From Siphonobacter aquaeclarae (GTDB taxonomy: Bacteria > Bacteroidota > Bacteroidia > Cytophagales > Spirosomataceae), in the NCBI RefSeq assembly GCF_900103285.1, contig NZ_FNGS01000008.1:178094-242093 (forward strand): DNA of 64,000 nt, read 5' to 3'. A program made the position numbers and the translations under genes. Positions 1 to 64,000 of this stretch are shown piece after piece. The notes below the pieces were generated by a model that was given only the letters and a program-made list of their open reading frames with translations, was not told the DNA's origin and did not search any database. Each line of letters begins with the position of its first letter. Position 1 is the first letter of the stretch.

Positions 1-74
1 CAAATAGACGCACCGTCTCCCGGATATGCGCTCCGGTTCGAAGGTTGTGAACGATACGACGCCGAGCGCCGGTG

Positions 75-82
75 CAAAACTA
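75..82 (-). promoter_or_regulatory. possible -7 promoter box facing left
   Basis: The minus strand reads TAGTTTTG, matching the Bacteroidota -7 consensus TAnnTTTG. No convincing -33 TTTG lies about 19 nt upstream. It could serve a gene beyond the left edge. A six-base match of this kind also turns up by chance, so support is weak. Confidence 0.2.
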
Positions 83-120
83 AGCGAAAGTTCAACTTGC
101 TGGATACCGGTCTTTCTATT

Positions 121-684
121 TTAAGGCTCGTCTTCTTTAACGGCCGCACGGCTATCCATTATTTTCAGCGCCCCACTCACCAATACCCGGTCCGAAACAA
201 TGGTGGCGGAGGGATAATCGTCCTTGAGCTTGTTGAGATACTTTTCCACATCGAGCCGGGTGCCGAAATCGCCGATACGCAACCGGTACGTCGGATGATT
301 GTAGGCGACATACGTGTCAAGTTCGGGATAGGTCTGATAGACAAAAACTTTCGCCGCGTCCAGCTCGCTCCGGCTGGTTCCGGTATACAGCTGAATCTTG
401 TAGCCGGCAATATACCGGGCGTTCCGGTTGCGGGTAGCCAGGGTATCGAGCGAATAATCCAGTTTCTGCTGAATAAACAGTGGCTGGTCGCTCATCGTCG
501 GAGCAGGCTTCCGCGTCTTTTCCTCCGGAGCAGCTCCTTTTTCACTTCCAGCTTCGTATTTCGGACGAAATGCCGACAGGTCCAGGTCGTATCCCTTCGC
601 CGAACTGGACGGTATCGGCCGGGACGAGCAGGCTGCCAGGACGATGCCTGAAACGAACAGCAGTAAAAAAGATCGGATTGCCAT
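121..684 (-). CDS. SPOR-domain lipoprotein
   Basis: A 187-residue protein with a lipoprotein signal peptide: MAIRSF, a hydrophobic core, then the lipobox LAAC with Cys19. A Pro/Lys/Glu-rich linker follows. Residues about 92-172 form a SPOR-like domain (start YIAGYKIQLYTG, then YRLRIGDFGTRLDVEKYL). SPOR domains bind denuded glycan strands of peptidoglycan, so a role at the wall or outer membrane is likely; the exact process is unknown. The open frame continues upstream without a stop, but the ATG at 684 is the only start that gives a proper signal peptide. The gene is divergent from murB with a 144-bp gap. Confidence 0.8.
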   Translation of the reverse strand: MAIRSFLLLFVSGIVLAACSSRPIPSSSAKGYDLDLSAFRPKYEAGSEKGAAPEEKTRKPAPTMSDQPLFIQQKLDYSLDTLATRNRNARYIAGYKIQLYTGTSRSELDAAKVFVYQTYPELDTYVAYNHPTYRLRIGDFGTRLDVEKYLNKLKDDYPSATIVSDRVLVSGALKIMDSRAAVKEDEP

Positions 685-828
685 ATGAGTCGGTTGCCGG
701 ACCGGCCCTTCGGGGGAAAGGGACCGGCATTTTCTTCGGCAAAATTCCGGCAATTTCCCGAATATCAAACCCATTCCTTCGGGAACTTTGCCGAAGTTTG
801 AAAGCCGAACGCTGTCCGGATCATCCAT

Positions 829-1839
829 ATGAAAGTACTCGAGAACGTCTCCCTGAAACCCTATACCACCTTTGGGATTGAAGCCAAGTCCCGTTATTTT
901 ATTGATATTCAGACTGTTGAAGAGTTGGTTGAGGCGCTGGCTCAGTCCGGAGGTCAGGAAATACTCATTCTCGGAGGCGGGAGCAACATGTTGCTGACAA
1001 AGGATTTTCCGGGCCTTGCTATCCGGATTTCCATACCTGGAATAACGATTGTGCGGGAAGAAGGGGATGACGTATGGGTGAAAGCCGGCGCCGGCGTCGT
1101 CTGGCATCAACTGGTCCTTCAAACGCTCGGGATGGACCTGTGCGGCCTTGAAAACCTGTCGCTCATTCCGGGATTCGTCGGCGCGTCGCCGATGCAGAAT
1201 ATCGGCGCGTACGGCGTCGAAATCAAGGACGTCATGGATGAGCTCGAAGCGGTTCACCGGACAACCGGCGAACGGAAGATATTCCGCAACGAAGACTGTC
1301 GCTTCGGCTACCGGGAAAGTATCTTCAAACACGAGTTGAAAGGGCAGTATGTGATTGTCAGCGTGACTTTCCGCCTGTCCCGCGTCCCGAAGCTGCACAT
1401 CGCCTACGGAGATATCCAGAAAACCCTTCAGGAAATGGGCGTGGCGGAGATTACCCCGAAGGCCGTCAGCGACGCGGTGATCCATATCCGCCAGTCCAAG
1501 TTACCGGACCCCGCTGTCCTCGGTAATGCAGGTAGTTTCTTCAAAAATCCGGAAATCCCCCGGGCGCAATACGATGACCTGAAAGCTGTGCATTCCGATC
1601 TTCCGGGGTATCCCGCCGGAGAAGGGCGCGTCAAAGTCCCCGCCGGCTGGCTCATCGAACGGGCCGGGTGGAAGGGGTACCGCGACGGTGCCGTCGGTGT
1701 ACATGACCGCCAGGCGCTCGTTATTGTCAATTTTGGAGGCGCTACCGGCGCGCAGGTCCGCGACCTGTCTGCCAAAGTACAGGCTTCCGTCTTCGAAAAG
1801 TACGGCATCAACCTGCAGCCGGAAGTTAATTTTATCTGA
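829..1839 (+). CDS. murB: UDP-N-acetylenolpyruvoylglucosamine reductase MurB
   Basis: MurB reduces UDP-GlcNAc-enolpyruvate to UDP-MurNAc with NADPH and FAD, the second committed step of peptidoglycan precursor synthesis in the cytoplasm. The 336 residues match the E. coli-like (type I) family. Visible motifs are the FAD-binding GGGSNM (49-54), the IPGFVGASPMQNIGAYG segment (about 113-129), GYRES (160-164) with the type I tyrosine, GNAGSFFKNP (232-241) with the catalytic Ser236, and C-terminal LQPEVNFI with the catalytic Glu332. The start beginning MKVLENVSLKPYTTFG fits the family N-terminus. It converges with the next gene, leaving 2 bp between stop codons. Confidence 0.97.
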   Translation: MKVLENVSLKPYTTFGIEAKSRYFIDIQTVEELVEALAQSGGQEILILGGGSNMLLTKDFPGLAIRISIPGITIVREEGDDVWVKAGAGVVWHQLVLQTLGMDLCGLENLSLIPGFVGASPMQNIGAYGVEIKDVMDELEAVHRTTGERKIFRNEDCRFGYRESIFKHELKGQYVIVSVTFRLSRVPKLHIAYGDIQKTLQEMGVAEITPKAVSDAVIHIRQSKLPDPAVLGNAGSFFKNPEIPRAQYDDLKAVHSDLPGYPAGEGRVKVPAGWLIERAGWKGYRDGAVGVHDRQALVIVNFGGATGAQVRDLSAKVQASVFEKYGINLQPEVNFI

Positions 1840-1841
1840 GC

Positions 1842-3836
1842 CTACCAGCGCCACCGGAGCTGCGCGCGTATGTCGGTCCGGTGAAACGAAGCGATTTCGT
1901 CCAGGCCGGAGCCGGACGAAGCCTGCCCCGGCCACTCGGTACGGGAAAGGCGCAGCCAGGCGTCTGCGTGGCGTCCTGCCGGTACCTGAACGAGGAGGTA
2001 GCCACGCCAGCCTTTTCCTGCATATGCCGGAATGGAAAAAGCTCCTGCTACGTCTTTTTCGTAGGAATAGATTCTGCTGTCATAGTCATCCGTCCGTAGC
2101 CAGGCTACCCGCGCCGAAAGCGTCACCCGATGCAACCGGGCGCTTACGTCCTGCAAACAGACCAGCCCTGCCGATACCGGATAGCCCTTGTAACCCGAAA
2201 GCGAGCCGGCAACACGCGTATGCAGGGATATACGGCGGCCGAGCGACCACTCGATGTCGGCAAAACAGCCGCCTCTCCGGGTAGGGACAACGCCCTTACC
2301 GATCGTCGCCGGAAGGTTTTTTTCTTTTCGTTCGAAGAAAGCCTGGAATGTAGCGGATTGGTTTTTCCGGAGAAGGTATGCCGCTCTGAATAATCCTCCA
2401 TACCCCTGTGAAGGCGTGTCTACCAGGTACTTCAGCCAGGGAAAGCGGAATCCGTCCGCATAGAAGGAGAGCTGCCACCTGGCAGTCGGTTTGAATGTTG
2501 CTCCGGCATACAGCCCGGTTTCGTTGCTGTTCCGGGTATTCTCTCCAAACGCATTGCCGTAAAAGGAGTGAAAACGCTGCCCGTACCGGCGGAAAAGCAG
2601 GCTGGCATCCCACCGGCGATTCAGCGGCGCGAGTGCTCCGGCGACGATTCCCGTTCCGCCGGAAGAGGAAACGGCGGCCTCGCCGAAGAGGTACACGTTT
2701 CGCTGATAACCCGCCAGATTAACACCCCAGACGCTGTTTTCGCGACCGGAAAATTCGAAACGGTTATAGGGCCGGTCGGCTTTGCGAAGCGCTTTGTCGT
2801 AACGGGTATGGAGAAAGGTTACGCCTGCCTGCAGGCGCTCCGATTTCCAGCGGATATGGCCGCCGATATCGATAGAGACCAAAGCTCCTTTATCTGCTAC
2901 CTCCCCGGTGGTGCGGTGAAGGCCGGAAGTTTGCAGGCTGCTGACCGCGGTACTATCCGTCTGATTGGCGTCCCGGCGGATACGGGAGATAAACAGGGTG
3001 GCATCGATACCATTAGATACCCGGTACGTCGCGGCGCCACCCCGGAAGAAGCCGCTTTCTGTTCCCGAGGTATAGGACCGTATACCGAGGTGCGGCCGGC
3101 GAACGGTCAGTACCGTCTCCGCACCTTTCCCAAGGGCAAACCCTCCGGCGAGTATCAACCCCTGTCCGACAGACAACTGATAGTCACCCGCCTGCAAAGC
3201 CATCCATCGGCCTCTGTTTTTCCAATGGGCGGATGCGGAAACGAAATCCGGCCCGTATCTCCGTGTCGCCGCATTCCAGACAAGCGCTTCTCCGGCGTCC
3301 TGTTTGACGGTGACATTGAACGACCGGTTTTCTGCGGCCTGACTCGTCAACCGGGCATAGAGCCGAAACGGCCAGCCCGGGTAGCGGCGATAGCCCTGCG
3401 CGTCGGGAATGAAACCTTTTCGTTGTTCAACTATCCGGTCATACCGCAGCAGAAGCGTGGTTTCGGCTTTTTTGCGGAGTGGACCTTCTTCTACGCGGAC
3501 AAAGGGCAGCAGCTTCCGGATCAAGGGGATATTCAGGTCCGGCACGGCCTGTAGTTCATAAAGGGAAACGAGCGGACCTGCCTCTTTCCGGTAGCGGAGA
3601 AAGCTGCGTATCTCGGCAGGGGTTAACAGAAAAAGAGACGCCAGTTGTTCTTCCCCGGCCGTGTTGAGGTCGAGCGGTTGCTGGTAGAGCTGATACAGGT
3701 TTTCAGCCTGCTCCTCGCTAAGCGACTCAGCCTGGTCGGGCCACAACCGGGCCAGCAGGGCAGTAGGGTCTTCGGCTGGCTGAACCTGTGCCCGGCACGT
3801 CAGCGCCAGGAGCCACAACAGAAAAATGCGCTTCAT
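1842..3836 (-). CDS. secreted helix-hairpin-helix protein with C-terminal outer-membrane barrel
   Basis: A 664-residue protein with an N-terminal Sec signal (MKRIFLLWLLALTCRAQ). Residues about 50-115 hold helix-hairpin-helix segments typical of ComEA-like domains (LDLNTAGEEQLASLFLLT, then LYELQAVPDLNIPLIRKLLPF). The remaining 540 or so residues alternate polar and aromatic strands and end in WRW, as outer-membrane beta-barrels do. The architecture is widespread in Cytophagales but, to my knowledge, has no assigned function. The helix-hairpin-helix part suggests contact with DNA or a partner on the periplasmic side, which is inference. It lies downstream of the PorE-like gene, but a terminator separates them. 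Confidence 0.75.
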   Translation of the reverse strand: MKRIFLLWLLALTCRAQVQPAEDPTALLARLWPDQAESLSEEQAENLYQLYQQPLDLNTAGEEQLASLFLLTPAEIRSFLRYRKEAGPLVSLYELQAVPDLNIPLIRKLLPFVRVEEGPLRKKAETTLLLRYDRIVEQRKGFIPDAQGYRRYPGWPFRLYARLTSQAAENRSFNVTVKQDAGEALVWNAATRRYGPDFVSASAHWKNRGRWMALQAGDYQLSVGQGLILAGGFALGKGAETVLTVRRPHLGIRSYTSGTESGFFRGGAATYRVSNGIDATLFISRIRRDANQTDSTAVSSLQTSGLHRTTGEVADKGALVSIDIGGHIRWKSERLQAGVTFLHTRYDKALRKADRPYNRFEFSGRENSVWGVNLAGYQRNVYLFGEAAVSSSGGTGIVAGALAPLNRRWDASLLFRRYGQRFHSFYGNAFGENTRNSNETGLYAGATFKPTARWQLSFYADGFRFPWLKYLVDTPSQGYGGLFRAAYLLRKNQSATFQAFFERKEKNLPATIGKGVVPTRRGGCFADIEWSLGRRISLHTRVAGSLSGYKGYPVSAGLVCLQDVSARLHRVTLSARVAWLRTDDYDSRIYSYEKDVAGAFSIPAYAGKGWRGYLLVQVPAGRHADAWLRLSRTEWPGQASSGSGLDEIASFHRTDIRAQLRWRW

Positions 3837-3910
3837 CGGGGTGATAGATATCCCAATGAAAATGCCGGATTTTGAAGAGGGTTAACAGAGAAAATGAGCC
3901 TTCGGCCAAC

Positions 3911-3942
3911 AAAAAATCCCCGGAGCGGATGCCCCGGGGATC
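3911..3942 (-). terminator. rho-independent terminator of the PorE-like gene
   Basis: On the minus strand an ATCCCCGG...CCGGGGAT stem is followed by six T. It lies 17 bp past the stop of the PorE-like gene and before the next minus-strand gene. Confidence 0.85.
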
Positions 3943-3958
3943 ATAATGCAAAATGGCT

Positions 3959-5968
3959 TTATTGAATGCCGATTACTTTGAATTCGGTACGGCGGTTGAG
4001 CTGGTGCTCTTCTTCCGTCTTCGCATTCGGGATCAGCAGCTCGCTTTCACCATATCCCTTCGCGGTAATGCGGTCGGGCGAAATCCCGCGTGACAGAATA
4101 TAGTTAACAGCCGACTCCGCCCGTCGCTGGGAGAGGCGCTCGTTATAGACGTTCGTACCCCGCGAATCGGTATGTGAGCCGAGTTCGAGTTTGATGTCAG
4201 GATTGTCCTGCAGGATCCGTACAACTTTATCGAGCTCTACCGAAGCATCTGCCCGGATGTTGTACTTGTCAAAGTCATAGTAAATGGTTTCGATTTTGAA
4301 TGCCTTCGTCAATTCTGCACCGAGCTCTTTCCGGAGCATGTCCACGGTGGCATACAGCGTAGTGTCGGTCAGCGGCTTTGAAAGCCTGTCGGCCGGTAGT
4401 TGTTTCCCTTCGGTGATGAAGAGCTCCTGTTTCTTGATGTAGTCCGGCTTGTCGACCACAATGTTATAATCGTATCCGATCTTGATCGGGTAAACGCCGA
4501 ACTTCCCGTCATTGCCGGTCGTGGCTTCGCCGATGGGGCTCTCGTTGTCATCCAGGACTGTCACCTTCACGCCGCCAAGCGGTTCCTGGGTTTTGGAATC
4601 GACAACGGTACCTCCGAGGAAGTAGCGAACCACGCGCTTATCGCCCGGATTGGAGGGAAGGTTGGGATCTTTCGGCTTAAGCGGCTCGTGTGCAATCTGT
4701 ACCGGCTCGCGGGTGGACTCGAAGTAATAGATATCGTCGTCACCCTTTCCGCCATCCCGGTTGGAAGCAAAATAACCGCGGGTGGTATCTGCCCAGACCA
4801 ACCCGAAATCATCCGAGCGGGAGTTGAACGGAAATCCGAGGTTATGTACTTCGATAACGCCTTCGTTCCGGGTCGCGACAAACAGATCGAGTCCGCCGAA
4901 ACCGGCATGGCCGTCTGACGCAAAATACAGTTTGGCATCCGGCGAAACATAGGGAAACAGCTCATTCCCGGGAGTATTCAGGTCACGGCCCATGTTTGCC
5001 GGACGGCCGAACCGACCGGCCTTGTCGATATTGACGCGCCAGAGATCGAGTCCGCCGGAACCGCCCGCGCGGTTGGAGGCAAAGTAAAGCGTGCCGCCAT
5101 CGGCTGAAAATGCCGGAGAGCCATCCCACGAGGCGGAATCACTGAAGGCGAGGCGCTCAGGTTCCGACCACAGGCCGCCGTTGTTCCGGCTGATATACAA
5201 ATCTACATCGGCTGAAGTATTGCCCTTGCCTTTGCTCCGGCCTGTATTTCCCCGGGCGAAGACCATCATTTTGCCGTCGTTGGAGAACACCGGCGTACCC
5301 TCGTTCATGTTTTCTCCGAATACCGTCTGGCTGAAAAGTTCAGGTGCGCCGGTTTCAGAAGGGGAGGTCAGTTTGGCTTTATACAGGCCAAGCATGTGCT
5401 GGCCGTTGGTTTTATAGATGGTTTCTTTCCGGGAAGCCGTAAAGACGAGATCCGTGTTGAGGACTACCGGGGCAAATTCAGCGGAAGGAGTATTCAGGTT
5501 CGAGAGGTTGGTCAGCTTGTAGTTGCTCACTTTCCGGCTGAGCGAGTCCAGCAGGGTGAGGTTTTCAAGCTCCCGGCGGGCCAGGGAGACCAGCGAACGG
5601 TTGGTCAGTTTCTGCCGGGTGAATTTCTGAAGCTGATCGGCTGCACCGGTATAGTCGCCCTGCGATTTCAGTGCATAGGCATAATAAAGGCTGGCAGTCG
5701 GTTCTTTGGTACCTGCGTCAAGCGCTTTTTTATAGTAGTCGACCGACTGGGGTAGCCGGTTGGAACGTCGGTAACTTTCCGCAATGTACAGGTTCACCTT
5801 GGCCGGGTCCTGCGTCACCACCTTCTGAAACTGCTGGATGGCTAGTTCGTACTCGCCGTTTTCGTAGTGCTTTTCTCCTTTTTTGACGGTCTGGAGCGCG
5901 GACTGACAGGCAGCCAGGCCGACACTCAGGAGGAGGAGCGTAAGACGGGAAGTAGTAATCAACTTCAT
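3959..5968 (-). CDS. PorE-like OmpA-family lipoprotein (TPR, beta-propeller, CarboxypepD, OmpA)
   Basis: A 669-residue lipoprotein (MKLITTSRL...GLAAC, lipidated Cys about 20). Domains in order: TPR-like repeats (about 28-140, starting KKGEKHYENGEYELAIQQF), PD40/beta-propeller repeats (about 190-430, with NDGKMMVFARG, ADGGTLYFASNRAG and PDAKLYFASDG), a carboxypeptidase-like regulatory domain (about 455-530, GGTVVDSKTQEPLGGVKVTV), and an OmpA peptidoglycan-binding domain (about 555-669, YYDFDKYNIR, LGSHTDSRG, NERLSQRRAESAVNYI). This order matches PorE, which anchors the type IX secretion machinery to peptidoglycan. Paralogues with the same order occur in this phylum and no other T9SS gene is nearby, so the specific role is uncertain. 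Upstream in-frame ATGs give no signal peptide, so the 5968 start was chosen. Confidence 0.85.
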   Translation of the reverse strand: MKLITTSRLTLLLLSVGLAACQSALQTVKKGEKHYENGEYELAIQQFQKVVTQDPAKVNLYIAESYRRSNRLPQSVDYYKKALDAGTKEPTASLYYAYALKSQGDYTGAADQLQKFTRQKLTNRSLVSLARRELENLTLLDSLSRKVSNYKLTNLSNLNTPSAEFAPVVLNTDLVFTASRKETIYKTNGQHMLGLYKAKLTSPSETGAPELFSQTVFGENMNEGTPVFSNDGKMMVFARGNTGRSKGKGNTSADVDLYISRNNGGLWSEPERLAFSDSASWDGSPAFSADGGTLYFASNRAGGSGGLDLWRVNIDKAGRFGRPANMGRDLNTPGNELFPYVSPDAKLYFASDGHAGFGGLDLFVATRNEGVIEVHNLGFPFNSRSDDFGLVWADTTRGYFASNRDGGKGDDDIYYFESTREPVQIAHEPLKPKDPNLPSNPGDKRVVRYFLGGTVVDSKTQEPLGGVKVTVLDDNESPIGEATTGNDGKFGVYPIKIGYDYNIVVDKPDYIKKQELFITEGKQLPADRLSKPLTDTTLYATVDMLRKELGAELTKAFKIETIYYDFDKYNIRADASVELDKVVRILQDNPDIKLELGSHTDSRGTNVYNERLSQRRAESAVNYILSRGISPDRITAKGYGESELLIPNAKTEEEHQLNRRTEFKVIGIQ

Positions 5969-6319
5969 AATGGATGCGATCGTTTGCGGGTTCAAGTTAG
6001 GGGAAAATCGGAGAAGCCGATTCACGAAATCCATCTTCCGGCCCGGCCTGGCGGAAAAACGGACCCCGGCGCCTCTCAAAGAGGCACAATCCCAGACGAT
6101 AAAACCGATAAACGGAGAATTTATTTTACCTTTGTCGCCCCTATTTGCTGATTTTTAATAATATCATTGAAGTCAGGGAGTTACAGCAGGGATGTTGCAA
6201 CCTTTTTATCAGGCTGCCGGACCTTGGTAGGTGCCGGAATTATGGGACTCAGAAGAGCTGTTTTCTGTTGGTCCAACGGGCGGAATACACGTTCCGCGCA
6301 GCCCTAACACCATTTGACA
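5969..6319. other. divergent intergenic region with long rluB leader
   Basis: This 351-bp stretch separates the PorE-like gene from the pseudouridine synthase gene. It holds a -7 box at 6127-6134 and then about 180 nt with no convincing open frame. A small perfect hairpin GCGGAA-N6-TTCCGC lies near 6281-6298, about 20 nt before the coding start. No other feature was recognised. Confidence 0.4.
6127..6134 (+). promoter_or_regulatory. candidate promoter for the rluB-type gene
   Basis: TACCTTTG fits TAnnTTTG exactly; no clear -33 TTTG is visible. Use of this site would give a leader of about 180 nt before the ATG at 6320. Confidence 0.4.
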
Positions 6320-7804
6320 ATGGCTAAGCAAGAGGAGTCTCCACGCAGACCCCGTAAAACAGAAGGCAAGCCCGCCGGTGCATCCGGACGAGGCGCCCGC
6401 TCAGAAGGCAAACCGGCCGAAGGAGGCCGGTTCTCAGAAAAACGTCCCGCCCGCGCACCCCGCCGGGAAGACGACCGCCCCCGCGGCGAACGCCCGGCCA
6501 GAGGCGACTTCCGCAGTGACCGGAAGCCCGAAGGCGACCGCTCATTCGCCGGCAAGAATGAATTCTCCAGACCGTTCAAGGGAAAACCGGAAGGCGACCG
6601 TCCTCCCCGGAAAGAATTCGGCAGCAAGCCGTTTAAAGGAAAGTCAGAAGGCGACCGTCCTCCCCGGAAGGAATTTGGCAATAAACCGTTTAAAGGAAAG
6701 TCAGAGGGAGATCGTCCGGCCCGGAAGGAGTTTGGCAGCAGACCCTTCAAAGGAAAGCCGGAAGGTGACCGCCCGTTCAGCGATAAGAAGGAATTTTCGA
6801 AGCCTTTCCGTGAAAAACCGGAAGGTAGCCGCTCATTTGGCGGAAAACGCGAATTCCCCAAAACCGGAGAGCGCCGCGAAGAAGGCGACCGCCCGGCACG
6901 TAAACCGAGATCCGAAGCGCCGGCATCTTTCGGAAAGCGCTCGGACAGCGATGCCACCCGGCCCAAAAGCCGTCGCGGGCAAGGCCCGTCTGACGAGCGC
7001 GGACCGAAGCGCACACCGACCTACAACCTGGATAAGTACAAAGAAAACGCTCCTGATAAAATCCGCCGGAAGATCGCCAAAACGGAGAAGCAGGACGATT
7101 CACTGCGCCTGAACCGGTACATCGCCCTTTCGGGCGTTTGCTCCCGCCGGGATGCCGACAAGCTTATCGAAGCCGGAGAAATTTCGATCAACGGAAAAGT
7201 GATAAAAGAGCTGGGTCATCAGGTGAAACCCGGAGAAGTAGTCCGCTATGGACGCCGGATTCTGAATCCGGAAAAAATGGTGTATGTCCTGCTCAACAAA
7301 CCGAAAGATTACATCACGACGGTAGAAGACGACCTCGATCGCCGTACCGTGATGGATCTGGTGCGCGAAGCCGCCGACCAACGGATTTATCCCGTCGGTC
7401 GTCTGGACCGCAGCACCACCGGCCTTATTCTCCTCACCAACGACGGAGAGCTGGCCGAGAAACTGACGCACCCGTCCAACCAGATTGAAAAAATCTATCA
7501 GGTTGAAATTGATAAGCCGGTCACCACGTCGGATTTCGAAGCCCTGCGTCAGGGAGCCGAGCTGGAAGATGGCTTTATCAAACCGGATGAAGTAAGCATC
7601 ATTACCCCGGACGCGCAGGTAATCGGAATCCGGATTCACTCCGGTCGTAACCGCATCGTTCGCCGTCTTTTCGAACACTTCGGGTATGAAGTAACGAAAC
7701 TTGACCGGACGGTTTTCGCGGGACTGAACAAGAAGGACCTGCCGCGCGGCCAGTGGAGATACCTGACAGAAAAAGAGGTAATCCGACTGAAATACCTCGT
7801 CTAG
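6320..7804 (+). CDS. rluB: RluB/RsuA-family 23S rRNA pseudouridine synthase with basic repeat tail
   Basis: A 494-residue protein in two parts. The first 240 or so residues are low-complexity and rich in Arg, Lys, Gly, Pro and Glu, including 19-residue repeats (KEFGSKPFKGKSEGDRPPR type). The C-terminal 250 residues are a standard RluB/RsuA enzyme: an S4 RNA-binding domain (LRLNRYIALSGVCSRRDADKL) and the catalytic domain with GRLDRSTTGLILLTNDG, whose Asp is the nucleophile, then HSGRNRIVRRLF. It should isomerise uridine in the large-subunit rRNA; the exact position is inferred from the family. The ATG at 6320 was chosen over a TTG two codons upstream. A basic N-terminal extension is common in this phylum and probably binds RNA. 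Confidence 0.9.
   Translation: MAKQEESPRRPRKTEGKPAGASGRGARSEGKPAEGGRFSEKRPARAPRREDDRPRGERPARGDFRSDRKPEGDRSFAGKNEFSRPFKGKPEGDRPPRKEFGSKPFKGKSEGDRPPRKEFGNKPFKGKSEGDRPARKEFGSRPFKGKPEGDRPFSDKKEFSKPFREKPEGSRSFGGKREFPKTGERREEGDRPARKPRSEAPASFGKRSDSDATRPKSRRGQGPSDERGPKRTPTYNLDKYKENAPDKIRRKIAKTEKQDDSLRLNRYIALSGVCSRRDADKLIEAGEISINGKVIKELGHQVKPGEVVRYGRRILNPEKMVYVLLNKPKDYITTVEDDLDRRTVMDLVREAADQRIYPVGRLDRSTTGLILLTNDGELAEKLTHPSNQIEKIYQVEIDKPVTTSDFEALRQGAELEDGFIKPDEVSIITPDAQVIGIRIHSGRNRIVRRLFEHFGYEVTKLDRTVFAGLNKKDLPRGQWRYLTEKEVIRLKYLV
6570..6780 (+). repeat. in-frame 57-bp tandem repeat in the rluB tail
   Basis: About three to four diverged copies of a 57-bp unit encode a 19-residue module of the form P(P/A)RKEFG(S/N)(K/R)PFKGK(S/P)EGDR. 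Related but more decayed modules lie on both sides. The unit is a whole number of codons, so copy-number changes would keep the frame. Confidence 0.8.
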
Positions 7805-7807
7805 CAG

Positions 7808-7845
7808 AAAAAAGGACCGGCTTTCGAAGAAGGCCGGTCCTTTTT
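7808..7845. terminator. bidirectional rho-independent terminator
   Basis: An AAAGGACCGGC stem pairs with GCCGGTCCTTT, flanked by an A-run on the left and a T-run on the right. It sits between the convergent rluB-type and DUF721 genes and can serve both. Confidence 0.88.
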
Positions 7846-7848
7846 ATA

Positions 7849-8163
7849 TCAGAGAAAGACGACGTCGCGGATGACTTCTTCGTCCATTTCCCGGTTAATC
7901 AGTTCGATCAGTTTGGATTTAGCCAGGACCAGCTCCTGGCGCAGCGGTGCAGAAGTAATTTCGACAAAAAGCCGGCCTTCCGTTACATAAATTTTCCCCG
8001 TCCGGTTGGCGATGGCCTTGCCAACGAGGCGTTCCCAGGAGGAGACGAGATACGTCTCGCTGAAACGGCTTTTGAGCTGGTATGCGCGCAACATCTCCTC
8101 AAGGGCTGCCTTCAGGGTGGTAGTGCCGGATTTCCGGGCAGTATACTCTCTCGTCACGGACAT
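7849..8163 (-). CDS. DUF721 protein (DciA-like)
   Basis: A 104-residue cytoplasmic protein of the DUF721 family. Typical features are the N-terminal basic stretch, LKAALEEMLRAYQLKSRF, the SWERLVGKAIANRTGKIYV core with its conserved Trp and Gly, and LRQELVLAKSKLIELIN near the end. DUF721 includes DciA, the helicase-loading factor that takes the place of DnaC/DnaI in most bacteria, so a role in DnaB loading is plausible. It is often found next to recF, but not here. A well-formed promoter lies just upstream. Confidence 0.8.
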   Translation of the reverse strand: MSVTREYTARKSGTTTLKAALEEMLRAYQLKSRFSETYLVSSWERLVGKAIANRTGKIYVTEGRLFVEITSAPLRQELVLAKSKLIELINREMDEEVIRDVVFL

Positions 8164-8182
8164 GATACCTGCGATTATGAAA

Positions 8183-8214
8183 CAAAGGTAGGCAGGTCAT
8201 CACCGGAAACCAAA
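8183..8214 (-). promoter_or_regulatory. Bacteroidota-type promoter of the DUF721 gene
   Basis: The minus strand carries TTTG (8211-8214), a 20-nt spacer and TACCTTTG (8183-8190). Both boxes match the consensus exactly. The leader would be only about 13 nt. Confidence 0.7.
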
Positions 8215-8397
8215 GACCTGTAAGAGTTGAAAACGCCCGGTCAGAAAGCCGGGCTGATTCTCAGGCGAATGGCAACGCCGGCCTTCTTCCTTCCTGCCGG
8301 AAAAAGACCCGGATTTTCCCAAGCATCGAAAAGAAACGCCTGTATTTCCGGACTCTTCGTAATTTGCATGACTATCAGGAGGTATGCCCATTGCTGA

Positions 8398-9615
8398 ATG
8401 AGATCTAAGATTTTATACGTTTATCAGTTTTTCAAGACACCGGATGAAGGCGGAATCATCCGCTCGTATTACCTGTCGCGGGCGCTGGTGGAGGGAGGGT
8501 ATGCGGTAGAAGTCATCACCAGTCACAACCAGCCCGATTATCTCCGGAAAGAAATCGACGGCATGACCGTCCATTACCTGCCTCTCCGGTACGAGCAGTC
8601 GTTCGGTACGCTGCGGCGTCTCTACGTATACAGTGTCTTTGTTGCTAAAGCGATCCGGTGTGCCTTGCAGATCAGGGGTGTACGGGTTTGTTATGTAGCT
8701 TCGGTGCCGTTGACCGTTGGGTTTATCGGCCTGGCGATGAAGTGGTTTCGGAACGTTCCGTATTACTTCGAAGTTGGGGATCTCTGGCCGCTGACGCCTA
8801 TCCAGATGGGGTATTTCTCCAACCCACTGGTTCAGAGAGTACTCTATGGCCTGGAAAGGTATTTTTACCGGCATGCACGGAAAATCGTGGCATTGTCGCC
8901 CGCGATTCAGGAGAATATTCAGCGGCGTATACCCGACCCGGGAAAGGTCGTCTGCATTCCGAATATCGCCGATTGCGCATTTTTCTATCCCGAAACCAAA
9001 GACCCCGGGCTGGTCCGGGAATGGGGACTGGAAGGGAAAACCGTCGTTACCTATTTCGGATCAATCGGAAAAGTCGTGCAGCTGGAATCCCTGATCCGGA
9101 TCGCGCAGGCCGGTCAAACGGATTCCGGCGTACAGTTTCTCGTTGCCGGAACCGGCTCGGAACTGGAGCGCCTGAAGGAGCAGGCGGGTAATCTTCCGAA
9201 TATTCGTTTTCTGGGGCATCTGAGTAAAGATCAGTTGAAACGTCTGCTGAATGTGACGGATGTAGTGTACTTGTCGTACCTGCCCGTCCCGGCCCTCGAG
9301 ACCAATTCACCCAATAAATTATTTGAATCGCTTGCCGCCGGAAAACTGTGTGTGATCAACATCCGCGGGTGGCATTGCGACCTGATCGAAGCAGAAGGTT
9401 GCGGGTTTTATGCCGACCCTGCGATGCCTGCCGTATTTTTTGAACGATTGAAGCCATACCGGGAAAATCCGGAGAAGCTTCGGGCGGTGAGCAGCCGGGC
9501 GCGGCAACTGGCCGAAACCCGTTTTTCCCGGCAAAGACTATCGGCTGAATTCACCGCACTTTTTGAGCTTCGGGAAAAAGAAAACCACGCGGATGCGTCG
9601 CTGGCGCATCTTTGA
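8398..9615 (+). CDS. glycosyltransferase family 4 (GT-B fold)
   Basis: A 405-residue GT-B glycosyltransferase. The N-terminal domain begins ILYVYQFFKTPDEGGIIRSYYLSRAL, with the glycine pair and arginine seen in WbuB/WcaI-type enzymes. The C-terminal nucleotide-sugar domain has VVTYFGSIGKVVQLESLI and the acidic GT4 motif ETNSPNKLFESLAAGK. It probably adds a sugar during surface polysaccharide or exopolysaccharide synthesis; donor and acceptor cannot be read from the sequence. It stands outside a recognisable polysaccharide cluster. The next gene begins 51 bp after its end. Confidence 0.88.
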   Translation: MRSKILYVYQFFKTPDEGGIIRSYYLSRALVEGGYAVEVITSHNQPDYLRKEIDGMTVHYLPLRYEQSFGTLRRLYVYSVFVAKAIRCALQIRGVRVCYVASVPLTVGFIGLAMKWFRNVPYYFEVGDLWPLTPIQMGYFSNPLVQRVLYGLERYFYRHARKIVALSPAIQENIQRRIPDPGKVVCIPNIADCAFFYPETKDPGLVREWGLEGKTVVTYFGSIGKVVQLESLIRIAQAGQTDSGVQFLVAGTGSELERLKEQAGNLPNIRFLGHLSKDQLKRLLNVTDVVYLSYLPVPALETNSPNKLFESLAAGKLCVINIRGWHCDLIEAEGCGFYADPAMPAVFFERLKPYRENPEKLRAVSSRARQLAETRFSRQRLSAEFTALFELREKENHADASLAHL

Positions 9616-9665
9616 CTATTTTCGGGACGTTTTCCCGGCCTTTTTCGGGTGTCAACAACCACTGC

Positions 9666-10193
9666 ATGTTGCGCAAAGTCGTCATTGCCGGACCGGAATC
9701 GACCGGTAAAACCACGCTTGCCCGCCGGCTTGCCAGCCATTTCGGAACCGTCTTCGTGGAAGAATACGGCAGGCTTTATTGCGAAAAGTTCGGAAACGAA
9801 TGCGACGCGTTCGACCTCTGCCACATCGCTGCCGGCCAGTTGCTGCTGGAAGAGCAGGCGATGGCGGTGACGAGTCCGAAGCTTCTTATCTGTGATACCG
9901 ACGTACTCGTCACCCAGACCTACGCGGAGCTGTACCTGGGTAAGAGTCCGGAAGTGATTGTAGATATGGCCAGACGACAGTCGTACGACCTGTACCTGCT
10001 GCTGTCGCCGGATGTTCCCTGGAGCGGCGATGCGATCCGGTTGTTTGAAAACCGCCGGGAATGGCATTTTTTAAGGTTAAAAGAGTTGCTGGACGAACAG
10101 CACCGTTCCTATGCGGTGATCGCGGGTTCGTTTGAGCAACGATTTGAACGGGCGGTGCTGCTTATACGCAACCTGCTGAGGGAGACCGTTTAA
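9666..10193 (+). CDS. NadR-like ATP-binding kinase (nicotinamide riboside kinase domain)
   Basis: A 175-residue P-loop protein: GPESTGKTT at residues 9-17, the VEEYGRLYCEK segment typical of the C-terminal kinase domain of NadR, a Walker B-like LLICDTDVLVTQTYAEL, and a lid-like RLFENRREWHF. In NadR this domain phosphorylates nicotinamide riboside to NMN for NAD salvage. The adenylyltransferase and repressor domains are absent, so this is a stand-alone kinase domain. The frame is open further upstream, but the start MLRKVVIAGPESTGK puts the P-loop at its normal distance. Confidence 0.8.
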   Translation: MLRKVVIAGPESTGKTTLARRLASHFGTVFVEEYGRLYCEKFGNECDAFDLCHIAAGQLLLEEQAMAVTSPKLLICDTDVLVTQTYAELYLGKSPEVIVDMARRQSYDLYLLLSPDVPWSGDAIRLFENRREWHFLRLKELLDEQHRSYAVIAGSFEQRFERAVLLIRNLLRETV

Positions 10194-10324
10194 TCTGCGT
10201 TCAAACCATATTAAAAAACTAAGTTTGCAGTAAACCCGGGCTGCCTTCGCGGTGTCTGTGCAGTGAACAGGAAAATTTGTTGGCAGCTTTTTGCGTTGGA
10301 TAAAGTAAGTTTTGCATCATCGTT

Positions 10325-10945
10325 ATGAAACGAATCTCTAAGTCGCTCCTGCTGCTGGTGCTCAGTGCCGGCATCTGGACTGCCTGCGAGCGGGACCCGG
10401 TCAAGGACCTGAGCCCGAAAGACTCTCAGGTATTTATCACCAACCACTCCACGGCGGACTTCACGTCTTACAAAACCTTCTCCATCGGAGATTCGGTTTT
10501 GGTGGTGGATAACAACAATCAGGGTCGTGGCGTCACGCCTCAGGATCTGGCGTATATCGACCGCATCGTCAAGAATCTGACGGACAGAGGGTATACAAAG
10601 GTAGCCCGGACGGCCAAGCCTGATCTCGAAGTAACGCCGGCGCGGATTTCCTACACGCAATCGGGCTATGTTCCGACGTACAACCCCTGGTATGATCCCT
10701 ATTGGGGTTACGGGTATGGCTACGGGTATGGCTACGGCTACGGGTATGCTCCGTATTACAGCTACTATTCGTATAGCGAGAACTACTGGTACGTCCGGAT
10801 CGCCGATTTAAAAAACATCAAGGACAACAAGGCAGAGGTGATCTGGGATGCCCAGATACGGGGAGAAGGAATTTACGATCAGGCGTCCATTTCCGGTCTC
10901 GTAGACGCGGTTTTTACCCAATCCGCCTACCTGAAAGCGAAATAG
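10325..10945 (+). CDS. DUF4136 lipoprotein with GY-rich tract
   Basis: A 206-residue lipoprotein (MKRISKSLLLLVLSAGIWTAC, Cys21). It follows the DUF4136 pattern: an N-terminal FTSYKTFSIGDSV strand, a helical ELxxIV-type segment (LAYIDRIVKNLTDRGYTKV), and a C-terminal AEVIWDAQIRGEG strand. An internal tract of repeated Gly-Tyr pairs (about 129-139), flanked by Trp and Tyr, is encoded by an irregular GGNTAY repeat. The family is common in Bacteroidota envelopes and has no known function. It is followed 28 bp later by a barrel protein and is probably co-transcribed with it. Confidence 0.82.
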   Translation: MKRISKSLLLLVLSAGIWTACERDPVKDLSPKDSQVFITNHSTADFTSYKTFSIGDSVLVVDNNNQGRGVTPQDLAYIDRIVKNLTDRGYTKVARTAKPDLEVTPARISYTQSGYVPTYNPWYDPYWGYGYGYGYGYGYGYAPYYSYYSYSENYWYVRIADLKNIKDNKAEVIWDAQIRGEGIYDQASISGLVDAVFTQSAYLKAK

Positions 10946-10973
10946 GTTGACACCCCTTTTTTAAGAAGGTCTT

Positions 10974-11663
10974 ATGAAAAAATGGCTTTTTCTCGGATTG
11001 ATCGGACTGACGTCCGGAGCGTTTGCTCAGAAAAATCCGGATTATTATCAGAAACAGGATTACGAATACCGCAGTGTTCCGACTCGGAACATGAAGTCGC
11101 CTTTTGAGCGCTATACCCACTACCAGATCACGGCGCGCTACGGCGTGGCGCTGCCTATGGGAAGCCTGAAGGATTACACGAATACGTCGTCGAAGTATAA
11201 CTACAATATTTCCGGCGAGTTTGTCTATCCGAAGAACTACTCGATCGGGTTGCAGTTCTCCTATATGTATTTCAAGGAGCGCTCTCCCCGCCAGATCTAC
11301 ACGTTTGACAACCAGGATATTTCGGCGATACAGACCCGTTCGCTCGGGGCTACGTCCCTGCATGTATTCGGGAAGTACTACTTTACGGACGCCAATGCGC
11401 AGGTCCGCCCGTACGTCATGGCGGCGGTCGGCGGCAGCGCGATGCGTAACCTGACGTACTACGGTTACCTGCAGGACGGCCAGAACAAGGCTGCCTTCAG
11501 TGGTCAGCTGGGTGCCGGCGCCCGCTTCCTGTTCGCGCGAAACGGCAATTTCGGCGCGGATGTCCAGGCCACGTACTTCTATTCTCCCTACAAAAACTCC
11601 GGATACCTCAGTAACGTCGCAGCCGTTTCGGCTTCAGCGGGGCTGTTTTACCGGTGGTGGTAG
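10974..11663 (+). CDS. outer-membrane beta-barrel protein
   Basis: A 229-residue protein with a Sec signal (MKKWLFLGLIGLTSGAFAQ) followed by amphipathic strands (YQITARYGVALPMGSLKDY, YSIGLQFSYMYF, TSLHVFGKYYFTD, VRPYVMAAVGGSA). It ends in YRWW, an aromatic end typical of barrel insertion signals. It looks like a small eight-stranded porin-like barrel. Function is unknown; it probably shares a transcript with the DUF4136 lipoprotein. Confidence 0.8.
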   Translation: MKKWLFLGLIGLTSGAFAQKNPDYYQKQDYEYRSVPTRNMKSPFERYTHYQITARYGVALPMGSLKDYTNTSSKYNYNISGEFVYPKNYSIGLQFSYMYFKERSPRQIYTFDNQDISAIQTRSLGATSLHVFGKYYFTDANAQVRPYVMAAVGGSAMRNLTYYGYLQDGQNKAAFSGQLGAGARFLFARNGNFGADVQATYFYSPYKNSGYLSNVAAVSASAGLFYRWW

Positions 11664-12188
11664 GGGTGGTCGGCGGTCGGTTTTCGGCGGTCGGCAATCG
11701 GCTTTAAGCTGTAGGCTTTAGGCTGTAAGCTGTCGGAAGATGGCTGGCTTTCAGCAATCAGCGTTTTTATGAATCGGCTTTAGGTAACAGGCAATTAGCG
11801 GCCCGGGACTTAAAGCCGGTTTTTTTTGTGCGCAACACCGGTTCAGCGCCAATAAACCGAAAACGCCCTGCCTACAGCCTAAAGCCCACAGCTTAAAGCC
11901 GATTGCCGACCTCAGATTTTTTGCCCGCAAGGCCGGTTCAACGCCAATCCCCCAACATTTACTGGCATTAACAAGCCGAAAACACCCTGCCTGCAGCTTA
12001 TAGCCTAAAGCCTACAGCTTCAAGCCGATTACCTACCGCCGACCGCCTATTTTTTGCCCGCAACACCAGTTCAACGCCAATGCCGAAAATTATATAGCGC
12101 CAAAAAGCCGAAAACGCCCTGCCTACAGCTTATAGCCTAAAGCCTACAGCTCAAAGCCGATTGCCGACCGCCGAAAGCCGACCGCCAA
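11664..12188. repeat. large intergenic cluster of 7-nt-phased repeats
   Basis: This gene-free region is built from heptamers. At 11670-11735 units such as TTTAAGC, TGTAGGC and TTTAGGC follow one another every 7 nt. From about 11818 to 12188 there are three diverged tandem copies of a 95-140-bp block. Each block starts with TTTTTTG(C/T)(C/G)CGCAA..CGGTTCA.CGCCAAT. Each then has GCCGAAAACGCCCTGCCTACAGC and ends with heptamers (CTACAGC, CTAAAGC, TTATAGC, CGATTGC, CGACCGC). The first part is roughly complementary to the later parts, so large hairpins can form. No open frame or known mobile element is evident. Confidence 0.85.
11773..11828 (+). terminator. possible terminator after the barrel gene
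   Basis: TCGGCTTTAGG near 11774 can pair with CTTAAAGCCGG near 11809-11819, which is followed by eight T. The loop is long and the stem is made of repeat units, so this may only be part of the repeat cluster. Confidence 0.4.
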
Positions 12189-12224
12189 TTATTAACAGAT
12201 TGTTATCCAGCTACTTAGAATCTT

Positions 12225-12250
12225 CTCAAAAGCGTAAACGCGTTTTTGAG
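12225..12250. promoter_or_regulatory. inverted repeat before the phosphoesterase gene
   Basis: CTCAAAA and TTTTGAG are separated by 12 nt that include ACGCGT. The repeat lies about 35 bp before the ATG. It could be an operator or a chance palindrome. Confidence 0.3.
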
Positions 12251-12282
12251 TCCGAAAACGTGCAGCGAAAGTACTTTGCAGT

Positions 12283-13149
12283 ATGGAAGTACGCACCCAT
12301 TTCCGCACGATCGTCCTTTCAGATATTCACCTCGGTTCCAAAGGCTCCAAGGCCAAGGAAGTGACGGCCTTTCTGAAACTGTATAAATGCGACAAGCTTA
12401 TCCTGAACGGGGATATTATCGACGGTTGGCAACTGAAAAAATACGGTAACACCTGGAAGAAACGTCACACCGCCTTTTTCCGCCAGGTGTTGAAAATGAT
12501 AGAAGAGTACGACACCAAAGTCGTTTACCTTCGGGGAAATCACGACGATTTTCTGGATCATGTATTGCCGATCCGGGTGGGCAAGTACTTCTCCATCCGC
12601 CGGGACTATGTACTCAAAACCAAGCACAACCAGCAGTACTACGTCACCCACGGCGATATTTTCGACCGGATTACGACGCACCTCAAATGGCTCGCGTACA
12701 TCGGCGACGTAGGCTACAACCTCCTGCTGGGGATCAATAAGTTTTACAACCAGTGGCGCGCCTGGCGGGGACTGCCGTACTATTCGCTTTCCCAGGAAAT
12801 CAAACTGAAGGTAAAAGCAGCCGTCAGCTACATTTCCGATTTCGAGGAAAAACTGGCCGATCTCGCGCAATCCAAAGGCTGCCAGGGCATTATCTGCGGG
12901 CATATTCACCAGCCGTCTATCCGCATGATCGGGGACGTGCAATACCTCAATTCGGGCGACTGGGTCGAATCCCTCACGGCGCTCGTCGAAGACCATGACG
13001 GCAACTGGAGCCTGCTTTATTACACCCAGCTCGCAGGTATCGAACCGGATGAAGACCTGCCGGATACCGCCTTCCCCGACGAGCTTGCCGACGAACAGGA
13101 AGACGACATCCTCAAAAGCCTCTTATCTTTGAGCTCGGTCAAGCACTGA
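12283..13149 (+). CDS. metallophosphoesterase, LpxH-like (UDP-2,3-diacylglucosamine diphosphatase family)
   Basis: A 288-residue calcineurin-like phosphoesterase with the full metal-ligand set: DIHLG (14-18), GDIID (43-47), GNHDD (85-89), HGD (123-125) and GHIHQP (206-211). Bacteroidota proteins of this type are annotated as UDP-2,3-diacylglucosamine hydrolases of lipid A synthesis, but they diverge from E. coli LpxH and the substrate is not proven. The C-terminus has an acidic tail. It is followed 7 bp later by a glycosyltransferase and probably forms an operon with it. Confidence 0.85.
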   Translation: MEVRTHFRTIVLSDIHLGSKGSKAKEVTAFLKLYKCDKLILNGDIIDGWQLKKYGNTWKKRHTAFFRQVLKMIEEYDTKVVYLRGNHDDFLDHVLPIRVGKYFSIRRDYVLKTKHNQQYYVTHGDIFDRITTHLKWLAYIGDVGYNLLLGINKFYNQWRAWRGLPYYSLSQEIKLKVKAAVSYISDFEEKLADLAQSKGCQGIICGHIHQPSIRMIGDVQYLNSGDWVESLTALVEDHDGNWSLLYYTQLAGIEPDEDLPDTAFPDELADEQEDDILKSLLSLSSVKH

Positions 13150-13156
13150 CGGGTGT

Positions 13157-14242
13157 ATGCGGATATTCTTTTTTATTCAGGGGGAAGGACGCGGCCACCA
13201 GACGCAGGCCATTGCCCTGCATGATATCCTCGTGCGGGCAGGCCACGAAGTCACCGGAGCCATCGTTGGCACGACACCCGGCCGGGGCGTACCGGCGATG
13301 CTCAGCCGCCATTTCCGCTTTCCGCTGACGGCCCTGCCCAGTCCGGCCCTGCAATACAGCCACCGGGATAAGGGGCTGGCCGTTTCGAAGACGTTTTTCC
13401 GGAATGCCCGCTTTATCCCCCGGTTCTGGAGTCAGGGGGCCGAGGCCGACCGCATCATTGCCGAACACCGGCCCGATCTCATCATTAACTTTTACGAAAT
13501 GCTCTGCGGCATCTGGCAGTGGCGCTATCGGAGACCTGTTCCTGTTCTTTCCGTCGCGCATCAGTTTCTGCTTGAGCATCATGCCTTTTCCATCCGGCAT
13601 ACGACCGGTCATTTTCACCGGATGGCGCTCGACAATGTATCGCGTCTTGCTTCGGTCGGAACGACGCTTCGCCTCGCGCTGTCGTTTTACGAGCTTCCGG
13701 ACGACGGTACCATTCGTGTTGTTCCGCCGCTGCTGCGTCCGGAACTGAAAGACCTTGCTGTCTGTGACGAAGGTTTCCTGCTTGCCTACATGACCCATTA
13801 CAAACTCGGCGGCGATCTGGAAAACTGGTGCCGGCGCCATCCTGATGTACGGGTAGAGGCGTTCTGGGATCACCCCGGTCACCGGAATCAATATCGCCCG
13901 CTGTCCAATCTTGTGTTTCACCCCGTCGACGCGACGGCCTTTCTCGACGCCATGCGCCGCTGCCGGGGCCTGGTGAGTACCTCCGGTTTCGAGTCGATCT
14001 CCGAGGCTATGTATCTCGGTAAGCCGGTCATGCTCTTTCCGACGCCCCGCCATTTCGAGCAGGAAGTAAATGCGCTCGACGCCGTCCACGCCGGCGCGGG
14101 TATCCGGGCAGAATCGTTCGAGGATCTGGATCTTTTCCTCGACTACCTGCCACGCTATAAATCCGTCCGGGAACAGTTCCGGAAATGGTACAATCAGGGC
14201 GAAGCACGTTGGCTGAAGCTGATCGCGGAAGTGACCCGTTAG
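13157..14242 (+). CDS. MJ1255/VC2487-type glycosyltransferase (GT-B)
   Basis: A 361-residue GT-B-like protein. It starts MRIFFFIQGEGRGHQTQA, the glycine-rich acceptor-side loop of the MurG/UGT-like Glyco_trans_1_3 group. The C-terminal part has the nucleotide-sugar motif STSGFESISEAMYLGKPVMLFP followed by a HFEQEVNA segment. The substrate is unknown. Coupling to an LpxH-like phosphoesterase suggests glycolipid or envelope metabolism, which is inference. Its stop overlaps that of the convergent polyphosphate kinase gene by 4 bp. Confidence 0.8.
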   Translation: MRIFFFIQGEGRGHQTQAIALHDILVRAGHEVTGAIVGTTPGRGVPAMLSRHFRFPLTALPSPALQYSHRDKGLAVSKTFFRNARFIPRFWSQGAEADRIIAEHRPDLIINFYEMLCGIWQWRYRRPVPVLSVAHQFLLEHHAFSIRHTTGHFHRMALDNVSRLASVGTTLRLALSFYELPDDGTIRVVPPLLRPELKDLAVCDEGFLLAYMTHYKLGGDLENWCRRHPDVRVEAFWDHPGHRNQYRPLSNLVFHPVDATAFLDAMRRCRGLVSTSGFESISEAMYLGKPVMLFPTPRHFEQEVNALDAVHAGAGIRAESFEDLDLFLDYLPRYKSVREQFRKWYNQGEARWLKLIAEVTR

Positions 14243-15132
14243 TCTTTGTCCTGCTCCTGAATCGTGGAAATGAGCTTTTTCAGCGCCTCCTGACGTTTGG
14301 CGTCGGATTCGGGAAAATGCATGTCAAACGTCCTTAGTTTTTCAAGGATGAGATGGCTGACAATGAGCCGCATGTTTTTCTTATCGTCCGCCGGAATGAC
14401 GTGCCAGGGAGAGTGATCGGTAGACGTTTCCCGGATCATTTCTTCATACGCTTTCATGTAGTCGTTCCAGTAGGCGCGCTCCTGTACGTCGGCTTCTTCA
14501 AATTTCCAGTTTTTGGAAGGGTCCTCGATGCGTTCGATCAGGCGTTTACCCTGTTCTTTTTTAGAGACGTTGAGGAAGAATTTCATGACCGCAATCCCGT
14601 TCCGGTGCAGGTATTTCTCCAGTGCGTTAATGTCTTTGTAGCGGTGTTTCCAGACTTTGTCGAGATCCTTGGTATAGGCTTCCGGAATCCGTTGTCCCTT
14701 TGTCAGAATTTCGGGATGGACTTTGACGACCAGCACTTCCTCGTAATAACTCCGGTTGAAAATGGCGATTGAACCGCGTTCGGGGAGCTGGACGGTCGTC
14801 CGCCACAAAAAATCATGTTCCAGTTCCTGCTCGGTCGGCCGCTTGAAATTGTGAATGCGGATGCCGAACGGATTGACGCCGCTCATGACGTGCTTGATCG
14901 TTCCGTCTTTCCCGGCGGCATCCATCGCCTGAAAAATAAGCAGCAGCCCGTACCGGTTGTGGGCATACATGGTGGTTTGCAGCTCGTCGATTTCCTGGCG
15001 GAATTCCTCCAGAAGGCTTTCGTAGGCTTCTTTCGACTCGTACAGGTCCTTGACCTGGGTCGGGAGCTCCGAAAGGTTGACTTTTTCTTCTCCCGTGAAG
15101 CGGAAGGATTCTGAATTAAGTTTAATTTTCAT
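14239..15132 (-). CDS. ppk2: polyphosphate kinase 2 family (PPK2)
   Basis: PPK2 enzymes use polyphosphate to phosphorylate nucleotides, regenerating ADP/ATP or GTP from lower phosphates. The 297 residues carry a Walker A-like AMDAAGKDGTIKHV (69-82), the lid region FNRSYYEEVLVVKVHP (125-140), and RLIERIEDPSKNWKFEEADVQERAYWNDYMKAYEEM in the helical part. The length fits single-domain class I or III enzymes; which nucleotide is used cannot be decided by eye. It is divergent from msrA with a 79-bp gap. Confidence 0.9.
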   Translation of the reverse strand: MKIKLNSESFRFTGEEKVNLSELPTQVKDLYESKEAYESLLEEFRQEIDELQTTMYAHNRYGLLLIFQAMDAAGKDGTIKHVMSGVNPFGIRIHNFKRPTEQELEHDFLWRTTVQLPERGSIAIFNRSYYEEVLVVKVHPEILTKGQRIPEAYTKDLDKVWKHRYKDINALEKYLHRNGIAVMKFFLNVSKKEQGKRLIERIEDPSKNWKFEEADVQERAYWNDYMKAYEEMIRETSTDHSPWHVIPADDKKNMRLIVSHLILEKLRTFDMHFPESDAKRQEALKKLISTIQEQDKD

Positions 15133-15160
15133 GTTCTGTCAGGTTGCCGGTGAGAAGGAT

Positions 15161-15168
15161 GGGGGGGG
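15161..15168 (+). repeat. G8 homopolymer tract
   Basis: Eight consecutive G lie in the 79-bp divergent gap between ppk2 and msrA. Such runs can slip in replication, but nothing shows that this one controls a gene. Confidence 0.5.
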
Positions 15169-15211
15169 AAACGGCGCCGGACAAACTATCCGGGCTTTTT
15201 TAGGGTTATCC

Positions 15212-15889
15212 ATGCAAATGAAAGCGATTTTTCGAACTCTCAAACTGAGTCTCCTGTCGGCTGCGACGCTCTTCGCTTGCCAATCGCCCGCGCAGGAGCA
15301 GAAGAAAGCTATGAATCAGCCATTGCCCAAAACATCCGTGCAGGTTCCGGCAGGTCTCGAAGTGGCCACTTTCGGGTCCGGATGTTTCTGGTGCACCGAA
15401 GCCGTTTTTCAGCGGCTGGAAGGTGTCGTGAAAGTCGAATCGGGGTATTCCGGCGGTTTCGTCGCCAACCCGACGTACAAGCAGGTATGCACCGGTCAGA
15501 CCGGCCACGCCGAAGTCACGAACATCACCTACGATCCGAAGAAAATCAGTTTTGCCGACTTGCTCGCCGTTTTCTGGCGTACGCACGACCCGACCACCCT
15601 CAACCGGCAGGGAAACGACGTAGGTCCGCAGTACCGTTCCGCGGTTTTTTACCACAACGCGCAGCAGAAAGAGGAAGCCGAACACTGGAAGCAGGAAGTA
15701 GACAAGGCGCATATCTACCCCGATCCGCTGGTGACGGAGATTACGGCCTTTACCAATTTCTACAAGGCGGAGGACTACCATCAGAATTACTTCAACGAAA
15801 ACGGAAGTCAGCCGTATTGCCAGTTTGTGGTTCGCCCGAAGGTCGAAAAATTTGAAAAGGTCTTCAAGGACAAGCTGAAAGCTCACTAA
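15212..15889 (+). CDS. msrA: lipoprotein peptide-methionine (S)-S-oxide reductase MsrA
   Basis: MsrA reduces methionine-S-sulfoxide in proteins and free methionine. The 225-residue protein has the active-site GCFWC (57-61), the [10 protein letters not shown] loop, and [21 protein letters not shown] with further cysteine. The first 30 residues are a lipoprotein signal ending LFAC (Cys23), so the enzyme should be exported and tethered to a membrane rather than cytoplasmic. The 15212 start gives the complete signal; an ATG two codons later is also possible. A terminator follows. Confidence 0.93.
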
Positions 15890-15891
15890 CC

Positions 15892-15925
15892 GGGAGCCTG
15901 CCCCATCCGGCAGGCTTCTTTTCTT
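15892..15925 (+). terminator. terminator after msrA
   Basis: GCCTGCC pairs with GGCAGGC across a 6-nt loop and is followed by TTCTTTTCTTTT. Confidence 0.75.
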
Positions 15926-15960
15926 TTACGGCGGGGTATCGGCAGAACAAAAAGCTGCCT

Positions 15961-15968
15961 TACCTTCG
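15961..15968 (+). promoter_or_regulatory. candidate -7 box for panB
   Basis: TACCTTCG differs from TAnnTTTG at one base and lies 50 bp before the panB start. No clear -33 box is present. Confidence 0.3.
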
Positions 15969-16017
15969 TCTTCCCGCCCGTCTGAGGGCTTGCATACATC
16001 CTATTTACGACCGGTAT

Positions 16018-16836
16018 ATGTCTGTACACAATCCTGATATCAAGCGCGTTACGACCCATACCCTTCAGGAACTGAAGTCCAAAAAGGAAAAAATCAGTTG
16101 CCTGACGGCCTACGACTATTCGATGGCCAAGCTCATCGATGCAGCCGGCATAGAGGTCATCCTCGTCGGCGATTCGGCCTCGAACGTCATGGCAGGGCAC
16201 GAGACGACCCTCCCGATTACCCTCGATCAGATGATCTACCATGCCCAGTCGGTCGTTCGGGCGGTAAAGCGGGCGCTGGTAGTTGTTGACCTGCCTTTCG
16301 GCTCTTACCAGGGAAGTTCGGAAGAGGCGCTGCGTTCTGCCGTCCGGATCATGAAAGAGTCCGGCGCGCATGCCGTCAAAATGGAAGGCGGAGAGGAAAT
16401 CCGGAAGTCCATTTCCCGCGTGCTGAGTGCCGGCATCCCGGTGATGGGGCACCTGGGGCTTACGCCGCAGTCGATTTACAAATTCGGCACCTATGCCGTC
16501 CGGGCCAAGGAAGAAGCCGAAGCGCAGAAGCTGAAAGATGACGCCTCATTGCTCGACGAGCTGGGCTGTTTCGCCTATGTCCTGGAGAAAATTCCTTCTA
16601 CGCTGGCGAAGGAAGTAACCGAGTCGGTCAATATTCCCAGCATCGGTATCGGCGCAGGTCCGCATTGCGACGGGCAGATTCTGGTCATGCACGACATGCT
16701 GGGAATCAACAAGGAATTCAAACCGCGCTTTCTGCGGCGGTATGCCGATATCGGCGATGTGATTCTCGGTGCGGTATCGAAATACGTGGACGATGTCAAA
16801 ACGTCCGACTTCCCGTCCGAAAACGAAGCGTATTGA
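16018..16836 (+). CDS. panB: 3-methyl-2-oxobutanoate hydroxymethyltransferase PanB
   Basis: PanB adds a hydroxymethyl group from methylene-tetrahydrofolate to 2-ketoisovalerate, giving ketopantoate for pantothenate and CoA. The 272-residue barrel enzyme shows [40 protein letters not shown] with the metal-binding Asp, [19 protein letters not shown], and [21 protein letters not shown]. Its substrate comes from the valine pathway encoded at the right of the window. Its stop overlaps the next start (TGATG), so translation is probably coupled. Confidence 0.97.
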
Positions 16837-17048
16837 TGGGAAAGGGATTGATGATTGCCGGAGGGCTATTGTTTGCGGCCGGACTGCTGCTCTGGATTTT
16901 CCAGGACCGTATGCCGTTGTTGGGCCGTTTGCCAGGCGACATCCACTTCCGGAGCGGTAAGACCGAGGTCTATTTTCCGGTTGTGACATGCCTCGTTGTT
17001 ACGGTAGTCCTCAATCTCCTTATCTGGCTGATCCGCAGATGGTTTTAG
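16836..17048 (+). CDS. DUF2905 small membrane protein
   Basis: A 70-residue protein with two membrane segments: GLMIAGGLLFAAGLLLWIF near the N-terminus and FPVVTCLVVTVVLNLLIWLI at the C-terminus. Between them lies the conserved LGRLPGDIHFRSGKTEVYFP of DUF2905. The function is unknown. The start ATG overlaps the panB stop by one base. Confidence 0.85.
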   Translation: MGKGLMIAGGLLFAAGLLLWIFQDRMPLLGRLPGDIHFRSGKTEVYFPVVTCLVVTVVLNLLIWLIRRWF

Positions 17049-17137
17049 TATCAACCTTTGTTAAAAAACTATTATTTCGGGAGAAAAAAGGCTGCTATTT
17101 TCGAATCGATATTTTTCGATCTGTCCGATAGATTCAC

Positions 17138-17539
17138 ATGGAAAACTCTTCCCGCCGGAAATTTCTCCGGAACTCGGCCCTGGCGGCTGCGGTCCCCGCG
17201 GCAGTGATGCCGGAAGCGGCTCCGAAGGAGCTCTTTGTTCACCACGTTTATTTCTACCTGAAAAACCCCGGAAGCGAAGCAGACAAAGCCAAACTGCTCG
17301 AAGGGTTGCACAAACTGAAAAAGGTACCGACGATCCGTTTTGTACACATCGGGTCTCCCGCGACGACCAACCGGAGCGTCATCGAAAAGGGTTATGCGGT
17401 GTCCTGGCTGTGTTTCTTCGACAATCTCGAGGAAGAAGAAGTCTACCAGAAGCACCCGATTCACCTGAAATTTGTGGAAGAATATTCCCACCTCTGGGAA
17501 AAAGTAATCGTCTACGATTCCGTCGGTCCGAAAATCTGA
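17138..17539 (+). CDS. Dabb (stress-responsive A/B barrel) protein with Tat-type signal
   Basis: A 133-residue protein. The N-terminus SSRRKFLRNSALAAAVPAAV is a twin-arginine export signal. The rest is a Dabb ferredoxin-like domain: FVHHVYFYLKNPGSEADKAKLLEGLHKL, then TIRFVHIGSPATTNR, and HPIHLKFVEEYSHLWEKVIVYDS with the conserved histidine and Tyr/Asp. Dabb proteins form dimeric barrels of mixed functions. The role here is unknown; the signal points to the periplasm. Confidence 0.85.
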   Translation: MENSSRRKFLRNSALAAAVPAAVMPEAAPKELFVHHVYFYLKNPGSEADKAKLLEGLHKLKKVPTIRFVHIGSPATTNRSVIEKGYAVSWLCFFDNLEEEEVYQKHPIHLKFVEEYSHLWEKVIVYDSVGPKI

Positions 17540-17543
17540 TCAA

Positions 17544-17580
17544 CAGAAAACTGTAGACAGAAAACCGTAAACGATTTTCT
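17544..17580. repeat. single arm of 7-nt-phased repeat between convergent genes
   Basis: Heptamers CAGAAAA, CTGTAGA, CAGAAAA, CCGTAAA and CGATTTT follow in register between the Dabb gene and the TonB receptor. AGAAAA (17559-17564) pairs with TTTTCT (17575-17580), a weak hairpin touching the receptor stop codon. It resembles the ilv-operon repeats. Confidence 0.55.
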
Positions 17581-19885
17581 AAAAAGAATACCTCACTCTC
17601 CCTCCGATGTTCCTTCCCTGGTCGTCGGCATAGTACCGGAAACGATTGAGGTAATCGCGGTAAACGGTATCAAAGAGATTCGAAACCTGGACGCTGACGT
17701 CCAGGTTTTGTTTTTTTCCGGGGATACGTCCACCGGCAGATACATTCCAGAGCCAGTAGGCAGCGGGCGGCGGGGCAAAGTCGCCGCCTTCCGGCGCACG
17801 GGTTTGCCGGGCGACGTACTGATGACCTGCTTGTAGAAATACCTTGTCAAACCAGCCCATGCGCTGCTGCTTTTCCCAGCGGAGTGAGTTGCTGAACCGG
17901 TCCGGTGGTATCTGGACGAGCCGGGCGTCGTTCCGGACATCCTTTGCACGGACGATGGCATACGTACCTCTCCAGCTCAGTTGCGGCGTGATAACCCACC
18001 CCGCAGAGAAATCAATTCCCTGAAACACAGCATCTACCTGGGTGTATTTGAAGTAGGGGAAGGCCCCGCGTACCGTCAGAATCGGCTCCGCCTGCGGTTT
18101 GAGATAGATGAAGTTCTGAATATAGTTCCGGTACAGAGATAGCTCTGCTGAGAAGCGCTTCGCCGTGTATTGTGTCGTCAGATCCAGGTTATAGGCCGTT
18201 TCGGGACGGAGGGAAGCGTCGCCTTCTTCATAGGCGGCTGCGCCGTGGTGTACACCTTCGCTATATAATTCGTTGACATTGGGCGGTCGCCAGGCCATAC
18301 CCGGGTTCAGGCGGATCGTCCAGTTTTCGCCGATGCGGCGCACTACGCCCAGCGTTCCGGATACATTTCCGAAACGAAGGTACTGATAGGTCCGCACCCC
18401 GCGGGACGGAAACAGGGTAATGCGCTGGTACCGGTAGTCGTACCGGATTCCCGCTTCGACATCCCAGTCTCTGGATGTATATTTTTCAATCCAGAAAAAC
18501 CCTGCCGAAGCCTGCCGGAAATTCGGGATGAGCGGCCGGCCATATACCAGATTGCGCTGGTACTGCCCTGATATTCCGGCAGATCCGGAAATACGACCGG
18601 TATGTTCCCAGACCAGATCGCCGGAGTAGGTACTCAGTTCAAAATTGAGCTCGGGCCGGTTGAGGGAGGCGAGACTGTCGTTCCGGGGCCGGTGAAGGTC
18701 GTATTCCGCGCGGTTATTCTGCTGCCGGGCAAGGGTGAGGGTCCAGAGCCCCTTGCGGCGGTAGCTGATTTTGACTTTTTGCAAACCGTGCGAAACGTCC
18801 TGGTAGGGTCGCCCGATGGCATAGCTGAATCCGCTTTTTACAAAAGGCTCTCCGTTTTTGAGAATGGCTTCGAGGTCGGTCAGACTGCCGATATGCGAGC
18901 CGGAAAAGATGCCGATTTCGGTATTAAACTGACTGGCAAAGAGTTCTGCCGCCCATGCTCCGCGCCGGTACCCGGCGGCCAGAGAGAAATTCCGCTCGGA
19001 TATGCCGGTATTATCCAGAAAGTACCCCGGCGTCCGGATGTTTCCACCCCGCTTGAGGGTACCCTGTACCCGCCAGCTGAAGCCGGGCAGGGGGCGCAGG
19101 CCACCCTGTAGCTGCAACGAAGAAATACCCTGGCGGCCGTTGGAAAAACCGGCGAGGTTGAGCTCTCCATGCAGGTCGGGTTGATTGGGAAGGGCTTCCG
19201 GTTCGACCAGCACAACGCCCGCAATCGCGTCCGGGCCATACCGCACGCCGGCGGCGCCTTTCACGACTGTGAGCCGGGTTGCCACAAACGGATCGATTTC
19301 AGGCGCGTGCTCGCTGCCCCATTGCTGTCCTTCCTGCCGGATACCGTTGTTGAGAATCAGCACGCGGTTGGAGTGCATGCCGTGAATAACCGGTTTACCG
19401 ATGCTGCTGCCGGTCTGGAGTGTTGTGACGCCGGTGACAGCTTTCAGCGCGTCAGCGAGCGAGCGGGTCTGATCGAGGTCTTCGCCGGTCAGCGTAGTGC
19501 GGGGCAGCGTGGAGGCTTCCTCCTTTTTGGCCGTAACCACGACGTCCTGTAAGTGAATATCTTCTTCCGACAGATGTAAATCCTGCTCCAGCTCGGCGTG
19601 CGCCAGGTTAACAGACAGCGTATCAGCCTGATAACCAACCAGACGGCACGTCAGGGTATGGTTTCCCTGGCAGAGATTCCGGATCTCGTAACGCCCGTTG
19701 GCGCCGGTGACAGCGTGCCGGCCGGCTTCCTTCAAAACAATTTCCGCGCCGGCTACCGGTTTCCCCGTTTGCCGGTCGTTGACCTGCCCCCGCAGCGTGC
19801 AGGTACACGATTGCCCGTTGGCCGACAGCGCCAGCAGACTCCCTGCGATCATGCTGAAAAACCAGCGCATCCTCTTGCCATTCAT
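17579..19885 (-). CDS. TonB-dependent outer-membrane receptor (metal-type, ZnuD-like)
   Basis: A 768-residue receptor with a signal peptide, a CarboxypepD-like beta-sandwich (about 30-110, LRGQVNDRQTGKPVAGAEIVL), a TonB-box-like stretch (DVVVTAKKEE), a plug domain (about 115-230) and a barrel ending in VRYSF. The plug has HGMHSNRVLILNNGIRQEGQQWGSEHAPEIDPF, with several His/Glu, as in receptors linked to zinc or other metals. Substrate assignment is inference from this plug and from the operator upstream. It is not paired with a SusD and stands alone, which also suits a metal or small-chelate receptor. Confidence 0.85.
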   Translation of the reverse strand: MNGKRMRWFFSMIAGSLLALSANGQSCTCTLRGQVNDRQTGKPVAGAEIVLKEAGRHAVTGANGRYEIRNLCQGNHTLTCRLVGYQADTLSVNLAHAELEQDLHLSEEDIHLQDVVVTAKKEEASTLPRTTLTGEDLDQTRSLADALKAVTGVTTLQTGSSIGKPVIHGMHSNRVLILNNGIRQEGQQWGSEHAPEIDPFVATRLTVVKGAAGVRYGPDAIAGVVLVEPEALPNQPDLHGELNLAGFSNGRQGISSLQLQGGLRPLPGFSWRVQGTLKRGGNIRTPGYFLDNTGISERNFSLAAGYRRGAWAAELFASQFNTEIGIFSGSHIGSLTDLEAILKNGEPFVKSGFSYAIGRPYQDVSHGLQKVKISYRRKGLWTLTLARQQNNRAEYDLHRPRNDSLASLNRPELNFELSTYSGDLVWEHTGRISGSAGISGQYQRNLVYGRPLIPNFRQASAGFFWIEKYTSRDWDVEAGIRYDYRYQRITLFPSRGVRTYQYLRFGNVSGTLGVVRRIGENWTIRLNPGMAWRPPNVNELYSEGVHHGAAAYEEGDASLRPETAYNLDLTTQYTAKRFSAELSLYRNYIQNFIYLKPQAEPILTVRGAFPYFKYTQVDAVFQGIDFSAGWVITPQLSWRGTYAIVRAKDVRNDARLVQIPPDRFSNSLRWEKQQRMGWFDKVFLQAGHQYVARQTRAPEGGDFAPPPAAYWLWNVSAGGRIPGKKQNLDVSVQVSNLFDTVYRDYLNRFRYYADDQGRNIGGRVRYSF

Positions 19886-19892
19886 GTGGCGG

Positions 19893-19900
19893 CAAAGATA
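19893..19900 (-). promoter_or_regulatory. -7 promoter box of the TonB receptor
   Basis: The minus strand reads TATCTTTG, an exact consensus match, only 7 bp before the ATG. CAAA on the plus strand at 19923-19926 gives a -33 TTTG at a 22-nt spacing. The leader would be very short or absent. Confidence 0.6.
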
Positions 19901-19906
19901 CGGTGT

Positions 19907-19927
19907 TTTTGCAATGACGTTGCAAAA
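19907..19927. promoter_or_regulatory. palindromic operator (Fur/Zur-type candidate)
   Basis: A perfect inverted repeat, TTTTGCAA-N5-TTGCAAAA, lies directly upstream of the -7 box and covers the presumed -33 region of the TonB receptor. Its 21-bp size and position fit a repressor site of the Fur family; assignment to Zur is inference. Confidence 0.6.
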
Positions 19928-20033
19928 GAACTTTTCTTCTGAGAATATGTGGATTATTTTCTACAAAAACTCTGGCCCGCTTTTTTGACACGGCTGGGTG
20001 TTGTAAACAGGAATTTGCCTAACGTCCCCACTT

Positions 20034-20546
20034 ATGACCGCGATCGAATTTTCACATCAGGTAAGCCACTTGTCCAAATCACTGAGACCTTATGCTCTTC
20101 GTCTGACGAAGGACGCTGAAGATGCCAACGATCTTCTGCAGGATACCTTGCTGAAGGCGTTTACCAACCGGGACAAGTACGCAGAAGGCACGAATATCAA
20201 AGCCTGGATGTATACAATCATGAAGAATACCTTCATCACCAACTACCAGCGGCTGGTGCGGAAAAACACATTTATCGATACCTCAGACGATCTTTATTAT
20301 ATCAATTCGACGGATTCTTCGACCGATAACCTGGCCTTATCCGGCTTCGTAAACGAGGATATCCGGAAGGCGCTCGTCGTACTGGATGAGTCATTCAAAG
20401 TACCTTTTCTGATGTATTTCGAAGGATTCAAATACCATGAAATTGCCGACGTCCTGCAAATACCCATCGGAACCGTCAAAAACCGCATCCACCTTGCCCG
20501 GAAGGAGCTGAAGAGCCGCCTTCACGTGTACGAGTACGCAGCCTGA
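20034..20546 (+). CDS. ECF-type sigma-70 family RNA polymerase sigma factor
   Basis: A 170-residue sigma factor with only regions 2 and 4. Region 2 spans LRPYALRLTKDAEDANDLLQDTLLKAFTNRDKY and ends with the WMYTIMKNTFIT segment. Region 4 has FEGFKYHEIADVLQIPIGTVKNRIHLARKEL, a helix-turn-helix that reads the -35 element. No anti-sigma gene is adjacent, so control must be elsewhere or by expression. It precedes crtI-crtB, but a terminator and 179 bp separate them, so a link with carotenoid synthesis is only possible. Confidence 0.9.
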   Translation: MTAIEFSHQVSHLSKSLRPYALRLTKDAEDANDLLQDTLLKAFTNRDKYAEGTNIKAWMYTIMKNTFITNYQRLVRKNTFIDTSDDLYYINSTDSSTDNLALSGFVNEDIRKALVVLDESFKVPFLMYFEGFKYHEIADVLQIPIGTVKNRIHLARKELKSRLHVYEYAA

Positions 20547-20562
20547 ACCGTAAAAGCCTGAA

Positions 20563-20597
20563 TATATCCCGCTCCGGTACGTCCGGGCGGGATTTTT
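20563..20597 (+). terminator. terminator after the sigma factor gene
   Basis: ATCCCGC pairs with GCGGGAT, extended by an imperfect inner stem, followed by five T. Confidence 0.8.
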
Positions 20598-20625
20598 GCG
20601 TGTCAGATAGTGATTTATGTTACTG

Positions 20626-20641
20626 ATAATCAAATGATTAT
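20626..20641. promoter_or_regulatory. palindrome upstream of crtIB
   Basis: ATAATCA-AA-TGATTAT is a perfect 16-bp palindrome, 85 bp before the crtI start. It could be the operator of a regulator of carotenoid genes. The family of regulator cannot be told. Confidence 0.35.
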
Positions 20642-20725
20642 TGGTAGCTAGGTAGCTTCCTGATCTGATCGCTATTTATTGGTATACGGGAAAACAATAA
20701 CAGGTGTCGTAAGTTTAGGGGATAG

Positions 20726-22216
20726 ATGACTACTAATCGCATGGAAGTAATCGTAATCGGCGCCGGTTTTGCCGGGCTGGCCGCCGCCACGGCGCTTGCC
20801 GATGCCGGCTACCGGGTTACGATCCTCGAAAAAAACGACACGCCGGGCGGTCGCGCACGGGTGTTCGATGCCGATGGTTTCCGTTTTGATATGGGGCCAA
20901 GCTGGTACTGGATGCCGGATGTGTTCGAACAGTACTTCGCCCGCTTTGGGAAAAAGCCTTCGGATTATTACGAACTGGTACGGCTCGATCCTTCGTATCA
21001 GGTCATTTTCGGGCCGGATGAGTCACTGGCGTTGCCGGCGGGGACAGATGCCGTCCGCCAACTGTTCGAGGCCGTTGAGCCCGGATCCGGTCCGCGCTTC
21101 GATGCCTTTCTGAAGCAGGCAGCCTATAAGTACGATGTCGGGATGAACCGGTTTGTCTGGAAACCGAGCCGCAGCCTGTCGGAGTTTCTGGACGTGAAAC
21201 TCCTCGCCGATGCCGCGCGCCTGGATGTCGTTCAGTCGTTCCACTCTCATATTCGCAAGTATTTCCGCAACGAGCGTATTCTCCAGCTGATGGAGTTTCC
21301 GGTGCTGTTTCTGGGGGCTATTCCGAAAAATACACCGGCCATGTACAGCTTGATGAACTATGCCGAAATCGCCCTCGGGACCTGGTACCCGATGGGTGGA
21401 ATGCATGAAATTGTCCGGGGTATGGTCGCGCTTGCGGAAGAAAAAGGCGTCCGTATCCGGTTGGGAGAAGAGGTTCTGGGAGTGGAAACGGACGAACGCC
21501 GCCTGATCCGGCGGGTTTCGACCAAAACAGCTCTGTATGAGGTAGATGTGGTCGTGGCGGGAGCGGATTACCACCACGTGGAAGACCGGCTGCTGCACCC
21601 CGACCACCGCAATTACCCGGAATCGTATTGGGAAACGCGTACCCTGGCGCCGTCGTCCCTGTTGTATTACATCGGGGTCAACCGGCGGGTGGATCGTCTT
21701 CTCCACCACAACCTGTTTTTTGACGAAGATTTCGGGAAGCATTCCCACGAAATTTATACCGATCCCCGGTGGCCGGAAAAGCCCTTGTTTTATGTCTCGG
21801 CGCCGTCTAAAACAGATCCGTCGGTAGCGCCGGAAGGTTGCGAAAACCTGTTTATATTGATTCCGGTCGCGCCGGGTCTTGCCGATGATACGGCAGAACG
21901 GCGGGAGCATTATTTCCAGCTGGTAATGGACCGGCTCGAAAAGTATGTAGGTCATCCGATTCGTCCACATATCGTGTACAAACGGACCTATGCCCATTCG
22001 GATTTCATTTACGATTACCATGCCTACAAAGGCAATGCCTATGGCCTGGCCAATACGCTCCGGCAAACCGCCCTGCTGAAGCCTTCCCTGAAAAACCGGC
22101 ACGTCCGCAACCTGTTTTACACCGGGCAGCTGACGGTTCCCGGTCCCGGAGTGCCGCCCTCCCTGATTTCCGGCCTGGTCGTGGCCGACGAAGTCAGGAA
22201 AGAATTTGCCCCCTGA
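20726..22216 (+). CDS. crtI: phytoene desaturase CrtI
   Basis: CrtI introduces double bonds into phytoene, giving neurosporene or lycopene. The 496-residue FAD enzyme begins with the dinucleotide-binding VIVIGAGFAGLAAATALADAGYRVTILEKNDTPGGRA (8-45). It ends with the family signature YTGQLTVPGPGVPPSLISGLVVADEV. The core has FDMGPSWYWMPDVFE and YPMGGMHEIVRGM. An ATG five codons in is an alternative start. crtB follows after 7 bp. No cyclase or hydroxylase gene is present in the window, so the final carotenoid is unknown. Confidence 0.96.
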   Translation: MTTNRMEVIVIGAGFAGLAAATALADAGYRVTILEKNDTPGGRARVFDADGFRFDMGPSWYWMPDVFEQYFARFGKKPSDYYELVRLDPSYQVIFGPDESLALPAGTDAVRQLFEAVEPGSGPRFDAFLKQAAYKYDVGMNRFVWKPSRSLSEFLDVKLLADAARLDVVQSFHSHIRKYFRNERILQLMEFPVLFLGAIPKNTPAMYSLMNYAEIALGTWYPMGGMHEIVRGMVALAEEKGVRIRLGEEVLGVETDERRLIRRVSTKTALYEVDVVVAGADYHHVEDRLLHPDHRNYPESYWETRTLAPSSLLYYIGVNRRVDRLLHHNLFFDEDFGKHSHEIYTDPRWPEKPLFYVSAPSKTDPSVAPEGCENLFILIPVAPGLADDTAERREHYFQLVMDRLEKYVGHPIRPHIVYKRTYAHSDFIYDYHAYKGNAYGLANTLRQTALLKPSLKNRHVRNLFYTGQLTVPGPGVPPSLISGLVVADEVRKEFAP

Positions 22217-22223
22217 ACGCCGC

Positions 22224-23057
22224 ATGAAAACCGATCTGGAGTTATACGAGCAGACTACCCTGGAATGCAGCCGGCTGATTACCCGCCGGTACAGCACGTC
22301 GTTTACCCTGGGTATCCGGACGCTCGACCGCCGGTTTCACTGGGCGATTTATGCGATCTACGGGTTTGTCCGCTATGCCGATGAGATTGTGGATACCTTT
22401 CACGGGTACGATAAAAAAACGCTCTTCACCCGATTCCGGGCTGATACGTATCAGGCGCTGAGAGAAGGAATCAGCCTCAATCCTGTGTTACATGCTTATC
22501 AGAAAACGGTTCATACCTATGGGATCAGCGATGAGCTGACGGAAGCCTTTTTCCGGTCGATGGAAATGGACCTCGACCAGACCCACTACTCCGAAGAAGG
22601 CTACGAAACCTATATCTACGGCTCTGCGGAAGTAGTCGGGCTGATGTGCCTGTGTGTCTTTTGCGAAGGAGACCGGGCGATGTACGATCGCCTGAGCGCG
22701 CCGGCGCGCCGGCTGGGCGCTGCCTTTCAGAAAGTCAATTTCCTGCGGGACGTCCGGTCGGATTTTCTCGATCGCGGACGGACCTACTTCCCCGGCGTCG
22801 ATTTCAACCAGTTTTCGGGAGAAGACAAGCGCCGCATCGAAGCCGACATTCAGTCGGATTTCGACGCGGCGCTTGCCGGTATTCGCCAGCTCCCCCGCGG
22901 CGCGCGGGCAGGAGTATACCTGGCGTATTGTTACTACCTACGGCTGTTTGCCCGGATCCGGTCGCTGCCGGTCAGCCGTATCCGCGAAGAACGGGTCCGG
23001 GTGCCGGATATTCAGAAGCTCTTTCTGCTCGCCAGAACCTGGCTGCGACCGATCTGA
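22224..23057 (+). CDS. crtB: phytoene/squalene synthase family, CrtB
   Basis: CrtB joins two geranylgeranyl diphosphates into phytoene, the first carotenoid step. The 277-residue protein has both Mg-diphosphate motifs: DEIVD (53-57, in YADEIVDTF) and DVRSD (176-180, in LRDVRSD). It also has YIYGSAEVVGLM and FQKVNFLRD. A TTG six codons upstream is possible, but the ATG at 22224 gives the normal N-terminus. It is the last gene of the crtIB pair and converges with the FAD oxidoreductase gene, with 2 bp between stops. Confidence 0.95.
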   Translation: MKTDLELYEQTTLECSRLITRRYSTSFTLGIRTLDRRFHWAIYAIYGFVRYADEIVDTFHGYDKKTLFTRFRADTYQALREGISLNPVLHAYQKTVHTYGISDELTEAFFRSMEMDLDQTHYSEEGYETYIYGSAEVVGLMCLCVFCEGDRAMYDRLSAPARRLGAAFQKVNFLRDVRSDFLDRGRTYFPGVDFNQFSGEDKRRIEADIQSDFDAALAGIRQLPRGARAGVYLAYCYYLRLFARIRSLPVSRIREERVRVPDIQKLFLLARTWLRPI

Positions 23058-23059
23058 CG

Positions 23060-25030
23060 CTATTTGCGGACAGTCAGTTGCACGGCGTCGGCGACGACCG
23101 TACCGTCTGCATTTTTTCCCGAAATCTCCACATATCCTCCCGGTGAAAACGTGTAGTCACCGATTTTTACCCAGGCGCCGGAGGTCTGCCCTTCAACGAT
23201 CAGGCTTTCCTTATTCAGAACCACCGGATGTGCTTTTTTGCCATCAAAAATGGTCATTTCGGTGCGGGAACTGGCGTCTGTCCGGCGGGGAAAATAGGCA
23301 TACACCGTATAGGGTTTGGTTGCTTTGACGGCCGGTGTGAAGCGGACCGCGCCCTGCGGATCATTACCGCTCAGCAGCGAATGGCCATATGCGCCGGAGC
23401 CTTTGCCTTCTTTTTTCCAGTTTCCGGTGACGGTTACCTGACCTTCCTGCGCGTCGTCGACCACCAGGTCCGGAGCGGAGCCGTTTAGCAGGGGATTTTT
23501 GTCGAGCAGGGCCTTGACTTCCTGCCCGCGGATTTGCTGCACGGTCTGCTTTTTGTCGATCGCGAGGCTTGCGGCGACCGACGCCGATTGGGCGAGTACC
23601 ATAAACACCGGCTCCATCCGGATCGAACCATAGGCAATGTGGCTGGCCGACATACATACCGGCACCAGCAGGTTACCGCATTCGGTTGCTTTCGGAATCA
23701 GGGAACGGTAGCTGATCGGGTACGGCGGGAAACCGCCTACTTCGACGTTGCCTTCGTTTTTCACCATTTTAACCCCGTCTTTTTCAATCACCAGGCGCTG
23801 GCAGTTGTGGGAGTCCATGGTATAGGCTGCCAGTCCGACGCCGTCTTCCACCACTTCCTTGCCCTGGCAGTTGGCCTGGGTCATGACGTAGTCGCCGACC
23901 AGCCGCCGGGCTTCCCGGACATACAGCTGGGGCGACCAGCCGCCGTTATCCGTATACTCGTCCTTCGGATACCCCCATTGCAGCATCTGGTTGCGGATTT
24001 CTTCCGGTACGCGCGGGTCGTGACCGACGAAGTACAGCAGCCCCTTCGTATAGCTTTCGTGCTGGCGGATGATTTCCGCACGTTTTTCGTACGACGCTTC
24101 AGGATAGTCGTAGTTGGCGCCGATCATGTCAGTCGAAAACCCGTTGCGGTTGTTGATATCCGTTTTATCGTTCGGCATGAGGCTCCAGATAAATCCGTCC
24201 TGGAGGGTCTTCCAGGGCTTCTTTTCCATGATACGGAGGACGAGCTCATACCGGGCCGGGTCATAGTCGGCGGGTTTGGTGATAGGGATCTGGTTGGTGG
24301 GGTTTTTCGAGAGACAGATGCGGTAGTTGTAGGCCTGTACCTTTTTGTCGCCCGCGCCGGTTGGCGCCAGGTTATCCGTGCCGATGCCCCACACCAGGCC
24401 GCTTTCGGGCTTGCCCGGCGTGCGGTACGGATCGATGCCGTCCGGAAGCTGGTGCCCGTGCATGAGCTGAACGCCGTTGTAGGTTTCGTTGTACTGGCTG
24501 TTGGCTTCCCGTCCAACGGTATAAGAAACACCCGCTTTCGCCATCAGATCTCCTTCGTACGAACAATCGATAAACATCGCCGCACGGATCGTCTGCGTTT
24601 TACCGCCGGCGGTTTCCAGCGTGATTTCCTTCAGCGTCGTTTTATCTTTTTTGGCGGAACGGATACGTTGCTCGTAGAGAACAGGTACGTTGGCTTCTTT
24701 CAGATACGACTGGTATAGGTTTTCTGCGACATGCGGTTCAAAAATCCATTGCTCAAAATGACCGTAGTGCAGGCCCAGCCGTCGATAGAAATCCAGAGAA
24801 AGGCCCGAAATCGCATACTTGTTTCCGATATCGGTCAGGCCGAGGCCCCCGGTGGTCATCCCTCCGACGTGCTTGCCGGGTTCGACCAGAACGACAGACT
24901 TACCCATCCGTTTGGCGGCGACAGCTGCTATAACGCCTCCGGAAGTACCTCCGTAGACGCAGATATCGACCTGTTTCTGCGCATAGGCTGCCGACGAAAG
25001 CAGGAGCAGAAAAGCGAGTGTTTTTTTCAT
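23060..25030 (-). CDS. secreted FAD-dependent oxidoreductase with C-terminal golvesin/xanthan-lyase-like domain
   Basis: A 656-residue protein. A Sec signal (MKKTLAFLLLLSSAAYA) is followed by an FAD_oxidored domain: VDICVYGGTSGGVIAAVAAKRMGKSVVLVEPGKHVGGMTTGGLG (about 21-65) and FIDCSYEGDLMAKAGVSYTVGREA (about 152-175). The last 130 residues (from VDDAQEGQVTVTGNWKK) form a beta-sandwich like the one C-terminal to xanthan lyases and golvesin. Family members are often misnamed xanthan lyase. The substrate is unknown; position behind a SusCD pair suggests oxidation of an imported or surface-bound compound. It is clearly related to the next gene. Confidence 0.85.
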   Translation of the reverse strand: MKKTLAFLLLLSSAAYAQKQVDICVYGGTSGGVIAAVAAKRMGKSVVLVEPGKHVGGMTTGGLGLTDIGNKYAISGLSLDFYRRLGLHYGHFEQWIFEPHVAENLYQSYLKEANVPVLYEQRIRSAKKDKTTLKEITLETAGGKTQTIRAAMFIDCSYEGDLMAKAGVSYTVGREANSQYNETYNGVQLMHGHQLPDGIDPYRTPGKPESGLVWGIGTDNLAPTGAGDKKVQAYNYRICLSKNPTNQIPITKPADYDPARYELVLRIMEKKPWKTLQDGFIWSLMPNDKTDINNRNGFSTDMIGANYDYPEASYEKRAEIIRQHESYTKGLLYFVGHDPRVPEEIRNQMLQWGYPKDEYTDNGGWSPQLYVREARRLVGDYVMTQANCQGKEVVEDGVGLAAYTMDSHNCQRLVIEKDGVKMVKNEGNVEVGGFPPYPISYRSLIPKATECGNLLVPVCMSASHIAYGSIRMEPVFMVLAQSASVAASLAIDKKQTVQQIRGQEVKALLDKNPLLNGSAPDLVVDDAQEGQVTVTGNWKKEGKGSGAYGHSLLSGNDPQGAVRFTPAVKATKPYTVYAYFPRRTDASSRTEMTIFDGKKAHPVVLNKESLIVEGQTSGAWVKIGDYTFSPGGYVEISGKNADGTVVADAVQLTVRK

Positions 25031-25048
25031 TGGTAAAGCGGTTGGTGT

Positions 25049-26785
25049 TTAGCGGGAGGCTTCGTTTTTCAGGGTTGCCAGCTGCCGGGCCGCAAAATCA
25101 GCGGCCTGAACATCCAGTCCCGGAGAATAAATAAGAATGGCTTTTTGTTTCAGCAGCTCCTGTTGCAGAGCCGGTACGGAGAGGTCATGAACCGATCTGG
25201 CGCCGGCAAGAGCGGCGGCTACGCCGGCTGCCTGGCCAAGCGCCATCCAGCAGGGTTCCATGCGGAGCGTCGAAAAGCCGATATGGGTAGCGGATGCCGG
25301 AACCGGAGCGAGCAGGTTCTCAATCGGCGAATCCGGAAGTATCACGCGGAACGGCACGGTATATACTTTCGATGGATAGGAAAGGAACCCGTCGAGGTGA
25401 ATCTTGCCCGGCTCCCGCTTGCGCACGGCGTGCGAGTCAAGGGCGTAATGGCTGGCAGTAATGCTGTCGGCATGGACCGGCGGTCGCCCGCCCGCCTGCA
25501 CCGGCAGTGCATCTTCGGCTTTGAAGAGGTATTTGCCTTTCATGCGGCGGCCTTCCCGGACGTAGAGCTGGCGCGGGAAATGGCCGTTGTCGGTATATTC
25601 GTCTGTCGCCCAGCCCCATTCCAGGCATTGCTTCCGAAACCATTCGGGCAGCTCCGGATCGTTCTGAGCGAAGTAAAAGAGGCCTTCGGTATACTCCCGG
25701 AGGCGTTTGGCAAACTTGTCACGCCAATCCCAGCCCGAGGTCGGGTAGGGCCAGTTTTCTTCCGGAAGGTCGGTCGACAGAAACGCCAGGTGCTGGTTAT
25801 TCGCGTCGGTTTTGCCGTTCGGTAGTTTGACCATATTGGTCAGCCGTGCGATACCCACCGGCATACCGGGTACTACCGGCGGCTGGCCGGCGGCAACCCG
25901 TTTCTTGTTTTCGTCCCGCTGCGTATCGGTGAGCTTCAGGGCTTCGATACCCGTATGCCAGCCTGATTTTACATCGTCGATCAGGGAAATAAACTCTTCG
26001 CGGTTGTAGTTGGCCGGCTTGCGGATCGGTACCCGGATACCCGGATCGCTGGTGAGGCAAAGGCGGTAGTTGTAAGACTGAACGGCGTTGTCTTCGGCGA
26101 ACGTCGAGCCGGGGCCTTCCTTTCCACCCCAGTATTTGTACACCCGGCCGGCGCCGGGCTCGTTGTAGCGGTCTTTCCCTTCCCGCCCAAGGAAGAAGGG
26201 TACGCCTGCCGCCGCGATGAGGTCGCCTTCGTAGGTAGCATCAAGAAAGACATTTCCGCTGTAGGTTTCCGTCTGTCCGGTCGTACGGTTGAGTACCCGG
26301 ATGCCGGTGATGCGCTTGCCGGAGATCGTGAGGTTTTCAGGTTCGAAATCAAACTGCCTCATTGTCAGTACCGTGATGCCGGGATGTTCCTTGAGTAGCT
26401 CCTGGAAAACGGCCGTCGCGACGTGCGGTTCGAAATGGTAGCCGTCCGAGCAGTCTTTTACCTGCTGGGAATTTTCGCCGTATTGCTTGACGTAATGGGC
26501 CTTGATCCGTTGAACAAACTCCGCAAACAGCCCACCCGTAGCGCCCCGCGTCGCGATGTCGGTAGCGCCCAGTCCGTTGGCCGGCAATCCGCCGATATAA
26601 GCTGTCCGTTCCAGAATAAGGGATTTCTTCCCAAGCCGGGCGGCCGCAACACCGGCCATGATGCCGGCGGGCGTTCCGCCGACAATAATGAGATCATAGG
26701 AAGCAGCGACTGAAAATGCCGGAAGAGAGACGGCCAGAGCGCCCATCCCGGACAATTTCAGAAAGTCACGACGGGGTAATGGCAT
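25049..26785 (-). CDS. Tat-exported FAD-dependent oxidoreductase
   Basis: A 578-residue protein with a twin-arginine signal (PRRDFLKLSGMGALAVSLPAF) and an FAD_oxidored domain: YDLIIVGGTPAGIMAGVAAARLGKKSLILER (about 30-60), GGLPANGLGATDI, and FLDATYEGDLIAAAGVPFFLGREG. It shares many segments with the following gene, such as DEYTDNG...QLYVREGRR, so the two are an old tandem duplication. Tat export implies folding with FAD in the cytoplasm, whereas its neighbour carries a Sec-type signal. The catalysed reaction is unknown. Confidence 0.85.
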   Translation of the reverse strand: MPLPRRDFLKLSGMGALAVSLPAFSVAASYDLIIVGGTPAGIMAGVAAARLGKKSLILERTAYIGGLPANGLGATDIATRGATGGLFAEFVQRIKAHYVKQYGENSQQVKDCSDGYHFEPHVATAVFQELLKEHPGITVLTMRQFDFEPENLTISGKRITGIRVLNRTTGQTETYSGNVFLDATYEGDLIAAAGVPFFLGREGKDRYNEPGAGRVYKYWGGKEGPGSTFAEDNAVQSYNYRLCLTSDPGIRVPIRKPANYNREEFISLIDDVKSGWHTGIEALKLTDTQRDENKKRVAAGQPPVVPGMPVGIARLTNMVKLPNGKTDANNQHLAFLSTDLPEENWPYPTSGWDWRDKFAKRLREYTEGLFYFAQNDPELPEWFRKQCLEWGWATDEYTDNGHFPRQLYVREGRRMKGKYLFKAEDALPVQAGGRPPVHADSITASHYALDSHAVRKREPGKIHLDGFLSYPSKVYTVPFRVILPDSPIENLLAPVPASATHIGFSTLRMEPCWMALGQAAGVAAALAGARSVHDLSVPALQQELLKQKAILIYSPGLDVQAADFAARQLATLKNEASR

Positions 26786-26858
26786 AGAAAACAGGTTAGA
26801 GGTGAATCAGGAGCGGAGCATGGCGTGTAGCCCTCGTTCCGCTCCTGAAAGTTACGCG

Positions 26859-28520
26859 TCAATAGCCGTCGTTTTGTTTGAGGGCCTTATTAGTTACGGT
26901 TTCGATGTACGGAATGGGCCACAGATAGTCGCGTTTGGGATTGAAGATCCGTTGCTCTACCACCCGCAGGTCGCCTTTGTTCGGAACGGCTGAGTAGTCA
27001 GGCGTGCCGTTTTCGTCGATTACCGGAGCCGTAGCGGGGTATCCTTTCGGAACACGGCCGAGGAAATTTCCACTCATTACCTTCTCTGCGATCTTCCACC
27101 GGCGGATATCGAAGAGCCGGAAACCTTCGTTGGCCAGTTCGTACTTGCGCTCTTTCCGGACGGCGGAGCGGAGTTGGGCCTGCGTCAGGCCCGTTGCCAG
27201 CGCCGGCATATTCACCCGCTTCCGGACGGCGTTGATAGCATCGTATACGCTTTGGTCGATCTGATTGGCTTCGATTTTCGCTTCTGCATAAATGAGCAGT
27301 ACCTCGGCGTAGCGGATCAGGATCACGTTGATTTCGGAGTTGCTGCGGTCGTCTTTATCCGTCATATCGGTGTACTTCCGCCAGCAGTAGCCGGTATAGG
27401 TCGCAAAGGCGTGAATAGCGTCCTGGTTGTCGATCCGGGTTGCCGGAGTAGTATTGTAATTCCAGCACTTCACGCTGTCCTTGTGCGTTTCGAACTGATA
27501 ATTGAAATAGACGGAGCCCGGTACCGCCAGCGACATATCCAGCCGCGGATCGCGGTTTTTGAACGGCTGTTTGGGGTTGTAAAGCGGTGATTTATCGATC
27601 GATAGTCCGTCGGTACATTCGTAGGAATCGACGAGCGTCTGCCCGGGTACTTTATTGGAAGCGCCCTGGGCATTGCGTGAGAGGTAGTTCTGCGGTGTCG
27701 CATGGGTGAGCGTGCCTTTCAGGTATTGGAGCGCCCAGATGATTTCGGGAGACGACTGACCTTTGTACGTAAACAGTTCCCCGAAATTGGTATGAAGGGA
27801 ATAGGTCTTCGCGTCGATCAGTTGTTTGGCGGCGTTGGCGGCGACGTCCCATTTGCCGTTAAACAGCGCGGTGCGCGCCAGGGTCGCCAGGGCGGCGCCT
27901 TTGGTAGCCCGGCCGTTGTTCTTCGCATCGTAGCTGACCGGAAGTACCTTGACAGCCTCTTCCAGCTCCGTCTGCACGAAGGCCGCGCATTCTTCTTTGG
28001 TACTCTTCGGTACCTGTGCGTCCTCCAGGGCAAGTACCCCTTTGACCAGTGGCACCCCTCCGAAAAGTTCGATGAGATAATAGTAGGTATAGGCGCGGAT
28101 GAAGCGGGTTTCCGCCTGATAACGGGCAAAGAGCGCCGCGTCCATCTTTCCGTCCATCTTCTGGATATTGGTCAGAATGAAGTTACAGCGGCCAATGATC
28201 TTGTAGGACTCGTTCCAGACCGACCGCACCCAGCCGTTGTTGCTGTCGTGAGCGCCCTTTCCGATTTGCTGGAGGGTACTGTTGTTCCGGTCCCAGGAAA
28301 GATCCGTGGCACAGTCGAGCAGGAGTGGAAACGGCATCCCGTCCGTCGGGTTAAAATTCATGCCTTTGTAGCAGCCGTTGACGGCCAGCTCCAGTTCGGC
28401 AGCATTTGAAAAATAGGATTGATCAGACGGCCCTTCCAGCGGGTACCGCTCAAGGTATTTTTCACAGCTGGTGAGCGTCAGGCAAACCAGTAAAAAGGCC
28501 AGGGTAAAATAAGTACGCAT
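26859..28520 (-). CDS. SusD/RagB-family nutrient-binding outer-membrane lipoprotein
   Basis: A 553-residue lipoprotein (MRTYFTLAFLLVCLTLTSC, Cys19). It starts with the SusD pattern EKYLERYPLEGPSDQSYFSNAAELELAVNGCYKG and ends with the family C-terminus (KRDYLWPIPYIETVTN..LKQNDGY). The TPR-like helical scaffold includes RFIRAYTYYYLIELFGGVPLV and LIRYAEVLLIYAEAKIE. SusD proteins cap a SusC channel and bind the ligand outside the cell. The partner SusC lies 24 bp upstream. Confidence 0.95.
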   Translation of the reverse strand: MRTYFTLAFLLVCLTLTSCEKYLERYPLEGPSDQSYFSNAAELELAVNGCYKGMNFNPTDGMPFPLLLDCATDLSWDRNNSTLQQIGKGAHDSNNGWVRSVWNESYKIIGRCNFILTNIQKMDGKMDAALFARYQAETRFIRAYTYYYLIELFGGVPLVKGVLALEDAQVPKSTKEECAAFVQTELEEAVKVLPVSYDAKNNGRATKGAALATLARTALFNGKWDVAANAAKQLIDAKTYSLHTNFGELFTYKGQSSPEIIWALQYLKGTLTHATPQNYLSRNAQGASNKVPGQTLVDSYECTDGLSIDKSPLYNPKQPFKNRDPRLDMSLAVPGSVYFNYQFETHKDSVKCWNYNTTPATRIDNQDAIHAFATYTGYCWRKYTDMTDKDDRSNSEINVILIRYAEVLLIYAEAKIEANQIDQSVYDAINAVRKRVNMPALATGLTQAQLRSAVRKERKYELANEGFRLFDIRRWKIAEKVMSGNFLGRVPKGYPATAPVIDENGTPDYSAVPNKGDLRVVEQRIFNPKRDYLWPIPYIETVTNKALKQNDGY

Positions 28521-28544
28521 GACGTTGGTAGGTTTTGTGCCGGC

Positions 28545-31500
28545 TCAGAAGCTGGCGTCCACTCCGAAACTGAACATTTTCACCTGCGGGTAGGTACGGC
28601 CGGTACCTACGGGCGACTCGACATCGTAGCCGTTCCAGAAGCGGTCCAGCGTCCAGATATTCTGCCCGTTGGCAAAGAGCCGGAGCGAGCTGATGCCCGC
28701 GCGCTGGGTGAGCGCCTGCGGCAGGGTATAGCTGAACTGGACATTCTTCAACCGTAAATAGGCGGCGTTTTTCATCCAGAAGCTGGAAATCTTTTCATTG
28801 TTGGATTCGCTGAATGCCAGGCGCGGAAAGGCCGCGTTCCGGTTTTCCGGAGTCCAGTGGTTTTTATGCTGCTCCTGCACCGTGCCGCCCAGGAAGAAGG
28901 GCATGATGCCCTGTTCGTACAGCAGACCATCGGCTTTGCCTACGCCCTGGAGTACCACATTCAGGCCGAAACCTTTGTAAGCCAGGTTGATCGTCGACCC
29001 GAACGTAAACCGCGGTACCGTGCTGCCGATCACGACGTAATCGTCGGCATTGATGATTCCGTCTCCGTTCTGATCCTTGTATTTCAGATCGCCGGGTTTG
29101 ATGGTACCGAACTGCTGGGCATGGGCGGCCACTTCGTCGTCTGACTGAAAATACCCTTCTGCCTGTAACCCGTAGATAGAGGAGATCGGATACCCTTCCC
29201 GGTTGACGGTCACGCCCGTGAGGTTGACGCCGCGCATGTCAATGATCTTGTTCCGGACATCGGAGATATTAAACCCGATGTCATACCGGAAATCGCGCGC
29301 CTTGCCCCGGTAGGTGAGGCCGAGCTCCCAGCCTTTGTTGTCAACGACACCGGCATTTTGATTCGGCGCCCCCAGGCCGATAATCGCCGGGATATCAAGG
29401 GTGAGGAGGATGTCTTTCGTGCGTTTCAGGTAGTAATCAGCGGTTAGCGACAGGCGTGAAAACAGCGTCAGATCAAGCCCGATGTCGCTCATTTCCGTCC
29501 GCTCCCAGGTGATATTGGTGTTGGCGAGGGTATTGAGCGCGACGACGTTCACGATCTGCTTGCCAAGCGCATACGACCCGAAGTTCAGCGACGAAATGAA
29601 CGGATACGTACCGATGTTCTGGTTTCCCAACTGACCCCAGGATGCCCGCAGCTTCAGCTCGTTGACCACGCCGGAAAGCGGCTGCATGAAGTTTTCCTGC
29701 GATACCCGCCATCCCGCTGAAAACGAGGGGAAGAAGCCATACCGCTGCCCTTTCACGAAGCGCGACGAGCCGTCGTACCGGGCATTGGCTTCGAAGAGGT
29801 ATTTCTGCTTGTAATCGTAGTTGATCCGTCCGAAGAACGATTGAAGCGCCCATTCCGACGCGCCGCCGGTATTGCGCTGAATATCAGCTGCACCGGCGTT
29901 CAGTACGTTGTAGTCGGGGAGAAGGAATCCTTCACGGTACGCCGTAACATAGTCGTTCCGGAAGTCTTCCCGCGAGAAACCGGCCAGCACCTTCACGCCG
30001 TGATCGCCGAAGGTCCGGTCCAGGGTGACGGTTCCCCGGAGGGTATTGTAAAACGACCGGCTCGTTCCCTCCGTCAACGTACTTTTGGCCGGGGCCAGGA
30101 AACTGAGCGCGCCGTTCGGTTTGTAGGTCTGGATATTTCTGTTGAAGTTTTTGTCGATACTCAGGGCATACTTCGGAGCGTAGGCTACTTCTGCCGTGAT
30201 CCAGTCAACCGGCTTGTAGACCAGCGCGGCATTGATGAGGACATACGGAGAGTTGTTTTTCATCTGCCCGCCGGCCCGTGAAAAGGCGATGGGGTTGTCT
30301 CCGTTCCAGCCGTCGCCCCAGGTACCGTTTGAATTGATGCCGATCTGGTTGGCCGGAATCCGGTTCATCCAGTGGAATACTTCATCGGAACTGCGACCGG
30401 GTTCGATGGTCGTCGGCGCAACAAGCTGAATATCCGCCCGGGCGCTGAGCTTCTTCGAAAACTGCATATCCATGTTGTTCCGCAGGGTATACCGCGTAAA
30501 ACTGGAATTCTGGATGATACCGTTCTGATTGAGGTACCCGAGTGAAGTCAGGAAGCGGAACTTCTCGGTACCGCCTTTGACCGTCAGGAAGTGGCTTTGC
30601 TGAAAGCCGGAGCCGGTCAATACCGCCTTCTGCCAGTCGGTATCCGGGTAGAGGTCGCGGTTGGAGGCCCCTTCCGTGCGGTATTTCTGGATGAGGTCGT
30701 CGGAGTACAGCGGCGCCCGGCCTACGTTCACATACGCTTCGTTGGTAAGCAGCATGTGGTCGACGGCGTTGACCATGTGGGGCAGGTTGGTGGGCGACTG
30801 CCACCCGAAGTAGTTGTTGTAATTGACAGACAGCTTGCCACCTTTCGCCCGTTTCGTGGTGATGAGGACGACGCCGTTGGCCGCCCGGGAGCCGTAGATG
30901 GAAGACGATGCGGCGTCTTTCAGTACCGTCACCGTTTCGATCAGGTTGGGGTCGATGTTGTTCATCGATCCTTCGATCCCGTCGATGAGGACGAGCGGAT
31001 CCTGCCCGCCGCCAAGGGTTCCGACACCCCGTACCCGAATGGTACCGGCATCACCGCCGGGGCGTCCGGATCGCTGCGTAACCGTGACGCCGGGCATCAT
31101 ACCCTGCAAGGCCGTGGAGGTCTGGCCCACCGGCCGGCGGATCAGGTCTTCGCTGGAAACGGTCGCTACTGCGCCCGTCAGGTTGGTTTTTTTCTGGGTA
31201 CCGTATCCTACGACCACCACTTCTTCGAGCGACCGCTGATCCGGCTTCAGGACGACGTCGATATTCGTCTGTGAGGTGATGTTGATTTCCTGTCGCTCAT
31301 AGCCGACGTACGAAAAAATCAACGTAGCCGGTACCGCCGGCAGCGCCAGCTGAAAACGGCCGTCCGCATCGGTATTGACACCGCGGGTGGTACCTTTCAC
31401 GAGTACGGATACGCCCACGAGCGGGTCGTTCGTTTCAGCGGCGACGACCTGCCCGCGAATGGGTTGGTCTTCCCCGAAAGCGGAAGTAGTCGGCGTCAAC

Positions 31501-31940
31501 CCCGCCAGCGGAACGGCCGTAAAATCAGCCTGACTGCGTTCGTTTTCTTCGTGTGCAGGCGTCTCGGCGGGGTTTTGTTTCTTGACCGGTCTTGAACGTC
31601 TAATAATATACGTTTTGTCTTTGACCTTTTGAAAACGGAGGTCAAGGTTTTTGAGAAGCTCCTGCAGCGCCATCTCGGCCGACTGGAACCGGCCATAGCT
31701 GATTGAGGCTACTTTGTGCCCGGCGACGAGGCGGTCAGTATAAATCAGGTCGATCCGGTAGTGAGCCTTGAGCTCGTCCAGGGCTTCTCCCAGCGGCTGG
31801 AGGGTCTGGGAATGGCTGACCTGAGAGGCGAACGCGATCCGGGCGACGGTCTGGCTTGACAGCGGCGGAGGCAGCAGCAACAGCAACGCGCCGCCCAGCA
31901 GAGTATACCGTCTGATAAAGCAGATAAACGGTTTGTCCAT
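28545..31940 (-). CDS. SusC/RagA-family TonB-dependent transporter with STN domain
   Basis: A 1131-residue receptor. After the signal peptide comes an STN domain (about 45-115, ...LGEALDELKAHYRIDLIYTDRLVAG), then a CarboxypepD-like domain (about 165-240, IRGQVVAAETNDPLVGVSVLVKG), the plug (LEEVVVVGYGTQKKTNLTGAV onward, with GTIRVRGVGTLGG) and a 22-strand barrel ending FSFGVDASF. The STN domain is the part that signals to a FecR anti-sigma, and a sigma/FecR pair lies directly upstream, so the operon is probably self-induced by its ligand. The ligand is unknown. Confidence 0.95.
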   Translation of the reverse strand: MDKPFICFIRRYTLLGGALLLLLPPPLSSQTVARIAFASQVSHSQTLQPLGEALDELKAHYRIDLIYTDRLVAGHKVASISYGRFQSAEMALQELLKNLDLRFQKVKDKTYIIRRSRPVKKQNPAETPAHEENERSQADFTAVPLAGLTPTTSAFGEDQPIRGQVVAAETNDPLVGVSVLVKGTTRGVNTDADGRFQLALPAVPATLIFSYVGYERQEINITSQTNIDVVLKPDQRSLEEVVVVGYGTQKKTNLTGAVATVSSEDLIRRPVGQTSTALQGMMPGVTVTQRSGRPGGDAGTIRVRGVGTLGGGQDPLVLIDGIEGSMNNIDPNLIETVTVLKDAASSSIYGSRAANGVVLITTKRAKGGKLSVNYNNYFGWQSPTNLPHMVNAVDHMLLTNEAYVNVGRAPLYSDDLIQKYRTEGASNRDLYPDTDWQKAVLTGSGFQQSHFLTVKGGTEKFRFLTSLGYLNQNGIIQNSSFTRYTLRNNMDMQFSKKLSARADIQLVAPTTIEPGRSSDEVFHWMNRIPANQIGINSNGTWGDGWNGDNPIAFSRAGGQMKNNSPYVLINAALVYKPVDWITAEVAYAPKYALSIDKNFNRNIQTYKPNGALSFLAPAKSTLTEGTSRSFYNTLRGTVTLDRTFGDHGVKVLAGFSREDFRNDYVTAYREGFLLPDYNVLNAGAADIQRNTGGASEWALQSFFGRINYDYKQKYLFEANARYDGSSRFVKGQRYGFFPSFSAGWRVSQENFMQPLSGVVNELKLRASWGQLGNQNIGTYPFISSLNFGSYALGKQIVNVVALNTLANTNITWERTEMSDIGLDLTLFSRLSLTADYYLKRTKDILLTLDIPAIIGLGAPNQNAGVVDNKGWELGLTYRGKARDFRYDIGFNISDVRNKIIDMRGVNLTGVTVNREGYPISSIYGLQAEGYFQSDDEVAAHAQQFGTIKPGDLKYKDQNGDGIINADDYVVIGSTVPRFTFGSTINLAYKGFGLNVVLQGVGKADGLLYEQGIMPFFLGGTVQEQHKNHWTPENRNAAFPRLAFSESNNEKISSFWMKNAAYLRLKNVQFSYTLPQALTQRAGISSLRLFANGQNIWTLDRFWNGYDVESPVGTGRTYPQVKMFSFGVDASF

Positions 31941-31993
31941 TCTAAATGAAGATTTAGAGGGTAAGTGGTGAGTTCGTTTTTTCGTGGAGAAGG

Positions 31994-32977
31994 CTATTCA
32001 AAAAACACGACCTTGCTGTCTTGCCGGTTGACGTTGATGTCATAAGCAAGGGCAATGGCCTGCAGCAATTCTTCGGCGGTTCTGGCGGGGAACGTACCGT
32101 TTACGGTTTCGCCGGCGAGGCGCGTACCAGTGATTTCCACCTGCAAGCCGTAATTCTCCTGAAGCATGTAAGCAATCTCCTGAAGCGGTGTGTGGTGAAA
32201 TTCGTACCGGTATTCTTTCCAGGCGTCATACGGGCGGGGGCTCCGCACCGTCTTGTGGTTGAACCGGCCCTGCGGGTCCAGGCTGACGAGCTCTCCCGGC
32301 TTGACGAATACCTTGCGCTGGCGGGCGCCTTCGGTATAGTCGATCCGGACCTTGCCCGTCTTGAGCAGCAGCTGCGTTTTCCGGGTACGGGCATACACGG
32401 TAAACTGCGTACCCAATACCGTCACGTCAAATCCCTTGTCGATGTGTACCTGAAAAGGCTGATGATCAGGCGTGTGCGTCACGTCGAAATCGGCCTCGCC
32501 TGTCAGGTACACATGCCTTCCTTCCTTCCCGAAACCAAAGCGGCTCAGCCGCAGGGTGGAATGGGCATTGAGGGTGACTATTGTACCGTCTGTGAGCGTA
32601 ATCTTCTTGACCTGTCCATAGGCAGTTTCAAAGGTTTTGTAGAGCACGTAATCTTTGATCAGGTACAGACCGGCTGAGAGAGTCAGCAGCACCAGCGCGG
32701 CGGCGGCGGCGCGGCGGAGCGACATCCAGGGTTTCCGGATGGCCGGAGCAGGTTCTGTCGTGGGTTGGATAGCCAATTGCGTGAGGGACTGCTGCATCGC
32801 CCCGTCGGTATCAGCGATGTACTGTAAATGACGCGTTTCCCATTCTTCCAGCCATTCATAGTAGGTCTCCCGGTTCACGGGCGTTCTGAGCCATTCTTCG
32901 AGGAGGTGGCGCTGCAGCGGCGACGTCCTCCCTTCGAAGTGCTCAAAAACCGTTTGTTTGCTGACGGGCTGTTCCAT
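31994..32977 (-). CDS. FecR-family anti-sigma factor
   Basis: A 327-residue inner-membrane protein. A cytoplasmic N-terminal part (about 1-88) binds the sigma factor, a single membrane helix spans about 89-107 (AAAAALVLLTLSAGLYLI), and the periplasmic FecR domain follows (LTDGTIVTLNAHSTLRLSRFG, VYLTGEADFDVTHTPDHQPF, FDVTVLGTQFTVYA). A DUF4974-like C-terminus (PLQEIAYMLQENYGLQVEI) contacts the STN domain. An upstream in-frame start would add 33 residues overlapping the sigma gene; the ATG at 32977 fits the family better. Confidence 0.93.
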   Translation of the reverse strand: MEQPVSKQTVFEHFEGRTSPLQRHLLEEWLRTPVNRETYYEWLEEWETRHLQYIADTDGAMQQSLTQLAIQPTTEPAPAIRKPWMSLRRAAAAALVLLTLSAGLYLIKDYVLYKTFETAYGQVKKITLTDGTIVTLNAHSTLRLSRFGFGKEGRHVYLTGEADFDVTHTPDHQPFQVHIDKGFDVTVLGTQFTVYARTRKTQLLLKTGKVRIDYTEGARQRKVFVKPGELVSLDPQGRFNHKTVRSPRPYDAWKEYRYEFHHTPLQEIAYMLQENYGLQVEITGTRLAGETVNGTFPARTAEELLQAIALAYDINVNRQDSKVVFFE

Positions 32978-33032
32978 GGTTTCCTGTTTACTGACGTAGT
33001 CCGGATCGGACCGTTTTCCCCTTACTTCCTGT

Positions 33033-33599
33033 TTACAAAAGCCAGAATAACATGACGACGAGACCATTCTGGACAATCTTGCGCAGGTGTACGAGGGCTT
33101 TTTGCAGGTGCGCTTCTACTGTTTTGATACTGAGTTGTAACTCCTCGGCAATCTCCCGGTGTTTCCGTCCTTCAAAGCGGCTCATCAGAAACACCCGCTG
33201 GCATTGCGGAGGGAGCGACCGGATGCCGTTTTCCAACTGTACCGCCAGTTCCGTAAACTGGAGAATACGCTGAGGATCATCGTCGGTCAGGGATACTTCC
33301 TCATCCAGATCCGACGTCAGGCCTGATCGCCTGAACTCATCCTGCAAATGGGTATACGCCCGCTTGCGGACCGCGGAAAACAGGTACGCCCGGTAGCTGC
33401 CGAGCACTGTTTCAAACGACTGGCTTCTCCACAGACTCAGAAACACATCGGCGACGAGGTCTTCCGCCACCTCCCGCGAGTACACATAGCGCACGGCATG
33501 GCTGCACAATACCTTGTGGTACCGGCGGTACAGCAACTCATACCCTTTGCGGGGATCTTTCGCAAAGGCTTGTCGGATGAATACCTCGCTGTCGGCCAT
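33033..33599 (-). CDS. ECF sigma factor of the SusCD/FecR locus
   Basis: A 188-residue RpoE-like sigma factor of the Bacteroidota family that pairs with FecR. Region 2 is LLYRRYHKVLCSHAVRYVYSREVAEDLVADVFLSLW; region 4 is LPPQCQRVFLMSRFEGRKHREIAEELQLSIKTVEAHLQKAL. It should direct transcription of the SusCD operon when FecR is triggered. An ATG 21 codons upstream (33662) is also in frame; the shorter form matches normal ECF length. It lies 55 bp before fecR. Confidence 0.92.
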   Translation of the reverse strand: MADSEVFIRQAFAKDPRKGYELLYRRYHKVLCSHAVRYVYSREVAEDLVADVFLSLWRSQSFETVLGSYRAYLFSAVRKRAYTHLQDEFRRSGLTSDLDEEVSLTDDDPQRILQFTELAVQLENGIRSLPPQCQRVFLMSRFEGRKHREIAEELQLSIKTVEAHLQKALVHLRKIVQNGLVVMLFWLL

Positions 33600-33751
33600 C
33601 ACGGGCTTCCTTTCCGGGGGAAAGGCTCCGTGATCTCCGCGTTGGTCGGCCTGAATCTCCATACCGTGAGTGACGTTCTGTTTCCGGTCAGACCGGCCAG
33701 ATACCGGTCTTCAATGAGTAAGTCAGGGTTTCCGGGAAATACCCTTAGCTT

Positions 33752-33772
33752 AATTCAAAAAAATCTTGAATT
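33752..33772. promoter_or_regulatory. inverted repeat upstream of the ECF sigma gene
   Basis: AATTCAA-N7-TTGAATT, perfect arms in an AT-rich stretch about 150 bp before the sigma gene start. It may be an operator or part of an unusual promoter. Confidence 0.3.
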
Positions 33773-33909
33773 TTATATAATGACGGGAAAGAGGGGTGGA
33801 AATACTCGTGGGGGCTTTAAGTAGTAAGCAATAAGCGGTACACCGCGGCGTCGGCGCATCCGGTTGCTTATTGTGCGTGGCAGGCGCTGCCGTCTCAATC
33901 TAAGTCAGC

Positions 33910-33983
33910 TTTTTTCTGTGAAGTCTGTGTAGTCTGTGAGCATTATTTTTTTCTCACAGACTACACAGACTTCACAGAAAAAA
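33910..33983. repeat. perfect 31-bp inverted repeat with 9-nt internal period
   Basis: The left arm (33910-33940) is T6 followed by TCTGTG-containing units spaced 9 nt apart (CTGTGAAGT, CTGTGTAGT, CTGTGAG). The right arm (33953-33983) is its exact reverse complement across a 12-nt loop. The end of the right arm forms the A-run of the neighbouring gcvP terminator. Confidence 0.9.
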
Positions 33984-34016
33984 AGCGGCGGTCTCTTCAC
34001 CTAAGAGACCGCCGCC
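33978..34016 (-). terminator. rho-independent terminator of gcvP
   Basis: On the minus strand a perfect 13-bp stem (arms 33985-33997 and 34003-34015, GCGGCGGTCTCTT type) with a 5-nt loop is followed by seven T. It lies 19 bp past the gcvP stop. Confidence 0.92.
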
Positions 34017-34034
34017 AAAATCAACTATCAGAGC

Positions 34035-36920
34035 TTACTCCGCCGTAGCGTAATCTTCTACCGGGATACAAGCACAAACCAGGTTCCGGTCGCCATATGC
34101 CGAATCAATCCGGCTGACCGTCGGCCAGAATTTCGCAGCCTTCACATACGGCAGCGGGAAGACGGCCTTCTCACGCGAGTACGGCCGGGTCCATTCGCCG
34201 GTAAGTACCACGTTCTGGGTATGCGGCGCCATTTTCAGGACGTTAACCGATTTGTCAGCCTGTCCTTCTTCAATTTCACGGATTTCGTTCCGGATACCGA
34301 TCATCGCGTCGCAGAAACGGTCGAGTTCGGCTTTCGATTCCGATTCCGTCGGTTCCACCATCAGGGTACCGGCCACCGGAAACGAGAGCGTCGGCGCATG
34401 GAAACCGTAGTCCATCAGGCGCTTGGCAAGGTCTTCCGCTTCCACGCCGGCTGTTTGCTTGAACGGACGGCAGTCGAGGATCATTTCGTGTGCGCAACGT
34501 CCCTGTGAACCAACATACAGTACCGGAAAGTGTGCTTCCAGACGGGCCTTGATGTAGTTGGCATTCAGGATCGCCGTTTCAGTAGCATGTGTCAAACCTT
34601 CTCCACCCATCATGGCGATGTACGCGTAGGAGATCGTCAGGATGCTTGCCGAACCGAACGGAGCCGCCGAAACGGCCGAAATAGCCTGCGCACCTCCCAC
34701 ACCGTCTACCACAGCGTGGCCGGGCAGGAACGGCGCCAGGTGCGCCGCTACGCCGATGGGGCCCATACCGGGACCGCCGCCGCCGTGAGGAATACAGAAC
34801 GTCTTGTGGAGGTTCAGGTGGCAGACATCCGCTCCGATGGTACCGGGAGAGGTCAGGCCTACCTGGGCGTTCATATTAGCGCCGTCCATGTATACCTGAC
34901 CGCCGTGGGCATGAATCAGGTTACAGATATCGATGATGGATTCTTCGAATACCCCGTGCGTCGACGGATACGTCACCATCAGACACGACAGGTTCTCGCT
35001 GTACTGCTCGGCTTTGGCCTTGAGGTCGGCGAGGTCGATGTTGCCGTTCTCGTCAGTCTTCGTTACTACTACCTTCATCCCTGCCATCACTGCCGACGCC
35101 GGGTTGGTACCGTGCGCCGAAGCCGGAATCAGCGCGATATTCCGGTGACCGTTGCCACGCGACTCATGGTAAGCCCGGATCACCATCAGACCGGCGTATT
35201 CGCCCTGGGCGCCCGAGTTCGGCTGAAGCGACATCGCCGCGAAACCGGTGATTTCACACAGCCAGTCGTTCAGGTTTTTGAACAGCTCGTAATACCCGGC
35301 TGCCTGTTCCTTTGGGACAAAGGGGTGCAGCTTGCCGAATTCCGGCCAGGTGACGGGGATCATCTCGGTAGTCGCGTTGAGTTTCATCGTGCAGGAACCC
35401 AGCGAGATCATCGAGTGTACGAGAGACAAGTCCTTGTTTTCGAGAGACTTGAGGTAACGAAGCATTTCGTGCTCCGAGTGGTGCGTATTGAAAACGGGGT
35501 GCGTCAGGTAGGCCGACGAACGCGTCAGTACTTCGTCAAATTCCCAGGAAAGGGCGTTTTCGATTTCGTCCAGGTTGACGGTTTTTCCGGCCAGCTGGCT
35601 GAAAATACCGATCAGGGCAACGGCGTCTTCATAGGTCTTGACTTCGTCGAACGAAATACCGACTGTATCATCCCCGAAATACCGGAGGTTGAGACCGGCC
35701 GCTTCCGTAGCTGTGCGGACGGCCTGACTATCGGAAACACGAACGCGGATCGTATCGAAGAAAGCTTCGGTGAGCACTTCATAACCCAGTTCCTTGAGAG
35801 ACAGCGCCGTCAGCTGCGTAAGCGCATGCGTACGCTCGGCGATTTTACGGAGGCCTTCCGGACCGTGGTAAACCGCATAGGCAGCCGCCATGACCGACAG
35901 GAGTACCTGAGCCGTACAGATATTGGAAGTAGCTTTTTCACGACGGATGTGCTGCTCCCGGGTTTGCAGGGCCATGCGCAGGGCGCGGTTACCTTCCGTA
36001 TCAACCGATACGCCGATAATCCGGCCGGGCATCTGGCGCTTAAATTCATCTTTTGTTCCGAAATAACCGGCGTGAGGACCGCCGAAGCCCATCGGTACGC
36101 CAAAGCGCTGGGCAGATCCGACAACCGCATCGGCGCCCATTTCACCCGGAGGGGTAAGCAGGGTGAGGGCCAGCAGGTCTGCGGCAACGACTACCTTGAT
36201 ATCCAGTTCGTGCGCAGCGGCGATCCAGGAAGTATAGTCGAAAACGGCACCGTCAGTAGCCGGGTACTGGAGGAGGGCTCCGAAAATAGCTTCGTTGGTC
36301 AGGTCCACAGTGCGGTGATCGCCGACGAGGACTTTCACACCGATCGGCGTAGCACGGGTTTGCAGCAGGTCGATCGTCTGCGGGTGGCAGCGATCTGAAA
36401 CAAAGAATGTATCCGCTTTGGCCTTGGCGCCCTTTTTCAGAGCATAGAAAAGGTGGAGCGCTTCTGCGGCGGCAGTCGCTTCATCCAGAAGAGAAGCGTT
36501 GGCAATCTCCATGCCGGTCAGTTCCATGATCAGGGTCTGGAAGTTGAGCAGCATTTCGAGGCGTCCCTGTGAAATTTCAGCCTGGTAAGGCGTATAGGCG
36601 GTATACCAGGCGGGATTTTCGAGGATATTCCGGAGAATGACGGTGGGAGTGTGGGTGTCGTAATAACCCGTCCCGATATAGCTCTTGAAAAGGGTATTGC
36701 GGCTTGCCAGTTTCTTGAAATCGTCCAAAAACTGCGCCTCCGAAAGTGCCGGCGGCAGGTTCAGCGGCGCCGGACGCCGGATCGCGGCCGGTACGGTCTG
36801 GGAAATGAGTTCTTCAATCGACCCTACGCCAATTTCAGCCAGCATGGCCGAACGGTCAGCCTCATCCGAGTTGTTGTGGCGATTTTCAAAAAGTTCCTGG
36901 AAGCGAAGAGAAATCTTCAT
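34035..36920 (-). CDS. gcvP: glycine dehydrogenase (decarboxylating), P protein
   Basis: GcvP decarboxylates glycine with pyridoxal phosphate and passes the aminomethyl group to lipoyl-GcvH in the glycine cleavage system. The 961 residues form the single-chain (alpha-2 dimer) type. The N-terminal half has [37 protein letters not shown]; the C-terminal half has the PLP site [20 protein letters not shown] with Lys706 as Schiff-base lysine. The other gcv genes are not in the window. A promoter and a strong terminator frame it as a single-gene unit. Confidence 0.97.
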
Positions 36921-36951
36921 TCGAGCAATGATGTTGATGGAAAAGAGACCT

Positions 36952-36981
36952 CAAAGGTACGCAAAAAGGCTGGTACAGAAA
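36952..36981 (-). promoter_or_regulatory. candidate gcvP promoter
   Basis: The minus strand has TACCTTTG (36952-36959, exact -7) preceded at 18 nt by TTTC (36978-36981, near -33). It is 32 bp before the gcvP start. No glycine riboswitch aptamer was seen in the short leader. Confidence 0.55.
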
Positions 36982-37128
36982 CTGGGATTTTTCCAAATGG
37001 GCCTTTGTGTGAGAAGAATCACTTCCGGGGCAAATTAGTGCCCGGATTTTGACATTATCCGGCGATCTGTGTCCGACGGGAAGATTCAATTTCTTCCTGT
37101 GCGGACAATCAGAATTGGGTTTACTGAC

Positions 37129-37136
37129 TAGATTTG
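37129..37136 (+). promoter_or_regulatory. candidate -7 box for the DUF3467 gene
   Basis: TAGATTTG matches TAnnTTTG 63 bp before the ATG at 37199. No good -33 box at the expected distance. Confidence 0.4.
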
Positions 37137-37198
37137 ACCGGAGAAACAGAGCGATTTTTGGACCTGGGAGCGCAATCTCCCGTATTACCCCGACAACT

Positions 37199-37528
37199 AT
37201 GGCAAAACAACAAGCGGCAGATCAGGGCGATCAGATTGAAATCGAACTGTCTGAGGAAATGGCGGAAGGTACGTATTCCAACCTGGCCATCATCTCGCAT
37301 TCCCAAAGTGAATTCGTCATTGATTTTGTTCGCCTGATGCCCAACGTGCCGAAAGCGAAAGTAAAGTCCAGGGTAATCATTACCCCGGATCACGCGCTCC
37401 GGCTGATGAATGCCCTTCAGGATAATATTGCCAAGTACGAAGAAAACTACGGCCCGATCAACGAAGGCGGAGGCCCCTCCGGCTTCCAGTTTCCGACCAA
37501 CTACAACGGTCCTATCGGCGAAGCCTGA
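37199..37528 (+). CDS. DUF3467 protein
   Basis: A 109-residue protein of the DUF3467 family: EIELSEEMAEGTYSNLAIISHSQSEFVIDFVRLMPNVPKAKVKSRVIITPDHALRLMNALQDNIAKYEENYG, then a Gly/Pro/Asn-rich tail. The SEFVIDF and PDHA(L/K)RL segments are the family core. No function is established. The frame is open for 50 codons upstream, but MAKQQAADQGDQIEIELSEE is the family start. A terminator follows directly. Confidence 0.88.
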   Translation: MAKQQAADQGDQIEIELSEEMAEGTYSNLAIISHSQSEFVIDFVRLMPNVPKAKVKSRVIITPDHALRLMNALQDNIAKYEENYGPINEGGGPSGFQFPTNYNGPIGEA

Positions 37529-37534
37529 TTCCTG

Positions 37535-37563
37535 GCCCTTCCCTCCGGAAGGGCTTTATTTTT
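37535..37563 (+). terminator. terminator after the DUF3467 gene
   Basis: GCCCTTCC pairs with GGAAGGGC across a 4-nt loop, then TTTATTTTT. It overlaps the stop codon of the convergent gene. Confidence 0.88.
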
Positions 37564-37912
37564 GCCGGAAATAGGCCAGAAAGGCCCACAGCGGGCGCTC
37601 CGGCAGGTACTTCAGGTCTTCCTCCTGTGTATACGCTTCCCGCTCAAAACTGATGGCATGGTAGGCATCATAGGGCGCTTTGCCCCGGAACCGGTGCCAG
37701 ATATATTCTCCCACGTACCAGACGTAGAAAGGCAGCACCAGCAGCTCGAGCTGCTGCCGGAGATGAATACGCTCGTGATTCATCAATCCGGGCGCCGGGC
37801 GGGGTACGGAAACGACGATAAACGGCCATAGCGTAATGCCGTTTACCCGTAATCCCGGCCAGTAAAAGGTCAGCGGCCAGCCCGTATGCTTCAGAAAACG
37901 ATAGGGTTTCAT
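37556..37912 (-). CDS. conserved hypothetical protein with HERIH motif
   Basis: A 118-residue protein. A hydrophobic, aromatic-rich first half (GWPLTFYWPGLRVNGITLWPFIVV) is followed by LMNHERIHLRQQLELLVLPFYVWYVGEYI and SFEREAYTQEEDLKYL. The HERIH sequence is close to a zinc-protease HExxH, with a downstream Glu (FEREAY), a pattern also seen in small Bacteroidota proteins without known activity. Proteolysis is not claimed. The start at MKPYRFLKHTGW was chosen over one 21 codons upstream because it begins the conserved part. Confidence 0.65.
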   Translation of the reverse strand: MKPYRFLKHTGWPLTFYWPGLRVNGITLWPFIVVSVPRPAPGLMNHERIHLRQQLELLVLPFYVWYVGEYIWHRFRGKAPYDAYHAISFEREAYTQEEDLKYLPERPLWAFLAYFRQK

Positions 37913-38014
37913 CCTGCGCCGAACATACGGCAATTTGACGGGATATCCTGCGTTTGACCGGAAGAGCCGCGGCAAACTTGCTGCCCCGTATTAGCAGTCT
38001 CCGCCCATTCACTC

Positions 38015-38022
38015 TATCTTTG
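38015..38022 (+). promoter_or_regulatory. -7 promoter box abutting the purK start
   Basis: TATCTTTG is an exact consensus match, ending 4 bp before the purK ATG; TTAG lies 20 nt upstream as a weak -33. Transcription would begin at or near the start codon. Confidence 0.6.
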
Positions 38023-38026
38023 CAGC

Positions 38027-39160
38027 ATGTTTACTCCTTCTGTCCGCCTCGGAATTTTGGGCGGAGGCCAGCTCGGCCGCATGCTGCTCCAGGCAGCCGT
38101 TGATTTCGACCTGCAGATCAGGGTACTGGATCCTGATCCCACAGCCTCCTGCGCTGCAATCGCCCCGGAATTTGTTGTAGGTTCTTTTCAGGATTATGAC
38201 ACTGTTTATCAGTTCGGGAAAGACCTCGACGTACTGACCATCGAGATCGAGGCCGTGAACCTCGATGCCCTCAAACAACTCCAGCGTGAAGGGGTGAAGG
38301 TATTTCCCCAGCCGGAAATCGTCGAGATTATCCAGGACAAGCGGGTTCAGAAGCAGTTTTACAGGGATCACGGCCTGCCTACGTCCGATTTTATTCTGGT
38401 AGATAACCGGGAAGATGCCCGGAAGTATGCCGGTTTCCTTCCTGCATTCAACAAACTGGGAAAAGGCGGCTACGACGGCAAGGGCGTGCAGCGTATTGTC
38501 ACGCCAGCTGACTTTGACAAGGCATTTGACGCGCCGGGCCTGCTCGAAAAGGCCGTTTCCTTTGAGAAAGAACTGGCCGTGATCGTCGCCCGGAATGAAA
38601 GCGGCGAAGTAAAAGCTTTCCCGACCGTTGAAATGGTCTTCCATCCGGAGGCCAACCTGGTCGAATACCTTTTTGCTCCCGCGGATATTTCCCCGGAAAC
38701 CGACCGGAAAGCCCGGGAAGTGGCCGGTCGCGCAGCAGAGGCCTTCGGACTGGTCGGACTCCTCGCGGTGGAAATGTTCCTGACGGCAGACGGAGAGATC
38801 CTTATCAACGAAGTAGCTCCCCGGCCGCATAATTCCGGCCACCATACGCTGAGAGCGAACGACGTCAGCCAGTTTGAACAACACCTCCGGGCTATCCTCA
38901 ACTGGCCCCTGGGAGACACCAGCGCGCATTGCTATGCCGCGATGATCAACCTCCTCGGAGCGGAAGGGTTTGAAGGGCCGGCCCGCTACGAAGGCATGGA
39001 AGCACTGCTGGCAACGCCCGGCGTGCATCCTTTCCTCTACGGCAAGGCGACGACAAAGCCATTCCGGAAAATGGGGCACGTTACCCTCATTGACAAGGAC
39101 GCGGACAGCCTGCGCCGGAAAGTACAGACTCTGAAAGATACGGTCAGAATCATCGCCTGA
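38027..39160 (+). CDS. purK: N5-carboxyaminoimidazole ribonucleotide synthetase PurK
   Basis: PurK carboxylates aminoimidazole ribonucleotide with ATP and bicarbonate in purine synthesis. The 377-residue ATP-grasp enzyme begins RLGILGGGQLGRMLLQAA and has VLTIEIEAVN, the ATP-grasp FNKLGKGGYDGKGVQRI, FEKELAVIVARNESGEV, and EVAPRPHNSGHHT with the metal-binding Glu. purE follows 22 bp later, and PurE converts the product onward, so the two form an operon. Confidence 0.97.
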   Translation: MFTPSVRLGILGGGQLGRMLLQAAVDFDLQIRVLDPDPTASCAAIAPEFVVGSFQDYDTVYQFGKDLDVLTIEIEAVNLDALKQLQREGVKVFPQPEIVEIIQDKRVQKQFYRDHGLPTSDFILVDNREDARKYAGFLPAFNKLGKGGYDGKGVQRIVTPADFDKAFDAPGLLEKAVSFEKELAVIVARNESGEVKAFPTVEMVFHPEANLVEYLFAPADISPETDRKAREVAGRAAEAFGLVGLLAVEMFLTADGEILINEVAPRPHNSGHHTLRANDVSQFEQHLRAILNWPLGDTSAHCYAAMINLLGAEGFEGPARYEGMEALLATPGVHPFLYGKATTKPFRKMGHVTLIDKDADSLRRKVQTLKDTVRIIA

Positions 39161-39182
39161 CCGATAACCAATTCAATACGCA

Positions 39183-39677
39183 ATGGTAGGAATTATCATG
39201 GGAAGCATCTCCGATCTGAAGGTGATGCAGGAGGCGGTGGACGCCTGCAACGAATTCGGCGTCCCGTATGAAATCGATATCGTCTCGGCGCACCGTACGC
39301 CGCTCAAAATGATCGAGTACGCCCGTACCGCACGGGAACGCGGTGTGCAGGTCATCGTAGCCGGCGCGGGCGGCGCCGCGCACCTGCCCGGTATGGTGGC
39401 CAGCGTCACCACGCTGCCCGTTATCGGCGTACCGGTGAAATCGTCCAACTCTATTGACGGATGGGATTCCGTCCTCTCCATTCTCCAGATGCCGGGCGGG
39501 GTACCTGTGGCGACGGTAGCACTGAACGGAGCAAAAAATGCCGGTTTGCTGGCGATTCAGATCATCGGCGTTGGAAATAAGGAAATCGCCGATAAATTGC
39601 AGGCATACAAAATCGCGCTGGAAGCGAAGGTGGAAGAGATGAGCCTCCAGGCGAAAGCCGGCCTGCCTCCGGTCTGA
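39183..39677 (+). CDS. purE: N5-carboxyaminoimidazole ribonucleotide mutase PurE (class I)
   Basis: PurE moves the carboxyl group of N5-CAIR to C4, giving CAIR. The 164-residue protein has GIIMGSISDLKVMQEA (GSxSD binds the phosphate), DIVSAHRTP with the catalytic His, and GAGGAAHLPGMVAS. Presence of PurK indicates the class I mutase rather than direct AIR carboxylase. It sits between purK and a LysM protein gene. Confidence 0.97.
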   Translation: MVGIIMGSISDLKVMQEAVDACNEFGVPYEIDIVSAHRTPLKMIEYARTARERGVQVIVAGAGGAAHLPGMVASVTTLPVIGVPVKSSNSIDGWDSVLSILQMPGGVPVATVALNGAKNAGLLAIQIIGVGNKEIADKLQAYKIALEAKVEEMSLQAKAGLPPV

Positions 39678-39717
39678 CCGGCTATCCGACACGTCAACCA
39701 AAACCAACAGTCTGTAT

Positions 39718-40365
39718 ATGGAAGATCAGCGTAATAAGGGCGGATCCAGTCTCCCGGTCATCACACTCGGTGTGCTGGTGATCGTGGTGCTGGCGCTGCT
39801 GTACATAGGCTATTCCTACTTCATGGATGACGACGCCGTGACCCTCACGCCGCAACGGGTGGAAACCTCGGCCGTGACCGACACGGAATCTACGCAATCG
39901 AACGACGTGCCGACACCGGCGCCTGTCGAGCCGGAAGTCATCGGCGGTAACAACGAGGCAAAGCCCGACGGTACAACCGCTGCTGCCGATACGTCCGCAA
40001 AACGGAAGGAACCGAAGAAGGAGGAAAAGAAAGAAGAGAAAAAGACTTCTGTTTCCGTCAGCGGCGGCTCCGTATCCCACAAGGTGCAGCAGGGCCAGAC
40101 GTTCTACAGCATTGCCTCCAAATATGGCATGTCCGAGTCCCGACTGAAGGAGGCGAATCCCGGCGTCGATCCCACCAAAATCAGCTCAGGCAGTAACCTC
40201 AAAATTCCGGTATACGCCGTGCATACGGTAGGGCAGGGAGACATTCTGCGGGTCGTTGCACAGAAGTACGGTGTGACGGTAGAGGCCATCATGAAGGCCA
40301 ACGGGAAGACGAAAAACTATGCCGAGCGGGGCGAAAAACTGATCATTCCCTATCCGAAAAAGTAA
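39718..40365 (+). CDS. membrane-anchored LysM-domain protein
   Basis: A 215-residue protein: short cytoplasmic N-terminus, one membrane helix (about 13-35, PVITLGVLVIVVLALLYIGYSYF), a Thr/Pro/Lys/Glu-rich linker, then two LysM domains (about 119-163, HKVQQGQTFYSIASKYGMS..LKEANPGV; about 168-212, HTVGQGDILRVVAQKYGVTVEAIMKANG). LysM binds N-acetylglucosamine in peptidoglycan. It starts 40 bp after purE and ends at a terminator, so it is probably on the purKE transcript. Confidence 0.88.
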   Translation: MEDQRNKGGSSLPVITLGVLVIVVLALLYIGYSYFMDDDAVTLTPQRVETSAVTDTESTQSNDVPTPAPVEPEVIGGNNEAKPDGTTAAADTSAKRKEPKKEEKKEEKKTSVSVSGGSVSHKVQQGQTFYSIASKYGMSESRLKEANPGVDPTKISSGSNLKIPVYAVHTVGQGDILRVVAQKYGVTVEAIMKANGKTKNYAERGEKLIIPYPKK

Positions 40366-40396
40366 AAAACGGGGTCCCCCATACTATTTCGACCAG

Positions 40397-40430
40397 ATGC
40401 GGCTTTACAGGGGTAAGGCCGCATTTTTTG
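40397..40430 (+). terminator. terminator of the purKE-LysM unit
   Basis: ATGCGGCTTTAC pairs with GTAAGGCCGCAT (12 bp, one G-U) and is followed by six T. Confidence 0.9.
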
Positions 40431-40485
40431 TGGGTCAAACCGCCGATAGATTTATAAAAATTTTGAAAATAGCGGAATCCAAGGT

Positions 40486-40516
40486 TTTGAATATTGAAAG
40501 AATTTTCCTATGTTTG
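40486..40516 (+). promoter_or_regulatory. full Bacteroidota-type promoter in a gene-free region
   Basis: TTTG (40486-40489), exactly 19 nt, then TATGTTTG (40509-40516). Both boxes and the spacing fit the consensus. No annotated gene follows on this strand. Confidence 0.65.
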
Positions 40517-40522
40517 AACATC

Positions 40523-40585
40523 ATTTATTGTTTTCATGGCTTTTACGGGAAAGACTCGGTGGGTTCCGCCGGGTTTTTTTGTTTT
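40523..40585 (+). ncRNA. candidate short transcript of about 60 nt
   Basis: Bounded by the promoter above and a terminator-like stem (c55-g62 with c66-g73 of 405xx; 8 bp with two G-U pairs) followed by T7, G, T5. An ATG at 40536 could start a small peptide (MAFTGKTRWVPPG...), but the terminator lies inside that frame. It may be a small regulatory RNA. The transcript is inferred only from its signals. Confidence 0.4.
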
Positions 40586-40697
40586 TATACCGGAAGCTTT
40601 TTCTGCACCCGTTTTCGGGAATTGCGCTTTCCTGACACATTCCGCCCGTTTCCTCTCTGCTTACTACCTCAAGCCCCACGCCCTCTGCCCCGGCCAC

Positions 40698-40729
40698 AAA
40701 AAAAGTGAGCCCGTTTCCGGACTCACTTT
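40698..40729 (-). terminator. terminator of the secreted protein gene
   Basis: On the minus strand AAAGTGAGTCCG pairs with CGGGCTCACTTT across a GAAA tetraloop and is followed by seven T. Confidence 0.92.
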
Positions 40730-40748
40730 CCTGCGGCCAAAGGCTTGC

Positions 40749-41159
40749 TTACTTCGTTGCCGGAGCAGCGTCCTCAGACACGTAAATGTATTTGACTGCC
40801 GACGCGGTCGCGATGCGGACCGGGTGAACCACCATTTTGTTGGCGTCTGAAATCGAAAGCGAGTAGTTGCCGTCTTCGAGCTGGCTCAGGTCGATCAGCT
40901 GGGCTACGTGCGTCGCATTCTTCGAGACAAACTGCTCGTTCAGGATGCGGTTGTTTTCGTCACGCAGGGTGATGGTGAGGCTCTTGCCAACCACCTTGTC
41001 CACAAAGCAATAAAACTTGGTAGCGTTTTTCGACTTGAATACGTTCGACTGGAAGTCTCCGGCTGCCTTACCGGTTTCAGGATCGTGTGCGGCAGAGGCC
41101 GTCAGTACAGAAGCGCCAAGGGCGAGAACGAGGGCAAAGGAACGGATGATGGATTTCAT
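40749..41159 (-). CDS. small secreted protein with Ig-like/Por-tail-like fold
   Basis: A 136-residue protein with a Sec signal (MKSIIRSFALVLALGASVLTASA). The mature part reads as a beta-sandwich: KSKNATKFYCFVDKVVGKSLTITLRDENNRILNEQFVSKNATHVAQLIDLSQLEDGNYSLSISD. This rhythm (VxLxDxxGxxLxxxxxxxx..LDLSxLxxGxYxLxI) is that of DUF3244 and T9SS C-terminal sorting domains, though here it makes up nearly the whole protein. The function is unknown. Starts 3 or 19 codons upstream are in frame; the 41159 ATG gives the best signal peptide. Confidence 0.75.
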   Translation of the reverse strand: MKSIIRSFALVLALGASVLTASAAHDPETGKAAGDFQSNVFKSKNATKFYCFVDKVVGKSLTITLRDENNRILNEQFVSKNATHVAQLIDLSQLEDGNYSLSISDANKMVVHPVRIATASAVKYIYVSEDAAPATK

Positions 41160-41320
41160 GATTGTCATGGCTTTTTTAGTTGTCCCCGCAGGCGGCCTCT
41201 CCGGAAGACAGTTCAAAAGTAACAGGTGCTGTTTGAGTACTGTTTTGATTTGCGTTAAACGGAATAATATTTGGATGAGTGGTCGAAAATGGCCCGGGCT
41301 CCTTCCGCCTTATTCCGCTG

Positions 41321-41328
41321 CAAAGATA
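41321..41328 (-). promoter_or_regulatory. candidate -7 box for the secreted protein gene
   Basis: The minus strand reads TATCTTTG, an exact match. The leader would be about 155 nt. No -33 TTTG at the right distance. Confidence 0.4.
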
Positions 41329-41455
41329 AAATGACTCCAGTCTGAATCTGAGTTAAAAAGGATAAAAATTTGATTATCAATTTGTTAATAGAACAAAATA
41401 GTCTTTTCATCTATTTTTTACTAGAATAGTACAATTAGATTGCAGCTTGGGTGAA

Positions 41456-41490
41456 TTACGCAAAACAGAATATTATTCTGTTTTGCGTAA
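41456..41490. repeat. perfect 35-nt palindrome
   Basis: Two 17-bp arms (TTACGCAAAACAGAATA and its reverse complement) around a single central T. There is no T-run, so it is not a standard terminator. Confidence 0.85.
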
Positions 41491-41535
41491 GAATAGCATC
41501 AGCCGATTTTGTTCCTGGAAATCCGGCAGAATAAA

Positions 41536-41578
41536 CAGGAAAGGCCACGCCTGAACGGCGCGGCCTTCCGGAAAAAAA
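41536..41578 (-). terminator. weak terminator-like hairpin after the SusD gene
   Basis: On the minus strand GGAAGGCCGCGCC pairs imperfectly with GGCGTGGCCTTTCC. Only TGTTTATT follows, so termination may be partial. Confidence 0.45.
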
Positions 41579-41591
41579 GGTATTGTACTTT

Positions 41592-43127
41592 TCAGGGTTT
41601 GTCCCAGAAAACACGGGTATCGAGGTCGTCCGCACCCTGACGGGCAACGGCCGCATTGTAGTTATCTGCATTGACCGACTGCTCCAGCTGCGGATAAGTG
41701 AGGCGCCGGATAAAATCTCCCTTGATGGTCCGGCCCGGGTACTTATTCGGCGCCAGGGTCGGGAAGCCGCTGCGTCGCCAGTTGGCAAATGCTTCCGGCC
41801 CGTTGAGGAAGGAAGCCACCCAGTATTGCGTATTGATCTGTTCCAGCGCTGTAGCGGCTGCAAGCGGATGTGCGGTGAGGTAGGCGTCGATATCAGCCTG
41901 TGCGATAGTCGCTGCCGCATCGTATTCTTTCAATTGGTTCATATGTCCGGCGATACCGGCTTTAAAAAAATCGGCCGCCGCACCCTGAATCCAGCCCCGC
42001 TGAGCGGCTTCGGCCAAAAGAAGCTGCGTTTGCGCATAGGTAATGAAGTGGAGGGGACCGTCTACCTTCCCGACTGTCCGCCGGTTGATCTGCGAATAGG
42101 CCCAGCCGCCGGAGCCGATTTTCCCGGGGAAGTTGGGCGCCGTGGCGAGCGAGCCATCGTCATAGCCATAAGGCATCCCGATCTGGTCGGCGGGCGTGGT
42201 ATTGACCGTCGTCTGCTCCGGATTTTTGGAAGGTTCGCCGTACTTCACCGAAATCACCTTCAACCGGGGGTCGTTGTTGGTTTTGAGATAAGCAACAAAC
42301 GGGGCGCCAAGGTAAAAATTGGCCTTTTCGGTATTGTTCCAGAGGTTGCCGAGCGGACTCGTGTAAATACTGGTATAGAGGATTTTGACGTTGTCGTCGT
42401 TCGATTGAAACACCCCGCCCTGAAACGCCTTCTGAACCAGACTCTGGGCCTTGGCCGCGTCGAGTTTGGAGTAGCGCATACCCAGGCGGAGCAGGAGGGA
42501 GTAGCCCAGGCGTTTCCATTTTGCGACATTTCCCTGATAGAAAAGATCACCGGCTTCGATTTTCTTGGTGGCGTCGAGTGCCGCGGTCGCTTCATCGAGC
42601 TCTTTGGCCAGATCGGTGTAGATATCTGCCTGGGGATCGTATTTCGGTAGTTTCGTCCCCTGCAAATACGCCTGGCCTGCCTGGAAGTACGGGACGTCTC
42701 CATAGCTATCCACCAAAACCATAAACACATATGCCTTCCAGATCCGGGCCATGTGATAGAGGTTGGAACGGTTGGCGTCGGACTTGGTCTGGTTCAGTAC
42801 ATCGGCCAGTAGTTTGATCGGTCCGTTGTTTCCGTTATTGGTTCCGCTGTAGAACGTAAACCAGTTGATGCGCGTGTTGTCCCGGTAGTCGATGTTGAAG
42901 TTCGCCCCTGCGTTGACGCCGCCAAATGGCGTAATTGCCTGCTGAACGATAGACGACTCATAATGAACCGTTTGTGCTGTCAGCGTGGTGTTAAGCTGGG
43001 CGTTGGAAAAGAGATATACCGGGTCGATGCTCGTCGACTGAACCGGGTTTTTATTGATTTGTTCGAAGTCTTTGTCGCAACTGCTGAGCAGGGCGGCGAG
43101 GAGAACAAATGCCAGCGTTTTTTTCAT
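41592..43127 (-). CDS. SusD/RagB-like outer-membrane lipoprotein (SusD-like 2 type)
   Basis: A 511-residue lipoprotein (MKKTLAFVLLAALLSSC, Cys17). It begins DKDFEQINKNPVQSTSIDPVYLFSNAQLNTTL, the form of the SusD-like_2 group, with VLVDSYGDVPYFQAGQAYLQGTKLPKYDPQADIYTDLAKELDEA and, near the end, FANWRRSGFPTL and RRLTYPQLEQSVNADNYNAA. It binds the ligand for the SusC 90 bp upstream. The ligand is unknown. A heptad-repeat hairpin fills the gap to SusC. Confidence 0.93.
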   Translation of the reverse strand: MKKTLAFVLLAALLSSCDKDFEQINKNPVQSTSIDPVYLFSNAQLNTTLTAQTVHYESSIVQQAITPFGGVNAGANFNIDYRDNTRINWFTFYSGTNNGNNGPIKLLADVLNQTKSDANRSNLYHMARIWKAYVFMVLVDSYGDVPYFQAGQAYLQGTKLPKYDPQADIYTDLAKELDEATAALDATKKIEAGDLFYQGNVAKWKRLGYSLLLRLGMRYSKLDAAKAQSLVQKAFQGGVFQSNDDNVKILYTSIYTSPLGNLWNNTEKANFYLGAPFVAYLKTNNDPRLKVISVKYGEPSKNPEQTTVNTTPADQIGMPYGYDDGSLATAPNFPGKIGSGGWAYSQINRRTVGKVDGPLHFITYAQTQLLLAEAAQRGWIQGAAADFFKAGIAGHMNQLKEYDAAATIAQADIDAYLTAHPLAAATALEQINTQYWVASFLNGPEAFANWRRSGFPTLAPNKYPGRTIKGDFIRRLTYPQLEQSVNADNYNAAVARQGADDLDTRVFWDKP

Positions 43128-43141
43128 GTTTGAGGCGTTTT

Positions 43142-43216
43142 GAGTTTAGGGTTTGAGGTTTAGTGTTTAGGGTTGGAGTGCTGAACTCTAAACACTAAAC
43201 CCGAAACCCTCAACTC
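43142..43216. repeat. 7-nt-phased inverted repeat between susC and susD
   Basis: Arms of 33 nt (43142-43174 and 43184-43216) agree at 29 of 33 positions around a 9-nt loop. The left arm is tandem heptamers GTTTAGG, GTTTGAG, GTTTAGT, GTTTAGG. It ends one base before the SusC stop codon, inside the probable operon. Confidence 0.88.
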
Positions 43217-43217
43217 T

Positions 43218-46200
43218 TTAGAATTTCAGGTTCACGTTTACACCGTAGCTGCGCGTTGTCGGGAGCGTGTGCGTCTCGATGCCCTGGATGTTATCCGAGG
43301 CACCGTTGACGGCTTCCGGATCCAGGTTGTCCAGGTGTTTTTTGATCAGCAACACGTTGTTGCAAAGCGCCGAAATCGTCAGGTTTTTCACGAAGCCTTT
43401 GTTGACAAACCGGGAGAGGTCGTAGCTGACCGACAAGGCTCTCCAGCGAATGAAACTCGCGTCGTAAATGAAGCGCTCGGCGTTGTTGGTGCTACGGTAG
43501 CTGGAGTAGAAAAGCTCGGCCTCGACACGGGTGGTATTGGCGCTGCCATCGGCGTTGACGCCGTCGAACAGAACGCCCCCTTCCCGGCCCACGAGCGATT
43601 CTTTCGAAAGTCCGTGGCGGAGAAAGTTCAGGTTGGAGTTGGAGATGATCTTATGTCCGCCCTTGAAATCCACCTGCGTAAAAATCCGGAACCCTTTGAT
43701 TGTGAAGGTATTGATCCAGCCGCCGGTATATTTCGGAATCGCACTGCCGAAGGTCTGAACATTCCCCTGTACCGGTGTGCCGCCGGAGGTAATGATGCGG
43801 CCCTGGGCGTCGCGCTTGTAGGCAATGCCGCGGAGAGAGGCCATCGGCATGCCGACTTCGTGCCATACTTCCCCGAAAAAATCACCCTGACCTACTTTCA
43901 GCCGGGCCTGGCCGTCGGCCAGCGCCAGTACTTCGCTCTGGTTGTAGGTGAAGTTGAGGGACGATTCCCAGGTAAACTTCTGGTTTTTCACCGGTACTAC
44001 TGTCAGCAGAGCTTCGATCCCCTTGTTCCGCAGTTGCCCTACGTTGACTTTGGCCTTGTTATAACCGGAAGCGGTGGAGATATCCACGTTGAGAATTTCG
44101 TCAACGGTCTTCTTGTTGTAGAATGCGAGGTCGAGGCTGATCCGGTTGTTCAGGGTTTTGAATTCCAGACCGAGTTCAGCTTCTTTCACCTTCAGCGGGC
44201 GCAGGTTGGGGTTCGGGCTGACGTCGCTCGTGATGTAGCCAAGCGCCTGCCCCTGCAGCGGGTTTGCGTTCAGGTTGTAAAAGAGGTTGTTCTGATAGGG
44301 ATCGGTATCTCCGCCGACTTCCGCATATGCTGCCCGTATCTTGGTGTAATTCATCCAGTTGGGGCGGCTTTTGAGAGCGTCGCTGAGGACGAAGCTACCG
44401 CTCACCGACGGGTACAGGTAACTGTTGGATTGCGGGTTGAGGGTTGAAAACCAGTCGTTTCGGGCCGTTACGTTCAGGAAGGCGAAGTTCTTGTAGGAAA
44501 ACTCCGCAACGCCGTAAACAGAATTCACCCGCTTCTTCGAATAGGCGTACTGCGGGTCCTTGTTCTGCCCGTTCATGATGGTATACAGGCCGCGGATATA
44601 GAAGTTGGTCGCTGAGGCACTGGTATTCGTGTAGATCTGCTGGAGGGAGTTACCGCCCAGAATTACGTCCACCCCGAAGTTGCCCATCTTGTGATTCGCG
44701 CCGACAAGGAAATCAAGATTTCGCTCGCGGAATGTGAGTGTTTCCTGATAGAAGTACCCGTTGAAACCCGTTGCCGCTGCTGCTACCGAGCGGGTACCCG
44801 TCGGTCTGTTGAAGTCATACGGCCGGGTGAAGTAGTCCTGCCCGATCCGCCCCTGGACATACAGCCAGTCGGCCAGTTGGTACCGCAGCGACGCATTGCC
44901 GAAAATCCGGTCCCGGCGCGCATGCTCAAAGCGATCATATGCCACCCAGTAGGGGTTATTCCGGTTGGTGAAACGGGAAGTAGCGCGCTCGTATCCGTTT
45001 TCGTCGTACCGGCCGTCTTTCAGGGTTTTCATGGCGACAGACGTGGCTGTCGTGTACACAGTCGTGTTCGCGTTGAGGTCCTGAAGCCCGATTTGCGGTG
45101 GGTTATGGTTGTATTCGTTGGAATAGTTGGCGTTGAGCTGCGCCGATAGTTTCGGCGTGAAATTGTAGTTCAGCCCGAGGTTGAGAATCTGTTTGTGGTA
45201 GTCGGAGTTCGGGACGATAGACATGGCATCCATGTTCGAAAACGACAGCCGGAAACCGCCTTTTTCATTTCCTCCGGAAAGAGCGATGGAGTTATTCCAG
45301 GAAATACCGGTGCGGTAAAAGTCGCGGATGCGGTTTTTCTCGGCTACGTAGGGCCGTTGTACGCCGTCGAACTGATAGGTCGGCTGGCCGTCGAGCTTTT
45401 CCCCGAAACTGAATACCCCGGAGCTTTGCGCATCACCTACAGTCTGCGGGCGTTTGCCATACTCTCCCTGTCCGTACAAATACTGAAAATCTGTGTAGTC
45501 GAGCGCCCGGTCGGCCAGGAAGTTGGAGTTAAACTCCACCCCGATACCTGTACCGCGTTGCCCGGTTTTGGTGGTGATGACAACAGCCCCGTCTTTGGCC
45601 CGGAACCCGTAAAGTGCGGCAGCGGTAGATCCTTTCAGGACGGTGATACTCTCAATATCGTCCTGGTTGATACTCTGAAGGCCGTCTCCACCGTCCGCTG
45701 CCGATCCGGAGCGGTTGGTAGTGCCGTCGGTATCACCCTGCCGGCTCGAAAAATTCGTATTGTTGATCGGAACACCGTTGACGATAATAAGCGGCGAGTT
45801 GTCGCCCTTGAACGACGACTGACCCCGTATCCGGATCTTCGACGTACCACCGGGCCCGCCTGCGGGCGCAGTGACGTTGACACCGGCTACTTTTCCCTGC
45901 AAACTGTTTCCGAGGTTGACCGTCCGGTTATTCGTGATCTGATCCGTATTGACAGTAGATGTCGAGTATCCCAGTTTCTTCGATTCTTTCTTGATACCCA
46001 GTGCAGTAACGACTACCTCGGTCAGTGCCGTCGTGGCGGCGCGCAGCGTTATGTCGATGACGTTCCGGTTCTGAAGGGGTACTTCCTCCGGAAAATACCC
46101 GACGGAGGAAAATACCAGTATGCCCGTCGTATTATCCGGTACATTGAGCGAGTAGCGGCCTTCGGCGTTGGAAGTAGTACCGATGCCCGGATTGTCTTTC

Positions 46201-46682
46201 ATCCGGACGGAAACGCCCGGAACCGGCAGGCCGTTTTCATCCGAAATTTTCCCGGTGATGACCACCTGCGGAACCGAGACCAGACTGGCTTCCGGCAGGG
46301 AGCTGACCGGCTCGATCTGTGAAACCGTTTTTCGTTTGAGAATAATCTGATTTCCAACCACCTCATACTCCAGACGGAGGGGAGAAAGCAGTTTTTCCAG
46401 GACAGCGTTGAGCTTTTCGTCGACTGCCGAAATAGAAACTTTCCGGCGAACGCCTACCAGCTGCGGACTGTACGAAAACTTGACGTCGGCCGATTTCTCC
46501 AGCATGGAGAGTACCGCGCCGAAATCATCGCGGTCGGCCCGCAGGGTTACCTTGCGGTCCAGTACGTCCTGAGCCTTGCCGTCGGTCGCAAAAGAGACTG
46601 TTGCGAAAGCAAGGCTCACCATAAAGGGAATGAGTGCCAACTTCATGATTTTCCAGCCAACCAGAAATAGTGGTTTTTTCAT
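43218..46682 (-). CDS. SusC/RagA-family TonB-dependent transporter with STN domain
   Basis: A 1154-residue receptor with the long signal typical of this group (MKKPLFLVGWKIMKLALIPFMVSLAFA). An STN domain follows (about 55-120, ..FGAVLSMLEKSADVKFSYSPQLVG). Then come a CarboxypepD-like domain (about 140-225, ITGKISDENGLPVPGVSVRM), the plug (TEVVVTALGIKKESKKLGYSTSTV) and the barrel, ending YGVNVNLKF. The STN domain implies control through a FecR; one lies 337 bp upstream. Ligand unknown; the SusD partner is of a different subgroup from that of the 26-32 kb locus. Confidence 0.95.
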   Translation of the reverse strand: MKKPLFLVGWKIMKLALIPFMVSLAFATVSFATDGKAQDVLDRKVTLRADRDDFGAVLSMLEKSADVKFSYSPQLVGVRRKVSISAVDEKLNAVLEKLLSPLRLEYEVVGNQIILKRKTVSQIEPVSSLPEASLVSVPQVVITGKISDENGLPVPGVSVRMKDNPGIGTTSNAEGRYSLNVPDNTTGILVFSSVGYFPEEVPLQNRNVIDITLRAATTALTEVVVTALGIKKESKKLGYSTSTVNTDQITNNRTVNLGNSLQGKVAGVNVTAPAGGPGGTSKIRIRGQSSFKGDNSPLIIVNGVPINNTNFSSRQGDTDGTTNRSGSAADGGDGLQSINQDDIESITVLKGSTAAALYGFRAKDGAVVITTKTGQRGTGIGVEFNSNFLADRALDYTDFQYLYGQGEYGKRPQTVGDAQSSGVFSFGEKLDGQPTYQFDGVQRPYVAEKNRIRDFYRTGISWNNSIALSGGNEKGGFRLSFSNMDAMSIVPNSDYHKQILNLGLNYNFTPKLSAQLNANYSNEYNHNPPQIGLQDLNANTTVYTTATSVAMKTLKDGRYDENGYERATSRFTNRNNPYWVAYDRFEHARRDRIFGNASLRYQLADWLYVQGRIGQDYFTRPYDFNRPTGTRSVAAAATGFNGYFYQETLTFRERNLDFLVGANHKMGNFGVDVILGGNSLQQIYTNTSASATNFYIRGLYTIMNGQNKDPQYAYSKKRVNSVYGVAEFSYKNFAFLNVTARNDWFSTLNPQSNSYLYPSVSGSFVLSDALKSRPNWMNYTKIRAAYAEVGGDTDPYQNNLFYNLNANPLQGQALGYITSDVSPNPNLRPLKVKEAELGLEFKTLNNRISLDLAFYNKKTVDEILNVDISTASGYNKAKVNVGQLRNKGIEALLTVVPVKNQKFTWESSLNFTYNQSEVLALADGQARLKVGQGDFFGEVWHEVGMPMASLRGIAYKRDAQGRIITSGGTPVQGNVQTFGSAIPKYTGGWINTFTIKGFRIFTQVDFKGGHKIISNSNLNFLRHGLSKESLVGREGGVLFDGVNADGSANTTRVEAELFYSSYRSTNNAERFIYDASFIRWRALSVSYDLSRFVNKGFVKNLTISALCNNVLLIKKHLDNLDPEAVNGASDNIQGIETHTLPTTRSYGVNVNLKF

Positions 46683-47019
46683 ACATTAGAGGGGTTTTGT
46701 CGGTGAGAATCGAGCGCAGAATCCACCCTGCATCCGCGGCAAACGGATGAAGCGTTTTCTCAGGGATACGGAAGTCGATAATGGTGGCACATTATCGGCT
46801 TTCTTTTTTAGGTTTTGTTCATAAAAAGCAGCAGTAAAAAGGCGCTACGCGTACTGATAAGGCTGGTAATCAGTGAACAGAGGCTGGATGGCCGCGAATC
46901 CCCTTCCCTGATAAAGAGAAGGGGTCGGGCACGGTTCATAGTGCCTGCGCAGGGCAGGCGGTTCAGAGGTTAAGCTAAAAGAGGTAAATGATCGTGTTTG
47001 TTGAGCGAAGAAAGACGTG
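46683..47019. other. intergenic region between fecR and susC
   Basis: A 337-bp gap. It holds a perfect 8-bp-arm inverted repeat (46776-46797) and a CCCCTTC/GAAGGGG stem near 46900-46925 without a T-run. No promoter box of the standard type was found, perhaps because an ECF sigma factor reads this promoter. Confidence 0.5.
46776..46797. promoter_or_regulatory. inverted repeat upstream of susC
   Basis: CGATAATG-N6-CATTATCG, perfect arms, about 95 bp before the SusC start. It may be an operator or a leader hairpin. Confidence 0.4.
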
Positions 47020-48141
47020 CTATTCGGCGGTACTGGTACATCCGTTGCCTGTAACGACGATCTGAGCGTCCAGAATCTGGTAACGGGCTTCGATACTCTT
47101 ACAAATGATCTCCAGCTTGCGGAAGAGTGGCTCGTCGGTCAGATCCGCCGTCAGCTGACAGTTTTTCAGGATATCTTCGTCGTATACCATCGTTACGCCG
47201 TAGGATTTCTCGATGGTTCGGAAAACCGACGTCACCGGCGTATTGCGGAATACGAATCGTTGAAGAGCAGGAGTAGGGTTGGATAGTACCGCGGGGTCAT
47301 TGACGAGCGACTTGGTCAGCCGTACATTTTCCCGGGAATACGTAATCTGCTGGTTCGGGCTCAGGACCACGCCTTCGAGCTCGCGGGAGCTGGCTTTTTC
47401 CTTCACCTGCGAATCGGACTGCGCAAAAACAGATACCCGGCCGGTCAGTACCTTCACCACCACGTTCCGGTCTTTCGGATAGGCGCTGACCTGGAAACTA
47501 GTGCCTAATACTTTGGTTATCAATTCGTTGGCATAGACAAAAAAAGGCTGCTGCGGGTTCTTCGCGACTTCAAACAAGGCCTCGCCCGACAGGTATACTT
47601 CCCGTTTATCGACCGCAAAAGACGCCGGATAGCTCAGCCGGCTACCGGGTTGCAGAATCACGGAGCTGCCGTCCTGCAACGTAATCGTCTGCGCATGCTG
47701 GGAGTTGTTAATCCATTCTTTCAGAGGCATGTTTACCTGAGAAACCAGGTTCTGGTAAACGCGCTCCGGACTTTTGTACACGGCAAACCACCACCACGTC
47801 CAGCCAATGGCAAAGATGACCGCGACGGCCGTACCCCATACCCAGCGGCGACGGTATAGCGGAAGTACACGTACACCGTATACGTCGGGGTAAGCCCGGC
47901 GCTGAATCGCTTCCCAGGTAGTTTGTTGCTCTTCGTCGGTGACTACCGGCGCTTTTTCCACCGCGATCTCCGACAACTGCAAGACCAGTTCGGCAGCCTG
48001 CCGGATCGTTTCGGTTTGCTCGGGGTAGTCGGTCAGAAACTGGGACCAGAATTCCCGCGTGGCGGTGTCGGGCTGCTTCACCCACTTCCGGAAGTAGGAG
48101 TCGGCGACGAAGTCTTCCCGGCTGAAATTCTGATACGACAT
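47020..48141 (-). CDS. FecR-family anti-sigma factor without adjacent sigma gene
   Basis: A 373-residue protein: cytoplasmic N-terminus (FVADSYFRKWVKQPDTATREFWSQFLTDYPEQ), one membrane helix (about 100-120, WVWGTAVAVIFAIGWTWWWFAV), and the periplasmic FecR domain (LQDGSSVILQPGSRLSYPASF, VYLSGEALFEVAKNPQQPFFVYANELITKVLGTSFQV). The C-terminal DUF4974-like part is FRNTPVTSVFRTIEKSYGVTMVYDEDIL. It should hold the sigma factor that drives the SusCD pair downstream. The gene upstream is lhgO, so the cognate sigma is encoded elsewhere. Confidence 0.92.
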   Translation of the reverse strand: MSYQNFSREDFVADSYFRKWVKQPDTATREFWSQFLTDYPEQTETIRQAAELVLQLSEIAVEKAPVVTDEEQQTTWEAIQRRAYPDVYGVRVLPLYRRRWVWGTAVAVIFAIGWTWWWFAVYKSPERVYQNLVSQVNMPLKEWINNSQHAQTITLQDGSSVILQPGSRLSYPASFAVDKREVYLSGEALFEVAKNPQQPFFVYANELITKVLGTSFQVSAYPKDRNVVVKVLTGRVSVFAQSDSQVKEKASSRELEGVVLSPNQQITYSRENVRLTKSLVNDPAVLSNPTPALQRFVFRNTPVTSVFRTIEKSYGVTMVYDEDILKNCQLTADLTDEPLFRKLEIICKSIEARYQILDAQIVVTGNGCTSTAE

Positions 48142-48296
48142 GTTTCCCGATCAATTTGACAACAAGAGGGACGGAGGGCCGGTTTTAACTCAGTGTTTTT
48201 GGAAAAAAGTGATATTTTTTTTGACTTTTTCTTTTTTTTTGAAACTAATGTGCTGAAAATCAGTATGGTATAACGGGTCTTTCGAAAGCAGAAAAA

Positions 48297-48330
48297 ACAA
48301 AAAAACTCCGCAAGCGGATGCCTGCGGAGC
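48297..48330 (-). terminator. terminator of lhgO
   Basis: On the minus strand CTCCGCA pairs with TGCGGAG and is followed by seven T, then GTTTTTT. Confidence 0.85.
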
Positions 48331-48351
48331 GTTCAGTATGCTACCAGATGT

Positions 48352-49551
48352 CTAAAACCGCTTCAACGCCATCTCCGAAACCGTCAACCCGATCGACAAC
48401 GAAGACGTAGCTGCCGGCGACGGCGCATTGAGTACGTTGATGACCTTCTCGTCTTCCAGAATCGAAAAGTCGTCGAGCAGACCTCCCGTCCGGTCACAGG
48501 CCTGTGCACGCACGCCTGCGCCACCGGGGGCGAGGTCGCTTTCCTGAATATCCGGAATCAACTCCTGCAGGGCCTTGGTGAAGGCCGCTTTTGAGAAGCT
48601 CCGGTACATTTCGCCAAGGCCGGTTTCCCAGTATTTGGCTGCTACTTTCTGAAAACCGGGCCAGGACAGCGTCTCAAACAACTCGCTGAAATTAATATCA
48701 AGCTTTTTGTAGCCTTCGCGCCGGAACGCGAGTACCGCGTTCGGTCCGGCTTCAACACCTCCGCCGATCATGCGGGTGAAATGGACGCCGAGGAAGGGGA
48801 AATTGGGGTCGGGTACCGGATAGATAAGGTTCCGGACGAGGTACTCCCGGTCTTTCCGGATCTGGTAATACTCGCCGCGGAAGGGCGTAATCCGCACATC
48901 AATCGGCTGCTCCTGTGTCATCTGCGCGATTTTGTCGGAATACAATCCCCCGCAATTGATGACCAGCTTCGTTTCATAAGCCGATTTTGTCGTCGTCACA
49001 ATACTCAGACTCGGGCCTTTTGCGATACCTTTTACTTTTTCACCGAGATGGATTTCACCGCCCAGGTTTCGGAGTTTTTCGGCGTATTTTTCGGCGACGA
49101 CCTTGTAATCGATTATACCCGTTTGCGGAACAAACATCGCATCCACGCCTGCTACATGCGGCTCGATTTCCTTCATCTCCCCCAGACTGATTTTCCGGAT
49201 GGTCGTCAGGCCGTTCTGCTGGCCGCGGTCATACAAATTCTGCAACAGCGGTACCTGCTCGGGCTTGGTAGCTACGACGATCTTGCCGCAGAGATCAAAC
49301 GGAATACCTTCCTCCCGCGCGAATTGCAGCAGCATGTCGTACCCGCGGATGCAGTTGACCGCCTTCAGGCTGCCCGGCTTGTAATACAGGCCGGAGTGGA
49401 TCACGCCGGAGTTATGGCCGGTCTGGTGCGCCGCCACATATGGTTCCTTCTCGATCAGCAGCAGCCGGAGTTCCGGGCGCCGGCGTTTGATCTGGTAGGC
49501 CGTCGCCAATCCGACGATACCCCCTCCGATCACAGTCACATCGTAAAGCAT
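48352..49551 (-). CDS. lhgO: L-2-hydroxyglutarate oxidase LhgO
   Basis: LhgO oxidises L-2-hydroxyglutarate to 2-oxoglutarate with FAD, feeding electrons to the quinone pool. The 399-residue protein has the DAO fold: VTVIGGGIVGLATAYQIKRRRPELRLLLIEKE (5-36), AHQTGHNSGVIHSGLYYKPGSLKA, which is diagnostic of LhgO, and near the end LAPGGAGVRAQACDRTGGLLDDF. It follows a histidine phosphatase gene by 56 bp on the same strand and is closed by a terminator. Confidence 0.93.
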   Translation of the reverse strand: MLYDVTVIGGGIVGLATAYQIKRRRPELRLLLIEKEPYVAAHQTGHNSGVIHSGLYYKPGSLKAVNCIRGYDMLLQFAREEGIPFDLCGKIVVATKPEQVPLLQNLYDRGQQNGLTTIRKISLGEMKEIEPHVAGVDAMFVPQTGIIDYKVVAEKYAEKLRNLGGEIHLGEKVKGIAKGPSLSIVTTTKSAYETKLVINCGGLYSDKIAQMTQEQPIDVRITPFRGEYYQIRKDREYLVRNLIYPVPDPNFPFLGVHFTRMIGGGVEAGPNAVLAFRREGYKKLDINFSELFETLSWPGFQKVAAKYWETGLGEMYRSFSKAAFTKALQELIPDIQESDLAPGGAGVRAQACDRTGGLLDDFSILEDEKVINVLNAPSPAATSSLSIGLTVSEMALKRF

Positions 49552-49607
49552 GGGAAAACAGAAAAAGGCAGAACGCAGGCTGTACCCGTATTCTGCCTTG
49601 TGTATTT

Positions 49608-50255
49608 TCAGGAATTGCTGACTTCGGGCTCGTGCTCGATACCGGCGAGGTGACGGGTGTCGTTCGCCATTTCGAGGGCATAGCGCTTCGTCTGATAATC
49701 GTACCGGAGCCGGTAAAGGCAGAGATTCGAGTGATCCCAGTGGTCCATTTCCGACAGCGGCTCATCAAACAGCGTCGTGAGGAGGATTTTGATGGCGCGG
49801 CCGTGCATGCAGACCAGTACCGTTTTTTCGTCTTCCCGGCTGAGTATGTGTTCGATGACCGGAATCTGCCGTTCGCGGACCATCACAGGGCTGTCTCCGC
49901 CGTGGGCGCGTACGTCGACGTTCCCTACCCGCCAGTTGTAAATCAGGCTGCGGTAGTATTCGTCTTCGGTGTAGTGCGGGGTTTTGCCTTCCATACGGCC
50001 CCAGCCGAACTCGTTGAGACCGGCGTGCTGCTCATAGGGGAGGCCTGCGTCGATGAACGGCTGGACCGATTGTACCGTCCGCTTCAGGGCAGAGGTATAG
50101 ATGCGGTCGAAGGGAACGTCCTTGTACGCTTCGTAAAATGCCCGGGCCTGTGCATGGCCCCGCTCGTTCAGATCAGAGTCGACCCCCGATCCCTGTACTA
50201 TGCCCAATCGATTGTATTCGGTTTCTCCGTGCCGAATCAGATAAATGACTTTCAA
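49608..50255 (-). CDS. histidine phosphatase family protein
   Basis: A 215-residue protein of the phosphoglycerate mutase-like superfamily. The catalytic RHGET motif (residues 8-12, LIRHGETEYN) carries the phosphorylated His9. Further motifs are LNERGHAQARAF, IYTSALKRTVQS with the second Arg, and VCMHGRAIKILLTTLF with the second His. Members dephosphorylate small metabolites; the substrate is not evident. It precedes lhgO and may be co-transcribed with it. Confidence 0.9.
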   Translation of the reverse strand: MKVIYLIRHGETEYNRLGIVQGSGVDSDLNERGHAQARAFYEAYKDVPFDRIYTSALKRTVQSVQPFIDAGLPYEQHAGLNEFGWGRMEGKTPHYTEDEYYRSLIYNWRVGNVDVRAHGGDSPVMVRERQIPVIEHILSREDEKTVLVCMHGRAIKILLTTLFDEPLSEMDHWDHSNLCLYRLRYDYQTKRYALEMANDTRHLAGIEHEPEVSNS

Positions 50256-50336
50256 AATAGTAGTTTGGGACAGAAAACCTGCTCTTTTTTAAACGTGGAA
50301 ACCGCCTGACAATCAGGATTACCGGTAAAAACGCCG

Positions 50337-50344
50337 CAAAATTA
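50337..50344 (-). promoter_or_regulatory. candidate -7 box for the phosphatase-lhgO unit
   Basis: The minus strand reads TAATTTTG, an exact match, 82 bp before the phosphatase start. No good -33 box. Confidence 0.35.
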
Positions 50345-50476
50345 CGAAATCCTCCGTCAGTCGACCGAGTGTGTATTCGATAGTTCGAAATTTATTTTGC
50401 AGGACGTTCTTTTTTGCCGGGAACCATCGGCTTGTCAGCCGTATTCTGTACCCGATAAACTAACCAATCAACCCCT

Positions 50477-50896
50477 ATGTTTCGGAAAGACATTGACGTC
50501 AACTGGCTCAACCGCCTCGGGAAAAATTCCGCCGGCGAGCACCTCGGCATCGAATTCACGGAAATAGGCGCCGATTACATCATCGCCCGGATGCCGGTCG
50601 ACCACCGTACCCGCCAGCCCTTCGGTATTCTCCACGGTGGCGCGTCGGTTCTGCTGGCCGAGACGCTGGGCAGTGTCGCCGCGGCCTGCACGCTCCCGGA
50701 GGACAAAATCCCGGTAGGCCTCGAAATCAACGCCAATCACCTGCGCTCGGTAAAAGAAGGTTTTGTCTTTGGGAAAGTAACGCCGATCCACGTCGGCCGG
50801 ACTACCCAGGTCTGGGACATCCGCATCACAAACGAAGCAGGCCAGCCGGTCTGCATCAGCCGGATAACCATTGCGGTGCTGGATAAGAAAGGATAG
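50477..50896 (+). CDS. hotdog-fold thioesterase (MenI/PaaI family)
   Basis: A 139-residue acyl-CoA thioesterase-like protein. The hotdog core shows the catalytic helix PFGILHGGASVLLAETLGSVAA, with conserved His/Gly and the Glu that activates water in the MenI/EntH group. VGLEINANHLRSVKEGFVFGKVTPIHVGRTTQVWDIRI follows. In menaquinone-using Bacteroidota this family includes DHNA-CoA hydrolase (MenI). No men genes are nearby, so the substrate is not settled. Confidence 0.85.
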   Translation: MFRKDIDVNWLNRLGKNSAGEHLGIEFTEIGADYIIARMPVDHRTRQPFGILHGGASVLLAETLGSVAAACTLPEDKIPVGLEINANHLRSVKEGFVFGKVTPIHVGRTTQVWDIRITNEAGQPVCISRITIAVLDKKG

Positions 50897-50900
50897 GGAA

Positions 50901-51009
50901 AGTTTAGAGTTTTGAGTTTGAAGTTTAGGGTTTAGAGTTCTTGCAGGAATAGCGGAACTCTAAACCCTAAACTTCAAACCCTAAACTTCAAACTCTAAAC
51001 CCTGAAACT
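50901..51009. repeat. 7-nt-phased inverted repeat between convergent genes
   Basis: Left arm 50901-50940, right arm 50955-51009. The 25 inner bases (50916-50940 and 50955-50979) pair perfectly around a 14-nt loop. Heptamers are GTTTAGA, GTTTTGA, GTTTGAA, GTTTAGG on the left and AACTCTA, AACCCTA, AACTTCA on the right. It fills the whole gap between the thioesterase and RraA-like genes. Confidence 0.9.
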
Positions 51010-51929
51010 CACAACTTCTTCATCCGCTCTTCCAGCTGAGCGGCAGACATTTTAACTTTTTCCGGATGCTGTTTGAGCCAGCCGCGGAAGGTATCCACGA
51101 TGGCGGCAGACCATTTCATGTCGATTTCTCCCGGCGTGTATTTTCCTTCCCGCAGCATCTGGTGACCGAAATCGTCTGTCAGCGCGATCCATTCAGCCGT
51201 TGTGATGACTTTTTCCGCGAGATGCGCCGGAATGAAGATCACGCCTTCCTTTTTGCCGAGTACCAGATCGCCGGGAAGTACCGTCGCCCTCCCGATCCGG
51301 ATCGGGTAGTTGATACCTGTCATCAGCATGTCTTTGATGAACGACGGATCAAAGCCCCGCACAAAGCCGGTAAAACCATTGATTTCTTCCAGCCCTTCCA
51401 GGTCCCGGACACTGCCGTCGAACACCACGCCGGTTTTTGACTTGGCATAGATCGAGTTGCCGAGGTTGTCGCCGATGAGGGTGCCGTCGATGATCTTGCC
51501 ATAGCCGTCAGCCACATAAACGTCGTTTTCCGTCAGTTGGTCAATGGGCCAGGAGTTGGGCGCACCCTTGCGGTTTTCGGCTTTGCCTTTGTCTTTGATC
51601 GGCTTTTCCATATCCGGCCGCGACGGCATATACTGCGCCGTCAGAACCCGGCCGGCGAGGACCTTGCCTGGGCTGATCTGCATCCACCCGGCCTCAAACT
51701 GGTTGACGTACCCTTCGTTCCGCAGTACACCCCAGGCTTCTTCCAGGGAAATATCCTTCAGGCGTTTGACGAGGTCGTCGGAGACCTTTGGTCGTCCATC
51801 CGGAAAACGGTCGCCTTTGAACTCGGACGTGAAAGTCTGAATGAGCTCTTTCGGCGCGTTGATGTTCTGTGCCGAGACCGACAGCGAGGCTGCCAGCAGC
51901 GGAACAAGCACGAGTGATTTGGAAAACAT
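51009..51929 (-). CDS. secreted RraA/HMG-aldolase-like protein
   Basis: A 306-residue protein with a Sec signal (MFSKSLVLVPLLAASLSVSAQ) followed by an RraA-type fold. It shows NDVYVADGYGKIIDGTLIGDNLGNSIYAKSKTGVVFDGSVRDLEGL, with the DGSVRD metal/substrate motif, and PGDLVLGKKEGVIFIP. The family includes 4-hydroxy-4-methyl-2-oxoglutarate aldolases and related lyases as well as the RNase E inhibitor RraA. Export excludes the RNase role. The 51929 start gives a clean signal. It follows a BASS-type transporter by 47 bp, so a role in using a transported organic acid is likely. Confidence 0.8.
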   Translation of the reverse strand: MFSKSLVLVPLLAASLSVSAQNINAPKELIQTFTSEFKGDRFPDGRPKVSDDLVKRLKDISLEEAWGVLRNEGYVNQFEAGWMQISPGKVLAGRVLTAQYMPSRPDMEKPIKDKGKAENRKGAPNSWPIDQLTENDVYVADGYGKIIDGTLIGDNLGNSIYAKSKTGVVFDGSVRDLEGLEEINGFTGFVRGFDPSFIKDMLMTGINYPIRIGRATVLPGDLVLGKKEGVIFIPAHLAEKVITTAEWIALTDDFGHQMLREGKYTPGEIDMKWSAAIVDTFRGWLKQHPEKVKMSAAQLEERMKKL

Positions 51930-51976
51930 AGTTGCAACAGGTTTTAGAGGTATAAAAAGAGGTACTGAAAAGGCAA

Positions 51977-53269
51977 TCAGGACGGAACGGACTCGGCAGC
52001 GGGCTCCGCTTCGCCACGCGGTGTCCGGCCCCGCCACCAGTTGGCGAGCATGGAACCGGTGGTATTCATCAGCGGGCCGAAAACGGCCGGAGCAAGGCCC
52101 GTGGTAGCAAGCTGGCCCATTTGCAGGGCAAGGCCGGAGGCCATACCGGCGTTTTGCATGCCGACTTCAAACGCTACCGAACGGCTGGACTGCTCGTTGA
52201 GCCCGACCATCCGGCAGCACCAGTAGCCGAGCGTATAGCCCAGGACATTGTGAAGGAAACAGGCGATGACGAGTATCAATCCTACCTGCATCAGGCTTTT
52301 CTGCCCGGCGGCGGTAATGACGACGATGATCGTTGTAATGCCGAGCATCGAGAGCGTTGACAGGAGCTTGTCCATGATTTCCCGCTTGCCGCCGGTGAAG
52401 GTATGAAACAGCCAGCCGCCCAGCGCAGGCAACCCGAGGAACCAGAAACAATTCCATAAAACGCCTCCGATGAAATCATCCGAGCCTTCCTGCAGGGCAA
52501 TCGCATTCTTAAGGAGGATAATGCCGAGGTACACCACCACCTGAATGGCAATACTGCGGCGGGTTTGCCCCGGATAGGCGAAGGCGTTGAACAGCAATCC
52601 CGCCACAATCGGGAGAATCGTGATGTTGAAAATCTCCATGACCATCTTCCAGAAATCAACGGGGAGAAAAGCCCCGGCGAGCAGCTGAAGCAGGGCAGGT
52701 GTCAGAACCGGTGACAGAAGGGTGGAAAACGCGGTCACCGTCACCGAAAGCGGCACATTCGCACGGGCAATATAGGCCATCACGTTCGAGGCCAGCCCGC
52801 TCGGCGAGCAGCCGACCAGGATAATTCCCGTCGCGATTTCCGGCGGAAGCGGAAACGAAATAGCCAGTACGAAACCGATCGTCGGCATAATGAGGTAATG
52901 GCTGACTACCCCCACGAGCACCCCTTTCGGATTCTGAATAATGCCGGCGAAATCCTCCAGGCTCGACTGCGACCCCATGCCGAACATGATAATCTGAAGA
53001 AGGGGGATAATCAGTTTCTTCAATTCAAAATCACCCCATTTCAGGAACCAGTGCGGTTGGTACATCGCCACGGAAACGGCGGCAAGGATAAAAACAGTGT
53101 ACGTGAGGCTGGCGGTCGCTTTCGATCGCTTTACGCCAAGGGCAAGAAGGACAAGCCCTCCGACGACCGGCAGGGCCGTCTGGTCTCCCCGGCCTGCCAA
53201 AAACAGACCTAAGGCAAGCAACAGGCTAATGCCGCTCAGGATGAGAGCGGCGGTGAAGAGTTTTTTCAT
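51977..53269 (-). CDS. bile acid:sodium symporter (BASS) family transporter
   Basis: A 430-residue inner-membrane protein with about ten to twelve helices. After two extra N-terminal helices comes the BASS core: LLQIIMFGMGSQSSLEDF, YLIMPTIGFVLAISF, GIILVGCSPSGLASNVMAYIARANVPLSVTVTAFSTLLSPVLTPAL with the Na-binding crossover, and FEVGMQNAGMASGLALQM. Family members move bile acids, pantoate, pyruvate or other organic anions with sodium. Grouping with an RraA-like and an enolase-superfamily enzyme suggests a sugar acid or related carboxylate as substrate. Confidence 0.88.
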   Translation of the reverse strand: MKKLFTAALILSGISLLLALGLFLAGRGDQTALPVVGGLVLLALGVKRSKATASLTYTVFILAAVSVAMYQPHWFLKWGDFELKKLIIPLLQIIMFGMGSQSSLEDFAGIIQNPKGVLVGVVSHYLIMPTIGFVLAISFPLPPEIATGIILVGCSPSGLASNVMAYIARANVPLSVTVTAFSTLLSPVLTPALLQLLAGAFLPVDFWKMVMEIFNITILPIVAGLLFNAFAYPGQTRRSIAIQVVVYLGIILLKNAIALQEGSDDFIGGVLWNCFWFLGLPALGGWLFHTFTGGKREIMDKLLSTLSMLGITTIIVVITAAGQKSLMQVGLILVIACFLHNVLGYTLGYWCCRMVGLNEQSSRSVAFEVGMQNAGMASGLALQMGQLATTGLAPAVFGPLMNTTGSMLANWWRGRTPRGEAEPAAESVPS

Positions 53270-53332
53270 AAAATCGGTTCAGAGGAATGAGATACGTACG
53301 TCAGACACAGGCCTTTCGCACTGTGCAAAAAA

Positions 53333-53348
53333 AAGAGAATTTTCTCTT
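53333..53348. promoter_or_regulatory. palindrome in the divergent BASS/enolase-superfamily region
   Basis: AAGAGAA-TT-TTCTCTT, perfect 7-bp arms, midway between the two divergent starts. A shared operator for a catabolic repressor is plausible. Confidence 0.4.
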
Positions 53349-53410
53349 GGATAGTCCGTATTGTGCGTAACTTTTCGCCGAAAAATTACCTCTAAACTGT
53401 ATAAATTACT

Positions 53411-54856
53411 ATGGAAAAGTTTATCGACCGCTTCCGGCTGCCGAACAAGGTGGCTATGGCGCCTCCTGAACCTGACCGAAGGGGTTTTCTCCGGAAAGCA
53501 GCATTGGGCGGGCTGGCCCTCGGGATGAAATTCGACGGAAAAACCGAGCAGGAGCTGGAGTATCTTACCCAGAAAGTAGGGCGGGCATCCAAACCGTCCG
53601 ATCTCAAAATCACTGACATTCGCATTGCCCACCTCCAGGGCGTACCGTTTACCAGTCCCGTTATCCGGATTGAAACCAATCAGGGTATCGTCGGGTGGGG
53701 CGAAGTACGCGACGGCGGCAGTCCGAAGTATGCCCTCATGCTCAAAAGCCGTCTGCTCGGTAAAAATCCCTGTAACGTAGAACAGCTCTTCAAGCTGATC
53801 AAGCCGTTTGGTAACCACGGCCGGGCAGCCGGTGGAGTATGCGGCGTGGAGATGGCGCTATGGGACCTCGCCGGCAAGGCATACGGCGTTCCGGTGTACC
53901 AGCTTCTGGGCGGGAAATACCGGGACGAGATCCGGCTTTATGCCGATACCCCGGAAATGGACGACCCGGCAAGCTTCGGAAAAAAACTGAAGGAAACCCG
54001 TCTCGACAAAGGATATACCTGGCTCAAGATGGACTTCGGTATCGGTCTCCTGGCCGATAAGCCGGGTATGCTCGTCGGCGCCAACGTCTGGGACGTAAAA
54101 CGGCAGTACGGCAACAGCGAAAACAAGAAAGTCGGCAACTACGGCCTCACCAAGCACCCCTTCACCCGGATTCAGGTCACAGATAAAGGACTTCAGTATA
54201 TCGCCGATTATGTAGAAAAGATCCGTTCGGTAGTAGGATATGACATTCCGGTTTCCGCGGACCACTTCGGGCACTTCGATGTCAATACCGCTATCCGCGT
54301 CGGAAAAGCCGTTGAAAAATACCAGCTGGCATGGCTGGAAGACCTGATTCCCTGGTTTTACCACGACCAGTGGCGGCAGATTACGGAAGCGATTGATACT
54401 CCGACGCTGACGGGCGAGGATATTTTCGCTAAGGAAGAGTTCATCAAACTGATCAATGCGAAGGCGGTGGACATGATCCACCCCGATCTGGCCTCTTCCG
54501 GTGGAATTCTGGAAACCAAGAAAATCGGCGACTATGCCGAAGAACATGGCGTCCCGATGGCAATGCACTTTGCCGGTACGCCGATCTGCATGATGGCCAA
54601 CGTACACTGTGCCGCCGCTACCCAGAACTTCATCGCCCTGGAACACCACGGCGTGGATGTGGCCGGGTGGGAAGACCTCGTCACGGGTATCGACAAGCCC
54701 TTTGCCAACGGATTCGTGAAAGTACCCGACAAACCGGGACTCGGAGTTGAATTCAACGAGGAGTTTGCCAAGAAGTTTCTTAAGAAAGGCGAACAATGGT
54801 TTGCGCCGACGACGGACTGGGATAAGGTAGATTCCTGGGACCGCGACTGGAGCTGA
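53411..54856 (+). CDS. mandelate racemase/muconate lactonizing enzyme family (enolase superfamily) protein
   Basis: A 481-residue enolase-superfamily enzyme. A twin-arginine-like stretch DRRGFLRKAALGGLALG (22-38) may be an export signal, but its hydrophobic core is short. The N-terminal capping domain has VRIETNQGIVGWGEVRDGG-type sequence and the barrel has metal ligands in SADHFGHFDV (Asp), WLEDLIPW (Glu) and LTGEDIF (Glu). LKMD stands at the KxK position, and MHFAGTPICMMANVHCAAA carries the barrel His. This ligand pattern resembles sugar-acid dehydratases rather than racemases. The substrate is unknown. A terminator follows. Confidence 0.85.
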   Translation: MEKFIDRFRLPNKVAMAPPEPDRRGFLRKAALGGLALGMKFDGKTEQELEYLTQKVGRASKPSDLKITDIRIAHLQGVPFTSPVIRIETNQGIVGWGEVRDGGSPKYALMLKSRLLGKNPCNVEQLFKLIKPFGNHGRAAGGVCGVEMALWDLAGKAYGVPVYQLLGGKYRDEIRLYADTPEMDDPASFGKKLKETRLDKGYTWLKMDFGIGLLADKPGMLVGANVWDVKRQYGNSENKKVGNYGLTKHPFTRIQVTDKGLQYIADYVEKIRSVVGYDIPVSADHFGHFDVNTAIRVGKAVEKYQLAWLEDLIPWFYHDQWRQITEAIDTPTLTGEDIFAKEEFIKLINAKAVDMIHPDLASSGGILETKKIGDYAEEHGVPMAMHFAGTPICMMANVHCAAATQNFIALEHHGVDVAGWEDLVTGIDKPFANGFVKVPDKPGLGVEFNEEFAKKFLKKGEQWFAPTTDWDKVDSWDRDWS

Positions 54857-54862
54857 TCGATG

Positions 54863-54901
54863 CTGCCCGGAGCTCCACAGAAGGAGTTCCGGGCAGTTTT
54901 T
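54863..54901 (+). terminator. terminator after the enolase-superfamily gene
   Basis: CTGCCCGGA-GCTCC pairs with GGAG-TTCCGGGCAG (one G-U) across a 6-nt loop; five T follow. Confidence 0.88.
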
Positions 54902-54965
54902 GTCATGGTGCAGGGGATATTGTGTCTTTCGTACTCTTTCTATAGTAGTATATGAATGAAAGGTT

Positions 54966-55553
54966 ATGGTGACTGCTAATCAAAGTCCTTCCGACGCTGA
55001 ATTATGGAATGCGTTCCGGCGGGGAGATTCACAGGCCTACGAATCGATTTACCGGAGGTATTCGCCGGCGTTGTTTTCGTATGGAAAACGACTGACATCA
55101 GACTATGACCTCGTCCGGGATACGGTACAGGATGTATTTGTCGAAATCTGGCAGCGCAGGGAAAACCTGACCGACCTTCAGACAATCAAATTCTATCTCT
55201 TCCGGGTATTCCGCAACGCGATCACCAAGACGCTGAAGCGGCACGAGGAGCCGTTCGACTGGGGGCAGGTACTTTCGGGAGACTTTCTCTCGCCCTCGGC
55301 GGAGTCGCTGCTGACGGAAGAAGAAAACTACCAGGACCGGATGGGTCGCCTGCGGAAGGGAATCGATCAGCTGCCCGGTCGTCAGAAGGAAGCCATTATG
55401 CTCTGCTTTTTTGACGATATGTCGAATGAAGAAATCGCGCTCGTTATGGGAATCCAGTCGCAGTCTGTCATCAATCACCTGAGCCGGGCGCTTCAGTTTC
55501 TGCGGGATACGGTTGTTGGGTGGATCATGATGGCCGCCTGGATCGAATTCTGA
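54966..55553 (+). CDS. ECF sigma factor, orphan
   Basis: A 195-residue sigma factor of the Bacteroidota FecR-linked type. Region 2: SIYRRYSPALFSYGKRLTSDYDLVRDTVQDVFVEIWQRRENL. Region 4: LPGRQKEAIMLCFFDDMSNEEIALVMGIQSQSVINHLSRALQFLRD. It has no adjacent anti-sigma. The nearest FecR without a sigma partner is at 47.0-48.1 kb, so the two could be a split pair; this is inference from position only. Confidence 0.9.
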   Translation: MVTANQSPSDAELWNAFRRGDSQAYESIYRRYSPALFSYGKRLTSDYDLVRDTVQDVFVEIWQRRENLTDLQTIKFYLFRVFRNAITKTLKRHEEPFDWGQVLSGDFLSPSAESLLTEEENYQDRMGRLRKGIDQLPGRQKEAIMLCFFDDMSNEEIALVMGIQSQSVINHLSRALQFLRDTVVGWIMMAAWIEF

Positions 55554-55705
55554 GTTGCAAACAATTTTGCCGGCTGGCGAATTTTCAATATAAAAATTGC
55601 AAAAGAAGAAGGTGGTTTTTGATAAATTGGCAATACTATGCCGCGTCTTTCAAAAAAGACAAAATTTTGTTTCTTGATTTCTTGGAATTAAAAAATAGAT
55701 GCCGT

Positions 55706-55713
55706 TACCTTTG
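55706..55713 (+). promoter_or_regulatory. ilv operon promoter (-7 box)
   Basis: TACCTTTG matches the consensus; CTTG about 21 nt upstream is a near -33 box. Transcription would begin about 30 nt before the leader peptide. Confidence 0.6.
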
Positions 55714-55751
55714 CGATACGCCTGTCCGAAAACGGCAAAATTCAATTCCTG

Positions 55752-55817
55752 ATGATTCGTTTCGCTTCAAATATTCTTGTGATTATTCTCCTCGTGCTCA
55801 TCCGACAATCCGTGTGA
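55752..55817 (+). CDS. ilv leader peptide
   Basis: A 21-residue open frame, MIRFASNILVIILLVLIRQSV, ending TGA. Residues 8-17 are ten consecutive branched-chain residues (ILVIILLVLI), and 12 of 21 residues are Ile, Leu or Val. It lies between the promoter and a terminator upstream of ilvD. Its stop codon falls inside the first strand of the antiterminator. It has all the marks of a leader peptide whose translation senses charged Ile-, Leu- and Val-tRNA; the peptide itself probably has no function. It is too short for routine gene calling. Confidence 0.88.
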   Translation: MIRFASNILVIILLVLIRQSV

Positions 55818-55856
55818 GATAGGTTGATATTCACCAGAAAGGACCTTTCTCACATG
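55811..55856 (+). promoter_or_regulatory. ilv antiterminator
   Basis: Bases 55811-55823 (CGTGTGAGATAGG) pair with 55844-55856 (CCTTTCTCACATG): 12 of 13 positions, including one G-U. The second strand takes bases 55844-55851 of the terminator's left arm, so the two structures exclude each other. The first strand covers the GTG TGA end of the leader peptide. Confidence 0.8.
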
Positions 55857-55873
55857 ACGAGAAAGGTCTTTTT
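55842..55873 (+). terminator. ilv attenuator (rho-independent terminator)
   Basis: A perfect 10-bp stem, GACCTTTCTC (55842-55851) with GAGAAAGGTC (55859-55868), a 7-nt loop, then five T. It lies 24 bp after the leader peptide stop and about 170 bp before ilvD, so it can only act as an attenuator. Confidence 0.9.
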
Positions 55874-56044
55874 GTTATCGGTCCATCCGAGTCTTAGAAT
55901 AAGGCAAGAATTATTTGATAAATGCAATTATCCGGGCTGTTTGACGCGCGTCGCTGACGACAGACATCGTCTGTGAAAAGTAGTTTTCCGGTGAACGCCG
56001 AGACGGGTCCGTTTACCTTTTTTCCGGTTTATCAACGAGTTAAG

Positions 56045-57736
56045 ATGGCAATCGAAACCACCCCCCTGAACCGTTATTCACGCGTCCTGACGCAGGAAGT
56101 CACAAACCCGGCCGCACAGGCCATGCTCTACGGAGTCGGCCTGACCGAGGAAGACATGAGCAAACCCCAGATCGGCATTGCCAGCACGGGGTACGAGGGA
56201 AACACTTGTAACATGCACCTGAACGGACTTTCCGTTCACGTCAAAAAAGGGGTACAGGCCAACGGGCTCGTCGGACTTATCTTCAACACCATCGGGGTAT
56301 CCGACGGGATGACCAACGGTAATGACGGGATGAGCTACTCCCTCCCCAGCCGCGACATCATCGCCGATTCCATCGAAGACGTAGTGGCTGCCCAGTGGTA
56401 CGACGGCGTGATTACGGTGGTTGGGTGCGACAAAAACATGCCCGGCGCGATCATGGCAATGGCCCGCCTGAACCGCCCTTCCATCATGGTCTATGGCGGA
56501 ACGATCCGCACCGGCCTCTGGAAAGGACAGAAGCTGGATATTATTTCGGCTTTTGAAGCGCTCGGCCGCAAGTTTGCCGGAACGATTTCAGACGAAGATT
56601 ACAAAGGCGTCATCCAGAACGCAATCCCCGGACAGGGAGCCTGCGGCGGGATGTATACCGCTAATACCATGGCCTCCAGCATCGAAGCACTCGGTCTGAG
56701 CCTTCCCAACTCGAGTACCTTCCCGGCCACGCACGAGGGCAAACAGGCGGAATGCCTGGCTGTCGGCGCGGCGATGAAGAAACTCCTCGAACTGGACCTG
56801 AAACCCCGGGATATCATTACCCGAAAGTCGCTCGAAAACGCTCTGACGGTAGTGATTGCCCTCGGCGGATCGACGAACGCCGTTCTCCACTACCTCGCGA
56901 TTGCCCATGCAGCCGGGGTAGAATTCACCCTGAAAGATATACAGGATATCAGCGACCGCACGCCGCTGATCGCGGATCTGAAGCCGTCCGGTAAGTATTT
57001 CATGGAAGATATGCTTGCCATCGGCGGCGTACCGGCTGTCATGAAATACCTCCTGAAAAAAGGATACCTCCACGGCGATTGCATGACGATCACCGGTAAA
57101 ACCATCGCTGAAAACCTGGAAACCGAGCCGGATCTCGATTTCGATACCCAGAAAATCGTCTTCCCGGTGGAATCTCCGCTGAAGCCCAACGGTCACCTTC
57201 AGATTCTGTACGGAAACCTGGCGCCGACCGGAGCCGTCGCGAAGATTACCGGCAAGGAAGGAGAGCGTTTTGAAGGAATCGCGAAGGTATGTGACAAGGA
57301 AGAAGCGCTTATGGAGGCGTTGGCCAACAAGGAAATTCAGCCCGGAACGGTCATCGTTATCCGGTACGAAGGACCCAAGGGCGGACCGGGTATGCCGGAA
57401 ATGCTCAAGCCGACTTCAGCGGTAATGGGTGCGGGTCTCGGTAACTCGGTCGCGATGATTACCGACGGCCGTTTCTCCGGAGGTACGCACGGATTTGTCG
57501 TTGGCCACATTACGCCGGAAGCATTTGACGGCGGCCCGATTGCCCTCGTTCAGGATGGAGACCGGATTACCATTGATGCGGTTAACAACCTGCTTCAGGT
57601 ACACATTTCAGACGAAGAAATGGAAGCCCGGAGACAAGCCTGGGTAGCGCCGGAAAGCCCGTTCAAACAGGGCGTTCTGCGGAAATACATCAAGAACGTA
57701 TCGTCCGCCAGCCAGGGTTGCGTCACCGATTTGTAA
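56045..57736 (+). CDS. ilvD: dihydroxy-acid dehydratase IlvD
   Basis: IlvD dehydrates dihydroxyacids to the 2-keto precursors of valine and isoleucine and needs an iron-sulfur cluster. The 563-residue protein has the cluster cysteines in EGNTCNMH (Cys55), [10 protein letters not shown] (Cys128) and [14 protein letters not shown] (Cys200), and C-terminal [16 protein letters not shown]. The frame opens 24 codons earlier, but [17 protein letters not shown] is the family start. It is the first structural gene of the ilv operon, under the attenuator. Confidence 0.97.
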
Positions 57737-57779
57737 CAACCCCCGAAAACACAGAAATAATAACCAGTCATTTTCCTTT

Positions 57780-59522
57780 ATGGCACACCAGAAACAAACC
57801 GCTGCCGAGGTTTTGGAAGAGGCCTCTCAACGCACCGTCACCGGCGCCCATGCCCTGATGCTTTCGTTGCTGGCCGAGGGCGTGGACACCTTGTTCGGGT
57901 ACCCCGGCGGGGCGATCATGCCTACGTATGACGCGCTGTACGATTACCGGGATGTCCTTCGTCACATCCTGGTCCGTCACGAGCAGGGAGCCGGTCACGC
58001 GGCTCAGGGATATGCCCGGCTGCAGAACAAGGCCGGCGTGGCCCTGGTAACGTCCGGACCGGGCGCGACCAACCTCATGACGCCGATCTGCGACGCGCTG
58101 CTCGACTCTACCCCTATGGTGTGCATTGTGGGTCAGGTATATAACAAGCTCCTCGGAACCGACGCGTTTCAGGAAGCCGATGTGATTGGCATGACCATGC
58201 CGATTACGAAGTGGAACTACCAGATTACGAGCGCCGACGAAGTGCCCGAAATCCTGGCAAAGGCCTTTTACATTGCCCAGACGGGCCGCCCCGGGCCGGT
58301 TGTGCTCGACTTCACCCGGACGGCGCAGATGGAGCTCATGACCCGCCCGTTCTCCTATCAGAAATGCGAGACGATGGTGAGCTATCACCCGCGGACGGTG
58401 CCGAAGGACGACCAGATCAGGGCGGCCGCCGAGCTCATCAACAAGGCGAAAAAGCCCTATATCCTCGCCGGCCACGGTATTCTGATTTCGCAGGCGGAAG
58501 CTGAACTGAAGGCGTTTGCCGAGAAGTCGGGTATTCCCGTTGCGACGACGCTCCTCGGGATGTCGGCAATTGATGCCGATCACCCGAACTATGTCGGCTG
58601 GCTGGGTATGCACGGCAACTACGGAACGAACGTCCTGACAAACGAATGCGACGTCCTGATCGCGATCGGGATGCGTTTTGACGACCGGGTAACCGGCGAT
58701 CTGAGCCAGTATGCCCGTCAGGCGAAAGTGGTACACATCGAAATCGATCCGGCAGAGATCGACAAGAATGTGAAAGCCACCGCGCCCGTTGTCGGCGATG
58801 CGAAGGAAGCCCTGAAGGCGCTGCTGCCGCTGATCGACGAGAAATCGCACCCGGAGTGGCGGGACGAGTTCCGCAAGTATGACGTCATTGAAGAAGAGAA
58901 GATCACCCGCCGGACGTTGTTTCACGACGGTGAGCATATCAAAATGGGCGAGGCCGTTGCCCTGCTCTCCGAACTGACCAAAGGAGAGGCTGTCACGGTA
59001 ACCGACGTAGGGCAGCACCAGATGATTGCGAACCGGTACTATCGGTTCAAGAAGCATAATTCCATTGTGACCTCGGGAGGCGCCGGTACGATGGGCTTCG
59101 CCCTTCCGGCGGCGCTGGGAGCGAAAGTTGGCGCGCCTGACCGCCAGGTAGTTGCCATCATCGGCGACGGCGGCTTCCAGATGACGCTTCAGGAGCTGGC
59201 GACGATCTGGCAGGAAAACCTGAACGTCAAAATCCTTATCCTGAATAATAACTTCCTCGGGATGGTTCGCCAGTGGCAGCAGTTGTTTTTCGACAACCGT
59301 TACAGCTTTGTGGACATCAAAAATCCCGATTTTGTGACGATCGCCAAAGGTTTCCACATCGAAGGGCATACGTGCCGCGAGCGGGGAGAGCTGCGGGCAT
59401 CGCTCGAAAAGATGCTGAATCACGACGGCGCATACCTGCTCGAAGTGATTTGCGAGAAGGAAGAAAACGTATTTCCCATGGTACCGGCCGGGCAGGCTGT
59501 CGACAAGATCCGTTTGGAGTAG
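57780..59522 (+). CDS. ilvB: acetolactate synthase, large (catalytic) subunit
   Basis: It condenses pyruvate with pyruvate or 2-ketobutyrate to acetohydroxyacids, using thiamine diphosphate and FAD. The 580 residues show VDTLFGYPGGAIMPTYDAL, the catalytic Glu68 in VRHEQGAGHAAQGYAR, SGPGATNLMT, and the ThDP/Mg motif from GDGG (462-465) to LNNN. It lies 43 bp after ilvD and 14 bp before the small subunit gene. Confidence 0.97.
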   Translation: MAHQKQTAAEVLEEASQRTVTGAHALMLSLLAEGVDTLFGYPGGAIMPTYDALYDYRDVLRHILVRHEQGAGHAAQGYARLQNKAGVALVTSGPGATNLMTPICDALLDSTPMVCIVGQVYNKLLGTDAFQEADVIGMTMPITKWNYQITSADEVPEILAKAFYIAQTGRPGPVVLDFTRTAQMELMTRPFSYQKCETMVSYHPRTVPKDDQIRAAAELINKAKKPYILAGHGILISQAEAELKAFAEKSGIPVATTLLGMSAIDADHPNYVGWLGMHGNYGTNVLTNECDVLIAIGMRFDDRVTGDLSQYARQAKVVHIEIDPAEIDKNVKATAPVVGDAKEALKALLPLIDEKSHPEWRDEFRKYDVIEEEKITRRTLFHDGEHIKMGEAVALLSELTKGEAVTVTDVGQHQMIANRYYRFKKHNSIVTSGGAGTMGFALPAALGAKVGAPDRQVVAIIGDGGFQMTLQELATIWQENLNVKILILNNNFLGMVRQWQQLFFDNRYSFVDIKNPDFVTIAKGFHIEGHTCRERGELRASLEKMLNHDGAYLLEVICEKEENVFPMVPAGQAVDKIRLE

Positions 59523-59536
59523 AATCCTGAAAAACC

Positions 59537-60070
59537 ATGACAAACTACACCATTTCGATATTTACCACCAACACGGTGGGGTTATTGAACCGCATTACGA
59601 TCGTGTTTACCCGTCGCCGGCTGAACATCGAATCACTGACGGTCTGCGAAACCGAACGGAAGGGCGTTTCACGGTTTACGATCGTGCTCAAGTCGGAAAC
59701 CCGGGAGCAGGTCGAAAAACTGGTACGCCAGATCCGGAAGATTGTCGACGTACTGGCAGTCTACGGGTACCTCAACGAAGACATCGTCTACCACGAAACG
59801 GCGCTGTTTAAGGTATCGACGCCGCTGGGCGGTCCTCAGCTCGACATTGAGCGTGTCAACAAGGATTTCAACGCCTGGGTTGTACATTGGGGCGCCGATT
59901 ACGTCATCATCGAGAAATCGGGGACGGAAGCCGAAATCATGGAATTCTACCACTACATCAAACCTCAGGGAATCCTCGAGTTCGTCCGCTCCGGCCGCAT
60001 CAGCGTGTCGAAGGAGGAAAAAGGCCTCGTTGAATATTTACCGGAGGAAGGGGTGTGGGAGATTGCATAA
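59537..60070 (+). CDS. ilvN: acetolactate synthase, small (regulatory) subunit
   Basis: A 177-residue regulatory subunit that stimulates IlvB and gives valine feedback control. The N-terminal ACT domain reads YTISIFTTNTVGLLNRITIVFTRRRLNIESLTVCETERKGVSRFTIVL (4-51). The C-terminal ALS_ss_C-type domain follows (about 85-165, with FSTPLGG-like FKVSTPLGG and IMEFYHYIKPQGILEFVRSGRI). The name ilvH would serve equally. A heptad-repeat hairpin separates it from ilvC. Confidence 0.95.
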   Translation: MTNYTISIFTTNTVGLLNRITIVFTRRRLNIESLTVCETERKGVSRFTIVLKSETREQVEKLVRQIRKIVDVLAVYGYLNEDIVYHETALFKVSTPLGGPQLDIERVNKDFNAWVVHWGADYVIIEKSGTEAEIMEFYHYIKPQGILEFVRSGRISVSKEEKGLVEYLPEEGVWEIA

Positions 60071-60071
60071 C

Positions 60072-60150
60072 GGGTTTTCAGTTTCGGAGTTTACAGTTTT
60101 CTGTTGAAAGACGGCAGAACTGAAAACCGAAAACCGAAGACCGAAAACTC
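60072..60150. repeat. 7-nt-phased inverted repeat between ilvN and ilvC
   Basis: The left arm (60072-60105) has GTTTTCA/GTTTACA/GTTTTCT heptamers; the right arm (60118-60150) has CTGAAAA, CCGAAAA, CCGAAGA, CCGAAAA. The arms are imperfect complements around a loop of about 12 nt. No T-run follows. The element is inside the operon. Confidence 0.85.
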
Positions 60151-60184
60151 TAATTCTTTAGTACCACCAAAAAATCAATTCAAA

Positions 60185-61231
60185 ATGGCAAAGTTGAACT
60201 TCGGCGGAGTCGAAGAAGAAGTAGTCACCCGGGAAGAGTTTCCCCTTGAGAAAGCCCGTGAAGTACTCAAAGACGACGTAATTGCTGTCATCGGTTACGG
60301 TGTTCAGGGACCTGGCCAGGGCCTGAACATGAAAGACAACGGTTTCAACGTCATCGTGGGTCAGCGGAAAAATTCCAAGACCTGGGACAAGGCAGTTGCC
60401 GACGGTTGGGTTCCGGGTGAGACCCTCTTCGACATCGAAGAAGCACTGGAAAAAGGTACGGTTATCTGCTACCTCCTTTCTGACGCTGCCCAGATTGCCC
60501 TCTGGCCGACCGTGAAGAAGCACCTCACGCCCGGCAAAACCCTGTACTTCTCGCACGGTTTCGGCGTAACCTACAAAGACCAGACGGGTATCATTCCTCC
60601 GGCCGACGTAGACGTGATCCTCGTGGCTCCGAAGGGCTCAGGTACGTCTCTCCGCCGCCTCTTCGTAGAAGGCAAAGGACTGAACTCCAGCTTCGCCATC
60701 TATCAGGATGCAACCGGCAAAGCGCGTGAGCGCGTCATCGCCATGGGTATCGGCGTAGGTTCAGGTTACCTGTTCCAGACCGACTTCTACAAGGAAGTAA
60801 CGTCTGACCTCACCGGCGAGCGCGGTACCCTCATGGGTGCTATCCAGGGCATCTTCGCGGCTCAGTACGAAGTACTCCGCGAAAACGGCCACTCTCCGTC
60901 TGAAGCGTTCAACGAAACGGTAGAAGAACTCACCCAGTCACTCATGCCCCTCGTTGCCGAGAACGGTATGGACTGGATGTACGCCAACTGCTCAACGACC
61001 GCACAACGCGGCGCTCTCGACTGGTGGAAGCCCTTCAAGGAAGCTACCAAGCCCGTCTTCGAAAAACTGTACAACTCCGTTAAATCCGGCGAACAGGCTC
61101 AGATCTCCATCACCCGTAACTCACAACCGGATTACCGTGAGAAACTGGAAGTGGAACTGGCCGAACTCCGTGAATCAGAAATGTGGAAAGCCGGAGCAAC
61201 CGTTCGCAGCCTGCGCCCCGAACGTAGCTAG
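60185..61231 (+). CDS. ilvC: ketol-acid reductoisomerase IlvC (class I)
   Basis: IlvC isomerises and reduces acetohydroxyacids to dihydroxyacids with NAD(P)H. The 348 residues are the short class I type. The Rossmann motif is AVIGYGVQGPGQGLN (35-48), with Pro where many enzymes have His/Ala; this form is common in Bacteroidota. LVAPKGSGTSLRRLF and the knotted C-terminal domain (GERGTLMGAIQGIFAAQYEVL) follow. The ATG at 60185 begins the conserved sequence. Confidence 0.96.
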   Translation: MAKLNFGGVEEEVVTREEFPLEKAREVLKDDVIAVIGYGVQGPGQGLNMKDNGFNVIVGQRKNSKTWDKAVADGWVPGETLFDIEEALEKGTVICYLLSDAAQIALWPTVKKHLTPGKTLYFSHGFGVTYKDQTGIIPPADVDVILVAPKGSGTSLRRLFVEGKGLNSSFAIYQDATGKARERVIAMGIGVGSGYLFQTDFYKEVTSDLTGERGTLMGAIQGIFAAQYEVLRENGHSPSEAFNETVEELTQSLMPLVAENGMDWMYANCSTTAQRGALDWWKPFKEATKPVFEKLYNSVKSGEQAQISITRNSQPDYREKLEVELAELRESEMWKAGATVRSLRPERS

Positions 61232-61247
61232 TTCTTAACCGGAACAG

Positions 61248-61284
61248 GAGAATGGGTGGGCGTTCGTTCACCCATTCTCGTTTT
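61248..61284 (+). terminator. hairpin after ilvC, possible partial terminator
   Basis: A perfect 11-bp stem, GAGAATGGGTG (61248-61258) with CACCCATTCTC (61269-61279), 10-nt loop, followed by GTTTTGGGG. The T-run is short, so it may give partial termination or protect the upstream mRNA. Confidence 0.5.
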
Positions 61285-61286
61285 GG

Positions 61287-61363
61287 GGTTTTCGGTTTTT
61301 TGTCTTCTGTTTTCCGTTTTGGGCGTTGCCTAACTGAAAACAGAAGGCAGAAAACTGAAAACC
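61287..61363. repeat. 7-nt-phased inverted repeat between ilvC and ilvA
   Basis: Arms of 32 nt (61287-61318 and 61332-61363) match at 28 of 32 positions around a 13-nt loop. Right-arm heptamers are CTGAAAA, CAGAAGG, CAGAAAA, CTGAAAA. It ends 14 bp before the ilvA ATG. Confidence 0.88.
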
Positions 61364-61377
61364 AATTTTCCCCGAGG

Positions 61378-62643
61378 ATGAAAGAGACCGAAGAAGTACC
61401 CGTTTTCCCCCAGCTCGACGACATCTTTCATGCCGCCGAACGCCTGCGCAAGGTGGTGGTACATACGCCCCTGACGCACAATCCGAATTTATCCGAACGC
61501 TTCGGAGCCAATATCTACCTGAAGCGCGAAGACCTCCAGCTCGTCCGTTCCTTCAAAATCCGCGGAGCCTATAACTCCATGGCCAAAATGCCGCCCGAAG
61601 CCCTGGCGAAGGGCGTCGTGTGCGCCAGTGCCGGAAACCATGCCCAGGGGCTGGCCTACGCCTGCCGCAGCATGGGCGTAAAAGGGACGATTTTTATGCC
61701 GAGTACGACGCCCAATCAGAAAGTCAAGCAGGTCAAGCTGTTTGGCAAGGAAGAAGTGGAAGTGGTACTGACGGGCGATACCTACGACGATGCCTACGAT
61801 GCCGCCCGCCAGTTTGAAAAGGAACACCAGGCGACCTTCGTTCACCCGTTTGACGACTTTGGTGTGATTGAAGGGCAGGGGACTGTGGGTCTCGAAATTT
61901 TCAAGGATGCCGATTTCAAGATCGATTATGTGCTGTTTTCGATCGGTGGAGGCGGACTGGCCTCCGGCATCGCGACGGCGATCCGCCCGCTTTCTCCGCA
62001 TACCCGTCTGATCGGTGTAGAGCCGGCCGGGGCCGCTTCAATGCAGGCCTCTCTCCGGCAGGGAGAAGTAGTGACGCTTGATGATATCGACAAGTTCGTG
62101 GACGGTGCTGCCGTCAAACGGGTAGGCGATATGACCTACCGGATCTGCCGGGATAACCTCGATGGCATCGTACCTGTGCCGGAAGGCAAGGTATGTACGA
62201 CCATCATGCAGCTGTATAACGAAGAGGCGATTGTAGCCGAACCGGCCGGCGCCCTGAGTATAGCCGCGCTTGATTTTCTGAAAGATGAAATCCGTGGAAA
62301 AAACGTCGTCTGCCTCGTCAGCGGCGGTAACAATGATATTACCCGGATGGAAGAGATCAAGGAACGGTCTCTCCTCTATGAAGGCCTGAAACACTATTTC
62401 ATCATCCGGTTCCCGCAGCGGGCCGGCGCCTTCCGGGAGTTCCTGAACGTACTTGGCCCGACCGACGACATTACCCGGTTTGAGTATGTCAAGAAAACCA
62501 ACCGCGAGCAGGGGCCTGCCATCGTGGGTATTGAATTGAAATCCAGGAGTGATTTTGCCAGCCTTATCCAACGCATGGATAACGCCAAAATCACCTATGA
62601 ATACCTGAACGACAAGCCGGATTTGTATGGAATGCTGGTTTGA
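61378..62643 (+). CDS. ilvA: threonine ammonia-lyase (threonine deaminase) IlvA
   Basis: IlvA deaminates threonine to 2-ketobutyrate, the entry into isoleucine synthesis. The 421-residue PLP enzyme has KREDLQLVRSFKIRGAYNSM with Schiff-base Lys60, CASAGNHAQGLAYA, the phosphate-binding SIGGGGLASG, and SGGNND. The C-terminal part (about 340-421, LKHYFIIRFPQRAGAFREFLNVLG) is a single ACT-like domain, the short form seen in many Gram-positive and Bacteroidota enzymes. It completes the operon ilvDBNCA; no ilvE or leu gene is present here. Confidence 0.96.
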   Translation: MKETEEVPVFPQLDDIFHAAERLRKVVVHTPLTHNPNLSERFGANIYLKREDLQLVRSFKIRGAYNSMAKMPPEALAKGVVCASAGNHAQGLAYACRSMGVKGTIFMPSTTPNQKVKQVKLFGKEEVEVVLTGDTYDDAYDAARQFEKEHQATFVHPFDDFGVIEGQGTVGLEIFKDADFKIDYVLFSIGGGGLASGIATAIRPLSPHTRLIGVEPAGAASMQASLRQGEVVTLDDIDKFVDGAAVKRVGDMTYRICRDNLDGIVPVPEGKVCTTIMQLYNEEAIVAEPAGALSIAALDFLKDEIRGKNVVCLVSGGNNDITRMEEIKERSLLYEGLKHYFIIRFPQRAGAFREFLNVLGPTDDITRFEYVKKTNREQGPAIVGIELKSRSDFASLIQRMDNAKITYEYLNDKPDLYGMLV

Positions 62644-62675
62644 ATTAACTCTCGAGACCCGACTACCTGAATTAT

Positions 62676-63779
62676 ATGAAGAGACAGTTGTTTCTTTTTC
62701 TGTTTGCCCTTTTTGCTTTTCCAACTCTTGCGCAGGAGCGCTACAAACCCGGATACATTGTTTCGTTGAACGGAGATACGTTGAAAGGCCATTTACTATA
62801 TGAAGACTGGGAGCATAGTCCGGTTGAAGTGCGGTTTAAAAACCCCGACGGAGAAGCCAAGACACTGACCCCGACCGATATCAAGGCTTTTTTTGTGGAG
62901 AAGGAGAATTACGAAACCCTGAACGCCCGGATATTGCAAATAGCAGACATGGCGTATGCCACTCCTCCCCAGCATTACGAGATGTTCCGGCTATTTAGCC
63001 GCAGGATGTGGAAAGGCGGAGACATTACCTTGTATCTGGTTCAGATTGACGGCGAAAACAAACAGCGGCTACTCATTCAGCGGGACGGAGAGCCGATGGA
63101 GCTGAACTACTTCCGGTATAAGAGAATGATCAATGGAAAACTGTATTACCAGGAAGTAAGCGAGTATCAGGATCAGCTCGCAACACTGACGAGTGACGTG
63201 CCGGGTTTTTCAGCAAAAGTAAAAGGGTACTCTCCGGAATCGGTTGTCGCCTACCTGGAGGCCTATGCATTGGCACGTAACAGCGGAACGACATCCGGTT
63301 TATTGAAGCGGGAGAAAACGAGGTTCGCAGTCGGTCTAGGCGCAGGAGCGGAGATGTTGAATAGCGATTTTGCCTCTGGGAAGCCGAAGTTGTCGGTCGG
63401 GCTCACTGCCAGGCTGAACTTCCCGAGAGCATTTTACAACACATTTCTGAAAGTCTCCTATTTCGTAACGCCGGGTATCACAACGATCAATGGATACAAC
63501 GGACGCATCGAAACCGGAACAGGACGGGCTGCGGAGATAACATTCGGACGATACATCGGACGCGGCAACATTCAGCCGTTCTGGAACATTGGATTAGGAG
63601 CATATTCCGGGAATATGTCTGTATCCGGGGTTATTTTTCCCGCCCTTGGCATTGCGTACAAAAAGAGCCTGGAAATCGACGTGTCTCATTTTATCAATTT
63701 CTGGGGTGGTACGACTGAAAACTCCCGGTTTTTCATGCCTGCACGCGTAGCAGTTCATTATTACTATTCGTTTAAGTGA
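62676..63779 (+). CDS. secreted hypothetical protein with C-terminal barrel-like region
   Basis: A 367-residue protein with a Sec signal (MKRQLFLFLFALFAFPTLAQ). The first 100 residues (YKPGYIVSLNGDTLKGHLLYEDWEHSPVEVRFKN) match a domain frequent in Cytophagales secreted proteins of unknown role. The second half (from about 205, TRFAVGLGAGAEML) consists of amphipathic strands ending in VHYYYSFK, as in small outer-membrane barrels. It starts 32 bp after ilvA with no terminator between them, but a link to amino-acid synthesis is doubtful. Confidence 0.7.
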   Translation: MKRQLFLFLFALFAFPTLAQERYKPGYIVSLNGDTLKGHLLYEDWEHSPVEVRFKNPDGEAKTLTPTDIKAFFVEKENYETLNARILQIADMAYATPPQHYEMFRLFSRRMWKGGDITLYLVQIDGENKQRLLIQRDGEPMELNYFRYKRMINGKLYYQEVSEYQDQLATLTSDVPGFSAKVKGYSPESVVAYLEAYALARNSGTTSGLLKREKTRFAVGLGAGAEMLNSDFASGKPKLSVGLTARLNFPRAFYNTFLKVSYFVTPGITTINGYNGRIETGTGRAAEITFGRYIGRGNIQPFWNIGLGAYSGNMSVSGVIFPALGIAYKKSLEIDVSHFINFWGGTTENSRFFMPARVAVHYYYSFK

Positions 63780-63809
63780 AACCAGCAGGACAATCCTGCT
63801 GTTGGAGAG

Positions 63810-64000
63810 ATGGATCGAAAAGAGGAGCAAGAAAGTATGAATACCCTATCCGAATTACGGGACCTTGCCTCCCGATTGGAGGCATTCCCGACTGAGCAGG
63901 AAAAACTGGAATTCCTGCACCGCCAGTTGGCCGCGTTTTCGAATCTTTCTCCCGAAGAACAAACCCGGCAGCTTCTCGAATGGGAAGCATTCCGCGAAAA
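63810..64000 (+). CDS. hypothetical protein, truncated at the window edge
   Basis: An open frame from ATG 63810, preceded by GGAGAG, runs off the right end (63 codons seen). The sequence is hydrophilic and probably helical: ELRDLASRLEAFPTEQEKLEFLHRQLAAFSNLSPEEQTRQLLEWEAFRE. No signal peptide. A second ATG at 63837 is an alternative start. No family was recognised. Confidence 0.5.
   Translation, partial: MDRKEEQESMNTLSELRDLASRLEAFPTEQEKLEFLHRQLAAFSNLSPEEQTRQLLEWEAFRE

Follow-up and report, generated by a model that had tools for sequence, protein, structure and literature searches.

The 340 bases upstream of ilvD in Siphonobacter aquaeclarae hold a promoter motif, a leader ORF, an antiterminator and a terminator, and very probably form a ribosome-mediated transcription attenuator: as read from the sequence, the switch probably permits the Ile/Leu/Val genes to be read only when ribosomes are short of these amino acids. 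The window, by which we mean the whole 64-kb stretch of DNA analysed (G000:C11:178094-242093), comes from a genome of 6.19 Mb. On its + strand, ilvD (dihydroxy-acid dehydratase, 56045-57736; TIGR00110) is the first gene of the operon and is followed by ilvB (57780-59522; TIGR00118), ilvN (59537-60070; TIGR00119), ilvC (60104-61231; TIGR00465) and ilvA (61252-62643; TIGR02079), each matching above cut-off. The gene spacing suggests that ilvDBNCA would be read as one transcript. Immediately 3' of ilvA is a 367-codon ORF (62676-63779) that matches nothing in Pfam or NCBIfam at E≤0.001, and leuC, leuD, a citramalate-synthase-like gene, leuB and leuA lie downstream on the same contig.

The putative Bacteroidota promoter (55682-55713, + strand) consists of TTG at 55682-55684, 21 nt, and the -7 motif TACCTTTG at 55706-55713, in what we take to be the promoter consensus of the phylum. 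Upstream of the leader ATG, the five same-genus elements examined, and others besides, show this arrangement of TTG, A-rich spacer and TAnnTTTG. The TAnnTTTG motif at ≤110 nt is present in 21 of the 49 family elements, one of which (L183) has it at an unlikely distance, and is lacking in 28; shuffles contain it in 10.5% of cases. "Family" here denotes the family grouping of the genome database searched; in the NCBI taxonomy Runella belongs to Spirosomataceae and Spirosoma to Cytophagaceae, two families of Cytophagales. The leader ORF (55752-55817, + strand) is a predicted frame of 21 codons and a stop, MIRFASNILVIILLVLIRQSV, present in 6/6 same-genus genomes. Its regulatory run is ten Ile/Leu/Val codons in a row (55773-55802, + strand), read directly as ATT CTT GTG ATT ATT CTC CTC GTG CTC ATC. 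Two ATG ORFs of 8-45 codons in the 64-kb window reach at least 7/10 ILV, and only the ilvD leader has a terminator behind it. An earlier sequence-only reading of this DNA had described the 21-codon peptide with its ten consecutive codons, and had placed promoter, leader, antiterminator and terminator in that order upstream of ilvDBNCA; each was found at its proposed place.

The antiterminator pairs 55811-55825 (segment 2) with 55842-55856 (segment 3), both on the + strand and supported by folding and covariation. The duplex contains one U-U mismatch, and the fold of 55811-55858 has a predicted energy of -20.2 kcal/mol; the pairing first proposed, 55811-55823 with 55844-55856, is real and slightly too short. 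The intrinsic terminator (55842-55873, + strand) has a stem of 55842-55851/55859-55868, a loop at 55852-55858 and a U5 tract at 55869-55873, with a predicted energy of -15.4 kcal/mol, or about -20.0 kcal/mol with A-U extensions. Segment 3 overlaps the 5' arm and loop of the terminator, and folding bears out the proposed mutual exclusion of the two structures, which share 55842-55856. The entire leader region has a folding z of -3.45. A simple terminator scan missed this terminator on the + strand and reported its mirror hairpin on the - strand. The leader stop codon (55815-55817) lies inside antiterminator strand 1, as had been claimed for this locus, but only some clades keep the arrangement: in several, the stop codon is upstream of segment 2 and not inside it. 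Outside the family, segment 2 might sit deeper within the leader ORF.

Folding with a ribosome mask, in which the ribosome was assumed to reach about 13 nt beyond the start of the A-site codon, reproduced the suggested logic in which a stalled ribosome frees segment 2 and a ribosome at the stop codon hides it. For stalls in the run on RNA made before segment 4, the antiterminator was predicted at each codon, in shortened form at the tenth, and a ribosome placed at the stop codon gave the terminator alone. The model suggests that the later Leu/Val codons of the run matter most, because in equilibrium folding the antiterminator wins only with A-site codons at 55791-55797 (Leu, Val, Leu); a shortage of Leu or Val would then be expected to have a larger effect than one of Ile.

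From the sequence features and their conservation, which are observed, we infer promoter use, translation, stalling, termination and a response to amino acids, as follows. RNA polymerase would start near 55720, and a ribosome would translate the 21-codon peptide. If charged Ile-, Leu- or Val-tRNA were scarce, the ribosome would stall in the ten-codon run and leave segment 2 free to pair with segment 3, so that no terminator would form and ilvDBNCA would be transcribed. With plentiful amino acids the ribosome would reach the stop codon and cover segment 2, the terminator would form, and transcription would end near 55873. Without translation, a candidate protector hairpin of segments 1 and 2 (55790-55823, + strand; predicted -8.6 kcal/mol) may sequester segment 2, which would also lead to termination. 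Folding makes this hairpin possible at the ilvD locus. The native 1:2 hairpin exceeds synonymous recodings at p≤0.05 in 16 of the 49 family elements, and at the ilvD locus p = 0.32. A 1:2 helix in one fixed register was rejected as an alignment-wide structure, having no covariation support; the protector register seems to differ between clades.

To count as a leader, an ATG frame had to span 8-45 codons, include a ten-codon ILV-rich stretch and have a hairpin plus T-run within about 110 nt behind it. The search covered 128 ilvD upstream regions, with 700 nt taken wherever that much was available (two of 130 regions, L013 and L033, were dropped at <400 nt). At ≥8/10 ILV, 30/128 ilvD upstreams contained one, against 0/128 in each of ten dinucleotide-shuffle sets, none on the opposite strand and one in 2394 control windows. 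The sole control match (L077:1428-2546, from [Flexibacter] sp. ATCC 35208) is a leader, MWVNKDNNKINHIVAQLNWAITLVVIVVVIISHQYGG, with a terminator before ilvE (TIGR01122, above cut-off), followed by ilvD; since it sits before ilvE, we count it as one more case of the leader and not as a false positive. Lowering the threshold to ≥7/10 gave 35/128 ilvD upstreams, none in the shuffles or on the opposite strand, and six control windows; at ≥6/10, a cut-off for which no shuffles were made, the figures were 42/128, two on the opposite strand and eight control windows. Judged on these counts, the predicted leader with its terminator before ilvD is beyond chance.

Leader and terminator are present in 6/6 same-genus genomes. 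Across three slightly overlapping sets of relatives, a leader at ≥7/10 ILV with a terminator was found in 19/49 ilvD upstreams of the first set, 17/80 of the named set and 34/81 further family upstreams, and was not found in the other 30, 63 and 47, respectively. Named carriers are Flavobacterium, Lutibacter, Algibacter, Meridianimaribacter, Sediminibacterium and Segetibacter; a Hymenobacter MAG, Saprospiraceae MAGs and an Ignavibacteriae MAG also carry it. In the named loci of Spirosoma and Fibrella the element was not found upstream of ilvD; the trait is therefore patchy, or the element takes another position in the operon, as it does in L077. That several related lineages appear to lack it would suit a decaying attenuator, in which the hairpin tunes basal read-through or mRNA stability and gives no amino-acid response here; we regard this as extremely improbable, as 6/6 same-genus genomes keep all parts and the antiterminator duplexes of the five same-genus elements tested reach -15.6 to -21.2 kcal/mol. 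One relative has two ilvD-like genes (G008:C2:3674988-3676666, 4274033-4275600), each in two overlapping frames, possibly through sequencing errors.

If the element is an attenuator of this kind, relatives should share the ILV-rich frame and show covariation in both stems, as the sequence-only reading had proposed to test; many but by no means all have the frame, and covariation is strong in the terminator and weaker in the antiterminator. The alignment contained 24 of 55 family elements: 28 were picked for a stop codon within a GTGAG motif, and L003, L136, L151 and L187 were left out as near-duplicates. The structure scored was that of the window's own sequence, a choice which favours that structure, and the counts are inflated by kinship among the sequences: in the terminator, 99.0% of cells are paired and 43 are double-change cells (0/500 shuffles), with compensatory changes at five pairs; in the antiterminator, 80.2% of cells are paired, versus 75.2% in shuffles (0/500 as high) and 33-57% in slid registers, with 23 double-change cells (1/500 shuffles) and a covariation score of 0.193 (0/500). 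The number of antiterminator pair types is not above shuffles (434/500 reach the native number), and by a second weak measure, the number of pairs with a double change, 23/500 shuffles reach the native value. A swap between A-U and U-A at columns 41-78 has its counterpart in the terminator pair 78-97, the segment-3 base covarying with both of its partners.

The segment 2/segment 3 duplex was also compared with substitutes across 65 distinct elements. Native partners have a mean energy of -16.1 kcal/mol; swapped partners average -11.2 kcal/mol, with 22% as strong as native, many of these swaps being between relatives, and segment 2 against a downstream control stretch averages -5.8 kcal/mol. 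The native duplex is matched by at most 5% of shuffles in 52/65 elements (45/49 from the family and 7/16 from outside it).

The codon content of the leaders follows the genes behind them. Ile, Leu and Val are all present in 59/65 ilvD leaders. In 47 leaders before ilvD the I, L and V counts are 171, 145 and 158; in 18 distinct leaders before leuA, three of which (L163, L258 and L269) are doubtful, they are 26, 82 and 11. The contrast has a chi-square of 61.6, uncorrected for relatedness, and the shift to Leu before leuA is not produced by the selection rule. Judged from such comparisons, the leader peptide is probably read for its codons. I, L and V also make up 0.946 of the hydrophobic residues in the leaders, versus 0.452 in hydrophobic stretches of window ORFs, a modest contrast, since an ILV rule was used to select the leaders: the same rule applied to window ORFs gave 16 stretches with a share of 0.811. 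We therefore give the 0.946 share less weight as evidence against a membrane peptide. Small membrane proteins are common, the leader peptide is very hydrophobic, and its near-exclusive I/L/V content is partly this artefact of selection; the short ORF could accordingly be read as encoding such a protein, with the hairpin as its ordinary terminator and a separate downstream promoter for ilvD. We consider that very unlikely in view of the switch of leuA leaders to Leu, the conservation of a second helix that competes with the terminator, and the recurrence of the leader before branched-chain amino acid (BCAA) genes and hardly elsewhere.

A terminator/antiterminator pair is equally what would be expected if a T-box, a riboswitch or an RNA-binding protein worked the terminator and the ORF were incidental. 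However, at gathering score an Rfam scan of the whole window returned no matches, Leu_leader, Thr_leader, His_leader, Bacteroid-trp and T-box included, and a permissive scan of three loci gave weak, chance-like matches only, with no T-box at the ilvD locus at E≤1. ILV-rich frames, moreover, recur at the same place although the stem sequences differ, and we give a switch worked without translation hardly any credence. Sub-threshold His and Thr leader matches occurred in L245 only, at a different terminator upstream of the trp locus. Across the loci of 20 relatives the single Rfam match was a SAM-II riboswitch on the other strand, upstream of the ilvD leader region (L130:2421-2525, - strand).

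A covariance model was built from the 24 family sequences. In the genome of the window, its first match is the ilvD site (E 3.8e-17, by construction, since the site is in the model), its second is a leuA leader outside the model (E 7.3e-8) and its third a plain terminator (0.003). At E≤0.01 the model matches 121/220 family genomes in 28/36 genera, numbers that include leuA leaders, chance matches and the model's own sequences. The best 29 of the listed matches all lie just upstream of ilvD in a by-eye check of position, many of them being members of the model. Another 20 matches comprise eight before leuA-like genes, two before EamA transporters, one before ilvD and one cut by a contig end; the remaining eight (E 2.7e-6 to 0.3) were rejected as plain terminators by look, with no convincing leader.

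The same genome contains further leaders. Between leuB and leuA, outside the window, lies a leuA leader, MFAQKLNLALILLSRCV, with a terminator (L131:7466-7574; G000:C11:248465-248573); its antiterminator duplex is -20.1 and its terminator -18.0, and 6/6 same-genus genomes have both leader and terminator. A trpE leader, MIISFAQAWWWQPESSVEQPCYA, with three Trp codons (L245, reverse complement 1177-1309, contig C18) has a terminator of -31.0, while the best antiterminator duplex found is only -14.9; it does not match the Rfam Bacteroid-trp model. Neither a His leader before hisG nor a Phe leader before pheA was seen in this genome, nor was a Thr/Ile leader before the homoserine dehydrogenase gene, the last a weak test in that the locus probably falls short of the gene start.

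Among nine distinct genomes examined from the Runella clade (g31), four have a tandem pair of ilv leader/terminator units ahead of ilvD. These lie in the last 480 nt before the gene in L135, L136, L138 and L185 (the L185 genome is apparently that of L052, Runella sp.), with MIIRIKNTAILVSIITPSTV-like peptides in the upstream unit. The unit nearer ilvD has ahead of it a conserved block that is also found in relatives with one unit only, and it may be transcribed from a separate promoter. In four genera (L260/L271, L266, L273 and L274), a leader whose codons include a Trp and several Leu lies, with its terminator, close upstream of an EamA-family transporter gene; such leaders were found in 3/28 homologue loci, plus L266, hinting from sequence at a role in amino-acid transport.

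Leader-peptide attenuation is a classical mechanism. The E. coli ilvGMEDA and leuABCD attenuators likewise have a leader rich in the amino acids of the pathway before an operon of that pathway, an antiterminator that shares the 5' arm of the terminator, and a stop codon near segment 2. The ilvD-locus element, unlike these enterobacterial ones, has no Rfam leader match, has ilvD first in its operon, and has a Bacteroidota-type promoter motif. The leader, the exclusive helices and their conservation all support the proposed extension of the enterobacterial ilv/leu logic to ilvDBNCA. To our knowledge, control of BCAA synthesis in Bacteroidota is poorly worked out. A comparative survey of attenuation by Lopatovskaya et al. 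(2010) reportedly exists and could include some such leaders.

The original remark that few cases had been worked out in Bacteroidota is fair, but precedents exist. Bacteroid-trp RNA (RF01692 in the table of Weinberg 2010, PMC2864571) is interpreted as a trp attenuator in PMC6414381, and by that account resembles the ilvD element as a Bacteroidota amino-acid operon leader with Trp-peptide and terminator logic; it differs in its operon, and its model matches neither the ilvD locus nor the trp leader of the same genome. A transcriptome of Flavobacterium psychrophilum gave "strong clues" that operons for amino-acid biosynthesis are preceded by attenuators of the leader-peptide type (PMC9723704). 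Phylum and proposed mechanism are the same, and the F. psychrophilum case is backed by transcript data; the section on these clues names no operons, and the main text of PMC9723704 nowhere mentions "ilv". In other phyla, Corynebacterium ilvBNC and Staphylococcus aureus ilv are described as having leader attenuators (PMC11857589, PMC10272879, PMC5794164), and by those descriptions resemble the present case as BCAA operons with an attenuator or leader peptide. The authors of a 2010 survey wrote that they knew of none shown beyond Proteobacteria and Actinobacteria, ermC excepted (PMC2965389). Among the open-access literature matches listed we found no worked ilv attenuator in Bacteroidota. The mechanism is already known and has Bacteroidota precedents in print; comparative support for an ilv case was not found among the open-access papers listed.

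We see an even chance that fast-evolving leader-peptide attenuators are a main layer of amino-acid regulation throughout Bacteroidota and Ignavibacteria, with separate ILV, Leu and Trp versions in a single genome, the ilvE case, stacked ilv pairs, an extension to a transporter, and stems that change from genus to genus under a constant logic. This turnover of the stems may be why such leaders have no Rfam family. The anatomy of the ilvD leader and its comparative support make a direct test feasible in culturable strains. Bacteroidota mostly lack Shine-Dalgarno signals, and the ilvD leader would provide a clean case of transcription-translation coupling in such a phylum, together with a comparative set in which the logic of an attenuator persists while its sequence is replaced.
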